A DNA stretch of 64,000 nucleotides, taken from NCBI GenBank assembly GCA_014695345.1, contig JACJOC010000049.1, forward strand, positions 310,001 to 374,000, in the 5' to 3' direction. Positions 1 to 64,000 of the stretch are shown here, piece by piece; the first letter of the stretch is position 1; each line of letters begins with the position of its first letter. The stretch is from Cyanobacteria bacterium FACHB-471 (GTDB lineage Bacteria > Cyanobacteriota > Cyanobacteriia > Elainellales > Elainellaceae). The notes beneath the pieces were generated by a model. That model was given only the letters and a program-made list of their open reading frames with translations. It was not told the origin of the DNA and did no database searches. A program made the translations under genes and the position numbers.

Positions 1-2
1 GT

Positions 3-1526
3 GCGCGTCCCGCCCAGACTGCGCCGACCGTCCCACCCCGCGTCGCCCCTCCAGCCCAACCACCTGCTGCCAAAACTCAACCTCCTGCTGCTACCCCTGC
101 GCCGCGTCAACCAGTAAAATCTGATGCTGCGGTGGATCAACCTGCTCAGGCTAGACCACCCCAAGTTCAGACGGGAAGCAAACCGAGCCAGCAGCCAGTT
201 GTGACGACTTCGACCCCCAAGCAGGGTAAATTAGCCGAATCTCAAGCCCGCATTCAAGTGCCCCCAGGAGCAAGTGAAGCGGTGCAGCCATTGCCTTTGT
301 TGCAGCAGATTGAATTGCTGCATCAGCAACAGGCTCCTCCAGCAGTGTTGGCAAATGCCTATCGAACGCTGGGCAACCTCTATCGCGATCGCATCGAGCA
401 GGGTGACGCTTCTCCCCAAAACCTGATGATCGCGATCCAGGCGTATGAGCAGGTGTTGCTCTGCCTCGACGAAGCTTCCAACCAGTGGGCAGACATCCTG
501 AACGACCTGGGCAACCTCTACTGGATGCTGTCGCGATCGCCCCTTTCCCCCGATCAAGCACTACCTTACTTGCAGCAGGGCATTCAAGCCTATCAGCTTG
601 CCCTGACGAAGGTTGATCCCCAGGCTCAGCCTCAAACTTTCCCAATGATTCAAAACAATCTGGGAGCGGCCTACGCTGATCTGGCGCGGTATCAGGAACC
701 TGCCGAGAATCTTCAGCGATCGGTTCAGGCATACCAGCAGGCATTGCGCTATCGCAAAGCAGACGTAGAGCCACTGCGCTATGCCTCGACGCAAAACAAT
801 TTGGGCACCACCTACTGGAACCTGGCGCAACACCAACAGCCCAAGGTGAATTTGAAGCAGGCGATCGCTGCCTATTCAGAGGCTCTGCGCTACTACAACC
901 CCAAGCAAGAGCCGCTCAACTACGCGATGATCCAAAACAACCTCGGCACAGCCTACTGGAATCTGGCTCAGCAAGAACAGCCAAAAGACTGGCTGGGGCT
1001 AGCTCTAGGAGCCTATCGCATGGCATTGAAATATCGCACCCTGGAAGTCGCCCCAGCCGCTTTTGCCGCGACTCAAAACAATCTCGGCACAGCCTACTGG
1101 CACATGGCAAACCATGTGAAAGATGACGCTGAAGCCCGGCTGGACTATCTAGAGCAGGCGATCGCTGCTTACAAAGCAACTCTTATCGCTGCCGAAAAAC
1201 TGGCTAAATCTTCTCAGCCCATCCCGCTCAACTTTGACCTCAACGCCACTCACAATAACCTGGGCTTAGCCCACTATCAAATCGCCAGCGATCCCCACGT
1301 TTCAGCTGAAGCTCCAGCCCGGTCAAATCATCTGGAAGCTTCACTACATCACCATCTACAAGCGCTACAGGGCTGGCAGCAAAAACCCGAATTCAGCCAA
1401 ACTGCCTTGAGTTGTCTCCTGCAAACCATCCGCGCCTTTTACAATCAATTTGGCATTCAAGGACAAAACCTGGCCCTCTCTAAAGTTCCTGGGCATCTGC
1501 TGCCGCAAATTTTGCCTCAGCTTTAG
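3..1526 (+). CDS. TPR-repeat protein, 5' end outside the window
   Basis: The reading frame is open from the first bases of the window, so the gene starts upstream; the first in-window start codon (GTG at 132) is probably not the real one. The visible N-terminal part, up to about 60 residues after that GTG, is a Pro/Ala/Gln-rich linker. It is followed by a run of helical repeats whose recurring core is 'QNNLGTAYWNLA', typical of tetratricopeptide repeats; at least six units can be counted. TPR arrays bind partner proteins, but no catalytic domain is visible in this part, so the function cannot be assigned. An upstream domain, for example a DNA-binding or kinase-like one, could exist outside the window. 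It stands alone, with about 660 bases of non-coding DNA after it. Confidence 0.85.
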   Translation, partial: ARPAQTAPTVPPRVAPPAQPPAAKTQPPAATPAPRQPVKSDAAVDQPAQARPPQVQTGSKPSQQPVVTTSTPKQGKLAESQARIQVPPGASEAVQPLPLLQQIELLHQQQAPPAVLANAYRTLGNLYRDRIEQGDASPQNLMIAIQAYEQVLLCLDEASNQWADILNDLGNLYWMLSRSPLSPDQALPYLQQGIQAYQLALTKVDPQAQPQTFPMIQNNLGAAYADLARYQEPAENLQRSVQAYQQALRYRKADVEPLRYASTQNNLGTTYWNLAQHQQPKVNLKQAIAAYSEALRYYNPKQEPLNYAMIQNNLGTAYWNLAQQEQPKDWLGLALGAYRMALKYRTLEVAPAAFAATQNNLGTAYWHMANHVKDDAEARLDYLEQAIAAYKATLIAAEKLAKSSQPIPLNFDLNATHNNLGLAHYQIASDPHVSAEAPARSNHLEASLHHHLQALQGWQQKPEFSQTALSCLLQTIRAFYNQFGIQGQNLALSKVPGHLLPQILPQL

Positions 1527-1527
1527 A

Positions 1528-1618
1528 AGAGGGGCTAGGGGCTAAGGTTCCGGAAGGAACTAAGGAACTATAGGTGGGAGGTTCGAGGTTCGGGGTTCGG
1601 TACTAGCCCCTAGCCTCT
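1528..1618. repeat. Inverted-repeat element with heptamer repeats
   Basis: Just after the TPR gene, the arm at 1528-1544 (AGAGGGGCTAGGGGCTA) is matched by a complementary arm at 1604-1618, with two extra G in the left arm. Between them lie three near-identical heptamers around 1580-1600 (GGTTCGA, GGTTCGG, GGTTCGG). This resembles the short tandemly repeated repetitive (STRR-type) heptamers known from cyanobacteria. No T-run follows, so a terminator role is uncertain. Confidence 0.5.
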
Positions 1619-2185
1619 ACAAAAAAGCTGACTTGATTCCAAGCCAGCCCAAGAGATAGTCAATCACGTTGTCTTTTCATTGGAAGAAACCCAAACTGCG
1701 CGTTCCCAAATCGGCAGGGGTTAACGGAATATTGACGTTTCCGCCATTTCCTTATCCACAAAATAGTGTAACAAGAGACACAGACCTTTCGTCATAAAAC
1801 TTTACGAGATTTTTGGGGTCATCCCATAACTGCACCTAATAGATGCTAAAGATACTCTTAAGACAGATTGCTCAAAAGTGGCACCTAGAAACAGCTCTGT
1901 TTTATCAAGCTGCGATTTAGCGCTTCTGCACAGGCCTAAGTAAAAGTGAAAAATTGTAGATCTGAGGCACTTTGCTGAGACTGTCCTCGTCCTCAGAAGA
2001 TGGAGAAGCTTGTGCTAGCTTTCTGGATCGCGCCACTTAACCAAACCAACTAGCTAGACTGAGTGGAAACCAATTCTGGGATTCGCTTCCTCTCCCCGCT
2101 CCAGTTTGCCTAACTTTTGCCCCAAAATTTGCCCAAAAACGAGTTTAAGAAAATAGCGTTCATGAACCTAAAAGGACTTCATAAT
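1619..2185. other. Intergenic region upstream of COP23-like gene
   Basis: About 570 bases with no convincing gene. It is moderately AT-rich and presumably holds the promoter of the COP23-like gene. I could not single out a convincing -35/-10 pair, tRNA or riboswitch. Confidence 0.4.
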
Positions 2186-2893
2186 ATGCCATTATCCCTG
2201 TTTGGGTCACGTCAAGCACTCACGACACGATTACGACGAGGAATCAGCCTGTCTGTAGGACTGGCAATGGGGCTAGCAGGAGGGGCGATCGCCCAAACCA
2301 CTCCCCAACCGGACATCACCAGCAGCACCCGCTTTGCCTGCCAGTCCATCAACGGACAATATACTGTGATGTACTATCCCCAAAGCCAACCTGGGCAAGC
2401 CTATGCCTGGGCTACTCCAACTGAGCTAGGTGGCGGTTGGACGGAAGAACGACGCTGCAGTGAGATTAGCCGTCGCCTAGAGTCCTACCGTCCTGACGGC
2501 TTGCTAGAAATGCAGACAGGCGTAGAAAACGGCTACAACACCATTTGCGTCACTACTCAGCAAGATGCATCCTGCCGAATTGTATTGACCGTGCCTCCTG
2601 GACAAGATCCATTGGTAACGCGTAATCGCGTCTTTGAAAACCTGGCAGTTGCAGATAGAGGTCAGCAAACCGACTCCGTTACAACTTTCACTGGCGGTGA
2701 TGATGGCATCCTTAACCGCATCGGAGAGGCGCTGGATATTGACCTACCGGGTTCGAGACGCAGCAACTCAAGCACTGACAGCATCAACCTACGTCCCTTC
2801 CTCGACCAGGCTGATGGCGGCACCGGAACCAGACTACAAGGCGGCACCCCTGCTCAATCTACTCCACAGCTCAACCCTGACAATTTTCGCTAG
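2186..2893 (+). CDS. COP23-domain secreted protein
   Basis: Predicted exported protein of 235 residues with a basic N-terminus, a hydrophobic stretch and an 'AIAQ' cleavage-like site about 35 residues in. The mature part has the COP23 pattern: a 'FACQSINGQYTV' start, four conserved cysteines and a long conserved block ending near 'RVFENLAV'. A low-complexity Ser/Thr/Gly tail follows. COP23 was described as a circadian-oscillating 23 kDa membrane-associated protein of Cyanothece; its biochemical role is unknown. I chose the ATG at 2186 because AAAGGA lies 9 bases upstream; ATG 2162 in the same frame is possible. No operon partner. Confidence 0.75.
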   Translation: MPLSLFGSRQALTTRLRRGISLSVGLAMGLAGGAIAQTTPQPDITSSTRFACQSINGQYTVMYYPQSQPGQAYAWATPTELGGGWTEERRCSEISRRLESYRPDGLLEMQTGVENGYNTICVTTQQDASCRIVLTVPPGQDPLVTRNRVFENLAVADRGQQTDSVTTFTGGDDGILNRIGEALDIDLPGSRRSNSSTDSINLRPFLDQADGGTGTRLQGGTPAQSTPQLNPDNFR

Positions 2894-3132
2894 ATAACTT
2901 GCCAAAAATTGGCATCTACCTCCCCATTCTCAGTCTGAGGGTGGGGAATTTCATGCTGAAGGCGATCGCCAAACATGATACTATCCCTCTTGCCTCTCCA
3001 CCCTGCCTCTCCATCCTGAATGTCTTTCCTTCAGAGACGAGCTAGCCTCTACCAAGCAATCGTCGCTCCAAACTAAACCCGTGAAACCTGGCAATTCTGC
3101 CTCTAGAATTTCTACTTACTTCTGGCAACTCT

Positions 3133-4920
3133 ATGCAACTGCAACACTCTATCCGTCGAACCAAAATAGTAGCTACTATCGGGCCAGCCACTAGCAGTCC
3201 AGAAGTTTTGCGCGACCTGATTGAAGCTGGGGCAACCACACTACGACTCAATTTCTCTCACGGCACTCATGAAGACCACCAGCGAAGCATTCGCCTGATT
3301 CGTCAAATTTCGTTTGAGCTTAACCAACCCGTTGGGATTCTGCAAGATTTACAGGGTCCCAAAATCCGTCTGGGCAAGTTTGAGAATGGTTCCATTACCT
3401 TACAGAAGGGCGACCCATTTATTCTTACCAGTCGGCTTTTGCCTGGAAGCCAGGAAATTAGCTCTGTAACCTACAAACCCTTGGCAGACGAAGTTCCAGA
3501 AGGCGCAACGATTTTGCTGGATGATGGTCGCGTCGAGATGATTGTAGACAAGGTAGACAAAACAAACAAAGAACTTCACTGCCGTGTGGTTGTGGGTGGA
3601 GTGCTGTCCAACAACAAAGGCGTAAACTTCCCAGGGGTTTACCTTTCGATCAAGGCGCTTACCGACAAGGATAGAACTGACCTGACGTTTGGGCTAGACC
3701 AGGGCGTGGACTGGGTCGCACTGAGCTTTGTCCGCAATCCTCAAGACATTCTAGAAATCAAAGAATTAATCTCTAGCGCAGGCAAAAACGTTCCTGTAAT
3801 CGCCAAAATCGAAAAACATGAGGCGATCGAGCAAATGGAAGCTGTGTTGTCGATCTGCGATGGAGTGATGGTTGCCAGAGGCGATCTGGGGGTAGAACTG
3901 CCTGCCGAAGAAGTTCCGCTGTTGCAAAAGCGGCTGATTGCCACCGCTAACCGTTTGGGTATCCCGGTGATTACGGCCACTCAAATGCTGGACAGCATGG
4001 TTCAAAGCCCTCGCCCGACAAGGGCAGAAATTTCAGATGTGGCAAATGCCATTTTGGATGGAACCGATGCGGTCATGCTTTCTAACGAGACAGCGGTTGG
4101 CAAATATCCGATTCAGGCAGTAGAAACGATGGCTCGCATCGCCACTCGCATTGAACAAGACCAACCCCTGAACAGGAATGCAGAAAGCGCACCGGGGCGA
4201 TCGATTCCCAATGCGATCAGCCAGGCGGTGGGACGCATCGCTGAGCAGCTTAAATCCGCTGCAATCATGACGCTGACTAAAACTGGGGCAACGGCTCGAA
4301 ATGTATCTAAGTTTCGGCCCCACACTCCCATTCTGGCCATTACTCCCCATGTGGATGTAGCTCGTCAACTTCAGCTTGTCTGGGGAGTAAAACCTTTGCT
4401 TGTGTTGGATTTACCCTCTACTGGGCAAACCTTTCAGGCAGCACTGAACGTGGCTCAAGAAAAGCAACTACTCTCAGAGGGCGACTTGGTGGTGATGACT
4501 GCGGGCACACTTCAAGGCGTGGCAGGTTCAACGGATCTGATCAAAGTTGAAGTAGTCACTGCCGTGTTAGGTCGGGGAATTGGCATTGGACAAGGTTCAA
4601 TCAGTGGACGTGCCAGAGTTGCTCACAGCAGTAAGGAAATCGGTAATTTTAACCCTGGAGAGATTCTGGTTGCCTCTGGTACCAGTGCTGACTTTGTAGA
4701 GGCAATTCGCAAAGCTTCGGGGATTGTGACTGAAGACGACAGCCTCACCAGCCACGCCGCCGTGATCGGTTTGCGCCTGGGGGTTCCGGTGATTGTGGGT
4801 GTTAAAAATGCAACTGAGGTAATTCGAGACGGGACAATTCTCACGCTCGACATGCAAAGGGGATTGGTTTACTCCGGTGCAGTAGGGCTAAACCAGGCAG
4901 ATACAACGCTTAGCGTATAG
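3133..4920 (+). CDS. pyk: Pyruvate kinase with C-terminal PEP-utiliser domain
   Basis: Catalyses PEP + ADP to pyruvate + ATP, the last step of glycolysis, in the cytosol. The N-terminus ('RRTKIVATIGPAT'), the metal/phosphate site 'MVARGDLGVELP' and the substrate-binding 'ITATQMLDSM' are all intact. The protein is 595 residues, longer than the roughly 470 of short bacterial enzymes. The extra C-terminal domain (about residues 490-580) contains 'TSHAAVIGLRLGVPVIVG', a PEP-utilising mobile-domain motif with its His. This extension is known in Bacillus and many cyanobacterial pyruvate kinases. The gene is monocistronic, and a very strong palindrome follows it. Confidence 0.96.
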   Translation: MQLQHSIRRTKIVATIGPATSSPEVLRDLIEAGATTLRLNFSHGTHEDHQRSIRLIRQISFELNQPVGILQDLQGPKIRLGKFENGSITLQKGDPFILTSRLLPGSQEISSVTYKPLADEVPEGATILLDDGRVEMIVDKVDKTNKELHCRVVVGGVLSNNKGVNFPGVYLSIKALTDKDRTDLTFGLDQGVDWVALSFVRNPQDILEIKELISSAGKNVPVIAKIEKHEAIEQMEAVLSICDGVMVARGDLGVELPAEEVPLLQKRLIATANRLGIPVITATQMLDSMVQSPRPTRAEISDVANAILDGTDAVMLSNETAVGKYPIQAVETMARIATRIEQDQPLNRNAESAPGRSIPNAISQAVGRIAEQLKSAAIMTLTKTGATARNVSKFRPHTPILAITPHVDVARQLQLVWGVKPLLVLDLPSTGQTFQAALNVAQEKQLLSEGDLVVMTAGTLQGVAGSTDLIKVEVVTAVLGRGIGIGQGSISGRARVAHSSKEIGNFNPGEILVASGTSADFVEAIRKASGIVTEDDSLTSHAAVIGLRLGVPVIVGVKNATEVIRDGTILTLDMQRGLVYSGAVGLNQADTTLSV

Positions 4921-5031
4921 CGCGATCGCCCCTTGTTATCTCTCTTCCATTACTCTCGAACAAGAGGAACGAGGGAAATTTCTTTCCCAAAAGTGACAAA
5001 GCTTGTAGTGCCACGCATATACTTCTTTCCC

Positions 5032-5082
5032 ACTAAAACAGGAATGCACCCCCGCGACGCGGGGGTGCATTCCTGTTTTAGT
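5032..5082. terminator. Perfect 25-bp palindrome, likely bidirectional terminator
   Basis: Positions 5032-5056 and 5058-5082 are exact reverse complements around a single central A at 5057 (core CACCCCCGCG/CGCGGGGGTG). The outer arm ends CTAAAA/TTTTAG, giving short U-tracts in both directions. It lies between the convergent pyk gene and the DUF2382 gene, fitting a shared rho-independent terminator. Confidence 0.75.
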
Positions 5083-5146
5083 ACCTAATCCTCAACCGGG
5101 AGGGGAGTAAAGGAGATTGGTACAGACGTAATGTTGTCTTGAGGGG

Positions 5147-6163
5147 CTAAGGAAGCGGACGTTCATCAATCAATGGACGACCGGCTGTGTTGATGTCTAG
5201 CTCCTCACGGCGCAGCGTTTCTTCGGCGGTCACCGTGTCTTGCCGGACTTCCTTCCGAATCACTACTTCGTCGCGCACGACGGGCTGCTTGGTGATGTCA
5301 ACGGTTTCCTCGTAGAGGTCTACCCGCATCACCTCACCCGACTGAAAGTCGGTAGCACCTGGAGTGACGGCTACACCCCGGTTTGCAGTAGGGTTATGTT
5401 GAATTACAACACGCTCCTGCTGCACGGGGACAGCAACTTGAGTAGTCTCAGTCTCGATGCGCTTACCAACACTTACCTCACCAACTTTACGGCGGTCTTT
5501 GTTCGCGACTAGCTGCTCTTCATAGAGCCTGAAGGTTTGATGATCTTGCTCGTTCATAGAGTACAGAGAGGGTTCCTGCTCATAGCGGTATGTATTGCGA
5601 TTATAAGGAGTGCGATCGCGATCCGCATCCCTATCCAACCGATCAAACCCTGGAGTTGAGGTAGTTGTGTTGCTCACAGGCGGGTTGACTACCGGCTGGG
5701 CAGGAGGAATATTGTTTCTGACGCGCTCACTTGGTTGGGGAGCAGAAACCGCAGCCGTCCGAGTTTCCGTTGGCATTCTCTCTAGCGGAACCCCATTCTC
5801 TAATGGAGCGGTCCGGTAAACGCCTCTCACCCGCTCTTCATAGTCATAATCGACAGTCATGTGTTCATCATATTCAGGCAGCTGCTCTGCTTGCTGGCGA
5901 GAGAGCCCCTTCAGATAGATGCGCTGCGATCGCGGATCGCTGCGAAACCGCCCAACTGGCAACAGCACCTTTTTGCCAAAGATCCAGAAGCCTGTATCCA
6001 TCACTAGATAGCGAAATCGCCCGTCATCGTCTACCAGAGCAGTGCTAACCGTTCCTACTTTTTCATCTTGTTCGGTGTAGATATTGAGACCTTTGATGTC
6101 TTCGCCACCAAACAACTCGTTTCGATAGTTGGGATGAAAATCTTCGATTTTATAAAGAGCCAT
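5147..6163 (-). CDS. PRC-barrel plus DUF2382 (YsnF/AvaK-like) protein
   Basis: 338 residues. An N-terminal PRC-barrel domain (about 1-110, 'YRNELFGGEDIKGLNIY', 'YLVMDTGFWIFGKKVLLPVG') is followed by a Pro/Asp/Arg-rich linker. The C-terminal DUF2382 domain (about 210-330) has 'LYEEQLVANKDRRKVGEV' and 'VVRDEVVIRKEV'. DUF2382 proteins related to YsnF/AvaK are associated with general stress in several bacteria, but the molecular activity is not known. The ATG at 6163 has GGAG 7 bases upstream. A paralogue on the same strand lies 229 bases upstream; they may be co-expressed or independently transcribed. Confidence 0.88.
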   Translation of the reverse strand: MALYKIEDFHPNYRNELFGGEDIKGLNIYTEQDEKVGTVSTALVDDDGRFRYLVMDTGFWIFGKKVLLPVGRFRSDPRSQRIYLKGLSRQQAEQLPEYDEHMTVDYDYEERVRGVYRTAPLENGVPLERMPTETRTAAVSAPQPSERVRNNIPPAQPVVNPPVSNTTTSTPGFDRLDRDADRDRTPYNRNTYRYEQEPSLYSMNEQDHQTFRLYEEQLVANKDRRKVGEVSVGKRIETETTQVAVPVQQERVVIQHNPTANRGVAVTPGATDFQSGEVMRVDLYEETVDITKQPVVRDEVVIRKEVRQDTVTAEETLRREELDINTAGRPLIDERPLP

Positions 6164-6392
6164 TCTATTCTCCGTTCTATATTCGTCAGCCTTACAGCCA
6201 AATAGGTTCGCTTGACCAAAAATGAGTTCAAGTGGTGCAGGACTAACCTACACCACTCAGGGTTTTCTTCACTTAAGACTCCACCCTAAGATGCCAGGTT
6301 AGAAATTCTGGATCTTATCTTGTTGGAAGGTAGAGTTCCGCTAGAAGTGTCTCCAAGCAAAACCTGGAGACACGATTGACTAGGGGAGTCGG

Positions 6393-7328
6393 TTATACCG
6401 AGCGTCCGGGGCGGTCAGAGCGCTCAACGATGGGTCGTCCTTGGGTGTCGATATCCAGTTCTTCACGACGAATTTCTTCTTGAGCTTCGACGGTTTCATG
6501 GTCGACCTCTTTGCGGATCTGGACTTCTTCCCGAACTACGGCTTCTTTACGGATATCGGGAGTTTCTTCGTAAACTTCCATCCGTGCCACTTCTCCATCT
6601 TGGAAGTCGTGGGTGCCTACTACTGCTGCACGCGCATCGGTAGGAGTAGTACGCTCAACGATTACTCGCTCTTTCTCAACGGGCACTGATACTCGTGCAG
6701 TCTGAGTTTCGACGTGCTTGCCAATCGCTACTTCGCCTGTTTTGACACGGCTCTTGTTAGCGACTAAACGCTCCTCATAAAGGCGTAGTGGCTGATCTTC
6801 AATTTCGTTGCGGTTGTACAGAGCGTGGTCGCGATCGTAGCTGTATGCATCGCGATCGTAAGTGCTATCGACCGCAGAAGCACCCATCGCAGAAGTACCC
6901 GTGAGTGGCTGTGTGCTTGCGTCAACGGATTGAGTACCAGGTAGCGTACTGGGTTGAGCAGCAAGGGGACGATATCCACTTCTCACGCTCTCTTCGTAAT
7001 CCTGATCGACTTTGAGGTCGTCGGTAAATGCGGGTAGATGTTCTACTTGCTCTTTGGTCAGTCCATCTACATAGATGCGACGTGCGTCATAGTCAAAACG
7101 AGCCATGCCGATGGGCAGTAGGACCTTTTTGCCAAAAACCCAAAAGCCTGTGTCTACGATCAAATAACGAAAGCGTCCTTCTTGCTCGTCAATTAGAGCG
7201 TCTTTAACAGAGCCAATTTGCTCGTCGTTTTGGCTGTAAACGTTGAATGAATCAAATGGAATTGCATCGCTATCGCCAAAGCTATTGCGATAATCTGGAT
7301 AAGCTTCTTTGAATTTAACTAAAGCCAT
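6393..7328 (-). CDS. PRC-barrel plus DUF2382 protein, paralogue
   Basis: 311 residues with the same architecture as the neighbour at 5147-6163: PRC-barrel (about 1-115) and DUF2382 (about 185-295, 'LYEERLVANKSRVKTGEV'). The order of domains and many motifs match, so the pair is a tandem duplication. I place the start at ATG 7328, where AGGAAG sits about 8 bases upstream and the N-terminus aligns with the paralogue; an in-frame extension to 7511 has no homologous sequence. No signal peptide or membrane segment, so a cytosolic, stress-type role is inferred. The 200 bases to the divergent aldolase gene must contain both promoters. Confidence 0.88.
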   Translation of the reverse strand: MALVKFKEAYPDYRNSFGDSDAIPFDSFNVYSQNDEQIGSVKDALIDEQEGRFRYLIVDTGFWVFGKKVLLPIGMARFDYDARRIYVDGLTKEQVEHLPAFTDDLKVDQDYEESVRSGYRPLAAQPSTLPGTQSVDASTQPLTGTSAMGASAVDSTYDRDAYSYDRDHALYNRNEIEDQPLRLYEERLVANKSRVKTGEVAIGKHVETQTARVSVPVEKERVIVERTTPTDARAAVVGTHDFQDGEVARMEVYEETPDIRKEAVVREEVQIRKEVDHETVEAQEEIRREELDIDTQGRPIVERSDRPGRSV

Positions 7329-7528
7329 GTTGTTCTTCCTAAAACTAAACTTCGGTCTATACCCGTCTAGGTTATGAAAATGCTGACTGCGATTCATCTC
7401 CCGCCTGGCTGACGTGGCACTTGTTAAATTTCGGAGCAAAGTCTCAACTATTGAAGTGACAACTAGGCTAAAAGGTAGACGCAGTAATGTGGTTTGGTCT
7501 TTAGCCAACAAATTTTGTTTTTAGAGGT

Positions 7529-8197
7529 ATGTTTAAGAGCGCTTGGCAGAATTTGGTGCAACAGCAGCGGGCGATCGCCGTCATTCGGGTACCCCAGTTA
7601 AGTTTGGGACTTAGTATGGCTAGAGCGATCGCCGCTGCAAATATGAAACTAATTGAAATTACTTGGAATAGCGATCGTGCAGGTGAGTTGATTCAACAGT
7701 TGCGGGATGAGTTACCTGATTGTGTAATTGGTACAGGTACTTTACTCACGCTTGACCAATTAAAAGATGCGATCGCCGCTGGAGCTGAGTTTTTGTTTAC
7801 CCCGCATGTCGATTTGAATCTAATTGAGGTGGCAGTTGCCCAACAGGTACCAATTATTCCAGGGGCATTTTCACCCACAGAAATTGTTACGGCCTGGCAA
7901 GCCGGTGCCGCGAGCGTGAAAGTATTTCCGGTGCAGGCCCTAGGAGGAGCTGACTATATTCGCAGCTTGCAGGGTCCATTGGGCAACATCCCCCTGATTC
8001 CAACAGGTGGCGTAACAATTCAGAATGCCAGGTCATTTTTGGATGCAGGGGCGATCGCAGTGGGGCTATCGGGGCAGTTGTTTCCCGAGGAGGCGATCGC
8101 CACTCAAAACTGGGAATTGATTACCCAGCAGGCCCAACTATTGCGACACAATCTTACGAATTACGTTTCTGATACGCCCGAATCGCCAGAGTGCTAA
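7529..8197 (+). CDS. eda: KDPG / 4-hydroxy-2-oxoglutarate aldolase
   Basis: 222 residues, a full-length class I aldolase of the Eda family. It splits 2-keto-3-deoxy-6-phosphogluconate into pyruvate and glyceraldehyde-3-phosphate (Entner-Doudoroff pathway). The Schiff-base lysine is K131 in 'ASVKVFPVQALGG'; the catalytic Glu lies in 'LIEITW', and the phosphate-binding loops 'GTGTLLT' and 'IPTGGVT' are present. An edd gene is not in the window. AGAGGT lies 3 bases before the ATG. The 3' end overlaps the convergent ABC permease gene by 44 bases. Confidence 0.93.
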   Translation: MFKSAWQNLVQQQRAIAVIRVPQLSLGLSMARAIAAANMKLIEITWNSDRAGELIQQLRDELPDCVIGTGTLLTLDQLKDAIAAGAEFLFTPHVDLNLIEVAVAQQVPIIPGAFSPTEIVTAWQAGAASVKVFPVQALGGADYIRSLQGPLGNIPLIPTGGVTIQNARSFLDAGAIAVGLSGQLFPEEAIATQNWELITQQAQLLRHNLTNYVSDTPESPEC

Positions 8198-8975
8198 ATA
8201 CGGCAGTCAGCGCTGCACTCCACAGTAAGGACTGAATCACATATTCAACATAAGGGCCACCGAATGATAGCCCTCGCATGGCTTGAGCTACAGCAGAAAC
8301 GGGATTGAGGGACACAAACCCCTGAACCCATTCGGGAAATCCTTCTTTGGGGACGTAGCCAATGCTAAGAAAAGTGAGTGGCAACAACCAGGGAGCCATG
8401 GCCGCCTGAACGGTTTCAGCAGATTTGGCTTTTACGGCTAGAAAGACTGCCACCCAGGAAAAAGCAGAGGTGAAGACGACAGGAAGGAGTAGATAGAGCA
8501 GACTGTTGATGAATCCATTTTGGAAGCGAAATCCGATTAAATGTCCCACTAAAGTGATGAAAGTGACCTGAACGAGGAGCCGTCCGGCCCCACCTAAAAT
8601 GCGTCCGGCTAACACAGCAGAACGGGCGATGGGCAGGGTGCGAAGTCGAGATACCATGCCGCTTCTAAGGTCATAGTAGAGTGCGGTTCCTGTATTGATC
8701 GTGCTAAACAACAATCCCTGAATTGTGCTAAGTGGTACCAAAAACTGTGCGTAGTCTGTGTAAGAGCCATTTGGCACCACAACCTTTGCAAAACTGGCTG
8801 TAAAGATAAGCATCAGGAAAATAGGAAAACCAGTTGAACCAATGATCACAGCCGGATTTCTCAGATCTAATAGTAGGTTGCGCTGAGTCACAATGGCAAT
8901 GTCATGCAGGTCGCGAAAGAGTCCACCTTCTTGTCGGATTTCAACCAGTTGAGCGGCATTCAAAGGAAGCGTCAT
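8154..8975 (-). CDS. ABC-2 type permease, DrrB-like (second)
   Basis: 273 residues with about six hydrophobic segments and the ABC-2 pattern 'LRTLPIARSAVLAGRILGG'. It is an inner-membrane permease half of an efflux or lipid/polysaccharide-type ABC transporter. I set the start at 8975, where GGAGG precedes the ATG by 8 bases and the ATG overlaps the upstream stop (TGATG), a sign of translational coupling. A longer in-frame start at 9053 would run inside the previous gene. The two permeases have equal length and similar sequence and probably form a heterodimer with the ATPase encoded first. The substrate is unknown. It is the last gene of the operon. Confidence 0.88.
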   Translation of the reverse strand: MTLPLNAAQLVEIRQEGGLFRDLHDIAIVTQRNLLLDLRNPAVIIGSTGFPIFLMLIFTASFAKVVVPNGSYTDYAQFLVPLSTIQGLLFSTINTGTALYYDLRSGMVSRLRTLPIARSAVLAGRILGGAGRLLVQVTFITLVGHLIGFRFQNGFINSLLYLLLPVVFTSAFSWVAVFLAVKAKSAETVQAAMAPWLLPLTFLSIGYVPKEGFPEWVQGFVSLNPVSAVAQAMRGLSFGGPYVEYVIQSLLWSAALTAVFSTLAIRAYQKRNS

Positions 8976-9796
8976 CAGGAAATCCTCCGGTAAAGCCAGA
9001 TCGCAGTAAATCCGAATCCAAATAACAGCACAATTAACCAGCCGATTGACCACAGCAACGGAATCAGCAGCGGTTCACCACTAGCCAGTGCCCTGAGAGC
9101 CGCTGCAATATGACTCACGGGTTGAGCTATGACAAAGGGCTGAAGCCAATTTGGAAAGTTTTCGGCAGGGCTAAATCCACTGCTAAGTAATAGAAAAGGA
9201 GCATAAGGAACAATCACAAGAGATTGCACCAGATCAGGTTTCTTTAGCCCCAAAGCGAGGAGAGAGTAGCCAGTGACAGCGACGGTGGTAAAGAATAAAG
9301 TGAGTAAAACGTATCCGATCGCAGACAACACCCCTGCCTGAAACCGAAAACCATAAAGGTAAGCAACGGGAAGTAGAATGGCGATCGTGACAATTGCCCT
9401 GGCCAAGTAGGCAATTAGTAGCCCACCTAGAACAGCCGCCCGTGAGATCGGCATTGCCCGACAGCGTTGCAGCATTCCTGTATCAATATCACCTGCCAGG
9501 TTGCTAGCAGAATTCATTGCGGTAAAAAACATCGCTTGAAGCGTGATAATGGGCACCAGGTATTGGATGTAATCAATGTTTTGAGCAGACATTGATCGCT
9601 CAAAAGCAAGCAGGAAGGCAGTCAGAAACACAATAGGAAACACTAACACACCAGTAATGACGGCTGGCTGACGACTCAGCCGAATTAAGTTGCGCTGACC
9701 AATGATGAAACTATCGGCGATCGCTCTACTAATTCCTGCTTCACACCGAACCTTCACCAGTTGTTTGGCTTTAGCCTGCAAGTCGATCGCAGTCAT
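8975..9796 (-). CDS. ABC-2 type permease, DrrB-like (first)
   Basis: 273 residues, multi-pass membrane protein of the DrrB/ABC-2 family. Near its N-terminus it has 'RNLIRLSRQPAVITGVLVFP', and after the first loop 'CRAMPISRAAVLGGLLIAY', the typical amphipathic coupling region. Its start overlaps the end of the ATPase gene as ATGA, and its stop overlaps the next permease as TGATG, so the three genes are one translationally coupled unit. Daunorubicin-type exporters use this arrangement, but ABC-2 permeases with this sequence type also serve lipid or drug export in cyanobacteria. The substrate is not evident. Confidence 0.9.
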   Translation of the reverse strand: MTAIDLQAKAKQLVKVRCEAGISRAIADSFIIGQRNLIRLSRQPAVITGVLVFPIVFLTAFLLAFERSMSAQNIDYIQYLVPIITLQAMFFTAMNSASNLAGDIDTGMLQRCRAMPISRAAVLGGLLIAYLARAIVTIAILLPVAYLYGFRFQAGVLSAIGYVLLTLFFTTVAVTGYSLLALGLKKPDLVQSLVIVPYAPFLLLSSGFSPAENFPNWLQPFVIAQPVSHIAAALRALASGEPLLIPLLWSIGWLIVLLFGFGFTAIWLYRRIS

Positions 9797-10728
9797 ATGG
9801 TTTCTCCTGTGGTGTGTCCGGTCAGGGCAAAAAACACATCATCCAAACTGGGACGACAGAGAGAAATATCAGCCAGGGTAATGCCGATAGCATCCACCCG
9901 ACGAACCACTTCAGATAAAGTTGTGACACCATCGGGTGCAGCTAGAGTAAGTGTTCCGGTGCCTGCAATATCCCCTAACCCGGATAGCGCTCGTCTCACT
10001 TTTGGCTCATCCTTGGGGTCTGCCAGTTCTAGTTTGCAGAATGTCCCACCGACGCGGTTTTTTAGATCATCAGAAGTGCCTTCTGCGATGACGGTGCCGC
10101 GATCGATCACGACAATGCGATCGGCAAGCTCGTCTGCTTCCTCTAAATACTGTGTGGTTAAAAAAATGGTGATACCGCGTTTTTTTAGCGCGACAACCAT
10201 ATCCCAGAGTTGACGCCGGCTGCGCGGGTCAAGTCCCGTAGTTGGTTCATCCAAAAACAGCACCAGCGGCTCAGCTACAATACTGGCTGCCAAGTCCAAG
10301 CGACGACGCATTCCACCCGAAAATTCCTTGACCCGGCGATTACCTGCCTCTAGTAGCTCAAACTGTTCGAGCAGCTCTGTTGCCCGTTTTGCTGCCGTGG
10401 TGGCAGAGAGCCGCAGCAATCGCCCAAACAGAATTAGATTTTCGCGGGCAGTCAATTCTTCATCGACCGCTGCAAACTGACCCGTTACGCCAATTAGCGA
10501 TCGCACCGCAGCGGGCTGTTTAATGACATCGTACCCGGCGATCGTGGCATACCCTTTATCAGGCTTGAGCAGGGTTGTCAGGCAATTAATTGTTGTGGTT
10601 TTACCTGCTCCATTTGGTCCCAGCACCCCCAACACTGACCCAGGAGGCACCGAGAGATTAATGCCCTGTAAAGCTTTTGTCTTGCCAAAGCACTTTTCTA
10701 GCCCTCTGGCTTCCACCATTACATCCAT
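9793..10728 (-). CDS. ABC transporter ATP-binding protein, DrrA-like
   Basis: About 311 residues. Walker A 'GPNGAGKTTTIN', signature 'FSGGMRRRLDLA', Walker B 'LVLFLDEPTTGLDP' and a C-terminal DrrA-type regulatory extension are all visible. It powers the two permeases encoded directly downstream; the fold belongs to the daunorubicin-resistance ATPase subgroup. The start is uncertain: ATG 10728 ('MDVMVEARGLEK') fits the family. An in-frame ATG at 10797 would add 23 residues without family similarity, and ATG 10719 would shorten it by three. No clear Shine-Dalgarno sequence is present at any of them. First gene of the exporter operon. Confidence 0.9.
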   Translation of the reverse strand: MDVMVEARGLEKCFGKTKALQGINLSVPPGSVLGVLGPNGAGKTTTINCLTTLLKPDKGYATIAGYDVIKQPAAVRSLIGVTGQFAAVDEELTARENLILFGRLLRLSATTAAKRATELLEQFELLEAGNRRVKEFSGGMRRRLDLAASIVAEPLVLFLDEPTTGLDPRSRRQLWDMVVALKKRGITIFLTTQYLEEADELADRIVVIDRGTVIAEGTSDDLKNRVGGTFCKLELADPKDEPKVRRALSGLGDIAGTGTLTLAAPDGVTTLSEVVRRVDAIGITLADISLCRPSLDDVFFALTGHTTGETI

Positions 10729-10822
10729 TATGAGTCCGCTCGCTACTCCAGTAAGTCTAGAGTAGACGAACGGCAATCGCATCCTCCGGATCTCCATAGG
10801 CAGGATGCAATACCAAAAGCAA

Positions 10823-10855
10823 AGATCTGCAACTCCTCAAAGAAGTCGCAGATCT
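10823..10855 (-). terminator. Rho-independent terminator of HpsJ-like gene
   Basis: On the minus strand, a GATCTGC/GCAGATC stem extended by ACTTC/GGAGT pairs (one G-T) is followed by TTTGCTTTTGG. It lies downstream of the gene at 10979-11569 and just upstream of the exporter operon, so it separates the two transcripts. Confidence 0.7.
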
Positions 10856-10904
10856 GCTTCCTTGAAGACCGGACGCGATCGCAGCTGTAGGTTAACAAAT
10901 TAGT

Positions 10905-10934
10905 TGCAGGGATGAACAGACGTTCGTCCCTGCA
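10905..10934. repeat. Small palindrome of the CAGGGACGA family
   Basis: TGCAGGGATGAAC at 10905-10917 pairs with GTTCGTCCCTGCA at 10922-10934, with 12 of 13 positions Watson-Crick and an AGAC loop. A related palindrome (TTACAGGGACGA / TCGTCCCTGTAA) occurs at 54266-54297. Both lie directly downstream of minus-strand genes, so they may be transcript 3' ends as well as dispersed repeats. Confidence 0.6.
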
Positions 10935-10978
10935 GCGGGTATTTCTAACATGAAATCGTCTTATCTCAATTAACGCTA

Positions 10979-11569
10979 TTAACGCTGTCGCATTCCGTAG
11001 CGTCCCAGGCTAACTAGCCCAATTCCAATCACAACCAGGTTACCAACGGTGGAAAGTCCAGCTTTCAAAATTCCAGTTCTAGCATTTTGTCTAAGCGTCT
11101 CGGCACGAGTTGTGAGCATTTGGTTAACTTGCTGTCGCTCCTCTGGACTGACTTCAGCCGCCGCCGGGTCATTTTCAGATGCTTCTAGTTGCGTTTGCAG
11201 TTCGGCAGCCTGGGTAGAAATGTTGGCGATCGCCTGCTGTTGTAGAACCAGACTATCTCGCAAAAGCAAAATGCAGGAAAGGTGAAAGACAACACCAATA
11301 ATTAAACAGCCCATTGCCAATTGCTTCAGCCATTGGCGACTATCAAGGCTGCCAAACATCGTGAGGGCTGCGCCAAAAAGTAGAATAATGCTGCGATCGC
11401 CAATTTGCTGCATAAACCCAACCCGCCATTCCAGGCTACCGAGGTTAGGTGGCAGTGCCAGCAACAGTAAATCAAACAAAAAACCAGCCAGACAGGTGAA
11501 CCCAACAATGCGGCAGAGGTTTCTGGCAGCGTAGGGGTGAGCAAAGTTGGGGGCAGAGATACTTGCCAT
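10979..11569 (-). CDS. HpsJ-like membrane protein
   Basis: About 196 residues. There are three hydrophobic helices in the first half, with 'LEWRVGFMQQIGDRSIILLFG' at the second. A charged Gln/Glu-rich helical segment (about residues 105-160) and a final membrane helix ending 'GRYGMRQR' complete the protein. This layout and the GDRSIILLFG motif resemble HpsJ-family proteins, found in cyanobacterial hormogonium polysaccharide loci; the match is from memory and the function is unproven. The start could be ATG 11569 or, 19 residues longer, ATG 11626; neither has a clear ribosome site. Polysaccharide genes lie within 10 kb. Confidence 0.65.
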   Translation of the reverse strand: MASISAPNFAHPYAARNLCRIVGFTCLAGFLFDLLLLALPPNLGSLEWRVGFMQQIGDRSIILLFGAALTMFGSLDSRQWLKQLAMGCLIIGVVFHLSCILLLRDSLVLQQQAIANISTQAAELQTQLEASENDPAAAEVSPEERQQVNQMLTTRAETLRQNARTGILKAGLSTVGNLVVIGIGLVSLGRYGMRQR

Positions 11570-11802
11570 AGAAGTTAAAGGATTGGTAGGGGAAAAAACT
11601 GCTGTAAACTGGACTGCAACATACAAACTTAGAAAAAGTTAAAGGGAGGAATAGCTGCGTCGGAACGGCTTCCAAAACAGCTATCCCTACCAACCTTGAC
11701 TAGTAGAACAGTTCCAAATGGAGTAGTTATTAGTTACCTACACAGAGGAACTAACGTTTAAAGGACCGTCTCTAAAGGCAGAGCATATGATCACCAATCA
11801 AT

Positions 11803-12417
11803 TTATGCTTCTGCTTCTACCTGCTCATTCTCTTCAGCATTACGCTTCCGCAGCACAGCTGCACCCATGCCGATCAAACCGGGGAGCAGAGCAGGAGTGG
11901 GAATTTCATTGCCCGCGACAACGGTGACAGAGTAGCTGTTTACACCAGATGCAATCACCTGAGTCGTAAACTCTCCTGAACCAAGGGTATTGTCAGCAAA
12001 AACTCCTTCAAATTTGTAGGTCGTATCAGAGAGCTTAGTGAAGGCAGTGAGGTTAAAGTTGAACGGGCTGTTTTGACCGAAAAACAGGAAATTGTTGATA
12101 GCTTGGAAAACTGGTAAAGACTCAATGTCTTTGATAGTTCCTACTGCTCTAGCAAGAGACTTAAACTCATTCGTGTTGCTTCTTGGACCACTAACGATGA
12201 ATTGTCCAATGTTTTCACCACCAGCTCCATCTAGACTCTCATCTGCATCTTGCAAATAGAAGTCAATTTCACCGACATTGGTCGTGACATCAGCAGTGCC
12301 ATAGAAGTTTAGCTTGCTACCGAAGGTGATAGCTTCAGCAGGAGAAACCGCTAGTGTGGAGCCTGTGAGTACAGTGGCAGCGATCGCAGTCTTAAGAGCA
12401 AATGATTTGAAATTCAT
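11803..12417 (-). CDS. PTPA-CTERM sorting-domain protein
   Basis: 204 residues. An N-terminal signal peptide ('MNFKSFALKTAIAATVLTGS', cleavage near 'PAEA') is followed by a beta-rich extracellular region of no known family. The C-terminal sorting signal is 'PTPALLPGLIGMGAAVLRKR' plus an acidic tail: motif, short membrane helix, basic cluster. Such PEP-CTERM-like tails are processed by exosortases and mark surface or matrix proteins made together with exopolysaccharide. Start chosen at ATG 12417 with AGGT/GGT-rich sequence 7-12 bases upstream; an ATG 78 bases earlier gives a non-signal extension. No exosortase gene is in the window. Confidence 0.8.
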   Translation of the reverse strand: MNFKSFALKTAIAATVLTGSTLAVSPAEAITFGSKLNFYGTADVTTNVGEIDFYLQDADESLDGAGGENIGQFIVSGPRSNTNEFKSLARAVGTIKDIESLPVFQAINNFLFFGQNSPFNFNLTAFTKLSDTTYKFEGVFADNTLGSGEFTTQVIASGVNSYSVTVVAGNEIPTPALLPGLIGMGAAVLRKRNAEENEQVEAEA

Positions 12418-12800
12418 GCTTGACCTACCTAGTGTGTGTGCTTGTTCGGGTTGAAGGGTAATGGTTGAACCTGAGTCAGCTACTGAAGTTTTCATAAGCT
12501 ATTCTTTGCGAATAGTCTTAAAAGCTTCGTAGCTAGCGGCGCACCTTGGGTAGAGAATTAGCACCTGAGAGAAATACGTAGGGCTTAAAAAAACGCATCT
12601 TGCAATAAGTCAATTGTATGTGACTGTACTGTAGCCACAAGACATATTGCGTGGTTTCACGGTATTTTTACACTCACCGTCCTCTTGTTAAAGAAACCAC
12701 TTATTTATCAAATGTTCCTCGTAAGTTGACTAGTCAGTATATTCACCTCTTCTCCATTAAAATCAGGGACAAGTTTTCATTAAGTAGGACACATTCCTAA

Positions 12801-12841
12801 TTTTTTAATTCTTGGTCTTAGTTTTTTAATTCTTGGTCTTA
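12801..12841. repeat. 21-bp perfect tandem repeat, two copies
   Basis: The unit TTTTTTAATTCTTGGTCTTA(G) occurs at 12801-12821 and again at 12822-12841. It sits upstream of the PTPA-CTERM gene in a 636-base non-coding stretch (12418-13053), which otherwise holds only the long palindrome at 12902. Its AT content would suit a regulatory role, but this is not shown. Confidence 0.8.
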
Positions 12842-12901
12842 AAGTTGTTCTAAAGAGTTTTTCCCCTACGTTTAGCAAACAAAAATCGGCAAGTTATTTA
12901 A

Positions 12902-12956
12902 GTTAGGAAAAAGAGGGGAGGTAGGGCTTAGCCCTGCCTCCCCTCTTTTTCCTAAC
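12902..12956. terminator. 26-bp near-perfect palindrome, probable terminator
   Basis: The arm 12902-12927 pairs with 12931-12956 around a 3-base loop, with a single T-G wobble. The arm begins GTTAGGAAAAAGAGGGGAGG, so the complement supplies a CTCTTTTT tract on the + strand. It follows the WecG/TagA-type gene (minus strand). A terminator is likely, though 26 bp is longer than needed, and a mobile palindromic repeat is also possible. Confidence 0.65.
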
Positions 12957-13053
12957 CTGTATAGCTGCAACTGTAGAATGGGCGATCGCGCAAAAACAAG
13001 GAGCATAGGCCCCTTGTTTATTAGTGAGTATGTGACTTCAAAGAATTGCTGGT

Positions 13054-13833
13054 TTACCCTTGAGAGCGTAACAACACTTTGGGTTGTTTAATCAACTGCT
13101 TTGTCGCCAACCACAAAAACAGAGGAATCGTCGTGCTGTAGCGTTTCCAGAGCCGACGAGGTTCTTGAATGAGTCTGTAAAACCACTCCAGACCCATTTC
13201 TCGAACCCAACGAGGCGCTCTCTTGCAAATACCTGCATAAACTGGGAAAGCTCCACCTAAGCCAATCATGACCGCGTGAATTTTGTCCTTATGCTCTGCC
13301 ATCCAGCGTTCCTGTTTTGGACAGCCTAATGACACCAAAACCACACCTGCACCACTCGCATTAATTTTTTGAATCAACGCCTCATCTTCCGCTGGTGTAA
13401 GGGGTCGGAAGGGTAACGGTTCCATTCCAGCAATTTGTAGGTCAGGAAATTCTTGATTTAGCTTTGCTCTCATCTGAGCAAGGATAGGCGTCTCAGAACC
13501 TACAAAGAACAGTCCGACATCAGTTGAGGGAGCAGCTTTACAAAGAGCTAGTAGGATGTCTAAACCTGCGACGCGGTCTTGATCTCGCACTCCCAACAGT
13601 TTCATCATCCAGACCAGCGGCATTCCATCCGGTGTAACCAGATCAGCGCTTTTGAGAACCTTGCTAAAGTCCTGGTTTAAATACGCCTCTGTCACCATGT
13701 GAACGTTAGCGACACAAACAACTTTACTGAGATGTTTGCTAGCCCATTCCAAAATTACTTTTATTTGCTCGTCGAATGGTGAAGCGGTAACGGGGGAATT
13801 GACCACACTCACCTTTTTAAGGGGTGGTTTCAC
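13054..13833 (-). CDS. WecG/TagA/CpsF family glycosyltransferase
   Basis: 259 residues, typical for GT26. It transfers a sugar (ManNAc-type or glucose-type in known members) to a lipid-linked intermediate of surface polysaccharide. Family motifs: 'VVCVANVHMVTEAYLN', 'DLVTPDGMPLVWMMKLLG', 'VLVSLGCPKQERWM' and 'IGLGGAFPVYAG'. There is no membrane span; the C-terminal basic part ('RAPRWVREMGLEWFYRL') likely docks to the membrane. GTG start at 13833 with GAGGAG 7 bases upstream. It lies between a PTPA-CTERM gene and the Wzz-like gene, in an exopolysaccharide setting. Confidence 0.92.
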   Translation of the reverse strand: MKPPLKKVSVVNSPVTASPFDEQIKVILEWASKHLSKVVCVANVHMVTEAYLNQDFSKVLKSADLVTPDGMPLVWMMKLLGVRDQDRVAGLDILLALCKAAPSTDVGLFFVGSETPILAQMRAKLNQEFPDLQIAGMEPLPFRPLTPAEDEALIQKINASGAGVVLVSLGCPKQERWMAEHKDKIHAVMIGLGGAFPVYAGICKRAPRWVREMGLEWFYRLIQEPRRLWKRYSTTIPLFLWLATKQLIKQPKVLLRSQG

Positions 13834-14461
13834 AGTATGACTCCTCTATCCAATAACTGTTTTTTTGCTTTTGGATGCAGCGTTAAATGCGTCCGCTACG
13901 GTTCAGCCACCCTGTGAAAAGGTCAATAACAGACCTCTTTGACCAAACGTGTGTTTGCAAAAGAAATTGAGGTTAATGGTAGAAGTCCTGTTTGCTAAGT
14001 TGTCCTGAAGTTGCAACACACATTCAGGAATGTAATTAGCAATAGCTGTGGCAGTTCGGCACCAGAGAGAAGGTAGATGGAGGGGTAATGAACGACATTG
14101 AGCACAAACTTGAACAATGTCTAACTATCTATGTCTACGTAAAACCACTAGCCTATCCGGAAGATTATTTTGAAGTTAAGTCGGATTTAGGCACAGTTGA
14201 CAAGAATTTTTGAGCTCAGCCCTAAGTAGGCTGCTTCGTAGCTTTTGCAACTCAAAAGTGAATACTTCAAGCAGCGGTAGAGCGAGTAAGCAATGATTTA
14301 GCTGCTCGTCAACTACTGATCCACACTAACAAAATATACCGAATTACGTGAACATACTCATCCTTTCATATCCTATTTCATGAAGAGATGCGTAAGAATT
14401 GCGATCGCCTCAAGCATTAAGCTCAATCCTTGAAAATCATCAGCATCGTAGCAGTTTATAC
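13834..14461. other. Intergenic region in polysaccharide locus
   Basis: 628 bases between two minus-strand genes with no supported reading frame, no tRNA and no strong hairpin. It must carry the promoter of the WecG/TagA-type gene. I see nothing else specific. Confidence 0.4.
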
Positions 14462-16225
14462 CTAACTCGCGAAAACGAGTTTAGGTTCGGAAGCCGACTC
14501 TTCAGAAACTAGTTCTGCAGTAATGGTTAGGGGTGCCGAAGTCCAATCTGATTGATGCGAGTGAGCATCTGCTTGGAATTGAACGGGTTGTGATTGCTGA
14601 GATCCTTCTGGCAGTCTCAACATGGGATAGCAGTTAGTCAGCATGGTTTGCCCTTTGGTATGTTGTTCTGTATTCAGACCAACGTACCGCGCCAGCATTG
14701 CCAGCCTGGATTGGATGTCAAGGTGAGTGATGGTAGTTTTGGTTTGAATAGCAGAGTTAAGGGATTTACGTCTGTCAAGGGCAATCGCCGCTCCAGTCGC
14801 AAGCAACATGCTAAAAGCAATTCCTGCACTTAAATCACGCTGGAGATTAGGAATTGTGGGTGCAGGTTGACCTGTTTGATCGTGAATTAATTCTGGTGGA
14901 GCAATGACTTCCCAGGCAATTTTCTGCTGAGCAGCCTGCGGTTCTAGCTCTTGCCGCTTCACAAGATACTGGTTTAAAGTGCTAGTGGCAGTGTGCAACT
15001 CCTGTTCCACTTGTGAGTATTGACGAGACAGTGCTGCCCACTGTTCCGTTTGCTGAACTAGCAGCGTTTCTGCTCGTTCAAGGGACTGTTGACGAATTTC
15101 TAGAACCTGGAGGTATTGAGTGGTTTCAATCCAACGTAGGGCCATTTCTGGTGAAACAGGCATTTCCACCGACTCTGTGATTGCAATCGTGGGATTGGTG
15201 GATAAGTAACTGAGTGCAATCTGTCGAGCTTCCAGACGCATTTGTAGCTGCAACTCACGATGCTCTTGCTGCAAAGACTCGACTTTTTCAGCATTCACTT
15301 GGAAGCGAGTCGATTCTTGGGCAATTTCTAACTCTACGGTTCGGAGCTGGTCGAGCAGCGTTTGATAGCTAGATGATTGATTTAACAAGGTTTCGGCGAT
15401 CGCCGAATCAGGCAAACCCATTTGCTGCTGTAACATTACCTGACTGCTGCGAATCTTCGGCAGAGTCGTTTGTAAGGTTGCCTGCTGGTTTGCAATTTCG
15501 CGAGAAAAAGCAGACAAGCGTTGCCCTTGGGCATCTGGATCGCTTAAGCCATGCTGTTGCTGAAACCCCTGTAGCTGCTGACGCAAATCTTCCACCCTTT
15601 GCTGCACCTGGGGAATCTGAGCATCAACAAATTCGAGTCCTTTACAAGCACCTGATTGGCACTGTTGTCCATAGTTCAGGTAAGCATCCACAACCTGGTC
15701 TAGAACAACCTGAACAGTTTCAGGATCTGCATCGCGATAGGTAATCTCCAACATTCCTGGTGCTTCAAGCTGGGCAATGTGCAAGTTGCGGCTCAAAGCA
15801 TCATAGTCAAGCTCAATGTCTTGCGCTTGAAGCTGTTCAACGACCGGGCTAAGGAGTACAGCACTCCTTAAAACCTCAATTTGAGTATCATAATCAATCG
15901 TAGGAACCGCTGTCTCATAGCCATTGCTCAGGGCTTGGGCTTGAGGAGAACGGTTGGCGATCGCAGGCTCCACCGAAATCTGGAACTTTCCCTCATATTC
16001 GGGGGCGCGGCTCAAGATTTGTGCCAGATTTGCAGAAGTCACAGCCACTGCGAGTCCAGCCACAACTACTACACGCCGCTGTCCATCTGAAGTAAACCAC
16101 TTTGAGGGAGATGGCTCCGGGTCAATGGGTTCCCATAAAGACGGCAAGAAACGAGAAGAGGGCTGAATTGAGTAGCTGTCCCTTCTAGAAGGTGACAACA
16201 GGATAGCCTGTGTGAGTTCTGTCAT
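14462..16225 (-). CDS. GumC/Wzz-like polysaccharide co-polymerase
   Basis: 587 residues. A proline-rich cytosolic start is followed by a membrane helix near residues 50-70, a Wzz-type region, a long coiled-coil region (about 200-430, rich in Gln/Glu, 'QVQQRVEDLRQQLQGFQQQ') and a second membrane helix near 470-490. A cytosolic tail of about 100 residues ends the protein. This is the polysaccharide co-polymerase plan (GumC, VpsO) that controls chain length in Wzy-type export. The BY-kinase domain with Walker motifs, often fused in such proteins, is absent. ATG 16225 has AGGGA 6 bases upstream. No Wzx/Wzy genes are nearby, so the partner set is elsewhere. Confidence 0.82.
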   Translation of the reverse strand: MTELTQAILLSPSRRDSYSIQPSSRFLPSLWEPIDPEPSPSKWFTSDGQRRVVVVAGLAVAVTSANLAQILSRAPEYEGKFQISVEPAIANRSPQAQALSNGYETAVPTIDYDTQIEVLRSAVLLSPVVEQLQAQDIELDYDALSRNLHIAQLEAPGMLEITYRDADPETVQVVLDQVVDAYLNYGQQCQSGACKGLEFVDAQIPQVQQRVEDLRQQLQGFQQQHGLSDPDAQGQRLSAFSREIANQQATLQTTLPKIRSSQVMLQQQMGLPDSAIAETLLNQSSSYQTLLDQLRTVELEIAQESTRFQVNAEKVESLQQEHRELQLQMRLEARQIALSYLSTNPTIAITESVEMPVSPEMALRWIETTQYLQVLEIRQQSLERAETLLVQQTEQWAALSRQYSQVEQELHTATSTLNQYLVKRQELEPQAAQQKIAWEVIAPPELIHDQTGQPAPTIPNLQRDLSAGIAFSMLLATGAAIALDRRKSLNSAIQTKTTITHLDIQSRLAMLARYVGLNTEQHTKGQTMLTNCYPMLRLPEGSQQSQPVQFQADAHSHQSDWTSAPLTITAELVSEESASEPKLVFAS

Positions 16226-16510
16226 GAGATTCCCTTGACAGCATTACAGATGGTGTCTTTGCTTTTGGTAGACTTTGCCCCTGTGTCATCTTTCAAGCCC
16301 AAAAACGTGAATCAGGAAAGTTTTTTTAACAATCTCCTCAAACTCCTCAAAATCAGGAGTGAAATTCACGTGAAGTATTGCTGTTCTCTAATGAACTTGA
16401 GTAGAAGAACAGAGTTCCCCATACCCGCTTCTGAACTTCAGACGTAGAAATATAGAGACAGCCCGGAGTCCTTCAAAATAAGAGAAGGATTCTAGCGGAC
16501 TTTATACGTT

Positions 16511-17548
16511 CTAAGGCTCGAATTGCCAGAGGGTAGGTTCCCATTCATAGCGATCGCCCCTTACACGAATGTGACCCACTGCAGGAAACGGCATGTGATA
16601 AGCACTCACCATTGTTCGATCTTGAGTGACCTGATCGAGTAGCCTACGCCGCGTTTCTGCTGCTTGTTGCGGGTTAAAGTCAAACCCAGTTTGCCATTCA
16701 GGATGTTCTAAATCAAACGCTTCATTGAAGAAGACATCAGCAGTGACCATCAACTGAGAGGCTTCAGATTTAATTTGTAATGCTGATTGACCCGGAGTAT
16801 GTCCTGGTGCAGCGATCGCAGTAATGCCTGGAACAATTTCTTGATTAGGTTGAAACTGGCTCACTTTGTTGGCGATCGCCCCTAAATGCTTCTGTGCAGA
16901 TGCAACAATACCTTGCTTGAAAGCTTCAGGAATGATCAGGGGTGATAAATCAATCGTAGGGGTTGTCCAAAACTGCCACTCGGCAGCTGAAATGTAATAT
17001 TGAGCGTTAGGAAAGGTAAGCTGTCCATCAGGAGAAACAATCCCTCCAATGTGATCAGGATGAGCATGAGTAATGATCACCGTATCAATGTCTCGAGGTT
17101 GAACTCCTATACTCCGAAGATTTTGCGCCAGTTTTGCAAGCCCTGCTCCAAGCTCTATCCCTGCACCTGTGTCAATTAGGACTTGATGAGCGCCTGTATC
17201 CACATACGTTGCATTGAAATAGAGGGATAAGTCGCTAGGTGACCAAAATCGTTCTACCATTGCTCTCTCCACTTCCTCTGGATCTGCCATTGGAGCGTAG
17301 GTTGGCAGAGGAGGCAGCGTTAGTAATCCATCAGAAATCGTCGCAACTTTGAAACTTCCTACCTGAAACTGATAAGCTCCTGCGTTGGGAGTACTTTCCT
17401 CATGGGCTGCATTAACTGTCGGTGATTTCATCCACAAAGTGAGGATGAGCGCAATGAGCAGAAAAGCCATTGTTTTAACAATCGTTCTGAAGTGCGATCG
17501 CTGCACAGCCTGAATGACTGCTCGAACTAATCGAATAGAAAGCGACAT
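16511..17548 (-). CDS. Exported MBL-fold metallo-hydrolase
   Basis: 345 residues. A membrane helix or signal (about 28-45) precedes a metallo-beta-lactamase fold with the metal motif HxHxDH as 'THAHPDHIGG', a later 'PGHTPGQSALQI' and the final His in 'VSAYHMPFPAVGH'. This subgroup includes lactonases and other hydrolases; the substrate cannot be told. I chose ATG 17548, with GGAG 6 bases upstream, over GTG 17560. It is encoded 25 bases after the oxidoreductase gene on the same strand, so the two form an operon divergent from a LysR regulator that probably controls them. Confidence 0.87.
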   Translation of the reverse strand: MSLSIRLVRAVIQAVQRSHFRTIVKTMAFLLIALILTLWMKSPTVNAAHEESTPNAGAYQFQVGSFKVATISDGLLTLPPLPTYAPMADPEEVERAMVERFWSPSDLSLYFNATYVDTGAHQVLIDTGAGIELGAGLAKLAQNLRSIGVQPRDIDTVIITHAHPDHIGGIVSPDGQLTFPNAQYYISAAEWQFWTTPTIDLSPLIIPEAFKQGIVASAQKHLGAIANKVSQFQPNQEIVPGITAIAAPGHTPGQSALQIKSEASQLMVTADVFFNEAFDLEHPEWQTGFDFNPQQAAETRRRLLDQVTQDRTMVSAYHMPFPAVGHIRVRGDRYEWEPTLWQFEP

Positions 17549-17573
17549 ACATTGCTCCACTTAAATGTGAGTA

Positions 17574-18131
17574 TTAACTCGCGACACATTGCTGCAAAAG
17601 TTGTCTGTACCAATTTGATGCCTGTAACAGTTGCTCATCTGAAATGGTTCCAGGAATTCCCAGCTCTTTCGGCAGAAATCCGTGAACGACGAAAGGTGTT
17701 TTGTAACTCATTCCGCAAAAATTTGCAGTTTGCTGAATCGGTCGCAACAGTTCACTCATCGTGAAGTTAACAAACCCTCCAGCCACATACATTTCTGATA
17801 AGCCACCTGCTGTCACTACAGGCATCAACTCCTTTCCCTTAAGGGCTGTACCCGCTTCACCATAAGCAAAACCATAAGTGAGTACATCATCCATCCACTT
17901 CTTCAGCAGTGGCGGCACTGAGTACCATTGCAACGGATGCTGAAGCACGATCAAATCGTGGCTTCTCAAAAGCTCCTGCTCCACCTGCACATCAATTTGC
18001 CAGTTTGGATATCGCTCATATAGATAGTGAATCTTTACCGAGGGAATTTCCTGAGCCGCTTCTACTAGTGCTTTATTGCCTCGGGATTCTGCAAAGTTTG
18101 GATGAGCCAAAATAATAAGTACTTTCTTCAT
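17574..18131 (-). CDS. KefF/MdaB-like NAD(P)H oxidoreductase
   Basis: 185 residues, a flavodoxin-fold quinone reductase. 'VLIILAHPNFAESRGNKAL' binds the FMN phosphate, 'LQHPLQWYSVPPLLKKWMDD' is the family signature, and 'TAGGLSEMY' follows. It reduces quinones or other electrophiles with NAD(P)H in the cytosol. No KefB/KefC potassium channel is adjacent, so a general electrophile-detoxifying role is more likely than channel regulation. It is first in an operon with the MBL hydrolase, and 90 bases separate it from the divergent LysR gene. Confidence 0.9.
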   Translation of the reverse strand: MKKVLIILAHPNFAESRGNKALVEAAQEIPSVKIHYLYERYPNWQIDVQVEQELLRSHDLIVLQHPLQWYSVPPLLKKWMDDVLTYGFAYGEAGTALKGKELMPVVTAGGLSEMYVAGGFVNFTMSELLRPIQQTANFCGMSYKTPFVVHGFLPKELGIPGTISDEQLLQASNWYRQLLQQCVAS

Positions 18132-18182
18132 GACTTGCTCTGCCTAGCTCTTCAAGTTCTAAGATATTGGCAGAAGGGTTAT

Positions 18183-18199
18183 ATTGTCTAATAGATAAT
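18183..18199. promoter_or_regulatory. Candidate LysR-type operator
   Basis: ATTGTCTAATAGATAAT is an interrupted palindrome (6 of 7 pairs) with the T-N11-A core typical of LysR binding boxes. It lies in the 90-base gap between the divergent oxidoreductase and LysR genes. The direct repeat AGGGTTAT flanks it on both sides (about 18175 and 18207). Confidence 0.55.
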
Positions 18200-18221
18200 T
18201 GCCATAAGGGTTATCACTGAA

Positions 18222-19124
18222 ATGAATTATGAACAGCTTGATTTGAATCTGCTGAAGATTTTTGATGCGGTAATGACAGAACTCAACGTGACTCGTGCTG
18301 CCGATCGCTTGAATATGACACAACCTGCTGTTAGCAATGCTCTCAAACGCTTACGTCACTTGGTGAATGATGAGTTATTTATCAAAGTCCCAAGTGGAGT
18401 GAGCCCAACTCCAAAAGCGACAGAAATGTGGCAGCCTATTCGCGACTCTTTAACTCAAATTCGTCGAACTTTTGAGCCGGTGGAGTTCGATTCTGCTGTG
18501 GAAAGTGCTAGCTTCACGATCGCCCTCAATGACTTTTCAGCCCATGTGATTTTGCCTGCTTTGGTCAACACATTGGAAAAACTTGCACCCAACATCAATT
18601 TGCGGACTATACCCAACACTCACATCAATGCTCCAATGCTGCTAGAACAAGCAGAGATTGATCTTGCAATTGGTGTATTTCCACAGGTCAATGCTCGTTT
18701 GCGATCGCACACACTCTTCACCTCAACCTGGGTCTGTGCGATGCGGCATAACCATCCACTTGCAGGTAAGAAGTTAACTCTAGCTCGCTACGCCGAAGCA
18801 AAACATTTGCTTGTAACCCTGACTGGAGAAACAACAGGTTTGCTTGAACCCTTCCTACAGGAACAAGGACTCACTCGCCGCATTGGACTGACGGTCAATC
18901 AGTTTTTTGTGGTTCCCCAAATTCTTATTAACTCGGATCTAATTGCAGTTTTGCCAACACGAGTGGTTGAACTGAGTGGAATGAGCGATCAACTTTACCT
19001 CACCGCTGTTCCCATTGAAATTCCTCTCTCCTCTGTGAAGATGATGTGGCATGAACGCAGCCATCACAATCCAGCCCAAGCATGGCTCAGGTCTCAACTG
19101 GCTAAAGTTTGCTCAGGCATTTAA
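18222..19124 (+). CDS. LysR-family transcriptional regulator
   Basis: 300 residues. The winged helix-turn-helix (1-65) has 'LNVTRAADRLNMTQPAVSNALKRLR', closest in style to the NodD/SyrM/TrpI branch, which starts with 'LDLNLLKIFD'. The C-terminal part (about 90-295) is a type 2 periplasmic-binding-like inducer domain. It is divergent from the oxidoreductase/MBL pair with a palindromic candidate operator between them, so autoregulation and control of that pair are the natural inference. The inducer is unknown. Confidence 0.92.
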   Translation: MNYEQLDLNLLKIFDAVMTELNVTRAADRLNMTQPAVSNALKRLRHLVNDELFIKVPSGVSPTPKATEMWQPIRDSLTQIRRTFEPVEFDSAVESASFTIALNDFSAHVILPALVNTLEKLAPNINLRTIPNTHINAPMLLEQAEIDLAIGVFPQVNARLRSHTLFTSTWVCAMRHNHPLAGKKLTLARYAEAKHLLVTLTGETTGLLEPFLQEQGLTRRIGLTVNQFFVVPQILINSDLIAVLPTRVVELSGMSDQLYLTAVPIEIPLSSVKMMWHERSHHNPAQAWLRSQLAKVCSGI

Positions 19125-19229
19125 GTAAAATTACTCAACTCAACCCCCAATCTGCATGAGCTATAATCCTACAAGCCCTTGAGGAGCTTAGGTTTTATCG
19201 TTCACAGAGAAAAAAGAGTGTTTTAGAGA

Positions 19230-20300
19230 ATGACTAGCCATGTATCATTACCTACCTCCCTCAATGATGTTCCACTACCAGTAGAATTACCTCCACTTGT
19301 CCTGGTAGCCTTTACCCGCCCTGATTTGCTCAAAAAAGTTTTAGCAGCAGTTCGTCAACAATCACTAATGCCATCTAAGATTATTGGTTTTATTGATGGG
19401 GCAAGAAAAGCTGCTGATGAACCTTTGATAGAACAGTGCATTTCACTACTAGAAGAGTTATCTACACTCGTACCTGTCCATATCGTTAAAAGAAATCATA
19501 ATTTGGGGTGCGACCAAAACGTAATTCTGGGTCTAACAGAAGTTTTGTCCTCTCATGATTCCTTGATTTATCTAGAGGATGACATTGTTCCTAATCCACA
19601 CTTTTATGATCGGATGTGTCGGCTTCTAGAAGCTTATCGACATCACCAACAGATATGTTCAATTAGTGCCTATGCAAGCCTACCAGCAGAGTTGAGTCCT
19701 CGGACTGATACAGACTTTATCGTGTCTAACCGTGTCTTTAGCTGGGGATTTGCAACCTGGGCTGATCGGTGGAAAGAGCTGAATTTAGCCAATCAATCAG
19801 AACAATACAATCCTTTTGGCGAGTTTTACAAAATTCCAGCTACCTCTCAAACTAAGAGAACAATGATCAATCAGTTTTGGTTGGAGAAAAATCGACAAAC
19901 AGACTGGGTCATTACATTTACCCTTGCCGCTTTATATCACCAGAAGACGCATCTTGTCCCCACCACTTCCTTTACAACAAATATTGGGTTTGGTCATCCT
20001 GAAGCCAAAACTTACAAAGGCAAAGAACTAGCCTGGGTCAATGCTAGATATGATGCCAACTTTTGTCCCAAGCGATTACCAGTTAGCCTAGAGTTGCCAG
20101 AGGAACTGAGACATACTCTTAACAATACGAGCTTGACTCAGCACTTACTGAAGCAGGGGGAGTTGTGGCTTAACCCATCAGCTTTTCTATATCTAGCGAG
20201 ACAGTCTAAAAATTTAAGTAATGTGTTGGCGCTTTTAAAGCTGTTCGTAATCCGTCTGCCTTTAATGTTAAAACGCTGGCGTAGAGGTCTACCTGTGTAA
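19230..20300 (+). CDS. GT2-like glycosyltransferase
   Basis: 356 residues. The GT-A start is 'PPLVLVAFTRPDLLKKVLAA', the region 'NHNLGCDQNVILGL' matches sugar-nucleotide binding, and the metal motif is 'LIYLEDDIVPNPHFY', with EDD in place of the classic DXD. A basic hydrophobic C-terminus ('LFVIRLPLMLKRWRRG') may anchor it to the membrane. Related to transferases that extend surface glycans; donor and acceptor are unknown. Codon use looks more AT-rich than its neighbours. No clear partner: LysR lies upstream on the same strand (105 bases) and PmbA is convergent 9 bases downstream. Confidence 0.8.
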   Translation: MTSHVSLPTSLNDVPLPVELPPLVLVAFTRPDLLKKVLAAVRQQSLMPSKIIGFIDGARKAADEPLIEQCISLLEELSTLVPVHIVKRNHNLGCDQNVILGLTEVLSSHDSLIYLEDDIVPNPHFYDRMCRLLEAYRHHQQICSISAYASLPAELSPRTDTDFIVSNRVFSWGFATWADRWKELNLANQSEQYNPFGEFYKIPATSQTKRTMINQFWLEKNRQTDWVITFTLAALYHQKTHLVPTTSFTTNIGFGHPEAKTYKGKELAWVNARYDANFCPKRLPVSLELPEELRHTLNNTSLTQHLLKQGELWLNPSAFLYLARQSKNLSNVLALLKLFVIRLPLMLKRWRRGLPV

Positions 20301-20309
20301 ACTTAACCA

Positions 20310-21620
20310 TCAACTGCGTCCTGTAGTTGACAATCCCTCAACAATAATTGAAGGTGTGTAGCAGGAACCGTTCCAATCAGCATCGCCTCCAAGTTCGACC
20401 AGGTTTTTGAGGGCAGTGTAGACGTTGCCTGCAACCATGGTGTCTTTAACACGACCGATGATCTGCCCGTTTTCTACCCGATAGCCCAGATCAACATTCA
20501 CCGAAAACTCACCAGAGATGCCTGCACCGCCACCCAGCATTTGATCAACGATGATGCCGTAATCGAGGGAGGCGATCAGGTCTGAGAGAGATTTGAAGCC
20601 AGGTTGAATTAGCAAGTTAAACAATCCGGGGGTGGGGTAGCTGCCCAAACCAGGGCGAAAGCCGTTGCCTGTGGTGCCGCTGCCAAGCGATCGCCCCAGC
20701 GTACGATCGGTATAAAAAAGCTGTAAAACACCATCTTTGATGAAGGTGATCGGTTGGGTGGGAGTGCCCTCGTCATCAAAGGGGCAGCTAAACGGGCCTG
20801 CTTCGGGCTGTTGAGAGACGGTCAGATCAGGGGAAGTAACGGGTTCTCCCAGGCGATCGCTCCAGGGGGAAGCCTTTTCGAGTACCTGTTTGCTATTCAT
20901 CGCCGCTTGAATGGTGCCCCACAGCATGTCTGCTGCCTTGGAGGTAAACAGTACTGGAACGCGCCCATTGGGAGAAGCCGCGTTGTTTTTTGCCCAGTCC
21001 AGCCGCTGCAACACCTGATCAGCCACAGCCACCGGATCGAGCCTGCCGCGTTGGGTTTGCCCGTCTGCGACACTCAGGAAATCTTCACCCCGTACCCACT
21101 CCGCCGATAGATAACAACTCAGCGTGGTGTCAGTGTAGCTACAGTCCAGTCCTTGAGAATTGACCAGGCGCGTTACTTCTGCCTCACATTCCCACTCGGC
21201 TGTGCAGAGACATTCGGGGTAAGCCTGACGCACCAGAGCGATCGCCTCTCTGCCCCAATCTACCAGGGTTTCGACGGCTACTGCTTCTCCCAAATCTGGG
21301 TAGGTAATGTGAGAGGCGGCATTGAGTTCAATGGTTTCTGGATCATTCAGTTGGCTGAGGGCAATCGCTCGTTCAACCAATGCTTGCGGTTCAACAGCAC
21401 CATAGGCGACAGCCAAACCAGGGCGACCATCCTGCCAAAGCCGTAGCGCAGTCCCTTCTGCCTGAGAGCTTTCTAGCTGCTTTAGCCGATTTGCCTCAAA
21501 AAAGACTGGACGAGAGAGCGATCGCGACTGAAACACTTCTGCCGCCTCTGCGCCTGCTTGCTTTGCTAAATCCAGCAGTTGCTCTGCCGGTAACATTTGT
21601 GGCGAGTTATCGGAACCCAT
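20310..21620 (-). CDS. pmbA: TldD/PmbA family protein, PmbA (TldE) type
   Basis: 436 residues. It belongs to the TldD/TldE (PmbA) pair, which forms a heterodimeric protease that matures modified peptides and degrades unfolded ones. The N-terminal part ('LAKQAGAEAAEVFQSRS') and the glycine-rich C-terminal part ('MLGGGAGISGEFSVNVDLGY') fit PmbA. The HExxxH zinc motif of TldD is not present, so this is the non-metal-binding subunit type. The TldD partner is not in the window. The ATG at 21620 is 46 bases downstream of the Tab2 gene on the same strand, so the two may be co-transcribed. Confidence 0.88.
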   Translation of the reverse strand: MGSDNSPQMLPAEQLLDLAKQAGAEAAEVFQSRSLSRPVFFEANRLKQLESSQAEGTALRLWQDGRPGLAVAYGAVEPQALVERAIALSQLNDPETIELNAASHITYPDLGEAVAVETLVDWGREAIALVRQAYPECLCTAEWECEAEVTRLVNSQGLDCSYTDTTLSCYLSAEWVRGEDFLSVADGQTQRGRLDPVAVADQVLQRLDWAKNNAASPNGRVPVLFTSKAADMLWGTIQAAMNSKQVLEKASPWSDRLGEPVTSPDLTVSQQPEAGPFSCPFDDEGTPTQPITFIKDGVLQLFYTDRTLGRSLGSGTTGNGFRPGLGSYPTPGLFNLLIQPGFKSLSDLIASLDYGIIVDQMLGGGAGISGEFSVNVDLGYRVENGQIIGRVKDTMVAGNVYTALKNLVELGGDADWNGSCYTPSIIVEGLSTTGRS

Positions 21621-21666
21621 AGTATTCCTTGGTTGACCGTTTACTATCTTGTGCGATCGCGGTACT

Positions 21667-22527
21667 TTACGCCAAGTTCAGTTCTTGCAGCAGCCAAAAT
21701 CCGGCAAAGGTTTCTGATTCTGGGTCAGTCTGCACGGCGATGAAATGTACTTGGTTTGCCTGCTGCTTAGCAATCTCAAAGGCTTTTGCTTCGGCTTGCA
21801 GGGCGGGAGTTGGCAAGTTGATCAGAATCCAGGCGTTGTCGGCTCCGGTTTCCAGGACAAGCTGCGGTGGAGAAGTGTTGAACTTGAGGAAAGCTAGCTC
21901 TAGCCCAGACATCCAGCCTGCCAGCGGCACAGCACGGGGCGAGAAGATGATTAAACCGGGAACCCGAGCATCTGGCGCTAAGCCTGCCATCTCTAACGGA
22001 AAGGCTTCACCAAAGCCAATTTCCCACTCTGGCATCTCTTTGAAAGCGATCGCTTCCAAATTGACAAACGCCCACTGTTGCCCAATTAGCGCATCTGGCA
22101 AGGGCTGTGGCGCGTTGTCAGCCATTGCTACCGAAGGATTGGTCCCTGGCTGATAGGTGGGATAAGTGGGATAGACCTCTTGCATTCGCTGCTCAATCCA
22201 CTGATTGAGCGCTAGCGTGCGCCGACTCGCAAAGGCAGTGATTCCGGCATCTTCGCAGCCTTTGGTGATCATGTTAGCCATCTGACGGCGAAAGAAGCGA
22301 ATGCGGGAGGGCGGCTTAGCTGCTTGGGCGATCGCCTCTTCCAGCGATTCTCGCAACGTCACCGAATTCACTTCGCTGTTAGAACAAAATTTGGCATAAC
22401 GAAATAGCGAATCAGGCTCAGTGGTGATGTCTGTGGGGCTTTCGCAAATCAGCACCTCCCAAAGTTTTTTGTCATTTTCATCCAGCACCGGACGAGAGTA
22501 AAAATCTAACTCCCAGATAACAGGCAT
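21667..22527 (-). CDS. Tab2/Atab2 family RNA-binding protein
   Basis: 286 residues, full length for the family. It begins with 'VIWELDFYSRPVLDENDKKLWEVL', has 'KPPSRIRFFRRQMANMI' in the middle and ends 'TFAGFWLLQELNLA'. Tab2 in Chlamydomonas and ATAB2 in Arabidopsis bind RNA and are needed for translation of photosystem I (psaB) messages. Cyanobacterial members are conserved, but their role is less studied. Its presence supports an oxygenic phototroph. Likely transcribed with pmbA. Confidence 0.9.
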   Translation of the reverse strand: MPVIWELDFYSRPVLDENDKKLWEVLICESPTDITTEPDSLFRYAKFCSNSEVNSVTLRESLEEAIAQAAKPPSRIRFFRRQMANMITKGCEDAGITAFASRRTLALNQWIEQRMQEVYPTYPTYQPGTNPSVAMADNAPQPLPDALIGQQWAFVNLEAIAFKEMPEWEIGFGEAFPLEMAGLAPDARVPGLIIFSPRAVPLAGWMSGLELAFLKFNTSPPQLVLETGADNAWILINLPTPALQAEAKAFEIAKQQANQVHFIAVQTDPESETFAGFWLLQELNLA

Positions 22528-22660
22528 AAGCAGGCAATTAATCTGAACCTCTGCTCTAGATCATAGGTGAGGACGGTTCTGCAAGTTTATTTTTATTTCA
22601 CGCAGAAAGTGCAATCCTAACCAGTTCTGTAAATCGGGCTAGAGAATGCGATCGCGACAT

Positions 22661-22696
22661 GGGCATCTGTTCTGCTAGGGGCATCTGTTTTGCTAG
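22661..22696. repeat. 18-bp tandem repeat, two copies
   Basis: GGGCATCTGTTCTGCTAG (22661-22678) is followed directly by a copy with one change (22679-22696). It lies in a 475-base gap (22528-23002) that I consider non-coding; no promoter or other element in this gap is convincing. Confidence 0.7.
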
Positions 22697-23002
22697 AGAG
22701 GCTACAGTCCAGGCTTTTTTGGGCGATTCGTGCATTAGTGATAGGGCAATCTCTAGCGTTCGGTTCTTTGACTGAGATTATGATGCTTCTTAATTCAGGA
22801 AGTGATGCTAAATGTTCTCCAACTAAGGGTGGATTTATTCTTCTTTTAACAAAATTTATTACTAATAGTCTTACTTCTTAGGTTTGCCTTACTTCCTTTG
22901 TCAGAGAAAAACTCACTTTAGAAAACCCAAACGAAAGAGGCAGATCTTGATATTGAGCGAGAACATAGTAGAGACGTTACTAATGAAGTATTAAGAAAAC
23001 TC

Positions 23003-23230
23003 ATGAACACTACTGAAATGGATTTAGAAAGGTCTGGAAATCCTGCCTTTGCCGTCAACGATTCTCCACCCCATCAAGCTACACAAGCGGAAAAAGAAGC
23101 ACGCTTGAAAGAAGATGTTTTAGATGAGGACGAGACTCCTTCCTACGCGTTTGGACTTAGTCTCGTAGGCGTTATACTTGCGCTTCTCTTGTTTATAGCG
23201 GGTCTTTACTATGGCATTATCAATCCTTAG
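23003..23230 (+). CDS. Small single-pass membrane protein
   Basis: 75 residues. The polar, charged N-terminal half contains 'EKEARLKEDVLDEDETP'. A single hydrophobic helix ('LSLVGVILALLLFIAGLYYG', about 50-70) and a short tail follow. No recognised family. A good hairpin terminator follows 16 bases after the stop codon, which supports a real transcript. No strong ribosome-binding site is visible before the ATG. Confidence 0.6.
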   Translation: MNTTEMDLERSGNPAFAVNDSPPHQATQAEKEARLKEDVLDEDETPSYAFGLSLVGVILALLLFIAGLYYGIINP

Positions 23231-23246
23231 ATGAATCAACAAAATC

Positions 23247-23286
23247 TAGAAAGGATGGAGTTATTAAGCTAACTTCGTCCTTTCTA
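23247..23286 (+). terminator. Terminator of the small membrane-protein gene
   Basis: TAGAAAGGATGGAGTT (23247-23262) pairs with AACTTCGTCCTTTCTA (23271-23286), with one mismatch and a G-T wobble, and is followed by AAATTGTTTTATT. Confidence 0.7.
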
Positions 23287-23325
23287 AATTGTTTTATTCA
23301 CAATACTCAGGCTCATCCAACTGAA

Positions 23326-23368
23326 AAAGCGGTTGAAGTTCTAGCCTAAACTAGTTCTCAACCGCTTT
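23326..23368 (-). terminator. Terminator of the alanine-rich secreted-protein gene
   Basis: AAAGCGGTTGA (23326-23336) and TCAACCGCTTT (23358-23368) form an 11-bp stem with an inner CTAG/CTAG pairing. On the minus strand it ends in GCTTTTTC, 27 bases after the stop codon of the gene at 23395. Confidence 0.75.
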
Positions 23369-23394
23369 CTTATAGCGACGCTATCGACTATTGC

Positions 23395-23871
23395 TTACTT
23401 GCTGAAAACATCTTTGATGTTGTCAACAGCGCGTTCAACAGCATTCACATTGTTATCGATCGCTCTCTGAGTCCGAGATGCATCTTCATTCGCTCTTTTC
23501 TCGATGCGGGCTGCATCTCTTTGAGCTTTGCGTCCGATAGAGCTGCCATTGTCAGTTGCATCATCAACTCGGTTAGCGTTGCTATTAGCAGCATCCTTAA
23601 CCTTCTCTGCCGCATCCTGAACAAAGCCTTTGTTGTCTTGCTGAATCTCGCTACCTGTCTCTGTTCTTGCAGCGATTACAAGCGTACCCGGAGCAGCCAT
23701 TGCGGCGGTGTTTGAGAAGAATGCACCCTGCCAAACAAAGGCGATCGCTGAAACACAAAACAGGGCGGTCACAGCCCAACGTCCCATAGCAGCAAGCAAA
23801 TTAGTCATTGATTTCATAGAAATAGAAACAGTGTTTACAAGGTTGGTCATTTCTATTTCTAGTGCATTCAA
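23395..23871 (-). CDS. Exported helical protein of unknown function
   Basis: Up to 158 residues; the start may be internal (ATG 23850 or 23817). A hydrophobic segment ('WAVTALFCVSAIAFVWQGAFF') and an 'AMAAPG' site suggest export. The mature part is a highly charged Ala/Asp/Asn/Arg-rich helix ('AAEKVKDAANSNANRVDDA'). The heptad-like pattern of Ala resembles amphipathic stress or LEA-like proteins, but I recognise no family. A terminator follows. The long helix suggests membrane or envelope association; this is inference. Confidence 0.65.
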   Translation of the reverse strand: MNALEIEMTNLVNTVSISMKSMTNLLAAMGRWAVTALFCVSAIAFVWQGAFFSNTAAMAAPGTLVIAARTETGSEIQQDNKGFVQDAAEKVKDAANSNANRVDDATDNGSSIGRKAQRDAARIEKRANEDASRTQRAIDNNVNAVERAVDNIKDVFSK

Positions 23872-23985
23872 TTTGTCGTTTGAATGACCTTTTGGCAGAG
23901 TTCACATGGTCTAAAGGCATAAATTGAGATCTTCTAGTGAAGGGTAGTACGACTCAGCCGCACTACCCTTCACTAGACTCTGTTC

Positions 23986-26331
23986 CTATTGCGGCAAGGT
24001 CACGGTAAAAGTAGTGCCAGTGGCGATCGCACTCGTCACTGAAACTAGTCCCCCGTGCAAATCTACGCAGGTTTTCACAACGGCTAATCCCAGACCGGTG
24101 CCTGCAATGTCACCCACATTTTTGCTGCGGTAAAAGGTTTCATAAATTCGCTGCTGATCTTCGGGGGGGATGCCAATGCCGTAATCTTTGACCTGAAACA
24201 CAACTGAACCCGGATTGTAAATCAAGCTGAGCAACACGGTTGAATCAGGCGGAGAATACTTCGCAGCGTTCGAGAGCAGGTTCGTCAGAATGGAGTGCAA
24301 CAGTTTGCTGTCGAGTTTTACCGGAGTCGGGTAACCGTATTGGGTGAATTCGATCTGAGTTCTGCCTGTGCTGAGCTGCATTTCTTCGACAATCTGCTGG
24401 CAGAAAGGTTCTAGATTGAGGAGTTCTGGACGAAATTCTAGCTTCCCGGCTTCGGCCCGGTTGAGCGTCAGGATGTCGTTCAAAAGCTGTGCCAGGGTTT
24501 TGGCGGCAGACTGAATGCGCGACAGGTTCTTTCGCTTTTTCTCCTCTGCCCAATCTTCAGAACTACCGGACAACAGTTGAGTCGAGAGCAGGATCGTACT
24601 TAGGGGAGTGCGAAATTCGTGGGAAACCATCGAAAACAAACGTTGCTTCAGATCGCTAATTTCCTTGGTTTGCGCCAGTTCTGCCGATCGCTCTTGCACT
24701 TCCATTTCTAGCTGACTGTTTGCCTCAAATAAGGCAACCTCAACTTGCTGGCGTTCATTGATTTGGCGATGCAGCAGGTAATACACCCAAACCAACAGTG
24801 CCGCACTCAGAAGAATGCCACCAATGTTGATTAGAAAAATGCTGCGAACGCTTTCGGCTGCCTGCGTTTCCCATTGCTGAAGGCGCGATCGCTCCACTTG
24901 CTCCATTTCACGAATCACCTGCTGAATCTGCTGCTGAAGCTGGCGATCGCCACCATTGTTCTGAGGCTGTGGCACGGTTTGCTGAAGTGAGGTAAGGCGT
25001 TGAGAAAGTAGCGGCTCCAGCAGATCCAGGCGGCTTTGCTGAGCAGCATCCGGGGCAATGGCTTGGCGCAAAGATGCCACTTCGAAAGCAATTGTCCCCA
25101 TGCTTTCAGCATCAATTTGCTCGATCGCGGGTGCCGTTTCTGAATTAGGAAGTTCTACATTCTCTAACTGAGTTTTGGCATCCGTGGCGATCGCTAAGAT
25201 CTTCGCCAAACTTGCTAACGTGCTATACGTGCGTTCCATGCCGTTTGTGCTTGAGGTCAGGCGAGTCATACTGCGGTGAGCAACCAGGTTGACGCTGCCC
25301 AGCACTAGAAACACCAGCCCGACTCCAACCGCAATCAATCGCTTTTCTAGAAACCATCTCGCCTGCGTTTGTTGCAGATTGAGCAAAACCTGCTTCAGTT
25401 TTTCAGCCTCAGCCGTCGCTGCATCTGCCAGACTGCGGCTTTGCTTGTATAGCTCTTCTCGATCGACATAGGCAGACGTGGGCAATAGCAAGAGCGACCA
25501 GTGACGATCGGCAATGGTAAAACTGCGGCTACAGATCGAGTTGTCTTGAGCAGACAGCTTTTCTTGCCAAAAGGAGTGGTGTTCCTGAAAGCCCCTTTCC
25601 TCGGCTGGGCTAGCAAGCACCCGTCGAGACTGAGCTTCATAAGTAGCCAAAAATGCTTTGTCGGGCTGGTCGGACTGATCACACAGAAAGAAGTTGATGT
25701 TGTCTAGATTCAACCCGGACAACGAAGCCCGAACCACGTCTGCTACCCGAAAGACGCCCAAAACGAATCCTTGGAGGCGATCGCGCCTTTCTGCAATGGT
25801 TTCTCCGGGCGCACCCCGGTAAATCGGCAAAATTACCAAAAAGCCAAACTGCCGCTGAGTTTCCTGCACCAGTTCGACCCTACCACTGATGGCGATCGCC
25901 CCCGTATCCCGGGCCCGTTCTAGCGCCGTCCGCCGAATTGCATCCGAAAACAGGTCAAATCCCAGTGCTAGCTCATTGCCAGTGAGTGGCTCTACATAAG
26001 CAACCGGAAAATATTCTGGACGCATTGCCGCTCTAGTCAGTTGCCCGTCTGTGCGCTCTGTTACCTGAAAGTTTGTATAGCCCTCAGCTCGGAGAGTTTT
26101 CTCGAATAGGGGGCGATCGCACTCCTGCAACCGGGGCAACCACTCCAACGCCTGAATGCTGGAATGCCTCAGCAGCACAGGCTGCACAAATCGCCCAAAG
26201 TCTTGCCGCCCCACCCACTCCGCCGAACCATAAAGCTGCCCAATCGAACGCAACACCTCAAAACAGGCATCAATACTGCGCTGTAAATTGGCAGCTAAGA
26301 CATCGGCTCGTTCTTGAAGTTCTGTTTTCAC
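23986..26331 (-). CDS. Hybrid-input histidine kinase: CHASE + CHASE3-like + HisKA/HATPase
   Basis: 781 residues. A CHASE-type domain (about 35-240) comes first, then membrane helix 1 (331-351), a helical CHASE3-like region (about 355-490), membrane helix 2 (497-519), a coiled coil, HisKA with H571 in 'FSMVSHEFRTPLSTILL', and HATPase with 'LLSNAAKYSPP', 'VKDYGIGIP' and 'GTGLGLAVVK'. It is a membrane sensor that phosphorylates a response regulator; none is adjacent. The usual membrane helix before CHASE is missing: the GTG start at 26331 follows an in-frame stop 36 bases upstream. With two helices the CHASE domain would face the cytosol. A small HTH gene lies 103 bases upstream on the same strand. 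Confidence 0.88.
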   Translation of the reverse strand: MKTELQERADVLAANLQRSIDACFEVLRSIGQLYGSAEWVGRQDFGRFVQPVLLRHSSIQALEWLPRLQECDRPLFEKTLRAEGYTNFQVTERTDGQLTRAAMRPEYFPVAYVEPLTGNELALGFDLFSDAIRRTALERARDTGAIAISGRVELVQETQRQFGFLVILPIYRGAPGETIAERRDRLQGFVLGVFRVADVVRASLSGLNLDNINFFLCDQSDQPDKAFLATYEAQSRRVLASPAEERGFQEHHSFWQEKLSAQDNSICSRSFTIADRHWSLLLLPTSAYVDREELYKQSRSLADAATAEAEKLKQVLLNLQQTQARWFLEKRLIAVGVGLVFLVLGSVNLVAHRSMTRLTSSTNGMERTYSTLASLAKILAIATDAKTQLENVELPNSETAPAIEQIDAESMGTIAFEVASLRQAIAPDAAQQSRLDLLEPLLSQRLTSLQQTVPQPQNNGGDRQLQQQIQQVIREMEQVERSRLQQWETQAAESVRSIFLINIGGILLSAALLVWVYYLLHRQINERQQVEVALFEANSQLEMEVQERSAELAQTKEISDLKQRLFSMVSHEFRTPLSTILLSTQLLSGSSEDWAEEKKRKNLSRIQSAAKTLAQLLNDILTLNRAEAGKLEFRPELLNLEPFCQQIVEEMQLSTGRTQIEFTQYGYPTPVKLDSKLLHSILTNLLSNAAKYSPPDSTVLLSLIYNPGSVVFQVKDYGIGIPPEDQQRIYETFYRSKNVGDIAGTGLGLAVVKTCVDLHGGLVSVTSAIATGTTFTVTLPQ

Positions 26332-26434
26332 AGGCAGGGGAGAGGGGAAAGAAGGGCTTGCTCGTTACCAAGCTCTAGCCCGGTAATGCTAATTCGGAAT
26401 CTCCAGCTTCCTCTGCTTAACCGGGAGACTTTGC

Positions 26435-26722
26435 TCAACCGGGAGAAAAGTCATCTGGTATTTCATCAACAGATTGAATTTCTAAAATCTGCATCAAGGT
26501 TTTCCATTGGCGAGGGGTCAGCTTTGGCTCAGTCTCTCCTGACACCCAGCGTTGATAAGTCCGTAGCGGAATGCCACACTGAACCGCGAATTCAGCCTGT
26601 GACAAGTTTGTGCGCTGAATCCTCAACTTCTCAATGGGTGAATCGCTTTCCTGAGGTCGCCTGTCTTTCTTCATCAACGAATTTGGCGCGCCGTGTTGAC
26701 GTACAACCATTTGGCGCGTCAT
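26435..26722 (-). CDS. Small helix-turn-helix (XRE-like) protein
   Basis: Up to 95 residues. The helix-turn-helix is 'LSQAEFAVQCGIPLRTYQRW' followed by 'VSGETEPKLTPRQWKTL', matching XRE-type DNA binding. The N-terminal 16 residues may not be translated, since an internal ATG (residue 17) gives a compact domain. It is divergent from the two-gene cluster at 26811-27683 and upstream of the CHASE kinase, so it could regulate either. No ligand or toxin domain is present. Confidence 0.72.
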   Translation of the reverse strand: MTRQMVVRQHGAPNSLMKKDRRPQESDSPIEKLRIQRTNLSQAEFAVQCGIPLRTYQRWVSGETEPKLTPRQWKTLMQILEIQSVDEIPDDFSPG

Positions 26723-26810
26723 AATGGCGTATGAAATTTAAGAGTAGTGAATTGCCCAAATAGAAAAGGGCAGTACTGCTTTAGTGTCTCATTTCTACCA
26801 CTACAACACC

Positions 26811-27062
26811 ATGACTTATCACGACCAGCTTCATCCTTGGGTGGTCTATCGTCTGCTGCCCAACTGTGAGACTGTGGCGATCGCCCGTTTTCGTCGTCGC
26901 AATGATGCTGAAATGTACCTTGCTACCCTTCAGCGACAGATGCCTGATGTGCGGTTAGCGATCGCCTTTGAACCACCTGAAGCCCTGCCGACTGATTGCG
27001 AAGTGCCCGATACTATAAATCAGGGGAAGCTTCAAAGGCCATATGGCAGGGCCAGAGGATAG
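26811..27062 (+). CDS. Small conserved-looking protein of unknown function
   Basis: 83 residues from ATG 26811; a GTG at 26784 would add nine. The fold seems alpha-beta, with 'HPWVVYRLLPNCETVAIARF' and 'AEMYLATLQRQMPDVRLAI' forming a compact domain and a loose C-terminus. It reads like the short 'name/identity' proteins common in cyanobacteria, but I recognise no defined family. Its stop is 3 bases before the ATG of the PD-(D/E)XK-like gene, so the two are co-translated or co-transcribed. Confidence 0.65.
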   Translation: MTYHDQLHPWVVYRLLPNCETVAIARFRRRNDAEMYLATLQRQMPDVRLAIAFEPPEALPTDCEVPDTINQGKLQRPYGRARG

Positions 27063-27065
27063 TTT

Positions 27066-27683
27066 ATGTCATTTAGTGACTACAAAAGTCTTGCTCAGGT
27101 GCAAGAAGAATATCAAATTAAATATCAAGAAGATAACTTCGTTTCTGAGCTACGAATGGACGTGTCAGCCCTATTTCTTAAGGAATTTGACTTTAATTTG
27201 ACCTGTATGGATGCCTTTTCCTCAGAAGCGGCTCGGTGCGAATTAGTAATTTTTCCAATTCTCAGAGAAATTTACAAACGATATTGTAATAAAGCCGCTT
27301 TTTGGGTACAGAAACCGTTTGCTTATGATGCAAAACTCAACGGTACTCCTGATTATGTACTTTCCCAAAAATCTGAATTGGGCAAAACAATTCTAGGGCT
27401 TCCCCTGCTGCTTTTAGTTGAAGCAAAACGCAACGATTTTGAACAAGGCTGGGGGCAATGCTTAGCTGAACTCGTAGCGGCGGATTATCTTAATCAGCAC
27501 AAAAGACCGATCTATGGCATTGTCACCGACGGTAAGCTTTGGGAATTTGGTCGATTGCAGCATCAGGTTTTCACCAAAAACACTGCCAGTTATACGATTA
27601 CAAACCTGAATGAACTCTTCTTTGCGCTCAATTATTTGTTTGACCAGGCTACTCATAATCTAGAAATGGTTGCTGCAAGCTGA
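27066..27683 (+). CDS. PD-(D/E)XK nuclease-fold-like protein
   Basis: 205 residues. The core has the spacing of the PD-(D/E)XK nuclease fold: D96 in 'GTPDYVLS', a hydrophobic strand 'LLLLVEAKR' with E119 and K121, and the helix 'GWGQCLAELVAADYL' with Q131. This matches restriction-type and related DNA-cleaving or structural proteins. No helicase, methyltransferase or specificity gene is nearby, so it is not an obvious restriction system. Possible roles are a solitary nuclease or a nucleic-acid-binding protein. AGAGGAT lies before the start; it is operon-linked to the small gene just upstream. Confidence 0.7.
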   Translation: MSFSDYKSLAQVQEEYQIKYQEDNFVSELRMDVSALFLKEFDFNLTCMDAFSSEAARCELVIFPILREIYKRYCNKAAFWVQKPFAYDAKLNGTPDYVLSQKSELGKTILGLPLLLLVEAKRNDFEQGWGQCLAELVAADYLNQHKRPIYGIVTDGKLWEFGRLQHQVFTKNTASYTITNLNELFFALNYLFDQATHNLEMVAAS

Positions 27684-27769
27684 GATAAGAATTACCTGAG
27701 AATCAGATGTTTCACCTGGAGGAACCCTATATATTAAAAAGTGTAGAGCGGTAAGGGTTCTGGGTTTTT

Positions 27770-28753
27770 ATGGCACTCATTCGGGTTCCCCAGTCGTGGC
27801 AACTGCCAGAGCGGGACGTGACTTCTGAAGCAGCCTTTTTTAACCGGCGGCGATTTCTCAAAACCTTGGTAGGGGCTGGAATTGGTGGCTCCATCGCAGG
27901 TCTGTGGGGCTGTCAATCTCAAAGGGTTGAGACAGAAGAGCCACTGTTGGGCACCACTCCATTGCAGGGTGCACCAAATCCGGCTTTCTCGGATGCTGGC
28001 AGCGATCGCCCCCTCACCAATGAAATGCTAGCCGCCACCTACAACAACTTCTACGAATATGGCGGCAGCAAACATATCTGGCGAAATGCACAGGCACTTC
28101 CTACCGAAGATTGGAAAGTTGAAGTCACTGGACTGGTCAACAATCCGCGCACCTTTGACCTGGACGATTTGCAAAGAACTTTTCCTTTAGAAGAACGGGT
28201 TTACCGTTTCCGCTGCGTCGAAGCCTGGGCGATGGTCGTTCCCTGGATCGGGTTTCCGATGAATGCGCTGATTGCAGCCGTTGACCCAACTCCCCAGGCA
28301 AAATTCGTGCGGTTTACCTCCTTCTACGATTCTCAGGTCACCAAAGGCCCAGGATTGCACTCCAGATTCTTACCCTGGCCCTACACAGAAGGACTGCGAA
28401 TTGAAGAAATGGCAAATGAGCTAGCCTTCTTTGCCGTCGGCATCTATGGACACACCCTACCCAAACAGCACGGTGCCCCAATTCGAGCCGTTTTGCCGTG
28501 GAAATATGGCTTCAAGGGAGCCAAATCGATTGTTAGCATTGAGTTTACCGACACTCAACCTGCAACTTACTGGAACACAATCAGCTCCAGCGAATACAAA
28601 TTTGACGCTAACGTAGAGCCACAAGTCCCCCATCCTCGTTGGTCACAGGCAAAAGAGCGGCTGATCGGTTCCGGCTCTGAATTTAGCTGGGAAGAGCGCC
28701 CAACTTTACTTTATAACGGCTATGAGGAGTACGTTGCAGAGCTTTATGCTTAG
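27770..28753 (+). CDS. msrP: Protein-methionine-sulfoxide reductase, catalytic subunit
   Basis: 327 residues, the MsrP (YedY) molybdoenzyme that repairs oxidised methionines in exported proteins. A twin-arginine signal ('NRRRFLKTLVGAG', from residue 25) sends the folded protein across the membrane. The molybdenum-ligating Cys is C149 in 'VYRFRCVEAWAMVVPW'; 'HGAPIRAVLPWKYGFKGAKS' is conserved. MsrQ, the heme membrane partner that supplies electrons, is not adjacent. panB is convergent, ending 9 bases away. No strong ribosome site before ATG 27770. Confidence 0.93.
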   Translation: MALIRVPQSWQLPERDVTSEAAFFNRRRFLKTLVGAGIGGSIAGLWGCQSQRVETEEPLLGTTPLQGAPNPAFSDAGSDRPLTNEMLAATYNNFYEYGGSKHIWRNAQALPTEDWKVEVTGLVNNPRTFDLDDLQRTFPLEERVYRFRCVEAWAMVVPWIGFPMNALIAAVDPTPQAKFVRFTSFYDSQVTKGPGLHSRFLPWPYTEGLRIEEMANELAFFAVGIYGHTLPKQHGAPIRAVLPWKYGFKGAKSIVSIEFTDTQPATYWNTISSSEYKFDANVEPQVPHPRWSQAKERLIGSGSEFSWEERPTLLYNGYEEYVAELYA

Positions 28754-28762
28754 CGGCGAGGA

Positions 28763-29545
28763 CTACTCTACCGGAAACTTATGTTCTCTCACTTCGGTGC
28801 TGTAGGTTTGAACCGCCTGAGTAATCGTCTCTTGTAGGTTGGCATAGGTTTTGGCAAAGGGTGGTTGCCAGTCGGACAAGCCAAGCAGGTCGTGTGTCAC
28901 AAGCACCTGACCGTCACAATACGGTCCTGCACCAATGCCGATCGCGGGGATGGTTAGCTTTTGAGAAATTTGCTGCGCCAGGTCTGAGGGAATGTGCTCC
29001 AGGATGATGGCGAAGGCTCCAGCTTGTTCGAGGGCGATCGCCTCTTGTAAAATTTGCTCTCTTGCTTCTGGGGAATTGCCCTGTTTTCTAAAACCGCCAA
29101 ACTTGTGAACCGACTGGGGCGTTAAACCGATGTGACCCAGCACAGGAATACCGACCTGCACCAGATGAGCCACCGTCTCAACCATAGGAGGATAGCCTCC
29201 CTCTAACTTAATTGCCTGCGCTCCCGTTTCTTTGAGGGCACGACCTGCTGAGTGTAGCGCCTGGGTTGGGCTTTCTTGATAACTCAAAAACGGTAAATCA
29301 AATACAAGTAGGGCTTGTTTTACGCCACGTCGCACTGCCTTTGCATGGTGCAACATTTCATCTAAGGTGACGGGGATAGTTGTTTCATAGCCCAACACGA
29401 CCATGCCCAGAGTATCCCCCACTAAAATCAGGTCTACTCCAGCCTGGTCAATCAATTTTGCAGAAGGATAGTCCCAGGCAGTGAGCGCAACAATCGGCTT
29501 TCCTTGTTGTTTGAGGCGGATGAGATGCTGAGTAGTAACTGCCAT
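28763..29545 (-). CDS. panB: Ketopantoate hydroxymethyltransferase
   Basis: 260 residues, full length for PanB. It makes ketopantoate from alpha-ketoisovalerate and methylene-tetrahydrofolate in pantothenate/CoA synthesis. Signatures are '[21 protein letters not shown]', the metal site '[12 protein letters not shown]', 'AIKLEGG' and '[11 protein letters not shown]'. Start set at ATG 29545; a longer frame to 29668 exists but the extra 41 residues do not look like PanB. Confidence 0.95.
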
Positions 29546-29906
29546 TTGAGGGGATTCCAAGAAAAATACTCCACACTCAAACTGTATAGCAGCACTCATC
29601 CCTTTGTAGCGATCCGGTCGAACCGTTAGTTTAACCCGCTCCGTATTTTCTCGGTTATCCAGAGGCAAGGGGTGCTGGATTAGCCCTGGAACTTCATCAA
29701 AACTTTATAAACTTCACCAAAACACGAAAAACTTCGACCAACCCTCACCGTAGGATCAGGGATAAAGCCTTGGCTGAAGGAAAAAAATTATTCCTTCCCA
29801 ATGGATAATAATTCACCTGATACTGCGAGTTCAGTCTAGCAGGATACGTATTTCCACATAATTTAACTCCAAAGACCGATTTGCCTCACATAAATTGGAT
29901 TTCGTT
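29546..29906. other. Divergent intergenic region
   Basis: About 360 bases between the panB start and the divergent PP-loop gene. It is AT-rich, with several CTTCA(C/T)CAAAAC-like short repeats around 29694-29735. It presumably holds both promoters. No gene or structured RNA is evident. Confidence 0.4.
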
Positions 29907-31145
29907 ATGAGAATTGAAAATCTTAAATCAAAAAACACTGCTAGATTAAAGCGGGTTTCGGCGACAGTTGTTTGGGAAGATTGCGATCGCCCCACTCAAG
30001 AAATCTATTTTGAAACTACTTCAGATTTTGCTCAAGATTTATCCTGTAACCCTCATGCGTTTCTAGTTGCCAGCATTGTGCCCGCTCTGCATCATGGCGA
30101 AAAGCGGGTTTCGATAGATGCAGAAATTTGTCCAGAATTGCGTGATGGATTAATGACTGCAATGGGCTGGATTCGCCACTGGTATGAGCTGAACCGCGAA
30201 CCCGTCGAAATTCAGGCCAAAACTCGAACAACACCTGCTCAAAGTACTACACCCCAGAGAGCAGGCTGGTTTTTCTCAGGTGGAATTGATTCCCTTGCGA
30301 CGTTGCGCCACAACCGTCTGACTGTGCCACGAGAGCATCCCAATTCGTTCAAAGATGGATTGACCATCTATGGCATCAGTTCTGGTGGAGATGAGATAGA
30401 GGAAAACGAACAGTTTTTAGACGCTTTTGATCGCTTGGTGACTTCTATGTCAAACGTAGCCCAAGATGCTGAAGTAAACTTGATTCCGGTTTACACCAAC
30501 GTCAGACAGCTTAATACTGACACCTACTTCTGGAGCAATGAGTTTCAGGGAGCCGCTCTTGCTTCGGTTGCCCATGCGTTTGGCCCGCGGTTCGGTCGAA
30601 TGTCTATTGCTTCAACAGGCAATATTCCATCTTTGTTTCCTCATGGCTCCCACCCGTTGCTTGACCCCAATTACAGTAGTTACGACTTAAAAATTCAGCA
30701 TGATGGTGTCACTCTATCCAGGCTAGATAAGACGAAACTTGTTGCTGACTGGGATGTAGCGCTGCAAAACCTGAAGGTCTGTACCAAAGTGCGACAAATG
30801 CAGCCTGGTATGCTGAACTGCGGCAAATGTGACAAATGCATCCGAACCACACTAGCGCTGCTGGCACTTGGAAAACTAGAGCAAGCCAGCACTTTTCCTA
30901 AAGTTGAATTTTCTGAAGAGATGCTGGTGAAACGGGTATTTATCAAGACTCCCTACCGTATGTCTTGCTATGAGGATTTGATTCCACATCTACAAGCTAG
31001 AGGGCGACATGATTTGGTACGGGCCATAGAGCGCATCGGACTTCGTTATCGCGGAGGTGACTGGCGCGGAAGGGTCAAAAAAGTAGTGCGAAGGTACTTT
31101 GGTGGCGTTAGTAGCTCTGAGCGGCTGTCTGCTTCCCAGAACTAG
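29907..31145 (+). CDS. PP-loop (adenine nucleotide alpha hydrolase-fold) protein of unknown function
   Basis: 412 residues. A beta-rich N-terminal region (1-120) is followed by the PP-loop 'GWFFSGGIDSLATL' and a Rossmann-type core. A short Cys cluster then reads 'LNCGKCDKCIRTTLALL' near residue 310. The PP-loop is shared by QueC, asparagine synthetase, MnmA/TtcA and N-type ATP-pyrophosphatases, and the Cys cluster recalls the metal site of QueC, but no family motif beyond that is met. It may adenylate a carboxylate or similar group. TTG 29895 is an alternative start. The 3' end overlaps convergent nadE by 38 bases. A surface-glycan or nucleotide-modification role is only inferred. Confidence 0.75.
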   Translation: MRIENLKSKNTARLKRVSATVVWEDCDRPTQEIYFETTSDFAQDLSCNPHAFLVASIVPALHHGEKRVSIDAEICPELRDGLMTAMGWIRHWYELNREPVEIQAKTRTTPAQSTTPQRAGWFFSGGIDSLATLRHNRLTVPREHPNSFKDGLTIYGISSGGDEIEENEQFLDAFDRLVTSMSNVAQDAEVNLIPVYTNVRQLNTDTYFWSNEFQGAALASVAHAFGPRFGRMSIASTGNIPSLFPHGSHPLLDPNYSSYDLKIQHDGVTLSRLDKTKLVADWDVALQNLKVCTKVRQMQPGMLNCGKCDKCIRTTLALLALGKLEQASTFPKVEFSEEMLVKRVFIKTPYRMSCYEDLIPHLQARGRHDLVRAIERIGLRYRGGDWRGRVKKVVRRYFGGVSSSERLSASQN

Positions 31146-32892
31146 CGGGTAGATTAGTAGCTGGCTGAATGGTGCCCACCCACCGATTTGCGATCGGCAT
31201 TCGCCACCCCGTTCCAAAAGCGCGATCAGTAATTTTTAACCCCGGAGGAGCCTGCTTGCGCTTGAATTCGGCGCGAGTTACCAGTCTGCTCACTTTCTCA
31301 ACTAGGGCTGGGTCATGTCCTGCTGCGGCAATTTCATTTGGCGATTGGTGCTGGTGGATTAGGCGATCGAGGATGTCATCCAGAATTTCGTATGACGGAA
31401 GGGAATCTTGATCGACCTGTCCGGGTTTAAGTTCGGCGCTGGGGGGCTTGACGAGAACATTAAGCGGAATCGGGGCTTGGGGGTTAGGGATGGGGAATTG
31501 GGAACTTTGACTACTCCTTCCGTTTTCATCCTTCATTCTTTCATTGAGCCATTGGCAGATAGAGTAGACGCGGGTTTTGGGGACATCGGCGATCGCCGCC
31601 AACCCACCGTTCATATCTCCATACAGCGTGCAGTAGCCAACAGCCATCTCGGATTTGTTGCCTGTAGAAAGCAGCAGATGCCCAAATTTGTTGGAAATCG
31701 CCATTAGCAGGTTGCCGCGAATGCGAGACTGAATGTTTTCCTCGGCAATGCCAAATTTGGTGCCTGCAAACAGGTCGGCAAAAGTCTCATCGTAGGTGTG
31801 CATCAGTTTGTCGATGGGCAGCGTGTGCGTCTGGATGCCTAAGTTTCGAGCTAACTCCAGTGCATCGGTGACGGAGTGGTCAGAACTGTAAGGGGAGGGC
31901 ATGAGAATTCCCAGGACGTTCGCGGAACCTAATGCAGCAGTGGCGATCGCTGCCACCAGCGAAGAATCAATCCCACCGCTCAAACCGATTACGACTTTAG
32001 AAAAGCCGCATTTCCGCACGTAGTCCCGCACGCCCAGCACCAGTGCTGACCAGATTTCGGCATCGTCATTTTCAGGTTGGGGAGCAATTGCACCAATTTG
32101 CAAATCGGACTGAGCTGAATCAAATTCCAGAACAACCAAATCTTCCGCAAACGCTTTTGCCCGACCCACCATTTCACCCTGGCGGTTAAAGGCAACGCTG
32201 CTGCCGTCAAAAATCAGGTCGTCATTGCCGCCGACCTGATTAGCGTAGATGAGCGGCTGCTGATAGCGTTTGGAACCGTGCTGCAACATCAATTCTCGCA
32301 AGCGCTGTTTACCTGCGCTGTAGGGTGAGGCAGACAGATTCACAATGAAGTCAACCCCTTGATTAGCCAGATCAGCAACCGGATTTGCCGTATAGTTGCG
32401 CTTGCCCCAAAACTCCTCGTCGTTCCACAAATCCTCGCAGATCGTCACGCCAATGCGAAGTCCATCTAGAGTAAAGGAATTGCTCTGTAACCCCGGCTCA
32501 AAGTAGCGATCTTCGTCAAATACGTCGTAGGTGGGAAGCAGTCGCTTGTGAAAGATTTGCTGTACCTTGCCCCTCTCTAGCAGTGCGGTGCTGTTAAACA
32601 GCGCTTTGCCACCATCTTGGGGCGATCGCCCATTCGACTCCACCATCCCAACTAACACGGCTAACTGTGGCGGCAAATCTCGTGCAAGTTGTTGCAGGGT
32701 GGACGCGATCGCATCCACAAAGCTAGGCTGCATCAGCAAATCTCGTGGCGGGTAGCCGCAGAGCGATAGCTCTGTTGTCAGCAACAGCCGAACTCCCTGA
32801 GCCGCTGCCTCCTGTGCAGCGTTGAGAATTTGCTGAGCATTGCCAGCCAAGTCACCAATAGTCGGATTCAGTTGGGCGATCGCAATTTTCAT
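31108..32892 (-). CDS. nadE: Glutamine-dependent NAD+ synthetase
   Basis: 594 residues, fusing an N-terminal nitrilase-type glutaminase (about 1-260; 'TTELSLCGYPPRDLL', 'FHKRLLPTYDVFDEDRYF', 'VTICEDLW' with the nucleophile Cys) to an NAD synthase domain (about 285-590; PP-loop 'GLSGGIDSSLVAA', later 'LLSTGNKSEMAVGYCTLYGD'). It amidates nicotinate adenine dinucleotide, the last step of NAD synthesis. Between 'WLNERMK' and 'VLVKPPSAELKPGQ' there is extra Ser/Pro/Gln-rich sequence (about residues 455-474) from a DNA repeat. The genes that supply its substrate, pncB and nadD, lie 2-4 kb upstream. The start is ATG 32892. Confidence 0.95.
   Translation of the reverse strand: MKIAIAQLNPTIGDLAGNAQQILNAAQEAAAQGVRLLLTTELSLCGYPPRDLLMQPSFVDAIASTLQQLARDLPPQLAVLVGMVESNGRSPQDGGKALFNSTALLERGKVQQIFHKRLLPTYDVFDEDRYFEPGLQSNSFTLDGLRIGVTICEDLWNDEEFWGKRNYTANPVADLANQGVDFIVNLSASPYSAGKQRLRELMLQHGSKRYQQPLIYANQVGGNDDLIFDGSSVAFNRQGEMVGRAKAFAEDLVVLEFDSAQSDLQIGAIAPQPENDDAEIWSALVLGVRDYVRKCGFSKVVIGLSGGIDSSLVAAIATAALGSANVLGILMPSPYSSDHSVTDALELARNLGIQTHTLPIDKLMHTYDETFADLFAGTKFGIAEENIQSRIRGNLLMAISNKFGHLLLSTGNKSEMAVGYCTLYGDMNGGLAAIADVPKTRVYSICQWLNERMKDENGRSSQSSQFPIPNPQAPIPLNVLVKPPSAELKPGQVDQDSLPSYEILDDILDRLIHQHQSPNEIAAAGHDPALVEKVSRLVTRAEFKRKQAPPGLKITDRAFGTGWRMPIANRWVGTIQPATNLPASSGKQTAAQSY
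31471..31508. repeat. Heptamer-like repeat inside nadE
   Basis: The + strand reads GGGGCTT GGGGGTT AGGGATG GGGAATT GGGAA: degenerate 7-base units of the STRR style, encoding 'SQFPIPNPQAPIP' on the minus strand. It maps to residues about 462-474 of NadE, between two conserved blocks, so the repeat has been absorbed as a linker. Confidence 0.65.
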
Positions 32893-32931
32893 GAAAATTT
32901 GGGGTTGCAGTTACAGAACAAGGTTTAGTTT

Positions 32932-33726
32932 TTAATTCTTTAATCGAATCTGAATTGCTCTAGAAATTGTTCTAATCTCAAATAAATCAATAGCTTGAAC
33001 CAGGCTACTGAGTTTTTTATAGCTATAGTTTCGAGGGTCAAAAGAAGGCGATAGTTTTGTTAATTGAGTGCCAAATGGACCTAAATGAATCCATTCATCT
33101 TCGTCGGCGATCGCCTCATAGGCATCCTTGAGCAGCTTAATTAATTTTTTATTCGTCTTTAACTTCTGATCCTCTGTACTTACAGGAACGTGATCTGAAA
33201 TTTTCTTGAAAGCAACAGATTTATCTTCTTCACTTAACTTACTTTCTATTGAGTGATATTCGACAGAACTCTCTGTTTGCTTGAGAATTTCTGTATAGAC
33301 GAAGCGATCGCAAGCACTCACAAACGCTTCTGGGGTTTTCTTTTCACCAAACCCATAAACGACCAGCCCCGCTTCTCGAATGCGGCTAGCTAATCGGGTG
33401 AAATCGCTATCACTAGAAACAATACAAAATCCGTCAAAATTGCCGGTATAAAGTAAATCCATTGCATCAATAATCAAAGCGCTATCGGTCGAGTTTTTGC
33501 CTTGCGTGTAGGTGAATTGCTGAATCGGCTGAATTGCAAATTTGTTGAGTTTATCCTTCCATTGAGTCAGATGAGGACGAGTCCAGTCGCCATAAATTCG
33601 CTTGACATGAACCGTCCCATACTTTGCCATTTCTTTTAACAAAGGCTCAATCAAGTCAGCGCTGGCGTTATCTGCGTCGATTAACACCGCAAGTCTGTTT
33701 CCCCTAACTTGAACCTCGTCTCTCAT
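32932..33726 (-). CDS. NYN (LabA/DUF88) domain protein with OST-HTH/LOTUS-like C-terminus
   Basis: 264 residues. The NYN domain (about 10-150) is a PIN-like RNase fold with acidic residues in 'LAVLIDADNASADLIEPL', 'STDSALIIDAMDLLYTG' and 'VSSDSDFTRLASRIRE'. The C-terminal OST-HTH/LOTUS-like part (about 195-262) has 'LIKLLKDAYEAIADEDEW' and 'LGPFGTQLTKLSPSFDPRNY'. This pairing is common in bacteria and suggests RNA cleavage or sequestration. The gene starts with ATGA shared with the ancestral stop of the decayed hepT gene, so it probably once formed, or still forms, one transcript with that module. Confidence 0.88.
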   Translation of the reverse strand: MRDEVQVRGNRLAVLIDADNASADLIEPLLKEMAKYGTVHVKRIYGDWTRPHLTQWKDKLNKFAIQPIQQFTYTQGKNSTDSALIIDAMDLLYTGNFDGFCIVSSDSDFTRLASRIREAGLVVYGFGEKKTPEAFVSACDRFVYTEILKQTESSVEYHSIESKLSEEDKSVAFKKISDHVPVSTEDQKLKTNKKLIKLLKDAYEAIADEDEWIHLGPFGTQLTKLSPSFDPRNYSYKKLSSLVQAIDLFEIRTISRAIQIRLKN

Positions 33727-34067
33727 GGGTCGTCGCCTAATTCTTCCAAAATAGCCGTAACCATCACCTTGAGTTCTAGTAAATTCTGTTCAATAATTCC
33801 CTAAAGTCTAATTAAACTTGTCTTTAAATAGTTATGAATTAAGATATCTCGCAAGCCTGCAATTTGTCTCCATTCAACAGTCGGATAAGATTGCTTAAGT
33901 TCTTGAGATATTTGCTTTGTTGCTTCCCCAATAATTAAAAAATTGCTGATGACAGCATCTTGAATGATTTGAGGCTGCATAAAAGTCTCTTGTCCATCTT
34001 GAACGTAATTTTGAATTCGTTCAATCCGTTCTACAATACTACTCAAATGAATCCGATCGTCTTTCAT
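33723..34067 (-). pseudogene. hepT: HepT-type toxin gene interrupted by a nonsense codon
   Basis: The reading frame spans 115 codons (114 residues plus stop), the normal HepT size, but codon 89 (33801-33803) is TAG. After the stop the same frame continues with 'GIIEQNLLELKVMV' and 'TAILEELGDDP', the expected C-terminal helix. A TGG (Trp) to TAG change would explain it, because 'WGIIEQNL' is a usual HepT sequence. The RNase motif RX4HXY is intact before the stop (R73, H78, Y80, 'RDILIHNY'). The truncated 88-residue product may fold, but it lacks the last helix. HepT acts as an RNase toxin neutralised by MntA. The start overlaps mntA by 4 bases. Confidence 0.85.
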
Positions 34068-34345
34068 AAAAGTATTGCCTCTTTCAAGACCCTATCCTTA
34101 ATCAACTTATGTAGATTCTCTGGCTCAGCCACATCTACTTTTCGCCCTAATAAATCCTCAAGCCTTTGGATGAGAGAAATTTGATCGAGCAAAGTACGGC
34201 CCTGCTCGATTTCTACTACGTCGCTTTTGTCATTTGCCTCTCCACGGGCAACTGAGCCAAAAACTCGAACGTTGTAGTCTCCATGTTTGGCAGCGATCGC
34301 CAATATTTCCTCTCGCTTTTCTTTCAATAGCTCATCAATTCCCAT
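34064..34345 (-). CDS. mntA: MntA-type nucleotidyltransferase antitoxin, catalytic Asp lost
   Basis: 93 residues, minimal nucleotidyltransferase fold. MntA antitoxins AMPylate the Tyr of RX4HXY in HepT and need the motif GSX10DXD. Here G30-S31 and D42 are present ('[13 protein letters not shown]'), but the next residues are VVEIEQ: the second Asp is absent. Compared with the usual 'SD-x-DFLVEIEQ' about three residues (9 bases) are missing at 34214-34222, so catalysis is probably lost while the frame stays open. The rest ('[19 protein letters not shown]', '[17 protein letters not shown]') is normal. Together with the stop in hepT this is a decaying module. Confidence 0.85.
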
Positions 34346-34373
34346 AGCCCATTTCCTAACTCAAAACTCATCA

Positions 34374-35120
34374 CTAAATAAACACTAATGGTTTGTCTTT
34401 TAGCGGAGCAAAAGCTTCAGCATCAAAGCGATATAGGCTAGCTGGTCGTCCGGCTCCTCTGGATACCTTGACTCCGGTATCGCAGAGAAACCCCAGTTTT
34501 AGCAAGCGAGAACGAAAATTAGAATAGTCGGCAAAGTTTTCGCCTAAAACGGTGGTGTAAAGCTGGTACAAATCGCCTAATGTAAACACTTCTGGCAACA
34601 CATCGAAGGCAACCGGACTATATTCCAACTTGTTACGCAGACGACGATAGCCATATTCCAACACCTGATTGTGGTCAAAGGCAAGTTCTGGAACTTGCTC
34701 CATTGGATACCAGGCGATGCCACTCACACCATCCGCGATTAACTCAGCTTCAACAAACCGCACTAGAGCAAAATAGCTAACCGAGAGATAACGTTCTCCA
34801 TAGCTGCTTTCTGCCTCACGGGGATCGCGATCAGGACCACCAAAGGTATAAAGCTGCTCTAGATAAAGGTTTTTGACGCGAATCTTTTCAGACAGTACGC
34901 GATAAGCAGCATCTTCCAGAGATTCGCCCCATCGCACCAACGTTCCTGGAAGACTCCAACGTCCTAAAAACGGCTCTTCGTGACGCATCACTAGCAACAC
35001 CAACAGACGATTCTGAGCGGTATCGACCGAAAAGATTACGTTATCGACTCCTACTTTGAAGTCGGCTAGGGTCTGCTGTGGGGACGAGTCAGCAGTCTTT
35101 TTCTGGGTGCGTCCTGCCAT
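34374..35120 (-). CDS. nrtR: NrtR-like regulator (Nudix + winged helix)
   Basis: 248 residues. A Nudix-like N-terminal domain (about 15-155) is followed by a winged helix-turn-helix (about 165-240, 'FTLGDLYQLYTTVLG', 'RSRLLKLGFL'). The Nudix box is degenerate: 'GTLVRWGESLEDAAYRVLSE' lacks the Glu residues of the REUXEE core, so hydrolysis is probably lost. This is the plan of NrtR, the Nudix-related repressor that senses ADP-ribose and controls NAD synthesis genes. Encoded just after nadD and pncB, which it likely regulates. The N-terminus overlaps the nadD gene by 55 bases. Operator sites were not identified. Confidence 0.85.
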   Translation of the reverse strand: MAGRTQKKTADSSPQQTLADFKVGVDNVIFSVDTAQNRLLVLLVMRHEEPFLGRWSLPGTLVRWGESLEDAAYRVLSEKIRVKNLYLEQLYTFGGPDRDPREAESSYGERYLSVSYFALVRFVEAELIADGVSGIAWYPMEQVPELAFDHNQVLEYGYRRLRNKLEYSPVAFDVLPEVFTLGDLYQLYTTVLGENFADYSNFRSRLLKLGFLCDTGVKVSRGAGRPASLYRFDAEAFAPLKDKPLVFI

Positions 35121-35680
35121 TCGTATAGCTGCTCTCGATAAATGTAATCCTCGATTGGCGGGGTGAGGATATGGGAGTCTCCCTCTTCACGATACGCTGT
35201 TGAGGAAACCGCTGGGCCCGTCATGTCAGCGATCGCCACCCTTGCACCCAGATCCCTTAACCCCTCCAAATTAGCCTCTTCCAGTGAATAACCTGGTCGC
35301 GGTACCACTAACAAATTGACCTGACGAAATAACTCGTCTGACCGATACCAGCGGGGCAACTGCCCAACTAGGTCAGAGCCAACCACCAGGGTGAATTCTG
35401 CATCTGCCCCTTGCTGACGAGCCTGTTCGACTGTCACTAAAGCTCTGGGACTGCTCAACTCCTGCCGCAAATGAATGTTGTGGCGTGGTGGATCGATATC
35501 TTCAATCAACAATCGCAGCATCGCCGCTCGGTGTGCCAACAAGGTTTGGTGTGACTTAAACGGATTGTCAGAGGCCCAAACCCACACCTCGTCAAAGTGG
35601 TGAGACAGCCAGTTAAGAATTTGCTGATGTCCTGCGGTGGGAGGATCAGCGCTAGTTCCGAAAAGTGCAATTACAGCCAT
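35066..35680 (-). CDS. nadD: Nicotinate-nucleotide adenylyltransferase
   Basis: 204 residues, nucleotidyltransferase fold. It joins nicotinate mononucleotide with ATP to give deamido-NAD. The first motif is 'ALFGTSADPPTAGHQQIL', where TAGH fits the (H/T)XGH signature; the C-terminal phosphate motif is 'SSTAYRE' (ISSTxxR-like). 'VVGSDLVGQLPRW' is conserved. The last 55 bases overlap the NrtR gene and 14 bases separate it from pncB upstream, so pncB-nadD-nrtR is one operon. The nicotinate-to-deamido-NAD path is encoded here and NadE, 2.2 kb downstream, finishes it. Confidence 0.9.
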   Translation of the reverse strand: MAVIALFGTSADPPTAGHQQILNWLSHHFDEVWVWASDNPFKSHQTLLAHRAAMLRLLIEDIDPPRHNIHLRQELSSPRALVTVEQARQQGADAEFTLVVGSDLVGQLPRWYRSDELFRQVNLLVVPRPGYSLEEANLEGLRDLGARVAIADMTGPAVSSTAYREEGDSHILTPPIEDYIYREQLYEWQDAPRKRLLTRPHSRP

Positions 35681-35694
35681 GATGGGTATTGGGC

Positions 35695-37107
35695 CTACGA
35701 ATTTTGCTCAGTATAAGACTTACGAATTCTCTGTTGTGTACGTTGGGTCATTTCTTGCAGAGCAGGTGAGATTTCGGGAGTGACAGAGAGAGGGTGTTCA
35801 ACTTGGCGGATGGGAGCGGGAAGGCTATTGACAGAGTTAAGAGTGCGTTGAGCAATACGAAGCAGTTCCCCTTGGGGGGCGATCGCCTCCAATTCTTCAA
35901 CGGGCTGCACCCTTTGACCTTGTTTCATCACCAGTTGCAGCAGCGGTTGTTCGCCATCGGCAGCAGGTTCGGTGGCTAGAGCGAGGCGATCGCCCTCAAA
36001 TTCTTGTTCTGCTCCTGACTTGAAGCGACGGAAAATTTGCTTGCGTCCAGGATAGGTGAATTTGCCGCTTGATTCTTTCATTACGGGGATTCCATCGATC
36101 TCGACCAGTTTGTAAACGCCATTGGCAGGTGCGCCCGTAACTAATTTGGTGCCCAAGCCGTAACCGTCGATGTTGGCTCCTGCTTTTTTCAGACGCAAAA
36201 TTTCGTATTCGTCCAGGTCACCACTAGCGAAGATGGGGACATTAGGGAGGAGCGATCGCACCCGTTGCGACAATTCCACCAGATCGCCAGAATCTAGCCG
36301 CACACCGCTTAGCTCGATTTCTCCCGCCTTGACCCGTTCCGCTAATCGGCTTGCTGCAGCAACAGAGTCATAGGTATCAATCAACAGCGGCGCACCTGGG
36401 AAATAACGGTGAAATGCGGTGAAAGCCTGATCTTCACTCCCTTGAATTGCCGTTAGCGCCATGACTAACGAGTGTGCCATTGTGCCGCTGGGTCGACGAC
36501 CGAGTTTTAGGGCAGCCAACACATTAGAGGTTGAATTCAAACCTGCTGCTAAAGCTGCCCGTGCTGCCCAAAGGGAAGCCTGGGGGCTAAAGGCGCGGCG
36601 CGTGCCAAACTCCAGCAGCGTTGCTTCCGGGCCTGCCACATCTCGCAGTCGAGCCGCCCGCGTTGCAACCAAGCTCTGGTAGTTCAACACATTGAGCACG
36701 TAAGTCTCGACAATCTGCGCTTGCCAAAGCGGAGCCTCAACCCGCAGCAGTGGCTCATTGGCAAACGCAGCCGTTCCTTCAGGCACAGCCCATACGTCTC
36801 CAGTGAATTGGGCCGTTGCTAGCAGTGACCAAAACTCGGCGGGCGCGTTAGCAAAAATTCCGGTAGCTTGCAATGCGGCAATCTGAGCAGGAGTAAAGCG
36901 TAATTGCTCTAGATATTCCAATACCTGAGCTAACCCCATCGCAATTAGATAGCCAAAATTTTGAGGCAAATGCCGCACAAACATCTCAAAGCTTGCCTGT
37001 CGTTGGTCTAAGCCTTCACCAACATAGCAAGCTGCCATCGTCAACTGGTAAAGGTCGGTCAAGAGGCTATAGTCCTCCTGATTCAGGTTAAGGGTTTCGT
37101 CTTGCAT
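35695..37107 (-). CDS. pncB: Nicotinate phosphoribosyltransferase
   Basis: 470 residues from ATG 37107; an in-frame start at 37191 adds 28 residues of no family similarity. It converts nicotinate and PRPP to nicotinate mononucleotide, the entry of the Preiss-Handler salvage route. Conserved blocks: 'DYSLLTDLYQLTMAACYVGEG', 'FGTRRAFSP', 'GTMAHSLVMA', 'LIDTYDSV', 'VRLDSGDLVELS' and 'ASGDLDEYEI'. First gene of the operon with nadD and nrtR. A TATAAT-like -10 occurs on the minus strand at 37191-37196, but its -35 is weak. Confidence 0.94.
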   Translation of the reverse strand: MQDETLNLNQEDYSLLTDLYQLTMAACYVGEGLDQRQASFEMFVRHLPQNFGYLIAMGLAQVLEYLEQLRFTPAQIAALQATGIFANAPAEFWSLLATAQFTGDVWAVPEGTAAFANEPLLRVEAPLWQAQIVETYVLNVLNYQSLVATRAARLRDVAGPEATLLEFGTRRAFSPQASLWAARAALAAGLNSTSNVLAALKLGRRPSGTMAHSLVMALTAIQGSEDQAFTAFHRYFPGAPLLIDTYDSVAAASRLAERVKAGEIELSGVRLDSGDLVELSQRVRSLLPNVPIFASGDLDEYEILRLKKAGANIDGYGLGTKLVTGAPANGVYKLVEIDGIPVMKESSGKFTYPGRKQIFRRFKSGAEQEFEGDRLALATEPAADGEQPLLQLVMKQGQRVQPVEELEAIAPQGELLRIAQRTLNSVNSLPAPIRQVEHPLSVTPEISPALQEMTQRTQQRIRKSYTEQNS

Positions 37108-37394
37108 AGGGTTTTGGACTAAACCAGTTTGTGTGCGTGGATGAACCTTAGCCGTAAATTGGTGGCGATCGCCATCAGCAGGTTCTCTCAATTATAGTTA
37201 TTCTTACCAAAAATGCATCTGAAAGATTTGATAAAGCCGCTTTACATTACTTTATCAAATTCAACGAGAATACGTAAAAGCTAGAAATTTCAGAGGCTTT
37301 AACTGTGAAGCGTTCCTTGCAATGATCCCATTTGTATTAAATACAACTAAAATGCAACTAATTTTAGTTGAGCAAGTAGAAGTAGGGGTAGGGT

Positions 37395-37721
37395 GTGAAC
37401 CTTAAAAGAGAGGGTTGAAGCACAAGGCATTAGCATCTCTGTCATGGACAACGAAACTGAGGTCGGACGAGCATACATCTACTGGATGTACAACGATTTG
37501 CACAACCAGCCGTTTGCTCTGATGGAAGATGTATATGGGGATGAATCTTACCGATGTAAAGGAGTCGGTCCAAACCTGGTTAAGCAAGTGATTGGGCTAG
37601 CCAAGGAAGCAAACTGCTATAAGCTCATCGCAACAAGTCGCATCTCTAGACCACAAGTTCACGAATTGTATAAGCACTAGGGTTTACTCAGCATGAAGTT
37701 GAGTTTCGTATGGAGTTCTAA
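37395..37721 (+). pseudogene. GNAT acetyltransferase pseudogene
   Basis: The main fragment (37444-37680) encodes a GNAT core: 'YIYWMYNDLHNQPFALMEDV', 'KGVGPNLVKQVIGLAKEA' and 'YKLIATSRISRP'. It stops with TAG right after 'VHELYKH'. A +1 frame from 37677 continues exactly with 'LGFTQHEVEFRMEF' and a stop at 37719-37721, the normal family C-terminus, so one base (C) has been lost near 37676. Upstream, the frame extends back in 'ERVEAQGISISV' without a start codon, and a second indel near 37410 would join the GTG at 37395. The Gly-rich acetyl-CoA loop has Lys-Gly instead of Gln-Gly/Arg-Gly. Confidence 0.75.
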
Positions 37722-37863
37722 CGCGTTGCTGCAGGATAGGCGATCGCCAAAATTCCCTTCCTGATTAGTTGCCGATCGCAGCCTCATTTCTCACAAACTT
37801 GTAGGTTGGTCGAAGTGAATCGTCAACGATACATTGAAGCTACCCAAATTGTATGTGTTGCGC

Positions 37864-38163
37864 TTACTTACCTTCGGATTGCTTCCAATGCTGCATTTCT
37901 TCGTCAATGAAATGATTCACTAAATCCTGGTACATTTTTTCGATCGCATCAGCATTTAATCCTTCTTCCTCTGCCCAAACCCGACGTTGCTGTAACATAT
38001 CTTGCAAGCGTTTGGGTGCTCTGACGGCAGTTTCACTTGTCTTGAAGCGAGAAGCAGCTTTGACGTAAGCAAAACGCTGACCGAGCAGCCCAACAACTTG
38101 ACGGTCTAACCGATCGATTTCGGCTCGAATGTCCGTCATATTTTTACATTGTTCAGGAGTCAT
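37864..38163 (-). CDS. Chorismate mutase / isochorismate pyruvate lyase, PchB-like
   Basis: 99 residues, AroQ-type all-helical fold. The start 'MTPEQCKNMTDIRAEIDRLD' and 'QRFAYVKAASRFKTSE' closely follow PchB, the isochorismate pyruvate lyase of salicylate synthesis, which is also a weak chorismate mutase. Conserved positively charged residues lie in the first helix (R13) and in 'KAASRFK'. The reaction here is either chorismate to prephenate or isochorismate to salicylate; the PchB-like first helix favours the second. No isochorismate synthase or siderophore gene is in the window. Divergent to the ABC-class ATPase gene 59 bases away. Confidence 0.85.
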   Translation of the reverse strand: MTPEQCKNMTDIRAEIDRLDRQVVGLLGQRFAYVKAASRFKTSETAVRAPKRLQDMLQQRRVWAEEEGLNADAIEKMYQDLVNHFIDEEMQHWKQSEGK

Positions 38164-38222
38164 ATTGAAAAACTACTAATGAAGTACGGTCCAACACAAT
38201 TTCCTCTTCATTCTGGGCTGCA

Positions 38223-39968
38223 ATGGATTCTCAGCGGTTATATCAACAGTTACTTCAGCTCGACCAGCGAAGCTACAAAGCATACAAGCAGATTGCCGGA
38301 GTCTATCAGTTTGCTGGCTTTCAGTTAAGTATTGATTATGTACAGGGCGATCCGTTTGCGTCACCGAGTCGGCTACGAGTGCAGATTCCGCAAACGGGTT
38401 CTCAGGAAACTGATTCAGGGATTCAATCTTTTCCAGAAGAACTCTACCGTTCCCATAGCCGTGAAGTTGCACTGCGAGATTATCTGACGCGCCAGTTTGC
38501 TCAGGTTGCAGCGGAGGTGAGAGGACGACGGGGTAGCGGCAATAGTGGTTTGATTGCGATCGCCCCCACCAGCCAACAAGTTCTAGAGCGCACTTCGGTT
38601 TTAATCACGTCCAAACAGCTTGAAGCGCGTTTCGTTGTTGGGCTTCCGGCACGGGGCAGAACGATTTTAGGCAAACAGGCAGCAGAGCTATTGTGTGAAG
38701 ATCTGCCGTTGATTGTCGATCGCGCTTTAAACTACGCTCAGCTCAATTTCGCTGAGCTTCGCCATCATGTTGAGACGGTGGAAGATGCAGACTGGCTCAG
38801 ACAAAAGCTTGCAGAGCGAGGACTGGTAGCGTTTGTTGCGAATGGAGCAATTTTGCCACGCCAAAGTGGAGTGGACGATCGCCCCCTTACCCAAAATGCG
38901 CTGCCCTTTGAATCACCTGCGTCGCTGCAAGTTAGCTTTCAGCGTCCCAACCAGGGTGAAATTAGCGGTATGGGAATTCCATCTGGGATCACGCTGATTG
39001 TGGGAGGTGGCTATCACGGTAAATCGACACTGTTGAGGGCGATCGCCCTCGGCATTTACAATCACATTCCCGGTGACGGACGGGAGTTTGTAGTAACCGA
39101 TCCAGCCGCAGTCAAAATCCGGGCAGAGGACGGTCGCAGCATTGCTGGGGTGAACATTTCACCATTCATCAATCACTTACCTCAAGGGCGTTCTACAGAA
39201 CAGTTTTCAACTGAGAATGCCAGTGGCAGCACTTCTCAAGCCGCCAACATCATGGAAGCGCTGGAAGCTGGAGCAACCGTGCTGCTGGTGGATGAAGATA
39301 CCTCCGCGACGAATTTTATGATTCGCGATCGCCGAATGCAGGCACTCATTGCCAAATCAAAAGAACCAATTACGCCATTTGTCGATAAAATTCGGCAGCT
39401 TTATCAGGATTACAGCGTCTCTACGATTTTGGTGATGGGAGGCAGTGGTGACTATTTTGACGTAGCCAACACGGTGGTTGCAATGACAGATTTTCAGCCG
39501 CAGGAAGTGACGGCAAAGGCGAAAGCGATCGCCCAACAATACGCTACCGATCGCACCCCAGAAGGCGGCAGTCAATTTGGCGCGATCGCTCAACGCATTC
39601 CTCACTTTAGCCTCCCACAGGAGAGAGGCGATCGCCCTCGCACCAAAGTTCGAGATGTAGATGAACTCGTGTTTGGCGCAGAAGCAATTGACCTGACTGC
39701 GGTTGAGCAAATTGTAGAGGTGAATCAGCTCCGAGCAATCGGGGCAGCTCTCACCTACATTCAACAGCACTATTTAGATGGTCGATATTCGCTCAAAACC
39801 ATTCTGGAATACGTGATGGCTGACTTGCAGTCGGGTAGCCCAGATATTCTTACGGCTTTTCCCCAAGGAGATCTAGCAATGTTTCGCCCTGATGAACTGG
39901 CTGCAGTGCTAAATCGAATGCGATCGCTCAATACTACATCACAACCGAAAGCTCATCCACTAGCTTAA
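38223..39968 (+). CDS. ABC-class ATPase (PF09818/COG3044 type)
   Basis: 581 residues. The N-terminal half is a conserved unique region ('SFPEELYRSHSREVALRDYL', 'RGSGNSGLIAIAPTSQQVLE'). The ABC-type core follows: Walker A 'LIVGGGYHGKSTLLRAIALG', a signature-like segment 'SGSTSQAANIMEALE' and Walker B 'VLLVDEDTSATNFM', with a switch region 'TILVMGGSGDYFDVAN'. This is the large predicted ATPase family without permease partner. It is soluble and has no known role; its neighbours give no clue. The last 35 bases overlap the convergent small gene. Confidence 0.88.
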   Translation: MDSQRLYQQLLQLDQRSYKAYKQIAGVYQFAGFQLSIDYVQGDPFASPSRLRVQIPQTGSQETDSGIQSFPEELYRSHSREVALRDYLTRQFAQVAAEVRGRRGSGNSGLIAIAPTSQQVLERTSVLITSKQLEARFVVGLPARGRTILGKQAAELLCEDLPLIVDRALNYAQLNFAELRHHVETVEDADWLRQKLAERGLVAFVANGAILPRQSGVDDRPLTQNALPFESPASLQVSFQRPNQGEISGMGIPSGITLIVGGGYHGKSTLLRAIALGIYNHIPGDGREFVVTDPAAVKIRAEDGRSIAGVNISPFINHLPQGRSTEQFSTENASGSTSQAANIMEALEAGATVLLVDEDTSATNFMIRDRRMQALIAKSKEPITPFVDKIRQLYQDYSVSTILVMGGSGDYFDVANTVVAMTDFQPQEVTAKAKAIAQQYATDRTPEGGSQFGAIAQRIPHFSLPQERGDRPRTKVRDVDELVFGAEAIDLTAVEQIVEVNQLRAIGAALTYIQQHYLDGRYSLKTILEYVMADLQSGSPDILTAFPQGDLAMFRPDELAAVLNRMRSLNTTSQPKAHPLA

Positions 39969-40152
39969 ATCGCCCGCGACAAACTGCCCGCAGCAGACGA
40001 TCGATCGCAAATCGCTCTTCCTCGCTAATAGACTCATCAAAAATAGCTGCCATTAACCCATAGCGATCCGCCAGCGTAATATTGCCAGACTCAGCGACGT
40101 GAGCGGTGAGATCTGATAGAGCAGTTGGCAGCAGAGAAGGAGCAACAGGCAT
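39934..40152 (-). CDS. Small conserved-looking cyanobacterial protein
   Basis: 72 residues: 'ITLADRYGLMAAIFDESISE' and 'EERFAIDRLLRAVCRGRFKL' form helices that look like a small DNA/protein-binding domain; the family appears widespread in cyanobacteria from memory, without known function. The end lies inside the 3' end of the ATPase gene (35-base overlap, opposite strand). Confidence 0.7.
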   Translation of the reverse strand: MPVAPSLLPTALSDLTAHVAESGNITLADRYGLMAAIFDESISEEERFAIDRLLRAVCRGRFKLVDELSVVM

Positions 40153-40364
40153 GAATGCGGCGAGATAACTCTGTATCTATAAGAATGCCTGATTAGGTAC
40201 AAATCCTCAGTGACTTTTCTGCAAAAAAAATGTGATCGCGATCACATTTTGCGGGAGACAAACGCCAGGTACCAAAATTCGCACTTTTCAAACCTCTTCC
40301 AAATGCTCAAAACTAGTCCTGATAAAGTTGAGGTGCAGCAAGTTTTCAGCAGTAGGATTGCGCT

Positions 40365-41156
40365 ATGCCAACAATGCCGACAATTTTAGCGCTCGATTTT
40401 GACGGGGTCGTTTGTGACGGGTTGATTGAGTACTTTCAAACGGCATGGCGAGCCTACGGCCGAATTTGGTCGCCTGCTGACACCATGCCGCCTCCGGGTT
40501 TAGCTGAACAGTTTTATCGCCTGCGCCCAGTGATTGAAACGGGCTGGGAAATGCCAGTGCTGTTGCGATCGCTCCTCCTCAACACGCCAGAAGACGAGAT
40601 CCTAGAGAATTGGCAGGCGATCGCCCAACGGCAAATCACCGAAGACAATCTCAACCCAAGTGAGATTGCGGACAGCGTCGATCAGGTTCGAGATGAATGG
40701 ATTGCAGTTGACCTGGAAGGCTGGCTGGCGCAACATCGCTTCTACCCGGGCATTACCTCGCTGCTCCAGCGCGTTCTAAAAAGTTCCATTCACCTCGCGA
40801 TTATCACGACGAAAGAAGGCAGATTTGTGCGTCAGCTTCTACAGCAACAGGGAATTGATCTGCCGACCGCTCAAATTTATGGCAAAGAGGTGAAACGACC
40901 AAAGGCTCAGACCTTGCGTACTCTACATCAGCAATTCAGCAGCAACACGGATCAACCCATTTCTATCTGGTTTGTAGAAGATCGGCTGAAAACGCTACAA
41001 ACTATCCAAAATCAGCCAGCTCTGAGCCACGTCAAGCTTTATTTGGCAGATTGGGGTTACAACACCGAAGCCGAACGGGCGATCGCCCATAAAGACACGC
41101 AAATCTCAGTTTTGTCCTTAAAAACGCTAGAAGAGGAATTTTTGGTCACTATGTAA
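40365..41156 (+). CDS. HAD-family hydrolase
   Basis: 263 residues (or 260 from ATG 40374). Motif I is 'LALDFDGVVCDG' with the nucleophile Asp; motif II is in 'LAIITTKEGRFVRQLL' (Thr); motif III Lys in 'YGKEVKRPKAQTLRTL'; motif IV acidic in 'IWFVEDRLKTLQ'. It probably dephosphorylates a small metabolite in the cytosol. The substrate is unknown. The leader region (40153-40364) carries nothing specific. Stands alone. Confidence 0.85.
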   Translation: MPTMPTILALDFDGVVCDGLIEYFQTAWRAYGRIWSPADTMPPPGLAEQFYRLRPVIETGWEMPVLLRSLLLNTPEDEILENWQAIAQRQITEDNLNPSEIADSVDQVRDEWIAVDLEGWLAQHRFYPGITSLLQRVLKSSIHLAIITTKEGRFVRQLLQQQGIDLPTAQIYGKEVKRPKAQTLRTLHQQFSSNTDQPISIWFVEDRLKTLQTIQNQPALSHVKLYLADWGYNTEAERAIAHKDTQISVLSLKTLEEEFLVTM

Positions 41157-41479
41157 GCAACTTTCGCGACTTACACATGCAGACGCTTTGCAGAGCTTTG
41201 CTTCTTGAGCTAGATTATCCCTCAAGCGAAGCAAGCCTCTCAACTCAGAATTTGATCAGAGTCTATGCATTTCTTGTTTTCCATCAAAAATCTTAAATTA
41301 GTATTAAAATGCTTCACATAGTGTTGTGTTTCTAGTGGTGAATTGATTTACAGTCTCAATCCATCTTCACAAACACACGAGCCATGTCTTCATGAAGGTG
41401 CCAGATAGCCGCCTACGTGAGTGCCTCGTCAGATCCTCTCTAGAGCATTCCCTGATCAGTCACTTTTCTGCTGAAGAGT
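41157..41479. other. Intergenic region upstream of receiver protein
   Basis: 323 bases without supported genes. It likely contains the receiver-gene promoter. No tandem repeat, tRNA or clear terminator was seen. Confidence 0.4.
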
Positions 41480-41908
41480 ATGGACCTAGAATTACCTTTT
41501 GCCTCCGGACCTAACTGTGTGGCTAACCGGCCGCTAATCTTGGCTGTTGATGACAATGAAGACAACTTGCTGATGCTGCTGCATGCTCTCGATCTGTTTG
41601 GGTTCTCTAGCATTAGTACGCTAAAGGGGCAAGCCGCTTTGCCGCTGGCTCAGGCTTATCAGCCAGACTTAATCCTGATGGATATTGTCTTGCCAGACCT
41701 CAGTGGGTTAGAGATTATTCGCCAGCTCAAACAGACCGTTGAGACAGCTCACATTCCGATAATTGCGGTTACGGCTCTCGCGAGAGCAGAGGATCGCGAG
41801 AGCATTCTACAAACAGGCTGTGAAGACTATATCTACAAGCCTTACAACCTTGACGAACTGGAGGTTATGCTTCAGCAACATCTAAGTCGTATGCGGTCTG
41901 TTTCTTAA
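41480..41908 (+). CDS. Single-domain response regulator
   Basis: 142 residues, a stand-alone receiver (REC) domain. The acidic pocket is D24/D25 ('LAVDDNEDNLL'), the phosphorylated Asp is D68 in 'PDLILMDIVLPDLSG', and Lys in 'YIYKPYNLDEL' is conserved. It has no output domain, as in CheY-like signal carriers, so it could receive phosphate from an unlinked kinase; the nearest histidine kinase in the window is 15 kb away. It stands upstream of the PAS/GAF sensory genes and overlaps the convergent DUF2294 gene by 44 bases. Confidence 0.9.
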   Translation: MDLELPFASGPNCVANRPLILAVDDNEDNLLMLLHALDLFGFSSISTLKGQAALPLAQAYQPDLILMDIVLPDLSGLEIIRQLKQTVETAHIPIIAVTALARAEDRESILQTGCEDYIYKPYNLDELEVMLQQHLSRMRSVS

Positions 41909-42302
41909 GCTTCGTCTTAGCAGAAGGCTCTCGAACTTGAGGCTCTGCTTCTAGGATTGCGATCATCCCCGTTCGCCCGGTTTCCAACTTGGCATCACTT
42001 AGCAAATCAGCCACACTAACCCCTAGCACCTCTTCAATCAGCTCGGTTAGCTGTGGCTGAAGCGCCTTATCCAGATCAAAGTGAACCTGCTCGGCTAAAG
42101 CTTCTCGACCTGTACTAGACAAAAGTTGCTCAGCCTGAGTAATTGCCTCTTCCAGTACAATCATCAGCTTTTCACCCAAAATGTTGCAGGTGACTTTGTT
42201 GGGACGGTGCCCAAGTTGAGTTCGATACAGCGCTTGAATTCGCTGAGAAAGGGTTCTCTCAAGCTGACCACGAGTCGGATCAGGACTTTGCGAAGACTGC
42301 AT
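41865..42302 (-). CDS. DUF2294 domain protein
   Basis: 145 residues. It carries the DUF2294 core: 'LSQRIQALYRTQLGHRPNKV' near the N-terminus and 'CNILGEKLMIVLEEAITQAE' after it, then 'LTELIEEVLGVSVADLLSDA'. DUF2294 proteins occur in cyanobacteria and Gram-positive bacteria without a known biochemical role. The charged C-terminal tail ('KTKLKKQTAYDLDVAEA') overlaps the receiver gene by 44 bases on the other strand. A leader of 465 bases separates it from the next gene. Confidence 0.8.
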   Translation of the reverse strand: MQSSQSPDPTRGQLERTLSQRIQALYRTQLGHRPNKVTCNILGEKLMIVLEEAITQAEQLLSSTGREALAEQVHFDLDKALQPQLTELIEEVLGVSVADLLSDAKLETGRTGMIAILEAEPQVREPSAKTKLKKQTAYDLDVAEA

Positions 42303-42500
42303 AGACTAAAAATTTTAAGGAGGTGAAAGGATATGAGGGGGTGAAAATTATCTACCCGTAAGTTTAAGAATCTTCAACGTAGCTAATTTTTATTAATATA
42401 CTGCAAAAGGTCATGACCTCAAACATAGACCTCTTAAAATCACTTTTGAGAGAAGTTTTGAGCGATTCACTGCTTCAGACAATGCTTTCGCAAACTCATG

Positions 42501-42525
42501 CTATTCACGAAGTCCTATTCACGAA
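42501..42525. repeat. 11-bp direct repeat with 14-base period
   Basis: CTATTCACGAA occurs at 42501-42511 and again at 42515-42525, separated by GTC. It lies in the 465-base gap between DUF2294 and the acidic secreted protein, upstream of the 17-bp repeats. Confidence 0.7.
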
Positions 42526-42626
42526 TTAGATCAGACTGTTATAGTAAGGCTGCTACCCTGAAATAGATTTCTAGCCGTTATCCTGATTCTTGACTCCTCT
42601 GGGTGTATTAGTAGTTGACTTCATAA

Positions 42627-42677
42627 AGAATTGATTTCCGGAATGAATTGATTTCTGGAGTGAATTGAATTCTGAAA
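42627..42677. repeat. Three degenerate 17-bp tandem repeats
   Basis: AGAATTGATTTCCGGAA (42627), TGAATTGATTTCTGGAG (42644) and TGAATTGAATTCTGAAA (42661) follow each other without gaps. They lie about 90 bases before the acidic secreted-protein gene and look like iteron-type binding sites; a regulatory role is inferred only from the position. Confidence 0.7.
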
Positions 42678-42767
42678 GTTTAGACCGACAACAGTTTGTG
42701 ATGTTTGCTCCATGCTGAATGTCTCTCTAGCATAAGAACGCCGCCTTTTATCTGTTGAATTCAGACT

Positions 42768-43619
42768 ATGCGTGTTTCAACAACTGCGTTTTATACCCTG
42801 GCTGCCCTGATCGCTGGAGATTTGACTCAGCAAGCGATCGCTAAGCCCGTTTCTACTGCGACTCCAGAGCGTCCTGAGGCGAGCGACATTGAAAGTGCCG
42901 CAGAGCTGTCGTTGCCAAGCTCAATTAATGCAGTCACTCCACCCGAACAACTGCAAGCGATCGCCTTTGCCGAAGCCGTCCTCACCCAATATTCAGAGGA
43001 ATATACCCGCGAACTAACGGGAGTCAGCATAGAAGATGCGGCTGTAGCAGTTCCAGCGGACAGTAGCCCTACAGAAGCTGAGTTTGCTGCAATTGAAGTA
43101 CTTGCAACAATGCCAGCCCCCGAAATTATGGGGGTTGAGCATAGTGCACATTACAGTGCATATTACCTGGACAACTCAGCAGAAAGTTTTGAGGTAGACC
43201 CACAAGCCGATTCTCCAGCAGATCTGCTGGTAGAAGATGAAGCATCTTCTACAGAAGAGTTAGCGTTTGATCTGGCTAGCTTCAGCACCTATCAAGAGGC
43301 AGCCGTTGCGCCACCTGAAGCAATCACCACGCCAGAGCGAATGGCAGAGTTCGTCCCGAAAGCGATCGAAGCGATCGCCACGCCGGAATTCTTCATGCCA
43401 GAACGCTCTGAACAGCTATTCAACGATATCGAGGCTCCGGTCAACGTCCTGCTTCCCAGCACACTCTCTTCTGAGAGTACTCAAACCTATGCTCTCAACG
43501 ACTTAGAGGAAGATGAAGACCTCTGGATTCAAGCAATGATTGAGGCTGAGTTCGCTGAGCAAGCACCCTCTGTAGACTGGGTTGCGGTAGATCCAGCGTT
43601 CGAGGTCATGCAAGCGTAG
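42768..43619 (+). CDS. Acidic secreted protein of unknown function
   Basis: 283 residues. The N-terminus ('MRVSTTAFYTLAALIAGD') looks like a weak signal with possible cleavage near 'AIAKP'. The rest is strongly acidic and rich in Ala/Glu/Pro/Ser ('ELSLPSSINAV', 'EDEDLWIQAMIEAEF'), with almost no Lys after the start and no recognised domain. It is probably extracytoplasmic and disordered. A double hairpin with a T-run follows, confirming an isolated transcript. Confidence 0.65.
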   Translation: MRVSTTAFYTLAALIAGDLTQQAIAKPVSTATPERPEASDIESAAELSLPSSINAVTPPEQLQAIAFAEAVLTQYSEEYTRELTGVSIEDAAVAVPADSSPTEAEFAAIEVLATMPAPEIMGVEHSAHYSAYYLDNSAESFEVDPQADSPADLLVEDEASSTEELAFDLASFSTYQEAAVAPPEAITTPERMAEFVPKAIEAIATPEFFMPERSEQLFNDIEAPVNVLLPSTLSSESTQTYALNDLEEDEDLWIQAMIEAEFAEQAPSVDWVAVDPAFEVMQA

Positions 43620-43725
43620 CGATCGCAGACACTCCTACAGCCATTTACTTAGGGTTGGGCTAGTTCTTCAACCCCTTTGCTCCTTCCTAACCTTCGTTAA
43701 AAAGACGGCAGCCCGCCGTCTAGTT

Positions 43726-43750
43726 CCCCTTTTTAAGAGGGGATTTTTTA
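43726..43750 (+). terminator. Terminator of the acidic secreted-protein gene
   Basis: CCCCTTTTTAAGAGGGGATTTTTTA: a short stem followed by six T. It is preceded at 43703-43721 by another stem (AGACGGC / GCCGTCT), forming a tandem pair. Confidence 0.8.
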
Positions 43751-44274
43751 TATCTACAAAAAACAAATGCATCAAAGAGTAAAATTAATTTTTAGTAGAA
43801 GCAAATTCGTATAGTCCACTTAAGTTGCGATTCTATATAGAACGACTTACATAAAGCTCAAAAAAGTTAGGGAATCGCGAAATTCTGCGAATAAGCCAGC
43901 TATTTTGCGATCTTAAGGATAAGCTTGTAAAAACATTCAGCTGATATTTCTCAAATGGCACAGCAGTTAGGGTTTCTTTAAGTAGTTTTCCAAAACCACA
44001 TAATCCAATTCCGTAACAATACGGTTGAGCCAAATCCTCAAGCGCTGATAGAAATACGTAATATGCCGTTGCGCGGTTTCCTGCCACAGGCGCTAACATC
44101 ATAGTTTCGCTGTGTCGAGGTTGCTCCGCGTGACTAGGAGTGCATCGCAGGACAATCCCATTACCCAGTTTATTCAAGCTAGCTTTTAATCAAACAGCTT
44201 TGCAGAATAGGGCAAATTTTTGGGTACGAGCATCAGCATTTTCACGAGTCGTTGAGTAATCCTCGATACATTAT
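43751..44274. other. AT-rich intergenic region before RHH-PAS gene
   Basis: About 520 bases. A minus-strand frame (43833-44177) is present but does not look like a real protein. I see no clear regulatory repeats. The + strand start at 44275 has no obvious ribosome site. Confidence 0.4.
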
Positions 44275-46332
44275 ATGGCTAGTAAAACGATCACCTTTCG
44301 GTTGCCAGCAGAAGTAATCGAGGTTATCGAAAGTCAAGCTAGGGCAACCGGCAGAAACCGCACTGCCATTGTGATTGAAGCTCTAGCTCAAACTTACGGA
44401 CTTCAACCTCCTTCCCCAGCACCCGTCACCACTGAGATTCTTCAGCAGCAATTAGATGACTTGCAAGAGCAGGTAACAACTCTGTCACATCAGCTGGCAG
44501 AAGCAAACCAAAAATCTCTTACAAATAGCAATACTGCTGACCTGGTACAAGTGCTTGAGCAGGCAATTCGCTCTTTCCAAACCTTTAGCATTCAACCTTC
44601 TGAGGAGTTAGCAACTGGAAGCTGGTCGTCTCAAACTGCAGTTGAAACGTTACCCGATGACCCAAGTTGGCAAAAGCAAATTGTTGATGAGCAGTTGCAG
44701 CTTATCGCTCAACTTAAGCAACAGGCAAAAGCGCTTGACCAAATTCTTGCCGCTTCTCCCGGTTTAACCTGCGTCCAAGACCGGATGGGGCGCTGCACCT
44801 ATATCAATCCGGCGGGAGCCAGGATGCTTGGGTATGAGCAGAGCTATTTTCTGGGCAAAACGTTTCACGATCTAGGTTTGTCTGCTGAGATGATGGAGCT
44901 GCTGGTCAAGAAAGCCGAAGCAATCTTTACCGGGGGTCGTCCCTTAAGTGGTGAGTTTGCAACAGTTGTTCCATCGGGTTCTAAAAACTATGAATACGCA
45001 CTAAACCCAATTCATGGAGTAAACGGCACCATTGATGCGGTGATCTGTACCGCTTGGGAAATTACCGAGCGGAAGAAAGCCGAAATTGCCTTGCGGGAGT
45101 CCGAAGAGAAGTATCGCAACTTGTTTGAGTTGGCGAATGATTCTATCTTCATCATTGACGTGTCTACGGGTAGCATTCTCAATGCAAATCGCAATGCGGC
45201 TCGTCGGTTGGGCTACACTCGGCGGGAACTGTTGCAACTCACTCTGACAGAGATTGAAACACCAGAGGCGACTACGAGCCGGGAAGCTAAGATTGTGCCT
45301 GAGCTTCAGCGGACAGGCAATGTTATTTTTGAGCACATCCTGCGGCACAAGAACGGTTCGGAACTTCCGGTTGAGATTAGCTGCCGATTAATTGAGTATG
45401 GCGATCGCCTCGTTTTCCAGAGTTTTGCGAGAGACATTACCGAGCGCAAACAGCTAGAGACAGCCCTAGAAGAGCGCGTCAAGCAGCGCACTGCGGAGTT
45501 GTCTCAGGTTAACGAGCTATTACAGCAGGAAATTGAAGAACATAAACAGACTGCTGCCGCCCGCGACGAGGGTGAGCAGCAGTTTAGCAATCTGGTCGAA
45601 ACCATGAGCGATGGGTTTCTGATTGCTGACCATCACAACATCTATACCTACGCCAACGATCGCATCTGCCAAATGTTGGGCTATGAGCGAGACGAAATTG
45701 TAGGTCACGAGAGCTTTAGCCTGATTTGCGAGGCAGACCATGAGATGTTGCGCGAGCAAATTGCTAGACGAATAAACGGCGAACGCAGCACGTATGAAAT
45801 TGCTTTTCGCCATAAAGCAGGGCATTCCGTTCACACGATTTTTTCGGCAACACCGATGCTCAGTGCTCAGGGGCAACACCAGGGCAGTTTTGGCGTTGTC
45901 ACGGATATTACAGAGCGAAAACAGGCAGAAGAGCAACTGCGAATCAGCGAAGAAGGGCTGCGGATGCTGATTCAAAATTTGCAGATTGGTGTGCTGATCC
46001 TCGGCAGCCAAACCGAAATCTTGTTCTGCAATCCGGCAGCCCTGCAACTTCTAGGACTCACCCAAGAGCAGCTTTTAGGTAAAACCTTTTTAGATCCTGA
46101 TTGGCAAGTTGTCTCAGAAGATGGTTCACCCTTGCCGAAGGAGGCTTTGCCTGTATCGCAGGCGATCGCCACTCGCCAACCGGTCCATGATGTCGTTGTT
46201 GGTGTCTACCGCCCTACCCACGATGACTGGATACAGCTCCTGGTAAATGCCGATCCACAGTTTGAAATAGACGGCTCGATCAGACAAGTCTTTTGTACGA
46301 TTAGTGACGTTAATGGTCGGGAGGAGGCTTAG
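44275..46332 (+). CDS. Ribbon-helix-helix plus four-PAS protein, no output kinase
   Basis: 685 residues. The N-terminal 43 residues read as a CopG/MetJ-like ribbon-helix-helix: a strand 'KTITFRLP' and helices 'AEVIEVIESQARATGR', 'NRTAIVIEALAQTYG'. A coiled coil (about 53-80) and a linker follow, then PAS1 (155-268), PAS2 (275-392), a coiled coil (393-430), PAS3 (432-550) and PAS4 (555-683), joined by 'DITERK'-type PAC ends. There is no HisKA, GGDEF, EAL or HAMP, and no membrane helix. The natural reading is a one-component DNA-binding sensor, unlike the usual kinase arrangement. Convergent with the GAF chemoreceptor (39 bases between ends). Paralogous to 51238-53325. Confidence 0.85.
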   Translation: MASKTITFRLPAEVIEVIESQARATGRNRTAIVIEALAQTYGLQPPSPAPVTTEILQQQLDDLQEQVTTLSHQLAEANQKSLTNSNTADLVQVLEQAIRSFQTFSIQPSEELATGSWSSQTAVETLPDDPSWQKQIVDEQLQLIAQLKQQAKALDQILAASPGLTCVQDRMGRCTYINPAGARMLGYEQSYFLGKTFHDLGLSAEMMELLVKKAEAIFTGGRPLSGEFATVVPSGSKNYEYALNPIHGVNGTIDAVICTAWEITERKKAEIALRESEEKYRNLFELANDSIFIIDVSTGSILNANRNAARRLGYTRRELLQLTLTEIETPEATTSREAKIVPELQRTGNVIFEHILRHKNGSELPVEISCRLIEYGDRLVFQSFARDITERKQLETALEERVKQRTAELSQVNELLQQEIEEHKQTAAARDEGEQQFSNLVETMSDGFLIADHHNIYTYANDRICQMLGYERDEIVGHESFSLICEADHEMLREQIARRINGERSTYEIAFRHKAGHSVHTIFSATPMLSAQGQHQGSFGVVTDITERKQAEEQLRISEEGLRMLIQNLQIGVLILGSQTEILFCNPAALQLLGLTQEQLLGKTFLDPDWQVVSEDGSPLPKEALPVSQAIATRQPVHDVVVGVYRPTHDDWIQLLVNADPQFEIDGSIRQVFCTISDVNGREEA

Positions 46333-46371
46333 AGATTAAAGGGCACAGCCTGCTGACTTCAATTTTCCCCA

Positions 46372-49300
46372 TTACAGGGGCAACGTAATTTCCTCATCGA
46401 CATCTTCTTTAGAGCTAACCTTGAACGTTTCTACAGAAATCTGCAACTCTTTGGCTATGCTTACAGTTCGTTGCAGTGCCTCGGAGACCTGACGGGAGCG
46501 ATCGGAAGTTTGTTTTGACTCTTGCGCGACTTCCCGGATCAGTCCTGTGATTAGCAAAGAGGTTTGAGTTTGGGATACGGTTGCCTCTGAAATGGTTTTC
46601 ACTAGCTGATTAATTTGATGAGAGACTTCCACGATCTCACTCAGGCTCACCCTGGCATCTTCGACTAAGCGAGTTCCTTCCACAACCTGTGAAGTGCTTT
46701 GTTCCATTGCTTCAACCACCTGATTGGTTTCTGCTTGGATTGCAGCGACGATTTCTTCAATGTCTCCAGTAGCCTTTGCCGATTGGGTCGCGAGTTCCCC
46801 CACTTCCTCTGCAACGATCGCAAATCCGCTTCCGTCTTCCCCGGCTCGTGCAGCCTCAATTCCGGCGTTAATCGCAAGTAGGTTAGTTTGCAAAGCGATT
46901 TTCTCAATCAAGGACACTACTTTAGAGATTTGTTGCGAAGCTTCACCCAGGCGCTTAATTTTTTTGGCTGTTGAGCCGATTGTGTCTCTTAAGCTGAGAA
47001 TGTTTTGCACCGTCAAATCCATCGCAGTTCCCCCTGCCTCGGCAGTTGCAGAAGCTTTGTCAGACACCTCAGCAGCCTGACGGGCGCTCTCAGCCACCGC
47101 TCGAATGGAGTGAGTCATTTGCTCAACTGAGTTTAAGGTATAGGACATTTCTTCAGCCTGCTGAAGCGCTGAGTCTGCAAGCTGGCGAATCGATCCTTCG
47201 CTTTCGGCGATCGCCTCACTCACCTGAACGGCAGACTGTTTCACCTGCGTCACGATTTGCCGCAAACTTTCCACAACTGAGTTAAAAAAGTCGGCGACAG
47301 TGCCAATTTCACCCGTAGTCACCTCTGCCCGAATCGTCAAATCACCCCTTGCTGCTGCCTCCACCTGATCGAGGAGGTGAAGCAAGTTATCCTGAAGTTC
47401 TTCTCGCTGCTGACGCTGTTCTCTGGCCAAGTTCTCTGCCTGCTGACGTGCCAGATCCAATTCTTCTAAAAAATTGACGCGATCGAGCGCAAGTCCTACC
47501 TGAGTAGCGACCTGCTTAAAAAAGACAATGTCTGACTCTTGCCAAGTGCGGGGAGCAGAACACTGATGCGTCACCAGCAAACCGTGCAGCCGACTATAAG
47601 CCAGAATCGGCGCGACCAAATTAGCCTTGACTTCAAAAGGTTCTAACTGTCCCAAATAACAGTCGCTCAAGCCTGCTTCATAAATGTTGTTAGTAGCTTT
47701 GACACGACCCGCAAGATATTTGCCAATGTATTTGTCGGCAAAGCAAGGATCAGCGATGTTCGCGCCCAGTGCTTGGGGAAAGCCTCTGTTGACGGATTCT
47801 GCAACGACGTGTCCTTGCCAATCCTTATCAAAGAGATAAACGATCGCCCGCTCAGTTTTCAGGCTCTCTCGCACCCCTGCAATAGCAGTGTTGTAAATCT
47901 CCTCAACATCAGCAGCCATGCCGATTGCAGAGGCAATTTCGCTGAGCTTTTGGGCGCGGTAAAGCGCCATATCTTTTTGAGCTAAATAGTTCATCCGATC
48001 GAGAGCAATCCCGACCTGACTGGCAATCTGCTTGAAGAAGGTAATTTCTGGCTCTTGCCACGCTCGCGCCGTAGAACATTGATGAGTGACGAGTAACCCG
48101 TGCAGCTTGTCATAAGCCAAGATGGGAGCAACCAGATTTGCTTTGACGGCAAAAGGCTCTAGCTGTCCTAAATAGCAGTCACTCAATCCGGCTTCGTAAA
48201 TATTGTTGGTTGCCTGGACCTGCCCTGCCAGGTACTTATCAAGGTATTTCTCAGCAAAGCAAGGGTCGGCAATGTTAACACCCAAGGCTTTAGGAAAGCC
48301 TGCCCCGACGACTTCAGCAACGATGGTTCCTTGCCAATTTTCATCAAACAAGTAGACGACAGCCCGATCGGTTTTTAGGGCTTCCCGTATGCCAGCGATC
48401 GCACATTGATAAACTTCCCCAATGCTCACTGCATTGGCGATCGCTCCTGTAATTTCGCTAAGCTGCTGGTTTCGCAAGATAGCGCCATCTTTTTGAATGA
48501 GCAGAACAACTCGATCAATCGCCAGCCCAAGTTGGAGAGCTAGCTGTTGTAAAAAGTCAATTTCTGGCTGCTGCCAAATGTGAGGAGCGGCGCAGTGATG
48601 GGCGACCAGCAACCCGTAAAGTTCGCCGTCGCGAAGGATAGGCGTAACCAGGTTGGCTTTGACCTTAAGTTGCTCCATCAGCCTGAGATGATCGGGGTGA
48701 AAGCCTGCTTCATAAACATTGTTAGTCGCGACAACCCGTCCTTTTCGGTAAGCCTCGATTAGCTCCTGTCCAATGCAAGCATCTTCAATTTTGCCTCCCA
48801 TAACGCGAGGATAATTTGCATCGACCGCCTCGGCTGAAATGTAGCCGCTCCAGTTGGGTAAAAAACGATAGATGACCACCCGATCCGCTTTTAGGATCTG
48901 TTGCGCCCCCTGTACGGCTGTCTTAAACAACGTCTCCAAGTCTTGCAGCGTGCGCGTTTCAGAGGCAGCAACAGTGCTAAAAAATTGGGCTTGTTGAATA
49001 AAAAACTGGGCTTGTTCAATTTCACTCGCCTGACGACGAATTTGCTCCGTCATGGCAATTTCTGAAGTCGTTATCTGCTCTGCCAGTCGGTTGAAGGTGT
49101 GAGCAAGCTGTCCAACTTCGTCTTTTCCAGAGGCATCTGCCCGAATGGTGCGATCGCCCTCCAAAAATTGATGGGTGGATTGCTGTAGCTGCTTCAGGGA
49201 TACCGCAGTCGTTTTTCTCCGCACAACTACTAGCCCCAACCCAACCCCCAAGGCAGCAGTGGCGATCGCCAATAGCCCCAACCCCCACAACATCGTGGTA

Positions 49301-49872
49301 TTGGAGGAGGTGCCCGGCGTTTCCCGAACAACTACAGCAGATGCTTCCGCTTCAGAATCCGGCAAAGCCTGAACTGCGATCGCCTGCAAATCTTGTCCAA
49401 TTAGCGTAGAAAACTCTACCCCAAAATTTGAAACCTGCTCTTGTGAAGCTTGATCAACCTGTTGCTGCATTTCAGGGTGAGACAATTGTCCCGTTTGTCG
49501 AGCTCTAGCCGCTGTGACTACACTCGTGTCTTCAGCCTGGTCCTGGACATAAGCTTTTAACAAATTTGTTTGGACGCTGTATTCAGTCTCCGTCACAACT
49601 AGTTCGGCCCTAGCCTGACCCGCCCCTGCCGAAACCAGCAAAGCTGTTCCTACCCCTGCCAAACCAACTGTGGAAATTTCAGCCATCAGCATTCCAATTA
49701 ACTGTTTATGGCTAACCGAAAGATCCTGAAATTTCTTAGGCAAAGCTTCAGGTTTACGTTGCTCTGATGCTAAGTCAAACTGAACTATAGACTCCGAAGG
49801 CTTTAGTTGAAATTGTGACTGACGTTGCGCTTGTGAATTAGCGGCTGGATCAGAGTGAGATTGAGTGGCCAT
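46372..49872 (-). CDS. Methyl-accepting chemoreceptor with three GAF domains (PixJ/TaxD1-like)
   Basis: 1166 residues from ATG 49872; an in-frame start at 49932 adds 20. Order: membrane helices near 60-85 and 193-218 around a periplasmic loop, HAMP (about 220-270), GAF1 (about 305-455), GAF2 (475-640), GAF3 (645-815), a second HAMP-like segment (845-890) and the MCP signalling helix with tip '[20 protein letters not shown]'. GAF2 and GAF3 carry the cyanobacteriochrome DXCF signature as DPCF (C538, C710), plus a Cys at the usual chromophore position, followed by Tyr rather than His (C566, C738, '[13 protein letters not shown]'). GAF1 has no such Cys. A light-responsive taxis receptor is the likely role; CheW/CheA are not in the window. 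Confidence 0.9.
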
Positions 49873-50022
49873 AGCTCGGTTCCCGGAGGGTAGTAAATGA
49901 GTGTGAAAAGCCCGTGCAAAATAAAATCGCAACGTGAAAAGAGCGCAAAAGCTTGCGTAGGGAGAAATGAAAACGTTTAAGGAATTGCAAGACGAGTTAA
50001 CGGCGTAAATCTACGCAAACTC

Positions 50023-50358
50023 TTATGACATAGACTCTTTTGAGTCCTCCAACGCTGATACTGAGTCTTCTGAACTCGATAACACACAACTGCAAGCAAA
50101 TCTTGCTGCCTCCGAACCCGCTCCACTTAAGACAGCTACGCTAGCAACTCCTCCTACCGCTTTGGCAGCTTTAGCCATTTCTACTGTCACCTGGAGGACA
50201 CAGGCATCAACATCTTTTTCAAACTCCGGGTTGGGTTCAGGATGGTCAGACTTCCAACTTTCTGCCAGGAAAAGAGCCATCTTTCTCAACGCCCGTCTGA
50301 GATTAGGGCTTGTTAAGCAGGTAGATTGACTGCTGGAATTAAGCAGTTTCAGTCCCAT
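50023..50358 (-). CDS. Small protein of unknown function upstream of chemoreceptor
   Basis: 111 residues. ATG 50358 has GGAG 9 bases upstream. There is a helical N-terminal half ('NLRRALRKMALFLAESWKSD') and a middle part with Cys, Gly and Ala ('AKAAKAVGGVASVAVLSGAG'); the tail is Ser/Asp/Glu-rich. No recognised domain. It lies on the same strand as the chemoreceptor, 150 bases before it, so a link is possible but unproven. A short random frame cannot be ruled out. Confidence 0.45.
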   Translation of the reverse strand: MGLKLLNSSSQSTCLTSPNLRRALRKMALFLAESWKSDHPEPNPEFEKDVDACVLQVTVEMAKAAKAVGGVASVAVLSGAGSEAARFACSCVLSSSEDSVSALEDSKESMS

Positions 50359-51237
50359 AGGGGCTTCTCCAAAATTGCGAAATGAACTCATAGGGTTGAG
50401 ATCCAACAACTTCGTATTTGAAATAGCGCACAGAAATAGCTCCTAAAACCGCACTGCTCTCTAGCCACATCAAGCAATGCTTTAGCTATCTGTATTAGTA
50501 AGCCGTATTAACAAGTACCAAGAGAAGAAGATTTCTTTTGCCTATCAGAAATCAGTCCCTACTTAGGAGACAAATCAATCTGTCCAGGCTCAATGCCCAT
50601 ACACACGACTTAGATGAAGAGTCTGGTGGTGTACCCTGTCTACTTAGACACTGGTACAAAGATGCAGCCTACGGTTTGCCTCAAGCAACCGCTATATTTC
50701 TGTTGGTAATGCACCTAATTTTTGAAGCGCAATTCAAGCAGTTTGAGTTTTCATTAAAGATCAACAAAACCCCACTCTATCTTTACAAAGCGGCTAATTA
50801 AGCATGTTAAATCAAGCCAAACTTGATTAAATAAACCCTATTTCCAGGTGGATGACCGTTAGCAAGATAAAGGGCAGGAACTTAAGCGATACGAAACGCA
50901 CAACCAACTGCAATACGGGCTGTTAAAGTAATTGCAAGCGCTTAATTAGCTGCTCTATAACTTTGCAATACGTGTGTTGCACTCTATTAATAATCTTTTA
51001 CCTGTAAGGTTTTTGCAATAGCATTAGACAAGCTTTATAAACCTTTCATGAACTGCTCCATTTTACTTAAAATAAAAATTATTCTAGATTCTCCGAAAGG
51101 ATTGCTCAACTTGGGTTGGAAGTGAGATAATTGTGTTGAGGAAAGGTGTATCAGTGTGTGGCGACACAAGCATAGCAACATAACGACCCATCAAGTGTCT
51201 GGCAATACAAAGTTCAGCCAGATAGCGCAGTGTTACC
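50359..51237. other. Long intergenic region between chemoreceptor and RHH-PAS genes
   Basis: 879 bases with only one small low-quality frame (50538-50801). It is AT-rich; GCAATACG-type short motifs recur around 50913 and 50967 (TGCAATACGGG, TGCAATACGTG), which could be a regulator site. Promoters of the flanking divergent genes must be inside. Confidence 0.45.
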
Positions 51238-53325
51238 ATGACCTACACCTCAATTACAATTCAACTTCCAGAAGCACTGAGTCAAGCGATCGCCGCCCGT
51301 GCAAACGCCGATCAAATCGGTGAAAATTCATTAATTCTAAATGTTCTCGCTGATGCTTTTGGGATTTCTCCCTCAATTTCTCCTGCTATTTCTGAGGCTA
51401 TCCAGCCACAACGGACTCAGCTAGAGGAGCAAATTGCAGAGCTGATCGGTCAATTGACTGAGATGCAGACGAGCGATCGCTTGAGTCTAACAAACCTACG
51501 CCAAATTGCGGATCTTAAGCAGGTCGTTGATTCACTGCTAGAAACAGAGCGTTCAGTTCTTGCACCCTCCCCAGAGTCTCCTGAAGACAGCTCACCTAGC
51601 CAACGATTACAGCAACAATCCGCTGACCTGGCAACACTCATCACAGAACACAACAGTCAGCAAGCGATCGTCTTAAACCAAATTCTCTCGGGAATACCCG
51701 ACCTGATCTTTGTGCAAGATCGACTAGGTCGCTACACCTACGTTAACCCCGCTGGGGCACGCGCCTTTGAGTGCGAGCGCAACTACTTAATTGGTAAAAC
51801 CTGCGAAGATTTGCATCTTTCGGCTGACCTTACCACTCTCCTCAACAACCAGCATCGTCAAGTTTTCATCAGCGGTCAGCCGCTCAGCGGCGAAATCACA
51901 ATTCCGACAACCACTGCATCTCGGGACTACGAATACATATTCAATCCAATTCGGGGGATGCAAGGCGACATCAGCACAGCCGTTTTTGTAGCCAGAGACA
52001 TCACCGAGCGTAAACAGACAGAAATTGCACTGCGAGAATCAGAAGAAAAATACCGCAACTTATTCGAATCTGCCACTGACTCAATTTTTATCGTTGACGC
52101 TGTAACCCATGAACTTCTAGAGGTAAACTGGGTCGCGTCGATTCTGCTAGGTTATACCCGGCGAGAGCTATTTTCGATTCCCTTCAGTGAAATTAGCTTG
52201 CCCCTAGATGCTGCGCGTCGGGCATCTCTCCTGCGAGACCTGGAAAATTTTGGCAGCATCGTATTTGAGCATGTCTACCGCTGTAAAGACGGCAGGGAAA
52301 TTCCTGTTGAAGTTAGCAGCCGCGTGATTGAGTACGAAAACCGGCTCGCCATTCTGAATTTCGTTCGCGATATTACTGCCCGTAAACGAGCTGAAACCTA
52401 CCTGCGTGAGAGTGAAGAAAAACTGCGAATTGCTCTCGAGGCAGCCCAACTAGGAATCTGGGATACCGAATTGACCACCGGTCGCATCACCTGGTCGCCC
52501 AACCTGGAAACAATGTTTGGTTTTGTGCCTGGAGAGTTTGATGGCAGCTATGAAACTTTCTTGAGTCACCTACATCCTAACGATCGAGACTATGTTCAAC
52601 AGGCAGTGAGCACTGCAATCAAGCGCCAGGAAGATTATGACATCGAGTTTCGAGTCGTCTGGTCTAATGGCACTGTCCGCTGGATTGCTAGTAAAGGAAA
52701 AGCTTTTTATAACGAAGCAGGCAAACCCATTCGGATGGCTGGCATCAACCTCGACATTACCAATCGCAAGAGGGCAGAGGAGTTAATTCACAAGTCCCAT
52801 CAAGAATTTGCTCAACAGTCAACCGAGCTAGACAGGATCGATCGCGAGATCCTCAATTCTAGTCAAGCCTTATCGGACGAACCAGATGAAAACTCTCCAT
52901 TGTCATCCCTGAAAGCGATCTGGAAATCAGTCGAGATTCAGCGACGGCGTTATCGCGATCTTTTTAATGCTGTATTCGACATTTACCTGGTGGTTAACTC
53001 ATCTGGAGTCATTCAGGAAGCAAGTCAAGCAGCTACTGTTTTATTTGCCAGTAAATTAGATGGGTTAGTGGGCACAGCTTGTTATCGATTAGTTTTCGAG
53101 CAAGATCGCCCAGCGCTAAAAGCCCAGTTTGACGAGCTTAGACAGGTGAAGCAACCTGGAGTTTTGGAGTTAAAGTTCCAACCCCTAAAAGGCAACTCTT
53201 TCTCAGCTCGGATTACTATCTCAGCCGCTTATAGCAGTACAGAAGAGGTCATCAGCTTTTGCCTGCTAATTCAAGGGGCATCGATTCGGGAATTGAACGG
53301 CACGGAAAACGCGTCTATCAATTAA
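51238..53325 (+). CDS. RHH-like plus four-PAS protein, paralogue
   Basis: 695 residues with the same plan as 44275-46332. A short strand-helix-helix N-terminus ('TSITIQLPEALSQAIAARAN', 'ENSLILNVLADAFGISP') is followed by a coiled coil (about 57-75), PAS1 (145-262), PAS2 (267-385), PAS3 (390-510, with the 'GRITWSPNLETMFGF' form), a helical linker and PAS4 (570-685). No kinase or cyclase domain. PAS1 and PAS2 resemble those of the other protein ('VNPAGAR', 'KYRNLFE'), while the last PAS differs, so the pair arose by duplication and then diverged. Its RHH is less canonical than that of its paralogue. It is downstream of a long AT-rich region. Confidence 0.82.
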   Translation: MTYTSITIQLPEALSQAIAARANADQIGENSLILNVLADAFGISPSISPAISEAIQPQRTQLEEQIAELIGQLTEMQTSDRLSLTNLRQIADLKQVVDSLLETERSVLAPSPESPEDSSPSQRLQQQSADLATLITEHNSQQAIVLNQILSGIPDLIFVQDRLGRYTYVNPAGARAFECERNYLIGKTCEDLHLSADLTTLLNNQHRQVFISGQPLSGEITIPTTTASRDYEYIFNPIRGMQGDISTAVFVARDITERKQTEIALRESEEKYRNLFESATDSIFIVDAVTHELLEVNWVASILLGYTRRELFSIPFSEISLPLDAARRASLLRDLENFGSIVFEHVYRCKDGREIPVEVSSRVIEYENRLAILNFVRDITARKRAETYLRESEEKLRIALEAAQLGIWDTELTTGRITWSPNLETMFGFVPGEFDGSYETFLSHLHPNDRDYVQQAVSTAIKRQEDYDIEFRVVWSNGTVRWIASKGKAFYNEAGKPIRMAGINLDITNRKRAEELIHKSHQEFAQQSTELDRIDREILNSSQALSDEPDENSPLSSLKAIWKSVEIQRRRYRDLFNAVFDIYLVVNSSGVIQEASQAATVLFASKLDGLVGTACYRLVFEQDRPALKAQFDELRQVKQPGVLELKFQPLKGNSFSARITISAAYSSTEEVISFCLLIQGASIRELNGTENASIN

Positions 53326-53345
53326 ACCTTTTATACATTCCGGTT

Positions 53346-54062
53346 TCAGTAAATAATGGTGCCTTCGTAGTTAAAGCCTTCTGGCAGCGTCGCAAACTCT
53401 AGTTGAGCATTGGTCAGGTCAGCACCCTCTAAGTTGGCGTTAGACAAGTCGGCATAGCGCAAATCAGACCCACTCAAGTTGGTACCTGATAGATCAGCAT
53501 CCCGCAATACCGCTCCGTATAGGCTGGCTTCACTTAAATCGGCTTGGCTAATCTGAGTGGCGCTGAGGTCAGCATCTCGCAGCTCTGCCCCATGAAGATT
53601 TACGCCGTTCAGGTTTGCTCTAGACATGCTGACGTGCATCATCTGAGCTTCAGTTAAATTGGCTCCACTTAGGTCTGCTCCCTGGAGGTCAGCACCATCT
53701 AGAGTGGCTCGTTCGAGGTTAGCCTGGTTTAGCAGAGTACCGGTCAGGATCGCGTTGGTTAGTTTGGTTTGGCTCAGGTTTGCATTAGAAAGGTCTGCTT
53801 CAGTTAAATTTACGCGGCTTAGATCATTACCACTCAGGTTGGCTCCGCTCAAATTACAGCGAATGCAGTCGCCTGTTTGCAGCGTTTTTTCAACCTCGCT
53901 TGATCGAGGTTCTGAGGCGGGGGGAGAACTCACAGTTAAGGTTTCAACCCCTACAGGCTGACTAGTGTCAGGTGGGGCAGTAAGAATTCTGGCAAACCGG
54001 ATAGTGACGGGAGAAACTGCTGCCAACAGGGCTACACAGCCTAAAACGAGCTTGACGTTCAT
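53346..54062 (-). CDS. Pentapeptide-repeat protein
   Basis: 238 residues. An N-terminal hydrophobic stretch ('VKLVLGCVALLAAVSPVTIRF') suggests a signal or membrane anchor. From about residue 68 there are more than 25 units of A(D/N)LXX type ('GANLSGNDLSRVNLTEADLS'). These fold into a right-handed quadrilateral beta-helix. Such proteins are abundant in cyanobacteria; functions range from topoisomerase protection to envelope roles, and nothing here decides. Location: the periplasm or thylakoid lumen is likely. Convergent with the RHH-PAS gene (20 bases). Confidence 0.9.
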   Translation of the reverse strand: MNVKLVLGCVALLAAVSPVTIRFARILTAPPDTSQPVGVETLTVSSPPASEPRSSEVEKTLQTGDCIRCNLSGANLSGNDLSRVNLTEADLSNANLSQTKLTNAILTGTLLNQANLERATLDGADLQGADLSGANLTEAQMMHVSMSRANLNGVNLHGAELRDADLSATQISQADLSEASLYGAVLRDADLSGTNLSGSDLRYADLSNANLEGADLTNAQLEFATLPEGFNYEGTIIY

Positions 54063-54183
54063 AGTCTTGCAGAGGTTGAAAGAAAAACACGCTCACAGGC
54101 AGTATTCTCCTCATTTCTACCGAGTCCGGACTCACCCCTTAAAGCTTGCGTAAATTGAGAGTTACACCAATTCCAAAAATTAG

Positions 54184-54236
54184 GGCGACAGATGGAAGGG
54201 CACCCCACTCTGCGGGATGCCCTTCCATCTGTCGCC
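54184..54236. terminator. 19-bp perfect stem plus inner CCC/GGG
   Basis: GGCGACAGATGGAAGGGCA (54184-54202) pairs exactly with 54218-54236; one mismatch, three more G-C pairs and the loop ACTCTGC complete it. It is downstream of the PRC-barrel gene on the minus strand and upstream of the pentapeptide gene. Confidence 0.6.
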
Positions 54237-54265
54237 TCTTTTAAGAGAAACGTTATTAGAAAGAA

Positions 54266-54297
54266 TTACAGGGACGAAATGCATCTCGTCCCTGTAA
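54266..54297 (-). terminator. Palindrome of the CAGGGACGA family, terminator-like
   Basis: TTACAGGGACGA pairs with TCGTCCCTGTAA (12 bp, 8-base loop). On the minus strand TTCTTTCTAA follows. It is the first hairpin after the PRC-barrel gene, and related to the palindrome at 10905-10934. Confidence 0.6.
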
Positions 54298-54326
54298 GAG
54301 AATTTAATGTTACCTGACAGACTAAC

Positions 54327-55331
54327 TTAATAGTCTGCTTCTTCTTCGTACTCTACGACTTTCCGCTTTTCAGAAATATTAATTTGCGGTGGACGGTAGG
54401 GTTTGGGATTTTCATCGTCTGCCCACGCATCTTCTAGAACTTCGTCGTATTGCTGCTCTAGACGTTTAGGTTCGCGGTAGGTAGGCTGCTCGATGTAAAC
54501 TGCCTCGGTGTACTCTTCTTCTGTCTGTCCACCCCAGTTATCCTCTTCTACATCGTCGTCGTAGTAAGCAGGTTCAGGCTGACGCTGACGCAGCGGTTCA
54601 CGCAATTGACGGGCAGCGGGCTGAGCTTCGCTCCAGTTGTCATCGTCCCAGGTTTCACGGGCAATCGGAGCTTCTAGCCGGACTGAAGGGGCAGCAGAGG
54701 TACGTGCTCCTGTTCCTAGCTGGTTGGAGGCGGAGGTTGGCATGACGTAGTAGTCTTCATCCTCGTCTCGATCCCAGGGCGGTTTGCCAATACCCAGACG
54801 CTCTAGGACACCCACCGTGAGCTGGTTCATTTTTTCTTCAGCACCCTCAAACACGATGAGGCGATCGGGACCACTACTGACGACCTCGTCAATCGACAGC
54901 TCGTAGGTGCTAATCACCTGATCGGGAATCATGGGAAGACCGATAGACGCAATGATCAGAGAGACAACTCTGCCGTCGTAGGTGTTGAACTTGAAACCTC
55001 GAACTTTGCCTAGAAGCTCGCCCGTTTCAGTGATAACTTCGCTGTTAATCAGAGCACTGTAGGCTTCTGCGTTGAATGCATCTTCTAGAACGGTTTCATC
55101 ATCAACCAGAATGACATCGCCAATTTGACGAATGCTGTCAAGGAGCATCATTTGCTGCGTACTGGACAGCACCCCAGACAGCATACTTTCTCTTAAGCCG
55201 AGGGCGACGACCTCTCGGCGATCGATATCCACCCAAAGCTGACTGATTACCCCCAAGCGCTTACCCGTGCTGCGGGTAATGACTTGAGTGCCTAAAAGGT
55301 CGGAACGTTGACAGAGTTGTTCAGATGTCAT
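54327..55331 (-). CDS. Double PRC-barrel protein
   Basis: 334 residues. Two PRC-barrel-like halves (about 1-80, 'LLGTQVITRSTGKRLGVISQ'; 85-170, 'INSEVITETGELLGKVRG') are followed by an acidic, Arg/Pro/Tyr-rich disordered region (about 195-334, 'DRDEDEDYYVMP'). PRC-barrels adapt RNA-processing or photosynthetic complexes. No signal peptide. The gene is next to smc on the same strand (92 bases), so a shared operon is possible; an SMC-linked role is inference only. Two hairpins follow it. Confidence 0.85.
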   Translation of the reverse strand: MTSEQLCQRSDLLGTQVITRSTGKRLGVISQLWVDIDRREVVALGLRESMLSGVLSSTQQMMLLDSIRQIGDVILVDDETVLEDAFNAEAYSALINSEVITETGELLGKVRGFKFNTYDGRVVSLIIASIGLPMIPDQVISTYELSIDEVVSSGPDRLIVFEGAEEKMNQLTVGVLERLGIGKPPWDRDEDEDYYVMPTSASNQLGTGARTSAAPSVRLEAPIARETWDDDNWSEAQPAARQLREPLRQRQPEPAYYDDDVEEDNWGGQTEEEYTEAVYIEQPTYREPKRLEQQYDEVLEDAWADDENPKPYRPPQINISEKRKVVEYEEEADY

Positions 55332-55423
55332 TTTCGAGTCCTGATCTCGAATCTTGCTGAGATATCAACAATAGTACAGGTACAGATGAAATATCCGTAT
55401 GGGTGAAATCCGTATTAGTGAAA

Positions 55424-58400
55424 TCAAACGGGCGCACCTTGCAGGTTTATCCCTAGAACCTGAGTATAAGCTCCTCTTGCCTGAGTTACGCCAATTGTAC
55501 GCTCGGCGGACTCGATCATAGGGCGACGGAGACTCACTACAATAAACTGCGCTTGCTGTGCCTGATGCTTAATCATTCTAGCTAATCGCTCCACATTTGC
55601 CCCATCCAAAAACATATCTACCTCGTCAAAGGCGTAGAAAGGGGAGGGGCGATAGCGCTGGAGGGCAAAGATGAAACTGAGAGCAGTGAGCGATTTTTCA
55701 CCCCCGGACATGGAAGCTAAACGACGAACTGGCTTACCTTTAGGGTGGGCAACCAGGTTCAACCCACTGGCAAATGGGTCTTGAGGATCGTCAAGTTGAA
55801 GGTAGCCGTCGCCGTCAGAAAGTTCGGCAAAAATTGCCTGAAAGTTTTGGTTAACTGCATCAAAGGCTTCTTTGAAAGCGCGTTGGCGCAGCGTAGTGAA
55901 GTTTTCGATTCGCAGGAGTAATTCGGTTCTTTCTTCTTCTAAGGTGGACAATTTTTGGCTGAGTTCGTCGAGGCGAGCTTGGGTGCGCTCGTGTTCTTCG
56001 AGGGCCAGCATGTTGACGGGTTCCATTGCCTGAAGGCGTTTTTGCAGCGATCGCAACCCCTGCTGCAATTCCTCCAAGCCTAACTCTTCAGGCACTTCTG
56101 GTAGGGGATCGGGCAATTCTGCCTGCTGTGCTTCTAGCTGACCCTGGAGCGTGACTAATTCCTCGCGTCGGGCTTGCTGAGTTTCCTGGAGCTTTCGCAG
56201 TTCCCATTCTCGCTGCTGCTGAAGGGTTTGGCGATCGCGCAGTTGGCGTTCGACGCGATCGCGCTCTTGCTTTTCGGCAGAAAGAGTTTGCTCTAGGGCG
56301 GCCAGAGCCGCTTGGGTTTGGGCGATTTGCTCCGTTAGGGCAGAAGACTGGGTGTTAAGGGCAGACTGCTGGTTAAGCTGAGTCGTTTGCTGAGTGCGAT
56401 ATTCCTGCACCCGCTGCTGGGATTGGCTAATTTTTTCTTGGAGGCGCTGGCTTTGAGTTTCCAGGTCTTGCAAGCGCTGTTCTGCCGTCCGTAGGGCAAG
56501 CTGTTGCTCGTTGAGGTGAGTTTCTTGGGTGCGGATAGTAGTTTGAATTTGCTGCCATTCGCTGTGGGTTTGAGATTGCTCCAAATTGGACAGCACACGA
56601 CGCTGTTGCCCAAGGTCTGCTTCTTGAATAGGAAGGTCTTGCTCTAGCGTTTGCAGGCGAGTCTGAGCGGTGGCAAGCTCTTGGGTATTTTGGGAAAGCT
56701 GGGTACGAATCTGGGCTTCCTGGGCAACCAGGCTATTGATTTGCGTCTGAAGCTGCTCGGTCTGAAGCTGGAGTTCTCGCTGCTGCTGGCGACCCTCTGT
56801 GAGTGCCTGCGATCGCTCTTTCACTGCGGTCACTGCTTGGGCGATCGCGTTCTGACAGCGCTTAAGAATTTGCTCGATCACCTGAAGTCGTTCGCGCAGG
56901 GCGATCGCCTCTGCGGATTCGCCGGACTGAACGGTGCCAAAACGGAGAGAACCTTGACGGGTCGAGACACTGCCACCCGTCATTGCGCCACTAGTTTCCA
57001 GCAGTTCTCCTTCCAGGGTGACGATGCGATATTGCCCTAGATGTCGCCGTGCCTGACTCATGGAGGAAAACACAACCGTATTGCCAAACACATAGGCGAA
57101 AATGTCTCGATAGCGATTGTCGCAGTCGATTAGGTTGGCAGCATAGTCAATGAAGCCCTCTGGGCGATTCCAGGTAGGGATTGCAGAATTTTGTGAGCCG
57201 CGAATCTTGTTGAGCGGCAGAAAGGTTGCCCGTCCACCTCGCCGTTGCTTTAACAGTTGAATTCCAGCGGCGGCTACGCCGTCATCTTCAACCACCAGAC
57301 AGCCTAATCGCCCACCTGCCGCAATTTCTAGCGCAAGCTGGTACTGGGGATCGACCCGTCCTAACTGAGCAACCAGACCACAGACACCGGGCAATCCCGC
57401 TTGCATCAGAATCTGGGTGGCATTGGTGCCTTGTGCCTCTTGAAGTGCCTGGGTTTGCGCTTCTAACTTGTCAAGCTGCCGCTGCTTGTCGCGCTGCTCT
57501 TGCATCAGGCGGCTCTGGGTGTCCTGCTGGGTTTGTAATTCCTCTTCAGCAGCAGTCATCAGCCTTTGCAGAGTTTCCAGGTGAATTTTGGCCAGATTTT
57601 GGGATTCTTTTGCCTGGGCGTACTGCTCTTGCTTTGTGGCAATTTCCTGAGCGATCGCCTCCAACCCCTCGGTCTGTTCTTGAATTTTTTGGCGAAGCTG
57701 CGTTACCCGTTCTTGCAGCATTGCTTGTTCAGTGCGCTGCGGCTCAATCGTTTTGAGCAGTGTGTCGATCTGGTGGCGCAGGGTGGTTTGCTCTTGCACC
57801 CAGGCTTCAGAGGCAGTAGCGATCGCACTAGCAGCTTCACGGCTCTCGTCTAATGTCTGTTGTGCTTGATCCCGCCCCTGAATTAGAGCAGCGATCGATC
57901 GCGTCTCCACCTCATGCTTTTCCTGAGAAAGCTTGTTCAGGGTTTGGACATGTTCCTGAATTTCTCGCTGGGTTCGAGCCAAATTTGTTGACAGGTCACG
58001 GCTGGCATTGACCAATTCCTGCTCCTGACGCTGAAGCTGGCGCAGTTCCGCCTCACGGCTTGCCTGAGTGGACTGGAGCACAAGCTGTTCATCTTCGCCG
58101 AGTGCTTTAACACGAGCGTTAAGGGAGTCTAATTCTGCGGTGGATTGCTGAATTTCAGTTGCAAGGGTTGCAAGCTGGGTAGTCAGGTCGCTGGAAGTGC
58201 GATCGCCTGCCTCAATTTGCTCGGTCAACTGCTGCACCTGCCGCTGCTGACCTCGCCATGCCAGCACCGCTTCCCACTGGGTTTTGGTTTGGAGTTCGGC
58301 TTTGAGTCGCTGATATTTTTCGGCTTTGATCCGGTCTTGGGAGAGGCGATCGCGCTGGGCAATCAGTTCTTTCTCGACAATCCGAAACTTTTCCTCACGC

Positions 58401-59197
58401 TCCTTGACAGCATTTAGCTTTTCCTTTGCCTGACCGATCTTGCGATCAAACGATGCCACACCTGCCAGTTCGTCGATGATCTCCCGCCGTTCACGCGGAT
58501 TCATCGAAATAATACTGGTTACGTCTCCCTGAAGCACGACGTTATAGCCTTCCGGGTAGATATGAAATTTGTGAAGCTGCTCGTGCAGTTCTGTCAGGGT
58601 ACAGGGTTGACTGTTGATGAAATAGTTAGACGTATAGGTTCCCTGCTGCGTTACCCGCAGTTTTCGCGTCACGTTCCATTCGCTAAACAACGCCAAACCG
58701 GAAACAAGCTGCAAGGTTTCTGCGCCGTCCGAATGCCCATTTGGGGTGCCGTTGCCGTTTGCTCCGTTTCCATTCCCGACGGCATCTGCACCGTCAGCGC
58801 CGTTCACCGAACCGTTTTTGCGGGCTGAACCATTTTTGGCAGTACCATTCTTGCTGTTGGAGGCGTTCGTGCCATTGACCTGAGCGACTAGCCCCTGGAG
58901 ATCCTCTTCGTCTAGACCTTCCAGATCTTCTGGCTCAATTGCAAAAGTCACCGTGACGCTGGCTTCTACCGTTGCCCGTCCGCGGCTGACCTGATTTTGG
59001 TTGACGAGATCGGGCAATCGCTCTGCCCGCATTCCTTTTGAACTGGATAGACCCAGGCAAAACAGCAGCGCATCTAGAATGTTGGACTTGCCCGACCCAT
59101 TGGGACCCGAAATCACGGTAAACCCCGGCAGCAAAGGAACCTGCGTCGTGCCGCCAAAGGACTTGAAGTGGGAAAGTTCGACGCGCTTAATAAACAC
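55424..59197 (-). CDS. smc: Chromosome partition protein SMC
   Basis: 1257 residues. Walker A 'ISGPNGSGKSNILDALLF', long coiled coils, a hinge (about 560-690, 'LPGVCGLVAQLGRV', 'TSGAMTGGS'), ABC signature 'MSGGEKSLTALSFIFALQ' and Walker B 'FYAFDEVDMFLDGANV' are all present. SMC folds and segregates chromosomes; the ScpA/ScpB partners are not in the window. GTG start at 59197 without a good ribosome site. Residues about 107-159 form an unusual Asn/Gly/Ala/Lys-rich insert ('NGNGANGNGTPNG') inside the N-terminal head. The gene is transcribed toward the PRC-barrel gene. Confidence 0.97.
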   Translation of the reverse strand: MFIKRVELSHFKSFGGTTQVPLLPGFTVISGPNGSGKSNILDALLFCLGLSSSKGMRAERLPDLVNQNQVSRGRATVEASVTVTFAIEPEDLEGLDEEDLQGLVAQVNGTNASNSKNGTAKNGSARKNGSVNGADGADAVGNGNGANGNGTPNGHSDGAETLQLVSGLALFSEWNVTRKLRVTQQGTYTSNYFINSQPCTLTELHEQLHKFHIYPEGYNVVLQGDVTSIISMNPRERREIIDELAGVASFDRKIGQAKEKLNAVKEREEKFRIVEKELIAQRDRLSQDRIKAEKYQRLKAELQTKTQWEAVLAWRGQQRQVQQLTEQIEAGDRTSSDLTTQLATLATEIQQSTAELDSLNARVKALGEDEQLVLQSTQASREAELRQLQRQEQELVNASRDLSTNLARTQREIQEHVQTLNKLSQEKHEVETRSIAALIQGRDQAQQTLDESREAASAIATASEAWVQEQTTLRHQIDTLLKTIEPQRTEQAMLQERVTQLRQKIQEQTEGLEAIAQEIATKQEQYAQAKESQNLAKIHLETLQRLMTAAEEELQTQQDTQSRLMQEQRDKQRQLDKLEAQTQALQEAQGTNATQILMQAGLPGVCGLVAQLGRVDPQYQLALEIAAGGRLGCLVVEDDGVAAAGIQLLKQRRGGRATFLPLNKIRGSQNSAIPTWNRPEGFIDYAANLIDCDNRYRDIFAYVFGNTVVFSSMSQARRHLGQYRIVTLEGELLETSGAMTGGSVSTRQGSLRFGTVQSGESAEAIALRERLQVIEQILKRCQNAIAQAVTAVKERSQALTEGRQQQRELQLQTEQLQTQINSLVAQEAQIRTQLSQNTQELATAQTRLQTLEQDLPIQEADLGQQRRVLSNLEQSQTHSEWQQIQTTIRTQETHLNEQQLALRTAEQRLQDLETQSQRLQEKISQSQQRVQEYRTQQTTQLNQQSALNTQSSALTEQIAQTQAALAALEQTLSAEKQERDRVERQLRDRQTLQQQREWELRKLQETQQARREELVTLQGQLEAQQAELPDPLPEVPEELGLEELQQGLRSLQKRLQAMEPVNMLALEEHERTQARLDELSQKLSTLEEERTELLLRIENFTTLRQRAFKEAFDAVNQNFQAIFAELSDGDGYLQLDDPQDPFASGLNLVAHPKGKPVRRLASMSGGEKSLTALSFIFALQRYRPSPFYAFDEVDMFLDGANVERLARMIKHQAQQAQFIVVSLRRPMIESAERTIGVTQARGAYTQVLGINLQGAPV

Positions 59198-59341
59198 TCG
59201 CAGGCAGGGTTAGGAAGTTAAGTACAAATATACTTATCAATTTGAATTATGACCAGCATTCCCAATAGGAAAACACTATAGCAGCCCAAAATCATTCAAA
59301 ATCATTTACGAGTTTGAAGAATAGCGCACATCTTCTGTAGT

Positions 59342-59403
59342 GGCGTAGCATTCGGGCAAAAATTCTCAATTTAATTCCAGGTTTATCTGCCGAATGCTAC
59401 GCC
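59342..59403. repeat. 14-bp inverted repeat with 34-base spacer
   Basis: GGCGTAGCATTCGG (59342-59355) is matched by CCGAATGCTACGCC (59390-59403). The spacer contains TTAATTCCAGGTTTATCTG. This looks like a dispersed palindromic repeat of cyanobacterial intergenic type between smc and the lipoprotein gene. The surrounding 254-base gap (59198-59451) contains nothing else I can call. Confidence 0.65.
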
Positions 59404-59451
59404 CCTAGACGCATTTGGGCAACAGATTAAACTTTTCAATTATCGTGCTAC

Positions 59452-60090
59452 TTACTGACCTAAATTAGTGAATTCAAAGGTCGAAATGATTCCTTGAAAT
59501 GCCTGTTCGTATCCTTCGCCGCCCTCAGCATAAGAGATAACGACAATATCCTCACCATTAGGGCTGGAGAATACGATATTTTTGCTGCGATACAGCCCCT
59601 CAGAGTCAAAGGCGATCGCCTCCTGCCCTGCTACCGTCACTGCACTGTATTCCCCAATCATCACGAACCGATTGTGACCCTCTACCCAAGCTTGCAGTGA
59701 TTGTTCGGGATGGTTGTAAACCGTAATGCTGACGTTGGGAGGATATTCTGTGCCGCCCTCATAGGCTCCTGCTTGAACGTCTGCATAGTCTGCATCTGAC
59801 CAAATCTCTACCTGCCCACGAAAGTCATATTCCCCTTCAATCTCAGCGCTTTCCAAGGAGTTATCTACTGTGAAACCATCAGGGACATCGAAGCTAAAGC
59901 CAAGGCGATCGCTTTCATAAACGGTGGAATTGTTGGATTCAGTTTCAGTAGGTGACTCGCTGGATTGGGCGATCGCATCTGCTGGAGTCAGATTGTTTGC
60001 AGCTTCAACAGTGGATGAAGGAGGAGCCTGACAGGCGATCGCCACCACAGCCATCAAACATGTCAGGGTGCGCGTCAAACCAATCTTCAT
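59452..60090 (-). CDS. Predicted lipoprotein
   Basis: 212 residues from ATG 60090 (GGGGA directly upstream; an ATG at 60150 would add 20 residues of poor signal character). The signal ends in the lipobox 'AIAC', so the mature protein is anchored by a lipid. A Ser/Thr/Glu/Asn-rich linker precedes a beta-rich domain ('[18 protein letters not shown]'), similar in style to PsbP-like/DUF1795 folds (weak). No enzyme motif. A thylakoid-lumen or outer-surface location is possible. Confidence 0.7.
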
Positions 60091-60474
60091 TCCCCGATTA
60101 GCTGAATCACCTTGAACTACTGCCTGCTGTTCACCTAATCCCACACTCATCTCAGACTCCTCGTAACCTTGCTCTCGACTATCGCTTTAAGTAGATTCCG
60201 AAGCGATCGCAATATTTCCGCAAACTTTCCCCTCCCTCATCCGCTCACTGATACTCCTACAGATCTTCAAGATCTTCCCTTAACTCCCGTAGGCGATCGC
60301 CAAGACGCTCCGCCCGCTTCTTACAAGCAATTATGTCTTCCCACTTAGTGCGGCAAATCTAAAGCGTTGGGTGGAGCAGAGCGGAACCTAACACCTTAAG
60401 CTTGTTGTAACACTACATCTAATCCAACTGAGTCAAAGCAAAAGGTACGAGCCATTTTACATAGGAGAGCAGTT
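60091..60474. other. Intergenic region with repeat remnants
   Basis: 384 bases. HIP1 sites and a decayed repeat around 60364-60396 (GTTGGGT...AACCTAAC), of the type scattered in cyanobacterial genomes. No gene evident. Confidence 0.4.
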
Positions 60475-60897
60475 GTGGAGAGCATCGCTTTTGTAGGTAT
60501 TGTAGGCACCGCTATTCTGATAGTTTTGTTTACTTTAGTAGTCTTGATTTGGTTTGGACACCAGTTTGGTTATAAAGTTCTTGATCTATTTAGCCGAGTA
60601 AAGAATGAGCGTGGAATTCTCACAGAGAAGGAATATATACCTTCTCGTACAAAGATTGTTAACAAAAGGGTTGTTCGTAATCACGAGGGCTTCAATTCAA
60701 CTGTTTACGATATTCCAGATGAAATTCAACTGCCTGAAAAGTGCATTCTGCACATCAAGTTAAATGAAGAAGTTATCGTTGCTCCAGTCAGCAAGAAGCT
60801 ATATCGCACTCTAGAGCAGGGCGATAGTGTTACTGTCTGGTACTCACAGGGGCGATTTTCTAAAAAGATTTATTTTAAGAAAGTAAGGCGTTTGTAG
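60475..60897 (+). CDS. Membrane-anchored small protein of unknown function
   Basis: 140 residues, GTG start with AGGAGA about 7 bases upstream. One membrane helix (about 6-28, 'VGTAILIVLFTLVVLIWFGH') is followed by a basic soluble part with a 'YIPSRTKIVNKRVVRNHEGF' stretch and a beta-type C-terminus ('SVTVWYSQGRFSKKIYFKKV'). This is a bitopic protein facing the cytosol or lumen. Unknown family. Codon usage is AT-rich compared with its neighbours, as for the following genes. Confidence 0.7.
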   Translation: MESIAFVGIVGTAILIVLFTLVVLIWFGHQFGYKVLDLFSRVKNERGILTEKEYIPSRTKIVNKRVVRNHEGFNSTVYDIPDEIQLPEKCILHIKLNEEVIVAPVSKKLYRTLEQGDSVTVWYSQGRFSKKIYFKKVRRL

Positions 60898-61133
60898 GAA
60901 GTGGAGATCGGATGAATTAATTGTGTTGAATAGAGGAGAAGTATTGCGATCGCTCACTTCTTCGTACTTCACAATCGTTTTGCAATTGATTTATCTAGGG
61001 GAGCAAAATGAAATTGAATATGCGGTTCCAACAGCGAAGATAGGAATAAATGCGTGGCTTACTCGGTTGACATTTGATACTTTTAGAAATTATAAGTTTA
61101 AGTTTATACTTCTACCAATTAAAATTTGACACA

Positions 61134-61340
61134 GTGAGACTGCCAAATCGTGAATATGCAGTCATTGAGCCAGAAAAATTGACTGGATATTTGCTAAATA
61201 CTAACCATCGGCGGGGTGATGACAATGCTCGCCTTTTAATCCAGTTCGGCTACAGCATTGATAATTGGAAGCAGTTAGAAACAGACGTACGAAACTATCA
61301 TCTGAACTTTCCACGTTTGATCACACTAATTCCAGAATGA
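61134..61340 (+). pseudogene. DUF6883-like gene with internal deletion
   Basis: From GTG 61134 it gives 68 residues: 'LPNREYAVIEPEKLTGYLLN', 'RRGDDNARLLIQFGYSIDNW', then directly 'NYHLNFPRLITLIPE'. Intact DUF6883 proteins (about 110 residues) have some 40-45 residues of strands between 'YHLN'-like and 'FPRLITL'-like blocks, so an in-frame internal deletion is likely. The partner DUF4926 gene follows 10 bases later, the usual gene order. A longer frame reaching 61074 is not supported. Confidence 0.65.
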
Positions 61341-61350
61341 AGAAGGCGAT

Positions 61351-61596
61351 ATGGACTTTGAACTGTATACGGATGTAGTGCTTTTGCAGGATATCCCTGA
61401 AGAAAATTTGCGAGCAGGTGATATTGGCGTAGTTGTTGACCGCCATGATATTGAGGGGATTGAACCAGGTTATAGTCTTAAGTTCTTTGACATGCTAGGC
61501 GAAACTATAGCAGTTGTGACTTTAGCAGGAAGTTTGCTTCGCGTTCCGACTCATGCAGATCGACCGACTGTGCGTTCTGAAGCAATGTCGGCATAG
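61351..61596 (+). CDS. DUF4926 protein
   Basis: 81 residues: 'YTDVVLLQDIPEENLRAGDI', 'GVVVDRHDIEGIEPGYSLKF' and 'AVVTLAGSLLRVPTHADRP'. A small SH3-like or barrel fold is expected. DUF4926 genes usually follow DUF6883 genes and may form a toxin-antitoxin-like or defence-related pair, which is only suggested by the pairing. This copy appears intact while its partner is damaged. AT-rich like the two upstream genes. Confidence 0.8.
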   Translation: MDFELYTDVVLLQDIPEENLRAGDIGVVVDRHDIEGIEPGYSLKFFDMLGETIAVVTLAGSLLRVPTHADRPTVRSEAMSA

Positions 61597-61641
61597 CTAA
61601 TGGTAACGGTGAAAGAGCGATCGCCCCATTCCTAAGTAACC

Positions 61642-62334
61642 TTATCTCTGGCTGCTCAATCGCTGACGTAGGATGAATTCAGCGATCGCCAAATCCGCTG
61701 GGGTTGTAATTTTCAGATTGGTTTCTTCGCCCTCTACGATTTGAACAGACAAACCAAAATGCTCGAATAGAGCTGCATCGTCGGTTACCTCTATGCTCTG
61801 TCGTTGCCCTTCAGCGTGACAGTGGAGCAATTGTTCAACGCTAAAGCCTTGGGGCGTTTGGGCTGCCCAGAGTTTGCTGCGGTCTAGGGTGCCAGCGATC
61901 GCCTTGGTTTCATCGACAACCTTGATTGTGTCTTTCACGGGCACTGCTGCAACCAGTCCTGGATAGGTCAACACGGCTTCAGAGCAGCGATCTAGCAGGT
62001 CAGGAGTTGCTAGACAGCGTGCCCCATCATGAATTAGCACATGTTCTGCAACCGCAGGTAGTGCCCGTAAACCGCGATAAACGGACTCTTGCCGAGTTGA
62101 TCCGCCTTGAATAAAGCGGACTGACTTCGTTAAAGCTAAATCTGTCACAATTTCCTTGAAGTCCTGCCAGTCCTGAGGCTGTCCGACAATGCCGATCCAA
62201 TGGATGCTGGGTGCAGCTTTGGCTGCCAGGAGCGTCCAGGCAAGCAGGGGTTTATCCAGGAGTGGCATGAGCAATTTGTTGCGGTTGCTCCCCATCCGCC
62301 GACCGACTCCTGCTGCTGGAATTAATAGATACAC
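61642..62334 (-). CDS. ispD: 2-C-methyl-D-erythritol 4-phosphate cytidylyltransferase
   Basis: 230 residues, full length. It couples MEP and CTP to CDP-ME in the non-mevalonate isoprenoid pathway, which feeds carotenoids, chlorophyll tails and quinones. The CTP-binding start 'LLIPAAGVGRRMGSNRNKLLM' and 'HDGARCLATPDLLDR' (Asp) with 'ETNLKITTPADLAIAE' are conserved. GTG start at 62334 with AGGGACATC upstream. Divergent to the GT9 gene (115 bases). Confidence 0.95.
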   Translation of the reverse strand: MYLLIPAAGVGRRMGSNRNKLLMPLLDKPLLAWTLLAAKAAPSIHWIGIVGQPQDWQDFKEIVTDLALTKSVRFIQGGSTRQESVYRGLRALPAVAEHVLIHDGARCLATPDLLDRCSEAVLTYPGLVAAVPVKDTIKVVDETKAIAGTLDRSKLWAAQTPQGFSVEQLLHCHAEGQRQSIEVTDDAALFEHFGLSVQIVEGEETNLKITTPADLAIAEFILRQRLSSQR

Positions 62335-62449
62335 GATGTCCCTCTATCTAAATCACGAGACTAACTTTCTCACAGTGTGTTCTAATTAGGCATTTCACCG
62401 AGTCTATGTTCCCTTAAAATAGGGGTGCGAATATGCGTAACAAAATATT

Positions 62450-63415
62450 ATGCGAATAGTGGCTCTTGTCCCTGGTGGGATTGGTGATCAAATTCTGTTC
62501 TTTCCAACTCTGGATGACCTGAAGCGAACCTATCCTGATGCTCAAATCGATGTGGTCGTAGAACCAAGGGCAAAAAGTGCCTACCGGGTGTGCAAGTCGG
62601 CGGATGAAATCATCCTATTCGACTTCAAAGACCGCAACAGTCCGGCGGATTGGGCAAACTTGCTGGGCGTAATTCGCGATCGCTACTACGACATTGCGCT
62701 CTCCTTGGGGCAGCGATGGGGCGTTGGTTTCCTCCTTTGGTTGACTGGCACCGCTATGCGAGTTGGCTACAAAGGCAATGCAGGGGGGCAAATTTTTCTC
62801 ACAAATACGGTTCCCCTCAAGTCTGAGCAGTACGCTGCTCACATGTATCATGACCTGCTGCAAGGTCTGGGAATCAATACTCCTTGCCCTGAGTTGTCGA
62901 TTAGCATTCCCAAGCGGGATCTAGGGTGGGCTGAAGCCGAGCAAAAGCGATTGGGAATTCCGGGTAGCGGCTACGTGCTGATTCATGGCGGTTCTAGTGA
63001 ACTGGCACAGGCTAAAGGCATTGACAAAATTTATCCGGTCGAGAAATGGAAGCAAATTGTTCAGGATTTTCAGCAGCGACAGCCTGACCTACCGCTTGTA
63101 GTAGTGCAGGGACCAGAAGATCAGGAATTTGTTGCAGCATTAACCAAAGCCTGCCCCAATCTAAAAGTCACCACACCTGGAGATGTGGGCAAACTCGCTG
63201 CCATCATCGCTGGAGCAAATCTGCTGCTGTGTACAGACAGTGCCCCTATGCACCTGGCGGTGGCACTTAAGGTTTACACTCTGGCCCTATTTGGCCCAAC
63301 TGATCCCGCTAAGTTACTGCCCGCAAGCGACAAGTTCGTGGGAATCAAGTCCCCAACGGGAAATATTGCTGATATTGATCCTCAAACTGTGCTGAAGCAG
63401 GTTTGGGGAGGGTAG
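62450..63415 (+). CDS. Glycosyltransferase family 9 (heptosyltransferase-like)
   Basis: 321 residues. 'IVALVPGGIGDQILFFPTLD' starts the Rossmann-type domain; the GT9 motif 'CTDSAPMHLAVALKVYTLAL' and 'FGPTDPAKLLPAS' near the end are typical. It transfers heptose or another sugar to lipopolysaccharide core or a related glycan. A GmhB-like heptose phosphatase gene follows after 21 bases, so the pair may make and use ADP-heptose. The N-terminus fits ATG 62450. Confidence 0.9.
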   Translation: MRIVALVPGGIGDQILFFPTLDDLKRTYPDAQIDVVVEPRAKSAYRVCKSADEIILFDFKDRNSPADWANLLGVIRDRYYDIALSLGQRWGVGFLLWLTGTAMRVGYKGNAGGQIFLTNTVPLKSEQYAAHMYHDLLQGLGINTPCPELSISIPKRDLGWAEAEQKRLGIPGSGYVLIHGGSSELAQAKGIDKIYPVEKWKQIVQDFQQRQPDLPLVVVQGPEDQEFVAALTKACPNLKVTTPGDVGKLAAIIAGANLLLCTDSAPMHLAVALKVYTLALFGPTDPAKLLPASDKFVGIKSPTGNIADIDPQTVLKQVWGG

Positions 63416-63436
63416 CCGCAAATTAGGGAAAGGGGT

Positions 63437-64000
63437 ATGGGTAGAACTGCCGTATTTCTCGACCGGGACGGGGTGCTGAATCTGGAAGCAGGCTACATCC
63501 GTCGCGTTGAGGATCTGCATCTAGTTCCCGGAGCGGCTCAGGCAGTGCGGCTGCTCAATGACCGAGGACTATTTTGCTGTCTGGTGTCTAACCAGTCTGG
63601 ACCAGCACGAGGCTACTATCCTGATAGCCATGTCCAGGCGTTACACCAGCGGCTTTGCAATTTACTGAGAGCTGAAGCAGGCGCAAGACTGAATGCGCTT
63701 TACTATTGCCCCTACCTTAGCCCACCAGAAGGCGGAATCAATCCTGAATTTGCCCGCTGGTCAACCTGGCGCAAACCCAATACGGGTATGTTAGTTGCCG
63801 CCGCTTGGGAGCACGACCTAGATCTGAGTACCAGCTTTATGGTGGGGGACAAGGCAACTGATATCGATTTGGCGCACAATGCAGCCTGTACTGGAATCTT
63901 GGTCCAAACGGGGTATGGCGATCGTGTCCTCAACAATACCTACCAACACGCCACCAAACCTGACTACATTGCCCCAGACTTGCCCGCCGCCGTTACCTGG
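63437..64000 (+). CDS. gmhB: GmhB-like HAD phosphatase, 3' end outside window
   Basis: 188 codons are visible and the frame is open at the window end. 'RTAVFLDRDGVLNLEAGYIR' has the HAD nucleophile Asp and acid Asp, 'CCLVSNQSGPARGYY' is motif II, and 'KPNTGMLVAAAW' and 'FMVGDKATDIDLAHNAAC' follow. This is the histidinol-phosphatase/GmhB subgroup, which removes the 7-phosphate of D-glycero-D-manno-heptose-1,7-bisphosphate. The GT9 gene upstream supports the heptose role. Start ATG 63437 with AGGGG 3 bases upstream. Confidence 0.88.
   Translation, partial: MGRTAVFLDRDGVLNLEAGYIRRVEDLHLVPGAAQAVRLLNDRGLFCCLVSNQSGPARGYYPDSHVQALHQRLCNLLRAEAGARLNALYYCPYLSPPEGGINPEFARWSTWRKPNTGMLVAAAWEHDLDLSTSFMVGDKATDIDLAHNAACTGILVQTGYGDRVLNNTYQHATKPDYIAPDLPAAVTW

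Follow-up and report, generated by a model that had tools for sequence, protein, structure and literature searches.

The window analysed here is a stretch of cyanobacterial DNA of 64,000 nucleotides. Between positions 44275 and 53325 it contains genes for two multi-PAS proteins (A and B), with a chemoreceptor gene, a small gene and a palindrome between them. The features are listed with strand and evidence:

44275..46332, + strand: protein A, ribbon-helix-helix (RHH), coiled coil and four PAS domains, 685 aa, without C-terminal output domain (ORF, domain searches, scan of family members)
44275..44409, + strand: RHH of A, covering residues 1-45 with the strand SKTITFRLP and the loop ATGRNRT (Pfam RHH_1 just below cut-off, PDB profile, model and fold matches, dN/dS 0.018)
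44431..44523, + strand: predicted helix or coiled coil of A, residues 53-83 (structure prediction)
44722..46314, + strand: four PAS domains of A, residues ~150-265, 275-395, 436-550 and 562-680 (domain searches; limits approximate)
46372..49932, - strand: PixJ-like chemoreceptor with HAMP, three GAF and MCP signalling domains; GAF2/3 with DPCF and CY, CH in relatives (Pfam, best PDB match 3vv4)
50023..50409, - strand: small gene preceding the chemoreceptor gene, a conserved family without Pfam match (sequence comparison)
50909..50917, - strand: an additional exact copy of the half-site, CGTATTGCA, close to the palindrome (palindrome scan)
50964..50981, no strand: palindrome TGCAATACGTGTGTTGCA, 18 bp, lying between B and the small gene, a putative operator (palindrome scans, cross-genome site test)
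51238..53325, + strand: protein B, degenerate RHH, helix and four PAS domains, 695 aa, encoded divergently to the small gene (ORF, domain searches, dN/dS, model, tree, residue comparison)

Both proteins matched TIGR00229 above its curated cut-off (E=1.5e-77 for A and 1.4e-53 for B) in four stretches each, and nothing follows the last PAS domain, as a previous sequence-only reading had claimed for the two ORFs at 44275-46332 and 51238-53325. The A gene and the chemoreceptor gene are arranged tail-to-tail. The chemoreceptor GAF matched TePixJ at E=5e-41 (3vv4). The receptor resembles TePixJ and PixJ1, the latter as described in the available part of PMC5812497, in its HAMP-GAF-MCP order and TePixJ-like GAF, but it has a small gene in front and, together with DPCF, a Cys-Tyr in place of Cys-His. 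DPCF together with CH occurred in 11 of 13 genomes compared, G000 and G003 being the exceptions. The gene of about 113 aa that heads the chemoreceptor gene represents an undescribed family.

The RHH heads of A and B

The sequence-only reading placed an RHH at the N-terminus of both proteins, and for A this assignment is sound. The N-terminus of A matched Pfam RHH_1 (PF01402) at E=5e-4 with 20.3 bits, 0.2 bits short of the cut-off of 20.5, and only 4 of the 16 family members scanned matched RHH_1 at E<=0.01. A comparison with CopG, Arc and MetJ had also been proposed; when a profile of nine N-termini was compared with the PDB, it matched the Mnt repressor at E=0.0016 and two CopG-family chains at E ~0.02. 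In the AF2 monomer of A, residues 1-40 had a block pLDDT of 76-89, with helices at 12-25 and 29-41 and a further helix at 53-83, and the first stretch was extended, though not assigned as strand. Plain Foldseek with the A model gave no match at E < 0.17; the structural matches listed for it were mostly known RHH proteins. Polar strand residues and a basic turn are present in the recognition strand K-T-x-T-x-R and the turn TGRNRT, and every A-type member listed retains Thr or Ser at position 7, Arg9 and one or more basic residues in the turn. The dN/dS of the A RHH was 0.018 in one genome pair, indicating strong constraint. A chance look-alike was rejected on the RHH-subfamily search, the PDB profile, dN/dS and the fold matches.

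For B, no Pfam RHH match was obtained at E<=1. An RHH in B is supported by its homology to A (33% over a stretch of ~120 aa, with E values from about 1e-7 to 3e-8) and by a weaker model with RHH fold matches and a block pLDDT of 57-75 over residues 1-40, from an input alignment in which 10 of 11 rows were A-type. In the strand ITIQLP and the turn DQIGEN, the recognition Arg is replaced by Gln and the basic loop residues are gone; residues 1-45 contain one basic versus four acidic residues, and the basic recognition strand and turn are not kept. In one genome pair, dN/dS was 0.26 in the B RHH and 0.40 in the coiled coil versus 0.03-0.05 in PAS1-2, which is 5-13 times the value of the PAS1-2 core. 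PAS homologues without an RHH exist, and some fall inside the B clade of the tree, so that the absence of the N-terminus, raised earlier as an objection, was found in the B lineage and not among A-type genes. B is a paralogue of A with relaxed constraint on its RHH. Because of the Arg-to-Gln change, the lost loop residues, the raised dN/dS and the RHH-less clade members, B is doubtful as a DNA-binding design.

The profile search for the RHH-PAS order that had been suggested earlier identified fusion genes in 17 of 388 cyanobacterial genomes, and the RHH-coiled coil-PAS core is conserved across genera. Kinase, GGDEF or EAL domains were found in none of the 16 members scanned for C-terminal domains, a set that left out the members of G308, G312, G017 and G364 (G364:C1427 ends at a contig edge after 570 aa, with its C-terminus beyond the contig). 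Neither a kinase chain with an overlooked C-terminus nor a homologue built into a longer kinase chain, the second objection raised earlier, was seen among these 16. The RHH N-terminus had no match on plasmids or phages at E<=0.001, and no description of an RHH-PAS protein was found in the literature, searched with partial coverage in titles and abstract openings.

Synteny extends to the receptor: a PixJ-like chemoreceptor gene, mostly headed by the small gene, adjoins the RHH-PAS gene in 11 of the 17 genomes. G004 and G022 have an RHH-PAS gene without the small gene-chemoreceptor operon beside it, and G308 lacks the small gene because its contig begins at the chemoreceptor. The small gene occurs in 14 of 388 genomes; 11 of these belong to the 18 genomes that carry the RHH subfamily (0.65 expected, uncorrected for relatedness). 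The genomes in which the small gene and RHH-PAS co-occur are few and related.

A palindrome upstream of the small gene

The palindrome consensus TGYAANACNNGTNTTRCA consists of two YGTNTTRCA half-sites. Of 13 genomes tested, 12 have it in the region before the small gene, with leave-one-out scores of 14.6-24.0 bits and shuffle p<=0.0035 in each; because the sites were seeded from G000, G002, G303 and G321 and extended by best match, this test is not fully independent of the site selection. G309 was excluded from it: the small-gene match there was weak, the contig measures 4.4 kb and a chemoreceptor was not found. The one tested genome that lacks the palindrome is also without RHH-PAS. The palindrome is present in G321, yet the only RHH remnant there is a 66-codon B-like RHH frame, and in G022 the small gene with its palindrome lies on a different contig from the RHH-PAS gene. 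The distance from site to small gene was 103-296 bp in 8 of the 12 genomes, the outliers being G002 and the window (493-572 bp), G321 (349) and G364 (60-84).

When 15 regions were scanned for palindromes without the consensus, the site was alone at the top in 7 and joint top in 5; in G017, G005 and G023 it did not reach the top three. Perfect palindromes occurred genome-wide in 20 of 388 genomes, versus 18 of 388 for the reversed control pattern; at the locus, the site was perfect only in G000, G002, G259, G276 and G303 of the 12 site-bearing genomes and had at least one mismatch in the others. In the window, none of three sigma-70 matches, all at chance level, overlapped the palindrome, and no Rfam family was matched at gathering score between 40000 and 55000.

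Weaker sites were found in G005 and G023, which carry RHH-PAS without this operon (15.3 and 14.2 bits, p=0.0015 and 0.0025, respectively). In both genomes, the site sits at the 5' end of a short ORF, the first of the cluster that includes the RHH-PAS gene. The 34-bp offset for these two genomes was measured from chosen start points, the ORFs as first listed starting upstream and overlapping the site; the first internal ATG after the start of the site is at 37 bp in G005 and 34 bp in G023. No site was found before the chemoreceptor gene of G003, which has RHH-PAS and a chemoreceptor, or within the 423 bp up to the contig edge in G308.

Binding upstream of the proteins' own genes had been suggested, and the putative operator is in place for B only: the palindrome ends 256 bp before the B start, and the A promoter is without a strong site. 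Autoregulation of A through the palindrome was rejected, the best of 14 RHH-PAS promoters scanned scoring 10.4 bits versus 14.6-24.0 at the small gene. An AC..GT core was seen in 9 of 10 sites of T-type proteins versus 0 of 6 of S-type (Fisher; sites classed by eye). This is suggestive only of a link between the strand residue T/S and the site core, as the S-type proteins form one clade in the tree, G364c excepted, and 4 of the 6 S-type sites come from G364.

The conserved core across genera, the lack of kinase, GGDEF or EAL domains in all 16 members and the palindrome tied to the locus make a PAS-sensing design that would bind DNA directly, as proposed in the sequence-only reading for both proteins, well supported for A.

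Candidate binders and a proposed switch

TrcR (All0854, Anabaena) is a cyanobacterial RHH repressor that footprints on ATACTACACTTGTATTAC according to the available part of PMC10272220, and its half-site TGTATTAC fits that of the palindrome. It is rather unlikely, in our estimate, that the palindrome is bound by such a protein, TrcR-like or a short RHH-coiled coil protein, with A not acting on it. TrcR-like genes, assigned from site and RHH only, were found in 16 of 19 genomes asked, separate copies being present in the genome carrying A, and short RHH-coiled coil proteins with a similar RHH occur in G000, G002, G003, G019 and G364. However, the TrcR half-sites in the available part of that paper, where TrcR is described as an RHH protein and PAS is not mentioned, are by eye 2 bp further apart than those of the palindrome. 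Two TrcR-like genes of this genome each follow one of its TrcR-type sites, and G013 has a TrcR-like gene but not the palindrome. Conversely, G022, G282 and G364 have the palindrome and no TrcR-like gene was found, an absence that is weak because these are drafts of 78-91% completeness. In G104, G157, G259, G276 and G282, the RHH subfamily has a single match of at least 57 bits, the RHH-PAS gene.

We also consider it unlikely that the RHH-coiled coil of A only oligomerises and that A and B serve a separate kinase or the chemoreceptor array as PAS scaffolds, without DNA binding. The lack of output domains, the tail-to-tail position of the A and chemoreceptor genes, and the degenerate RHH and RHH-less relatives of B are consistent with such scaffolds, but the residues kept in all A-type members listed, the low dN/dS of the A RHH and the conserved palindrome with RHH-like half-sites at the locus argue against them. 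It is very improbable that the palindrome is the binding site of an unrelated regulator such as SufR (motif CAAC-N6-GTTG) or acts as an RNA hairpin or terminator: the G303 site reads CAAC-N6-GTTG and was also called terminator-like, but CAAC/GTTG is absent from most sites, a terminator scan of the window did not call the site, and the G005 site is nearer a direct repeat than a hairpin.

Among known systems, NikR is a one-component regulator with an RHH and an ACT nickel-binding domain. A resembles it in joining an N-terminal RHH to a C-terminal sensory domain, and NikR chains were among the fold matches of A; it differs in having PAS repeats instead of ACT, a long coiled coil between and no evidence of a metal site, and the Pfam search of A found only PAS behind the RHH. 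Mnt, Arc and CopG share the RHH fold with A, but they are repressors without a sensor domain. In Mnt, the best PDB profile match, a coiled coil that pairs dimers follows the RHH, resembling the arrangement in A. PpsR/CrtJ join PAS domains directly to a DNA-binding domain, which is a C-terminal HTH rather than an N-terminal RHH, and the match of A to TIGR02040 (71 bits versus a cut-off of 275) was confined to PAS. In the Arc-type RHH-HisKA-REC proteins of Lokiarchaeum, as far as described in the available part of PMC5847659, an RHH is also fused to a signalling chain, but with a kinase and a receiver, neither of which is present in A or B.

We consider it fairly probable that A, acting as a one-component regulator, binds the palindrome and sets the expression of the photoreceptor operon, with B as a weakly or non-DNA-binding partner. 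A would be soluble and bind DNA through its N-terminal RHH, acting as a dimer by analogy with the RHH family; as in Mnt, the coiled coil probably pairs dimers. The PAS domains may sense a cellular signal, with redox, light or a ligand as candidates, and thereby alter DNA binding. The likely operator would be the palindrome upstream of the small gene and the chemoreceptor gene, which may form one transcript, and from this position we propose that A sets the amount of receptor in the cell. B would be an old paralogue whose PAS domains were kept while its RHH decayed; most likely it would associate with A via the coiled coil or the PAS domains and modulate it. More tentatively, and with considerable doubt, A and B could form a two-protein PAS regulator in which A binds the palindrome via its RHH and B, its RHH decaying or lost, enters a mixed oligomer, where it antagonises A or provides a second sensor. 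One operator, which sets the amount of a photoreceptor serving movement or signalling, would then integrate two sets of PAS inputs. Such a system would define one-component regulators of an RHH-PAS class.

Multi-PAS proteins that lack an output domain are difficult to account for; in this case the RHH at the front end would supply the output, and the RHH-PAS family brings a predicted operator and a predicted target. An RHH-PAS protein, an adjacent receptor-like gene and a conserved palindrome together suggest a one-protein switch for the receptor. The B lineage would exemplify how a regulator loses its DNA-binding head and retains its sensors. If the proposal for A is true, a cytosolic PAS sensor would control the supply of a PixJ-like receptor.

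Architecture and divergence of proteins A and B

The sequence-only reading had placed here two proteins that join a ribbon-helix-helix (RHH) DNA-binding N-terminus and a coiled coil to four PAS domains and then end. Both ORFs were located as claimed, each with four PAS stretches and no further domain after the last. The features of the locus are:

44275-46332 (+), protein A, 685 aa
46372-49932 (-), PixJ-like chemoreceptor with HAMP, three GAF and MCP domains, on the opposite strand to A and B and between them
50023-50409 (-), small gene, a 128-codon ORF before the chemoreceptor gene
50964-50981, palindrome, an 18-bp putative operator
51238-53325 (+), protein B, 695 aa, a paralogue of A

Residues 6-39 of A matched RHH_1 in Pfam (E=5e-4, 0.2 bits under the curated cut-off), and in the PDB a profile of nine N-termini picked up the Mnt repressor at E=0.0016 as well as CopG-family chains. 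In the AlphaFold2 model of A, helices span 12-25 and 29-41 and a third, long one spans 53-83; block pLDDT over residues 1-40 is 76-89. Rows returned for this model by a structural aligner were mostly RHH proteins (Z 3.8-5.7, ~40-50 residues in most rows), including PutA, Arc, CopG, NikR, omega and AmrZ, which we take to be members of that fold; E-values in plain Foldseek were weak (best 0.17). B gave no RHH match at E≤1 in the Pfam scan, and its N-terminus shared 33% identity with that of A across ~120 residues. Its model was RHH-like but weaker than that of A, and 10 of the 11 rows of its input alignment were A-type. The proposed DNA-binding RHH-PAS design without an output domain appears right for A, where it goes further than claimed, whereas the RHH reading of B is weak.

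When the window's genome was compared with G002, a single genome pair over short stretches, dN/dS was 0.018 for the RHH of A; for B it was 0.256 in the RHH, 0.40 in the helix region and 0.03-0.05 in PAS1-2. Gln replaces Arg in the recognition strand of B and its relatives (ITIQLP, ITLQLP, ISLQLP), and the B proteins of the window and G002 have lost the basic residues of the turn as well. In a PAS1-PAS2 core tree, B of the window's genome (G000), G002 and G303 joined RHH-less PAS proteins from G005 and G023, a grouping with support 81/90 that appeared in 76% of bootstrap trees; G303 B grouped with the RHH-less pair at 96/91. The B lineage accordingly degrades or loses its RHH while A keeps it. 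Homologues without the N-terminus, named beforehand as a possible refutation, thus occur in the B lineage (G005 and G023) and not among A-type genes. A and a B-lineage gene share one locus in G000, G303, G005 and G023; in G002 they lie on two contigs, each with a portion of the chemoreceptor gene. Multi-PAS proteins with neither RHH nor output domain were also seen close to RHH-PAS genes at L044:1280-6160 and L047:8881-10434.

The RHH-PAS family and its neighbours

An RHH-coiled coil profile gave 33 matches at ≥57 bits in 18 of the 388 genomes of the class searched; a second copy in G303 matched at 47 bits. The RHH-PAS order, which the earlier reading had proposed to seek across genomes, recurs in 17 of the 18, where at least one RHH copy is followed by a whole or partial PAS domain. 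These include G017, with RHH and PAS part in separate frames, and G312, with PAS1 interrupted by a contig end; in the exception, G019, the sole RHH protein has 126 aa. Pfam scanning of 16 RHH-PAS members found PAS in all and HisKA, GGDEF or EAL in none. PAS number varies: one (283 aa in G104, G157 and G308), two, three, four (window and G002), or nine or more (the 1433-aa second copy of G303). Among the named relatives are Leptolyngbyaceae cyanobacterium SM1_4_3, Stenomitos frigidus ULC18, Tildeniella nuda and Oculatella sp. LEGE 06141.

The one-PAS genes of G308, G157 and G104 (L049, L050, L056) end at an identical point, the end of PAS1 (EANY), and no long PAS2 frame followed within the 600 bases read. 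G364 had eleven RHH-profile matches (L080-L087, L057, L060); several of these are short proteins in which RHH and coiled coil are not followed by PAS.

The chemoreceptor gene adjoins an RHH-PAS gene in 11 of the 17 RHH-PAS genomes (G000, G002, G003, G017, G104, G259, G276, G282, G303, G308, G364). The neighbourhood is cut by a contig end in G157 and G312, and no chemoreceptor lay beside the RHH-PAS gene in the fetched DNA of G004, G005, G022 and G023. The GAF domains of the window's chemoreceptor best matched TePixJ chains (3vv4, E=5e-41); they contain DPCF, with Cys-Tyr (CY) where relatives show Cys-His (CH), and chromophore binding is uncertain. The small gene precedes the chemoreceptor in 9 of the 11 genomes, the exceptions being G003 (none) and G308 (contig edge). 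Its family (~113-128 aa, motif AVGG...LTGGGSAAAR) had no Pfam match and was present in 14 of the 388 genomes. Eleven of these belong to the 18 genomes with RHH matches, against 0.65 expected (hypergeometric 1.7e-14, a statistic that ignores relatedness of genomes). In G303 the order is that of the window (A, chemoreceptor, small gene, B), except that a response-regulator-like ORF separates A from the chemoreceptor, which is split over two frames.

Upstream of A, an MpsC/DUF2294 protein (41865-42302, -) overlaps tail-to-tail a lone response regulator (41480-41908, +), a pair also present in G002.

The palindrome and its candidate binder

Comparison of the window's intergenic region between the small gene and B with those of G002, G303 and G321 gave TGCAATACGTGTGTTGCA and variants. 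Within one mismatch of TGCAAYRCGYGYRTTGCA, the palindrome is the sole occurrence in the window's genome. With leave-one-out matrices, 12 of the 13 genomes had a site before the small gene (p≤0.0035 each), for example TGTAAGACATGTCTTACA in G276, TGTAAAACGTGTTTTACG in G282 and TGTAATACAGGTCTTACA in G259, with two sites in tandem in G364. The exception is G013, in which small gene and chemoreceptor are present but no RHH-PAS was matched; in G321 the site stands beside just a 66-codon B-like RHH frame. G005 and G023 have RHH-PAS but lack the putative small gene-chemoreceptor operon. Each shows a weaker site (15.3 bits, p=0.0015, in G005; 14.2 bits, p=0.0025, in G023) at the 5′ end of a 117-119 aa ORF (start uncertain) heading a cluster of an RHH-less PAS gene and the RHH-PAS gene; the G005 site is a near direct repeat. 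G003, with the chemoreceptor and without the small gene, had no site, and none of 14 RHH-PAS promoters scanned exceeded 10.4 bits. Perfect palindromes elsewhere in the 388 genomes were no commoner than the reversed control suggests (20 versus 18 genomes).

G104 (L056:12329) and G157 (L092:4157) carry a second palindrome, CGTAATACGCGTATTACC and a relative, ~650 bp past the first. TGCAAGACCCGTTTTACA is found at other places in G157, G229 and G276 (L113, L120, L122) and may be another conserved site.

Besides A, a candidate binder is TrcR, an RHH repressor of Anabaena, whose footprint covers ATACTACACTTGTATTAC (PMC10272220). Half of that site, TGTATTAC, fits the palindrome half-site; the TrcR halves stand, by eye, 2 bp further apart. 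The window's genome has two TrcR-like RHH genes (L123:1103-1438 and L126:1559-1981), each behind a TrcR-type site; the one before L126:1559-1981, ATACTACACTTGTAGTAT, is palindromic except for two middle bases. Of 19 genomes queried, 16 had a TrcR-like gene, among them G013, where the palindrome is missing; in G022, G282 and G364, all with the palindrome, none was found. Because of this distribution, in a contrast between few draft genomes, the palindrome appears to track RHH-PAS rather than TrcR. The RHH-PAS proteins form a conserved family, and the palindrome and the genes behind it are its probable operator and target.
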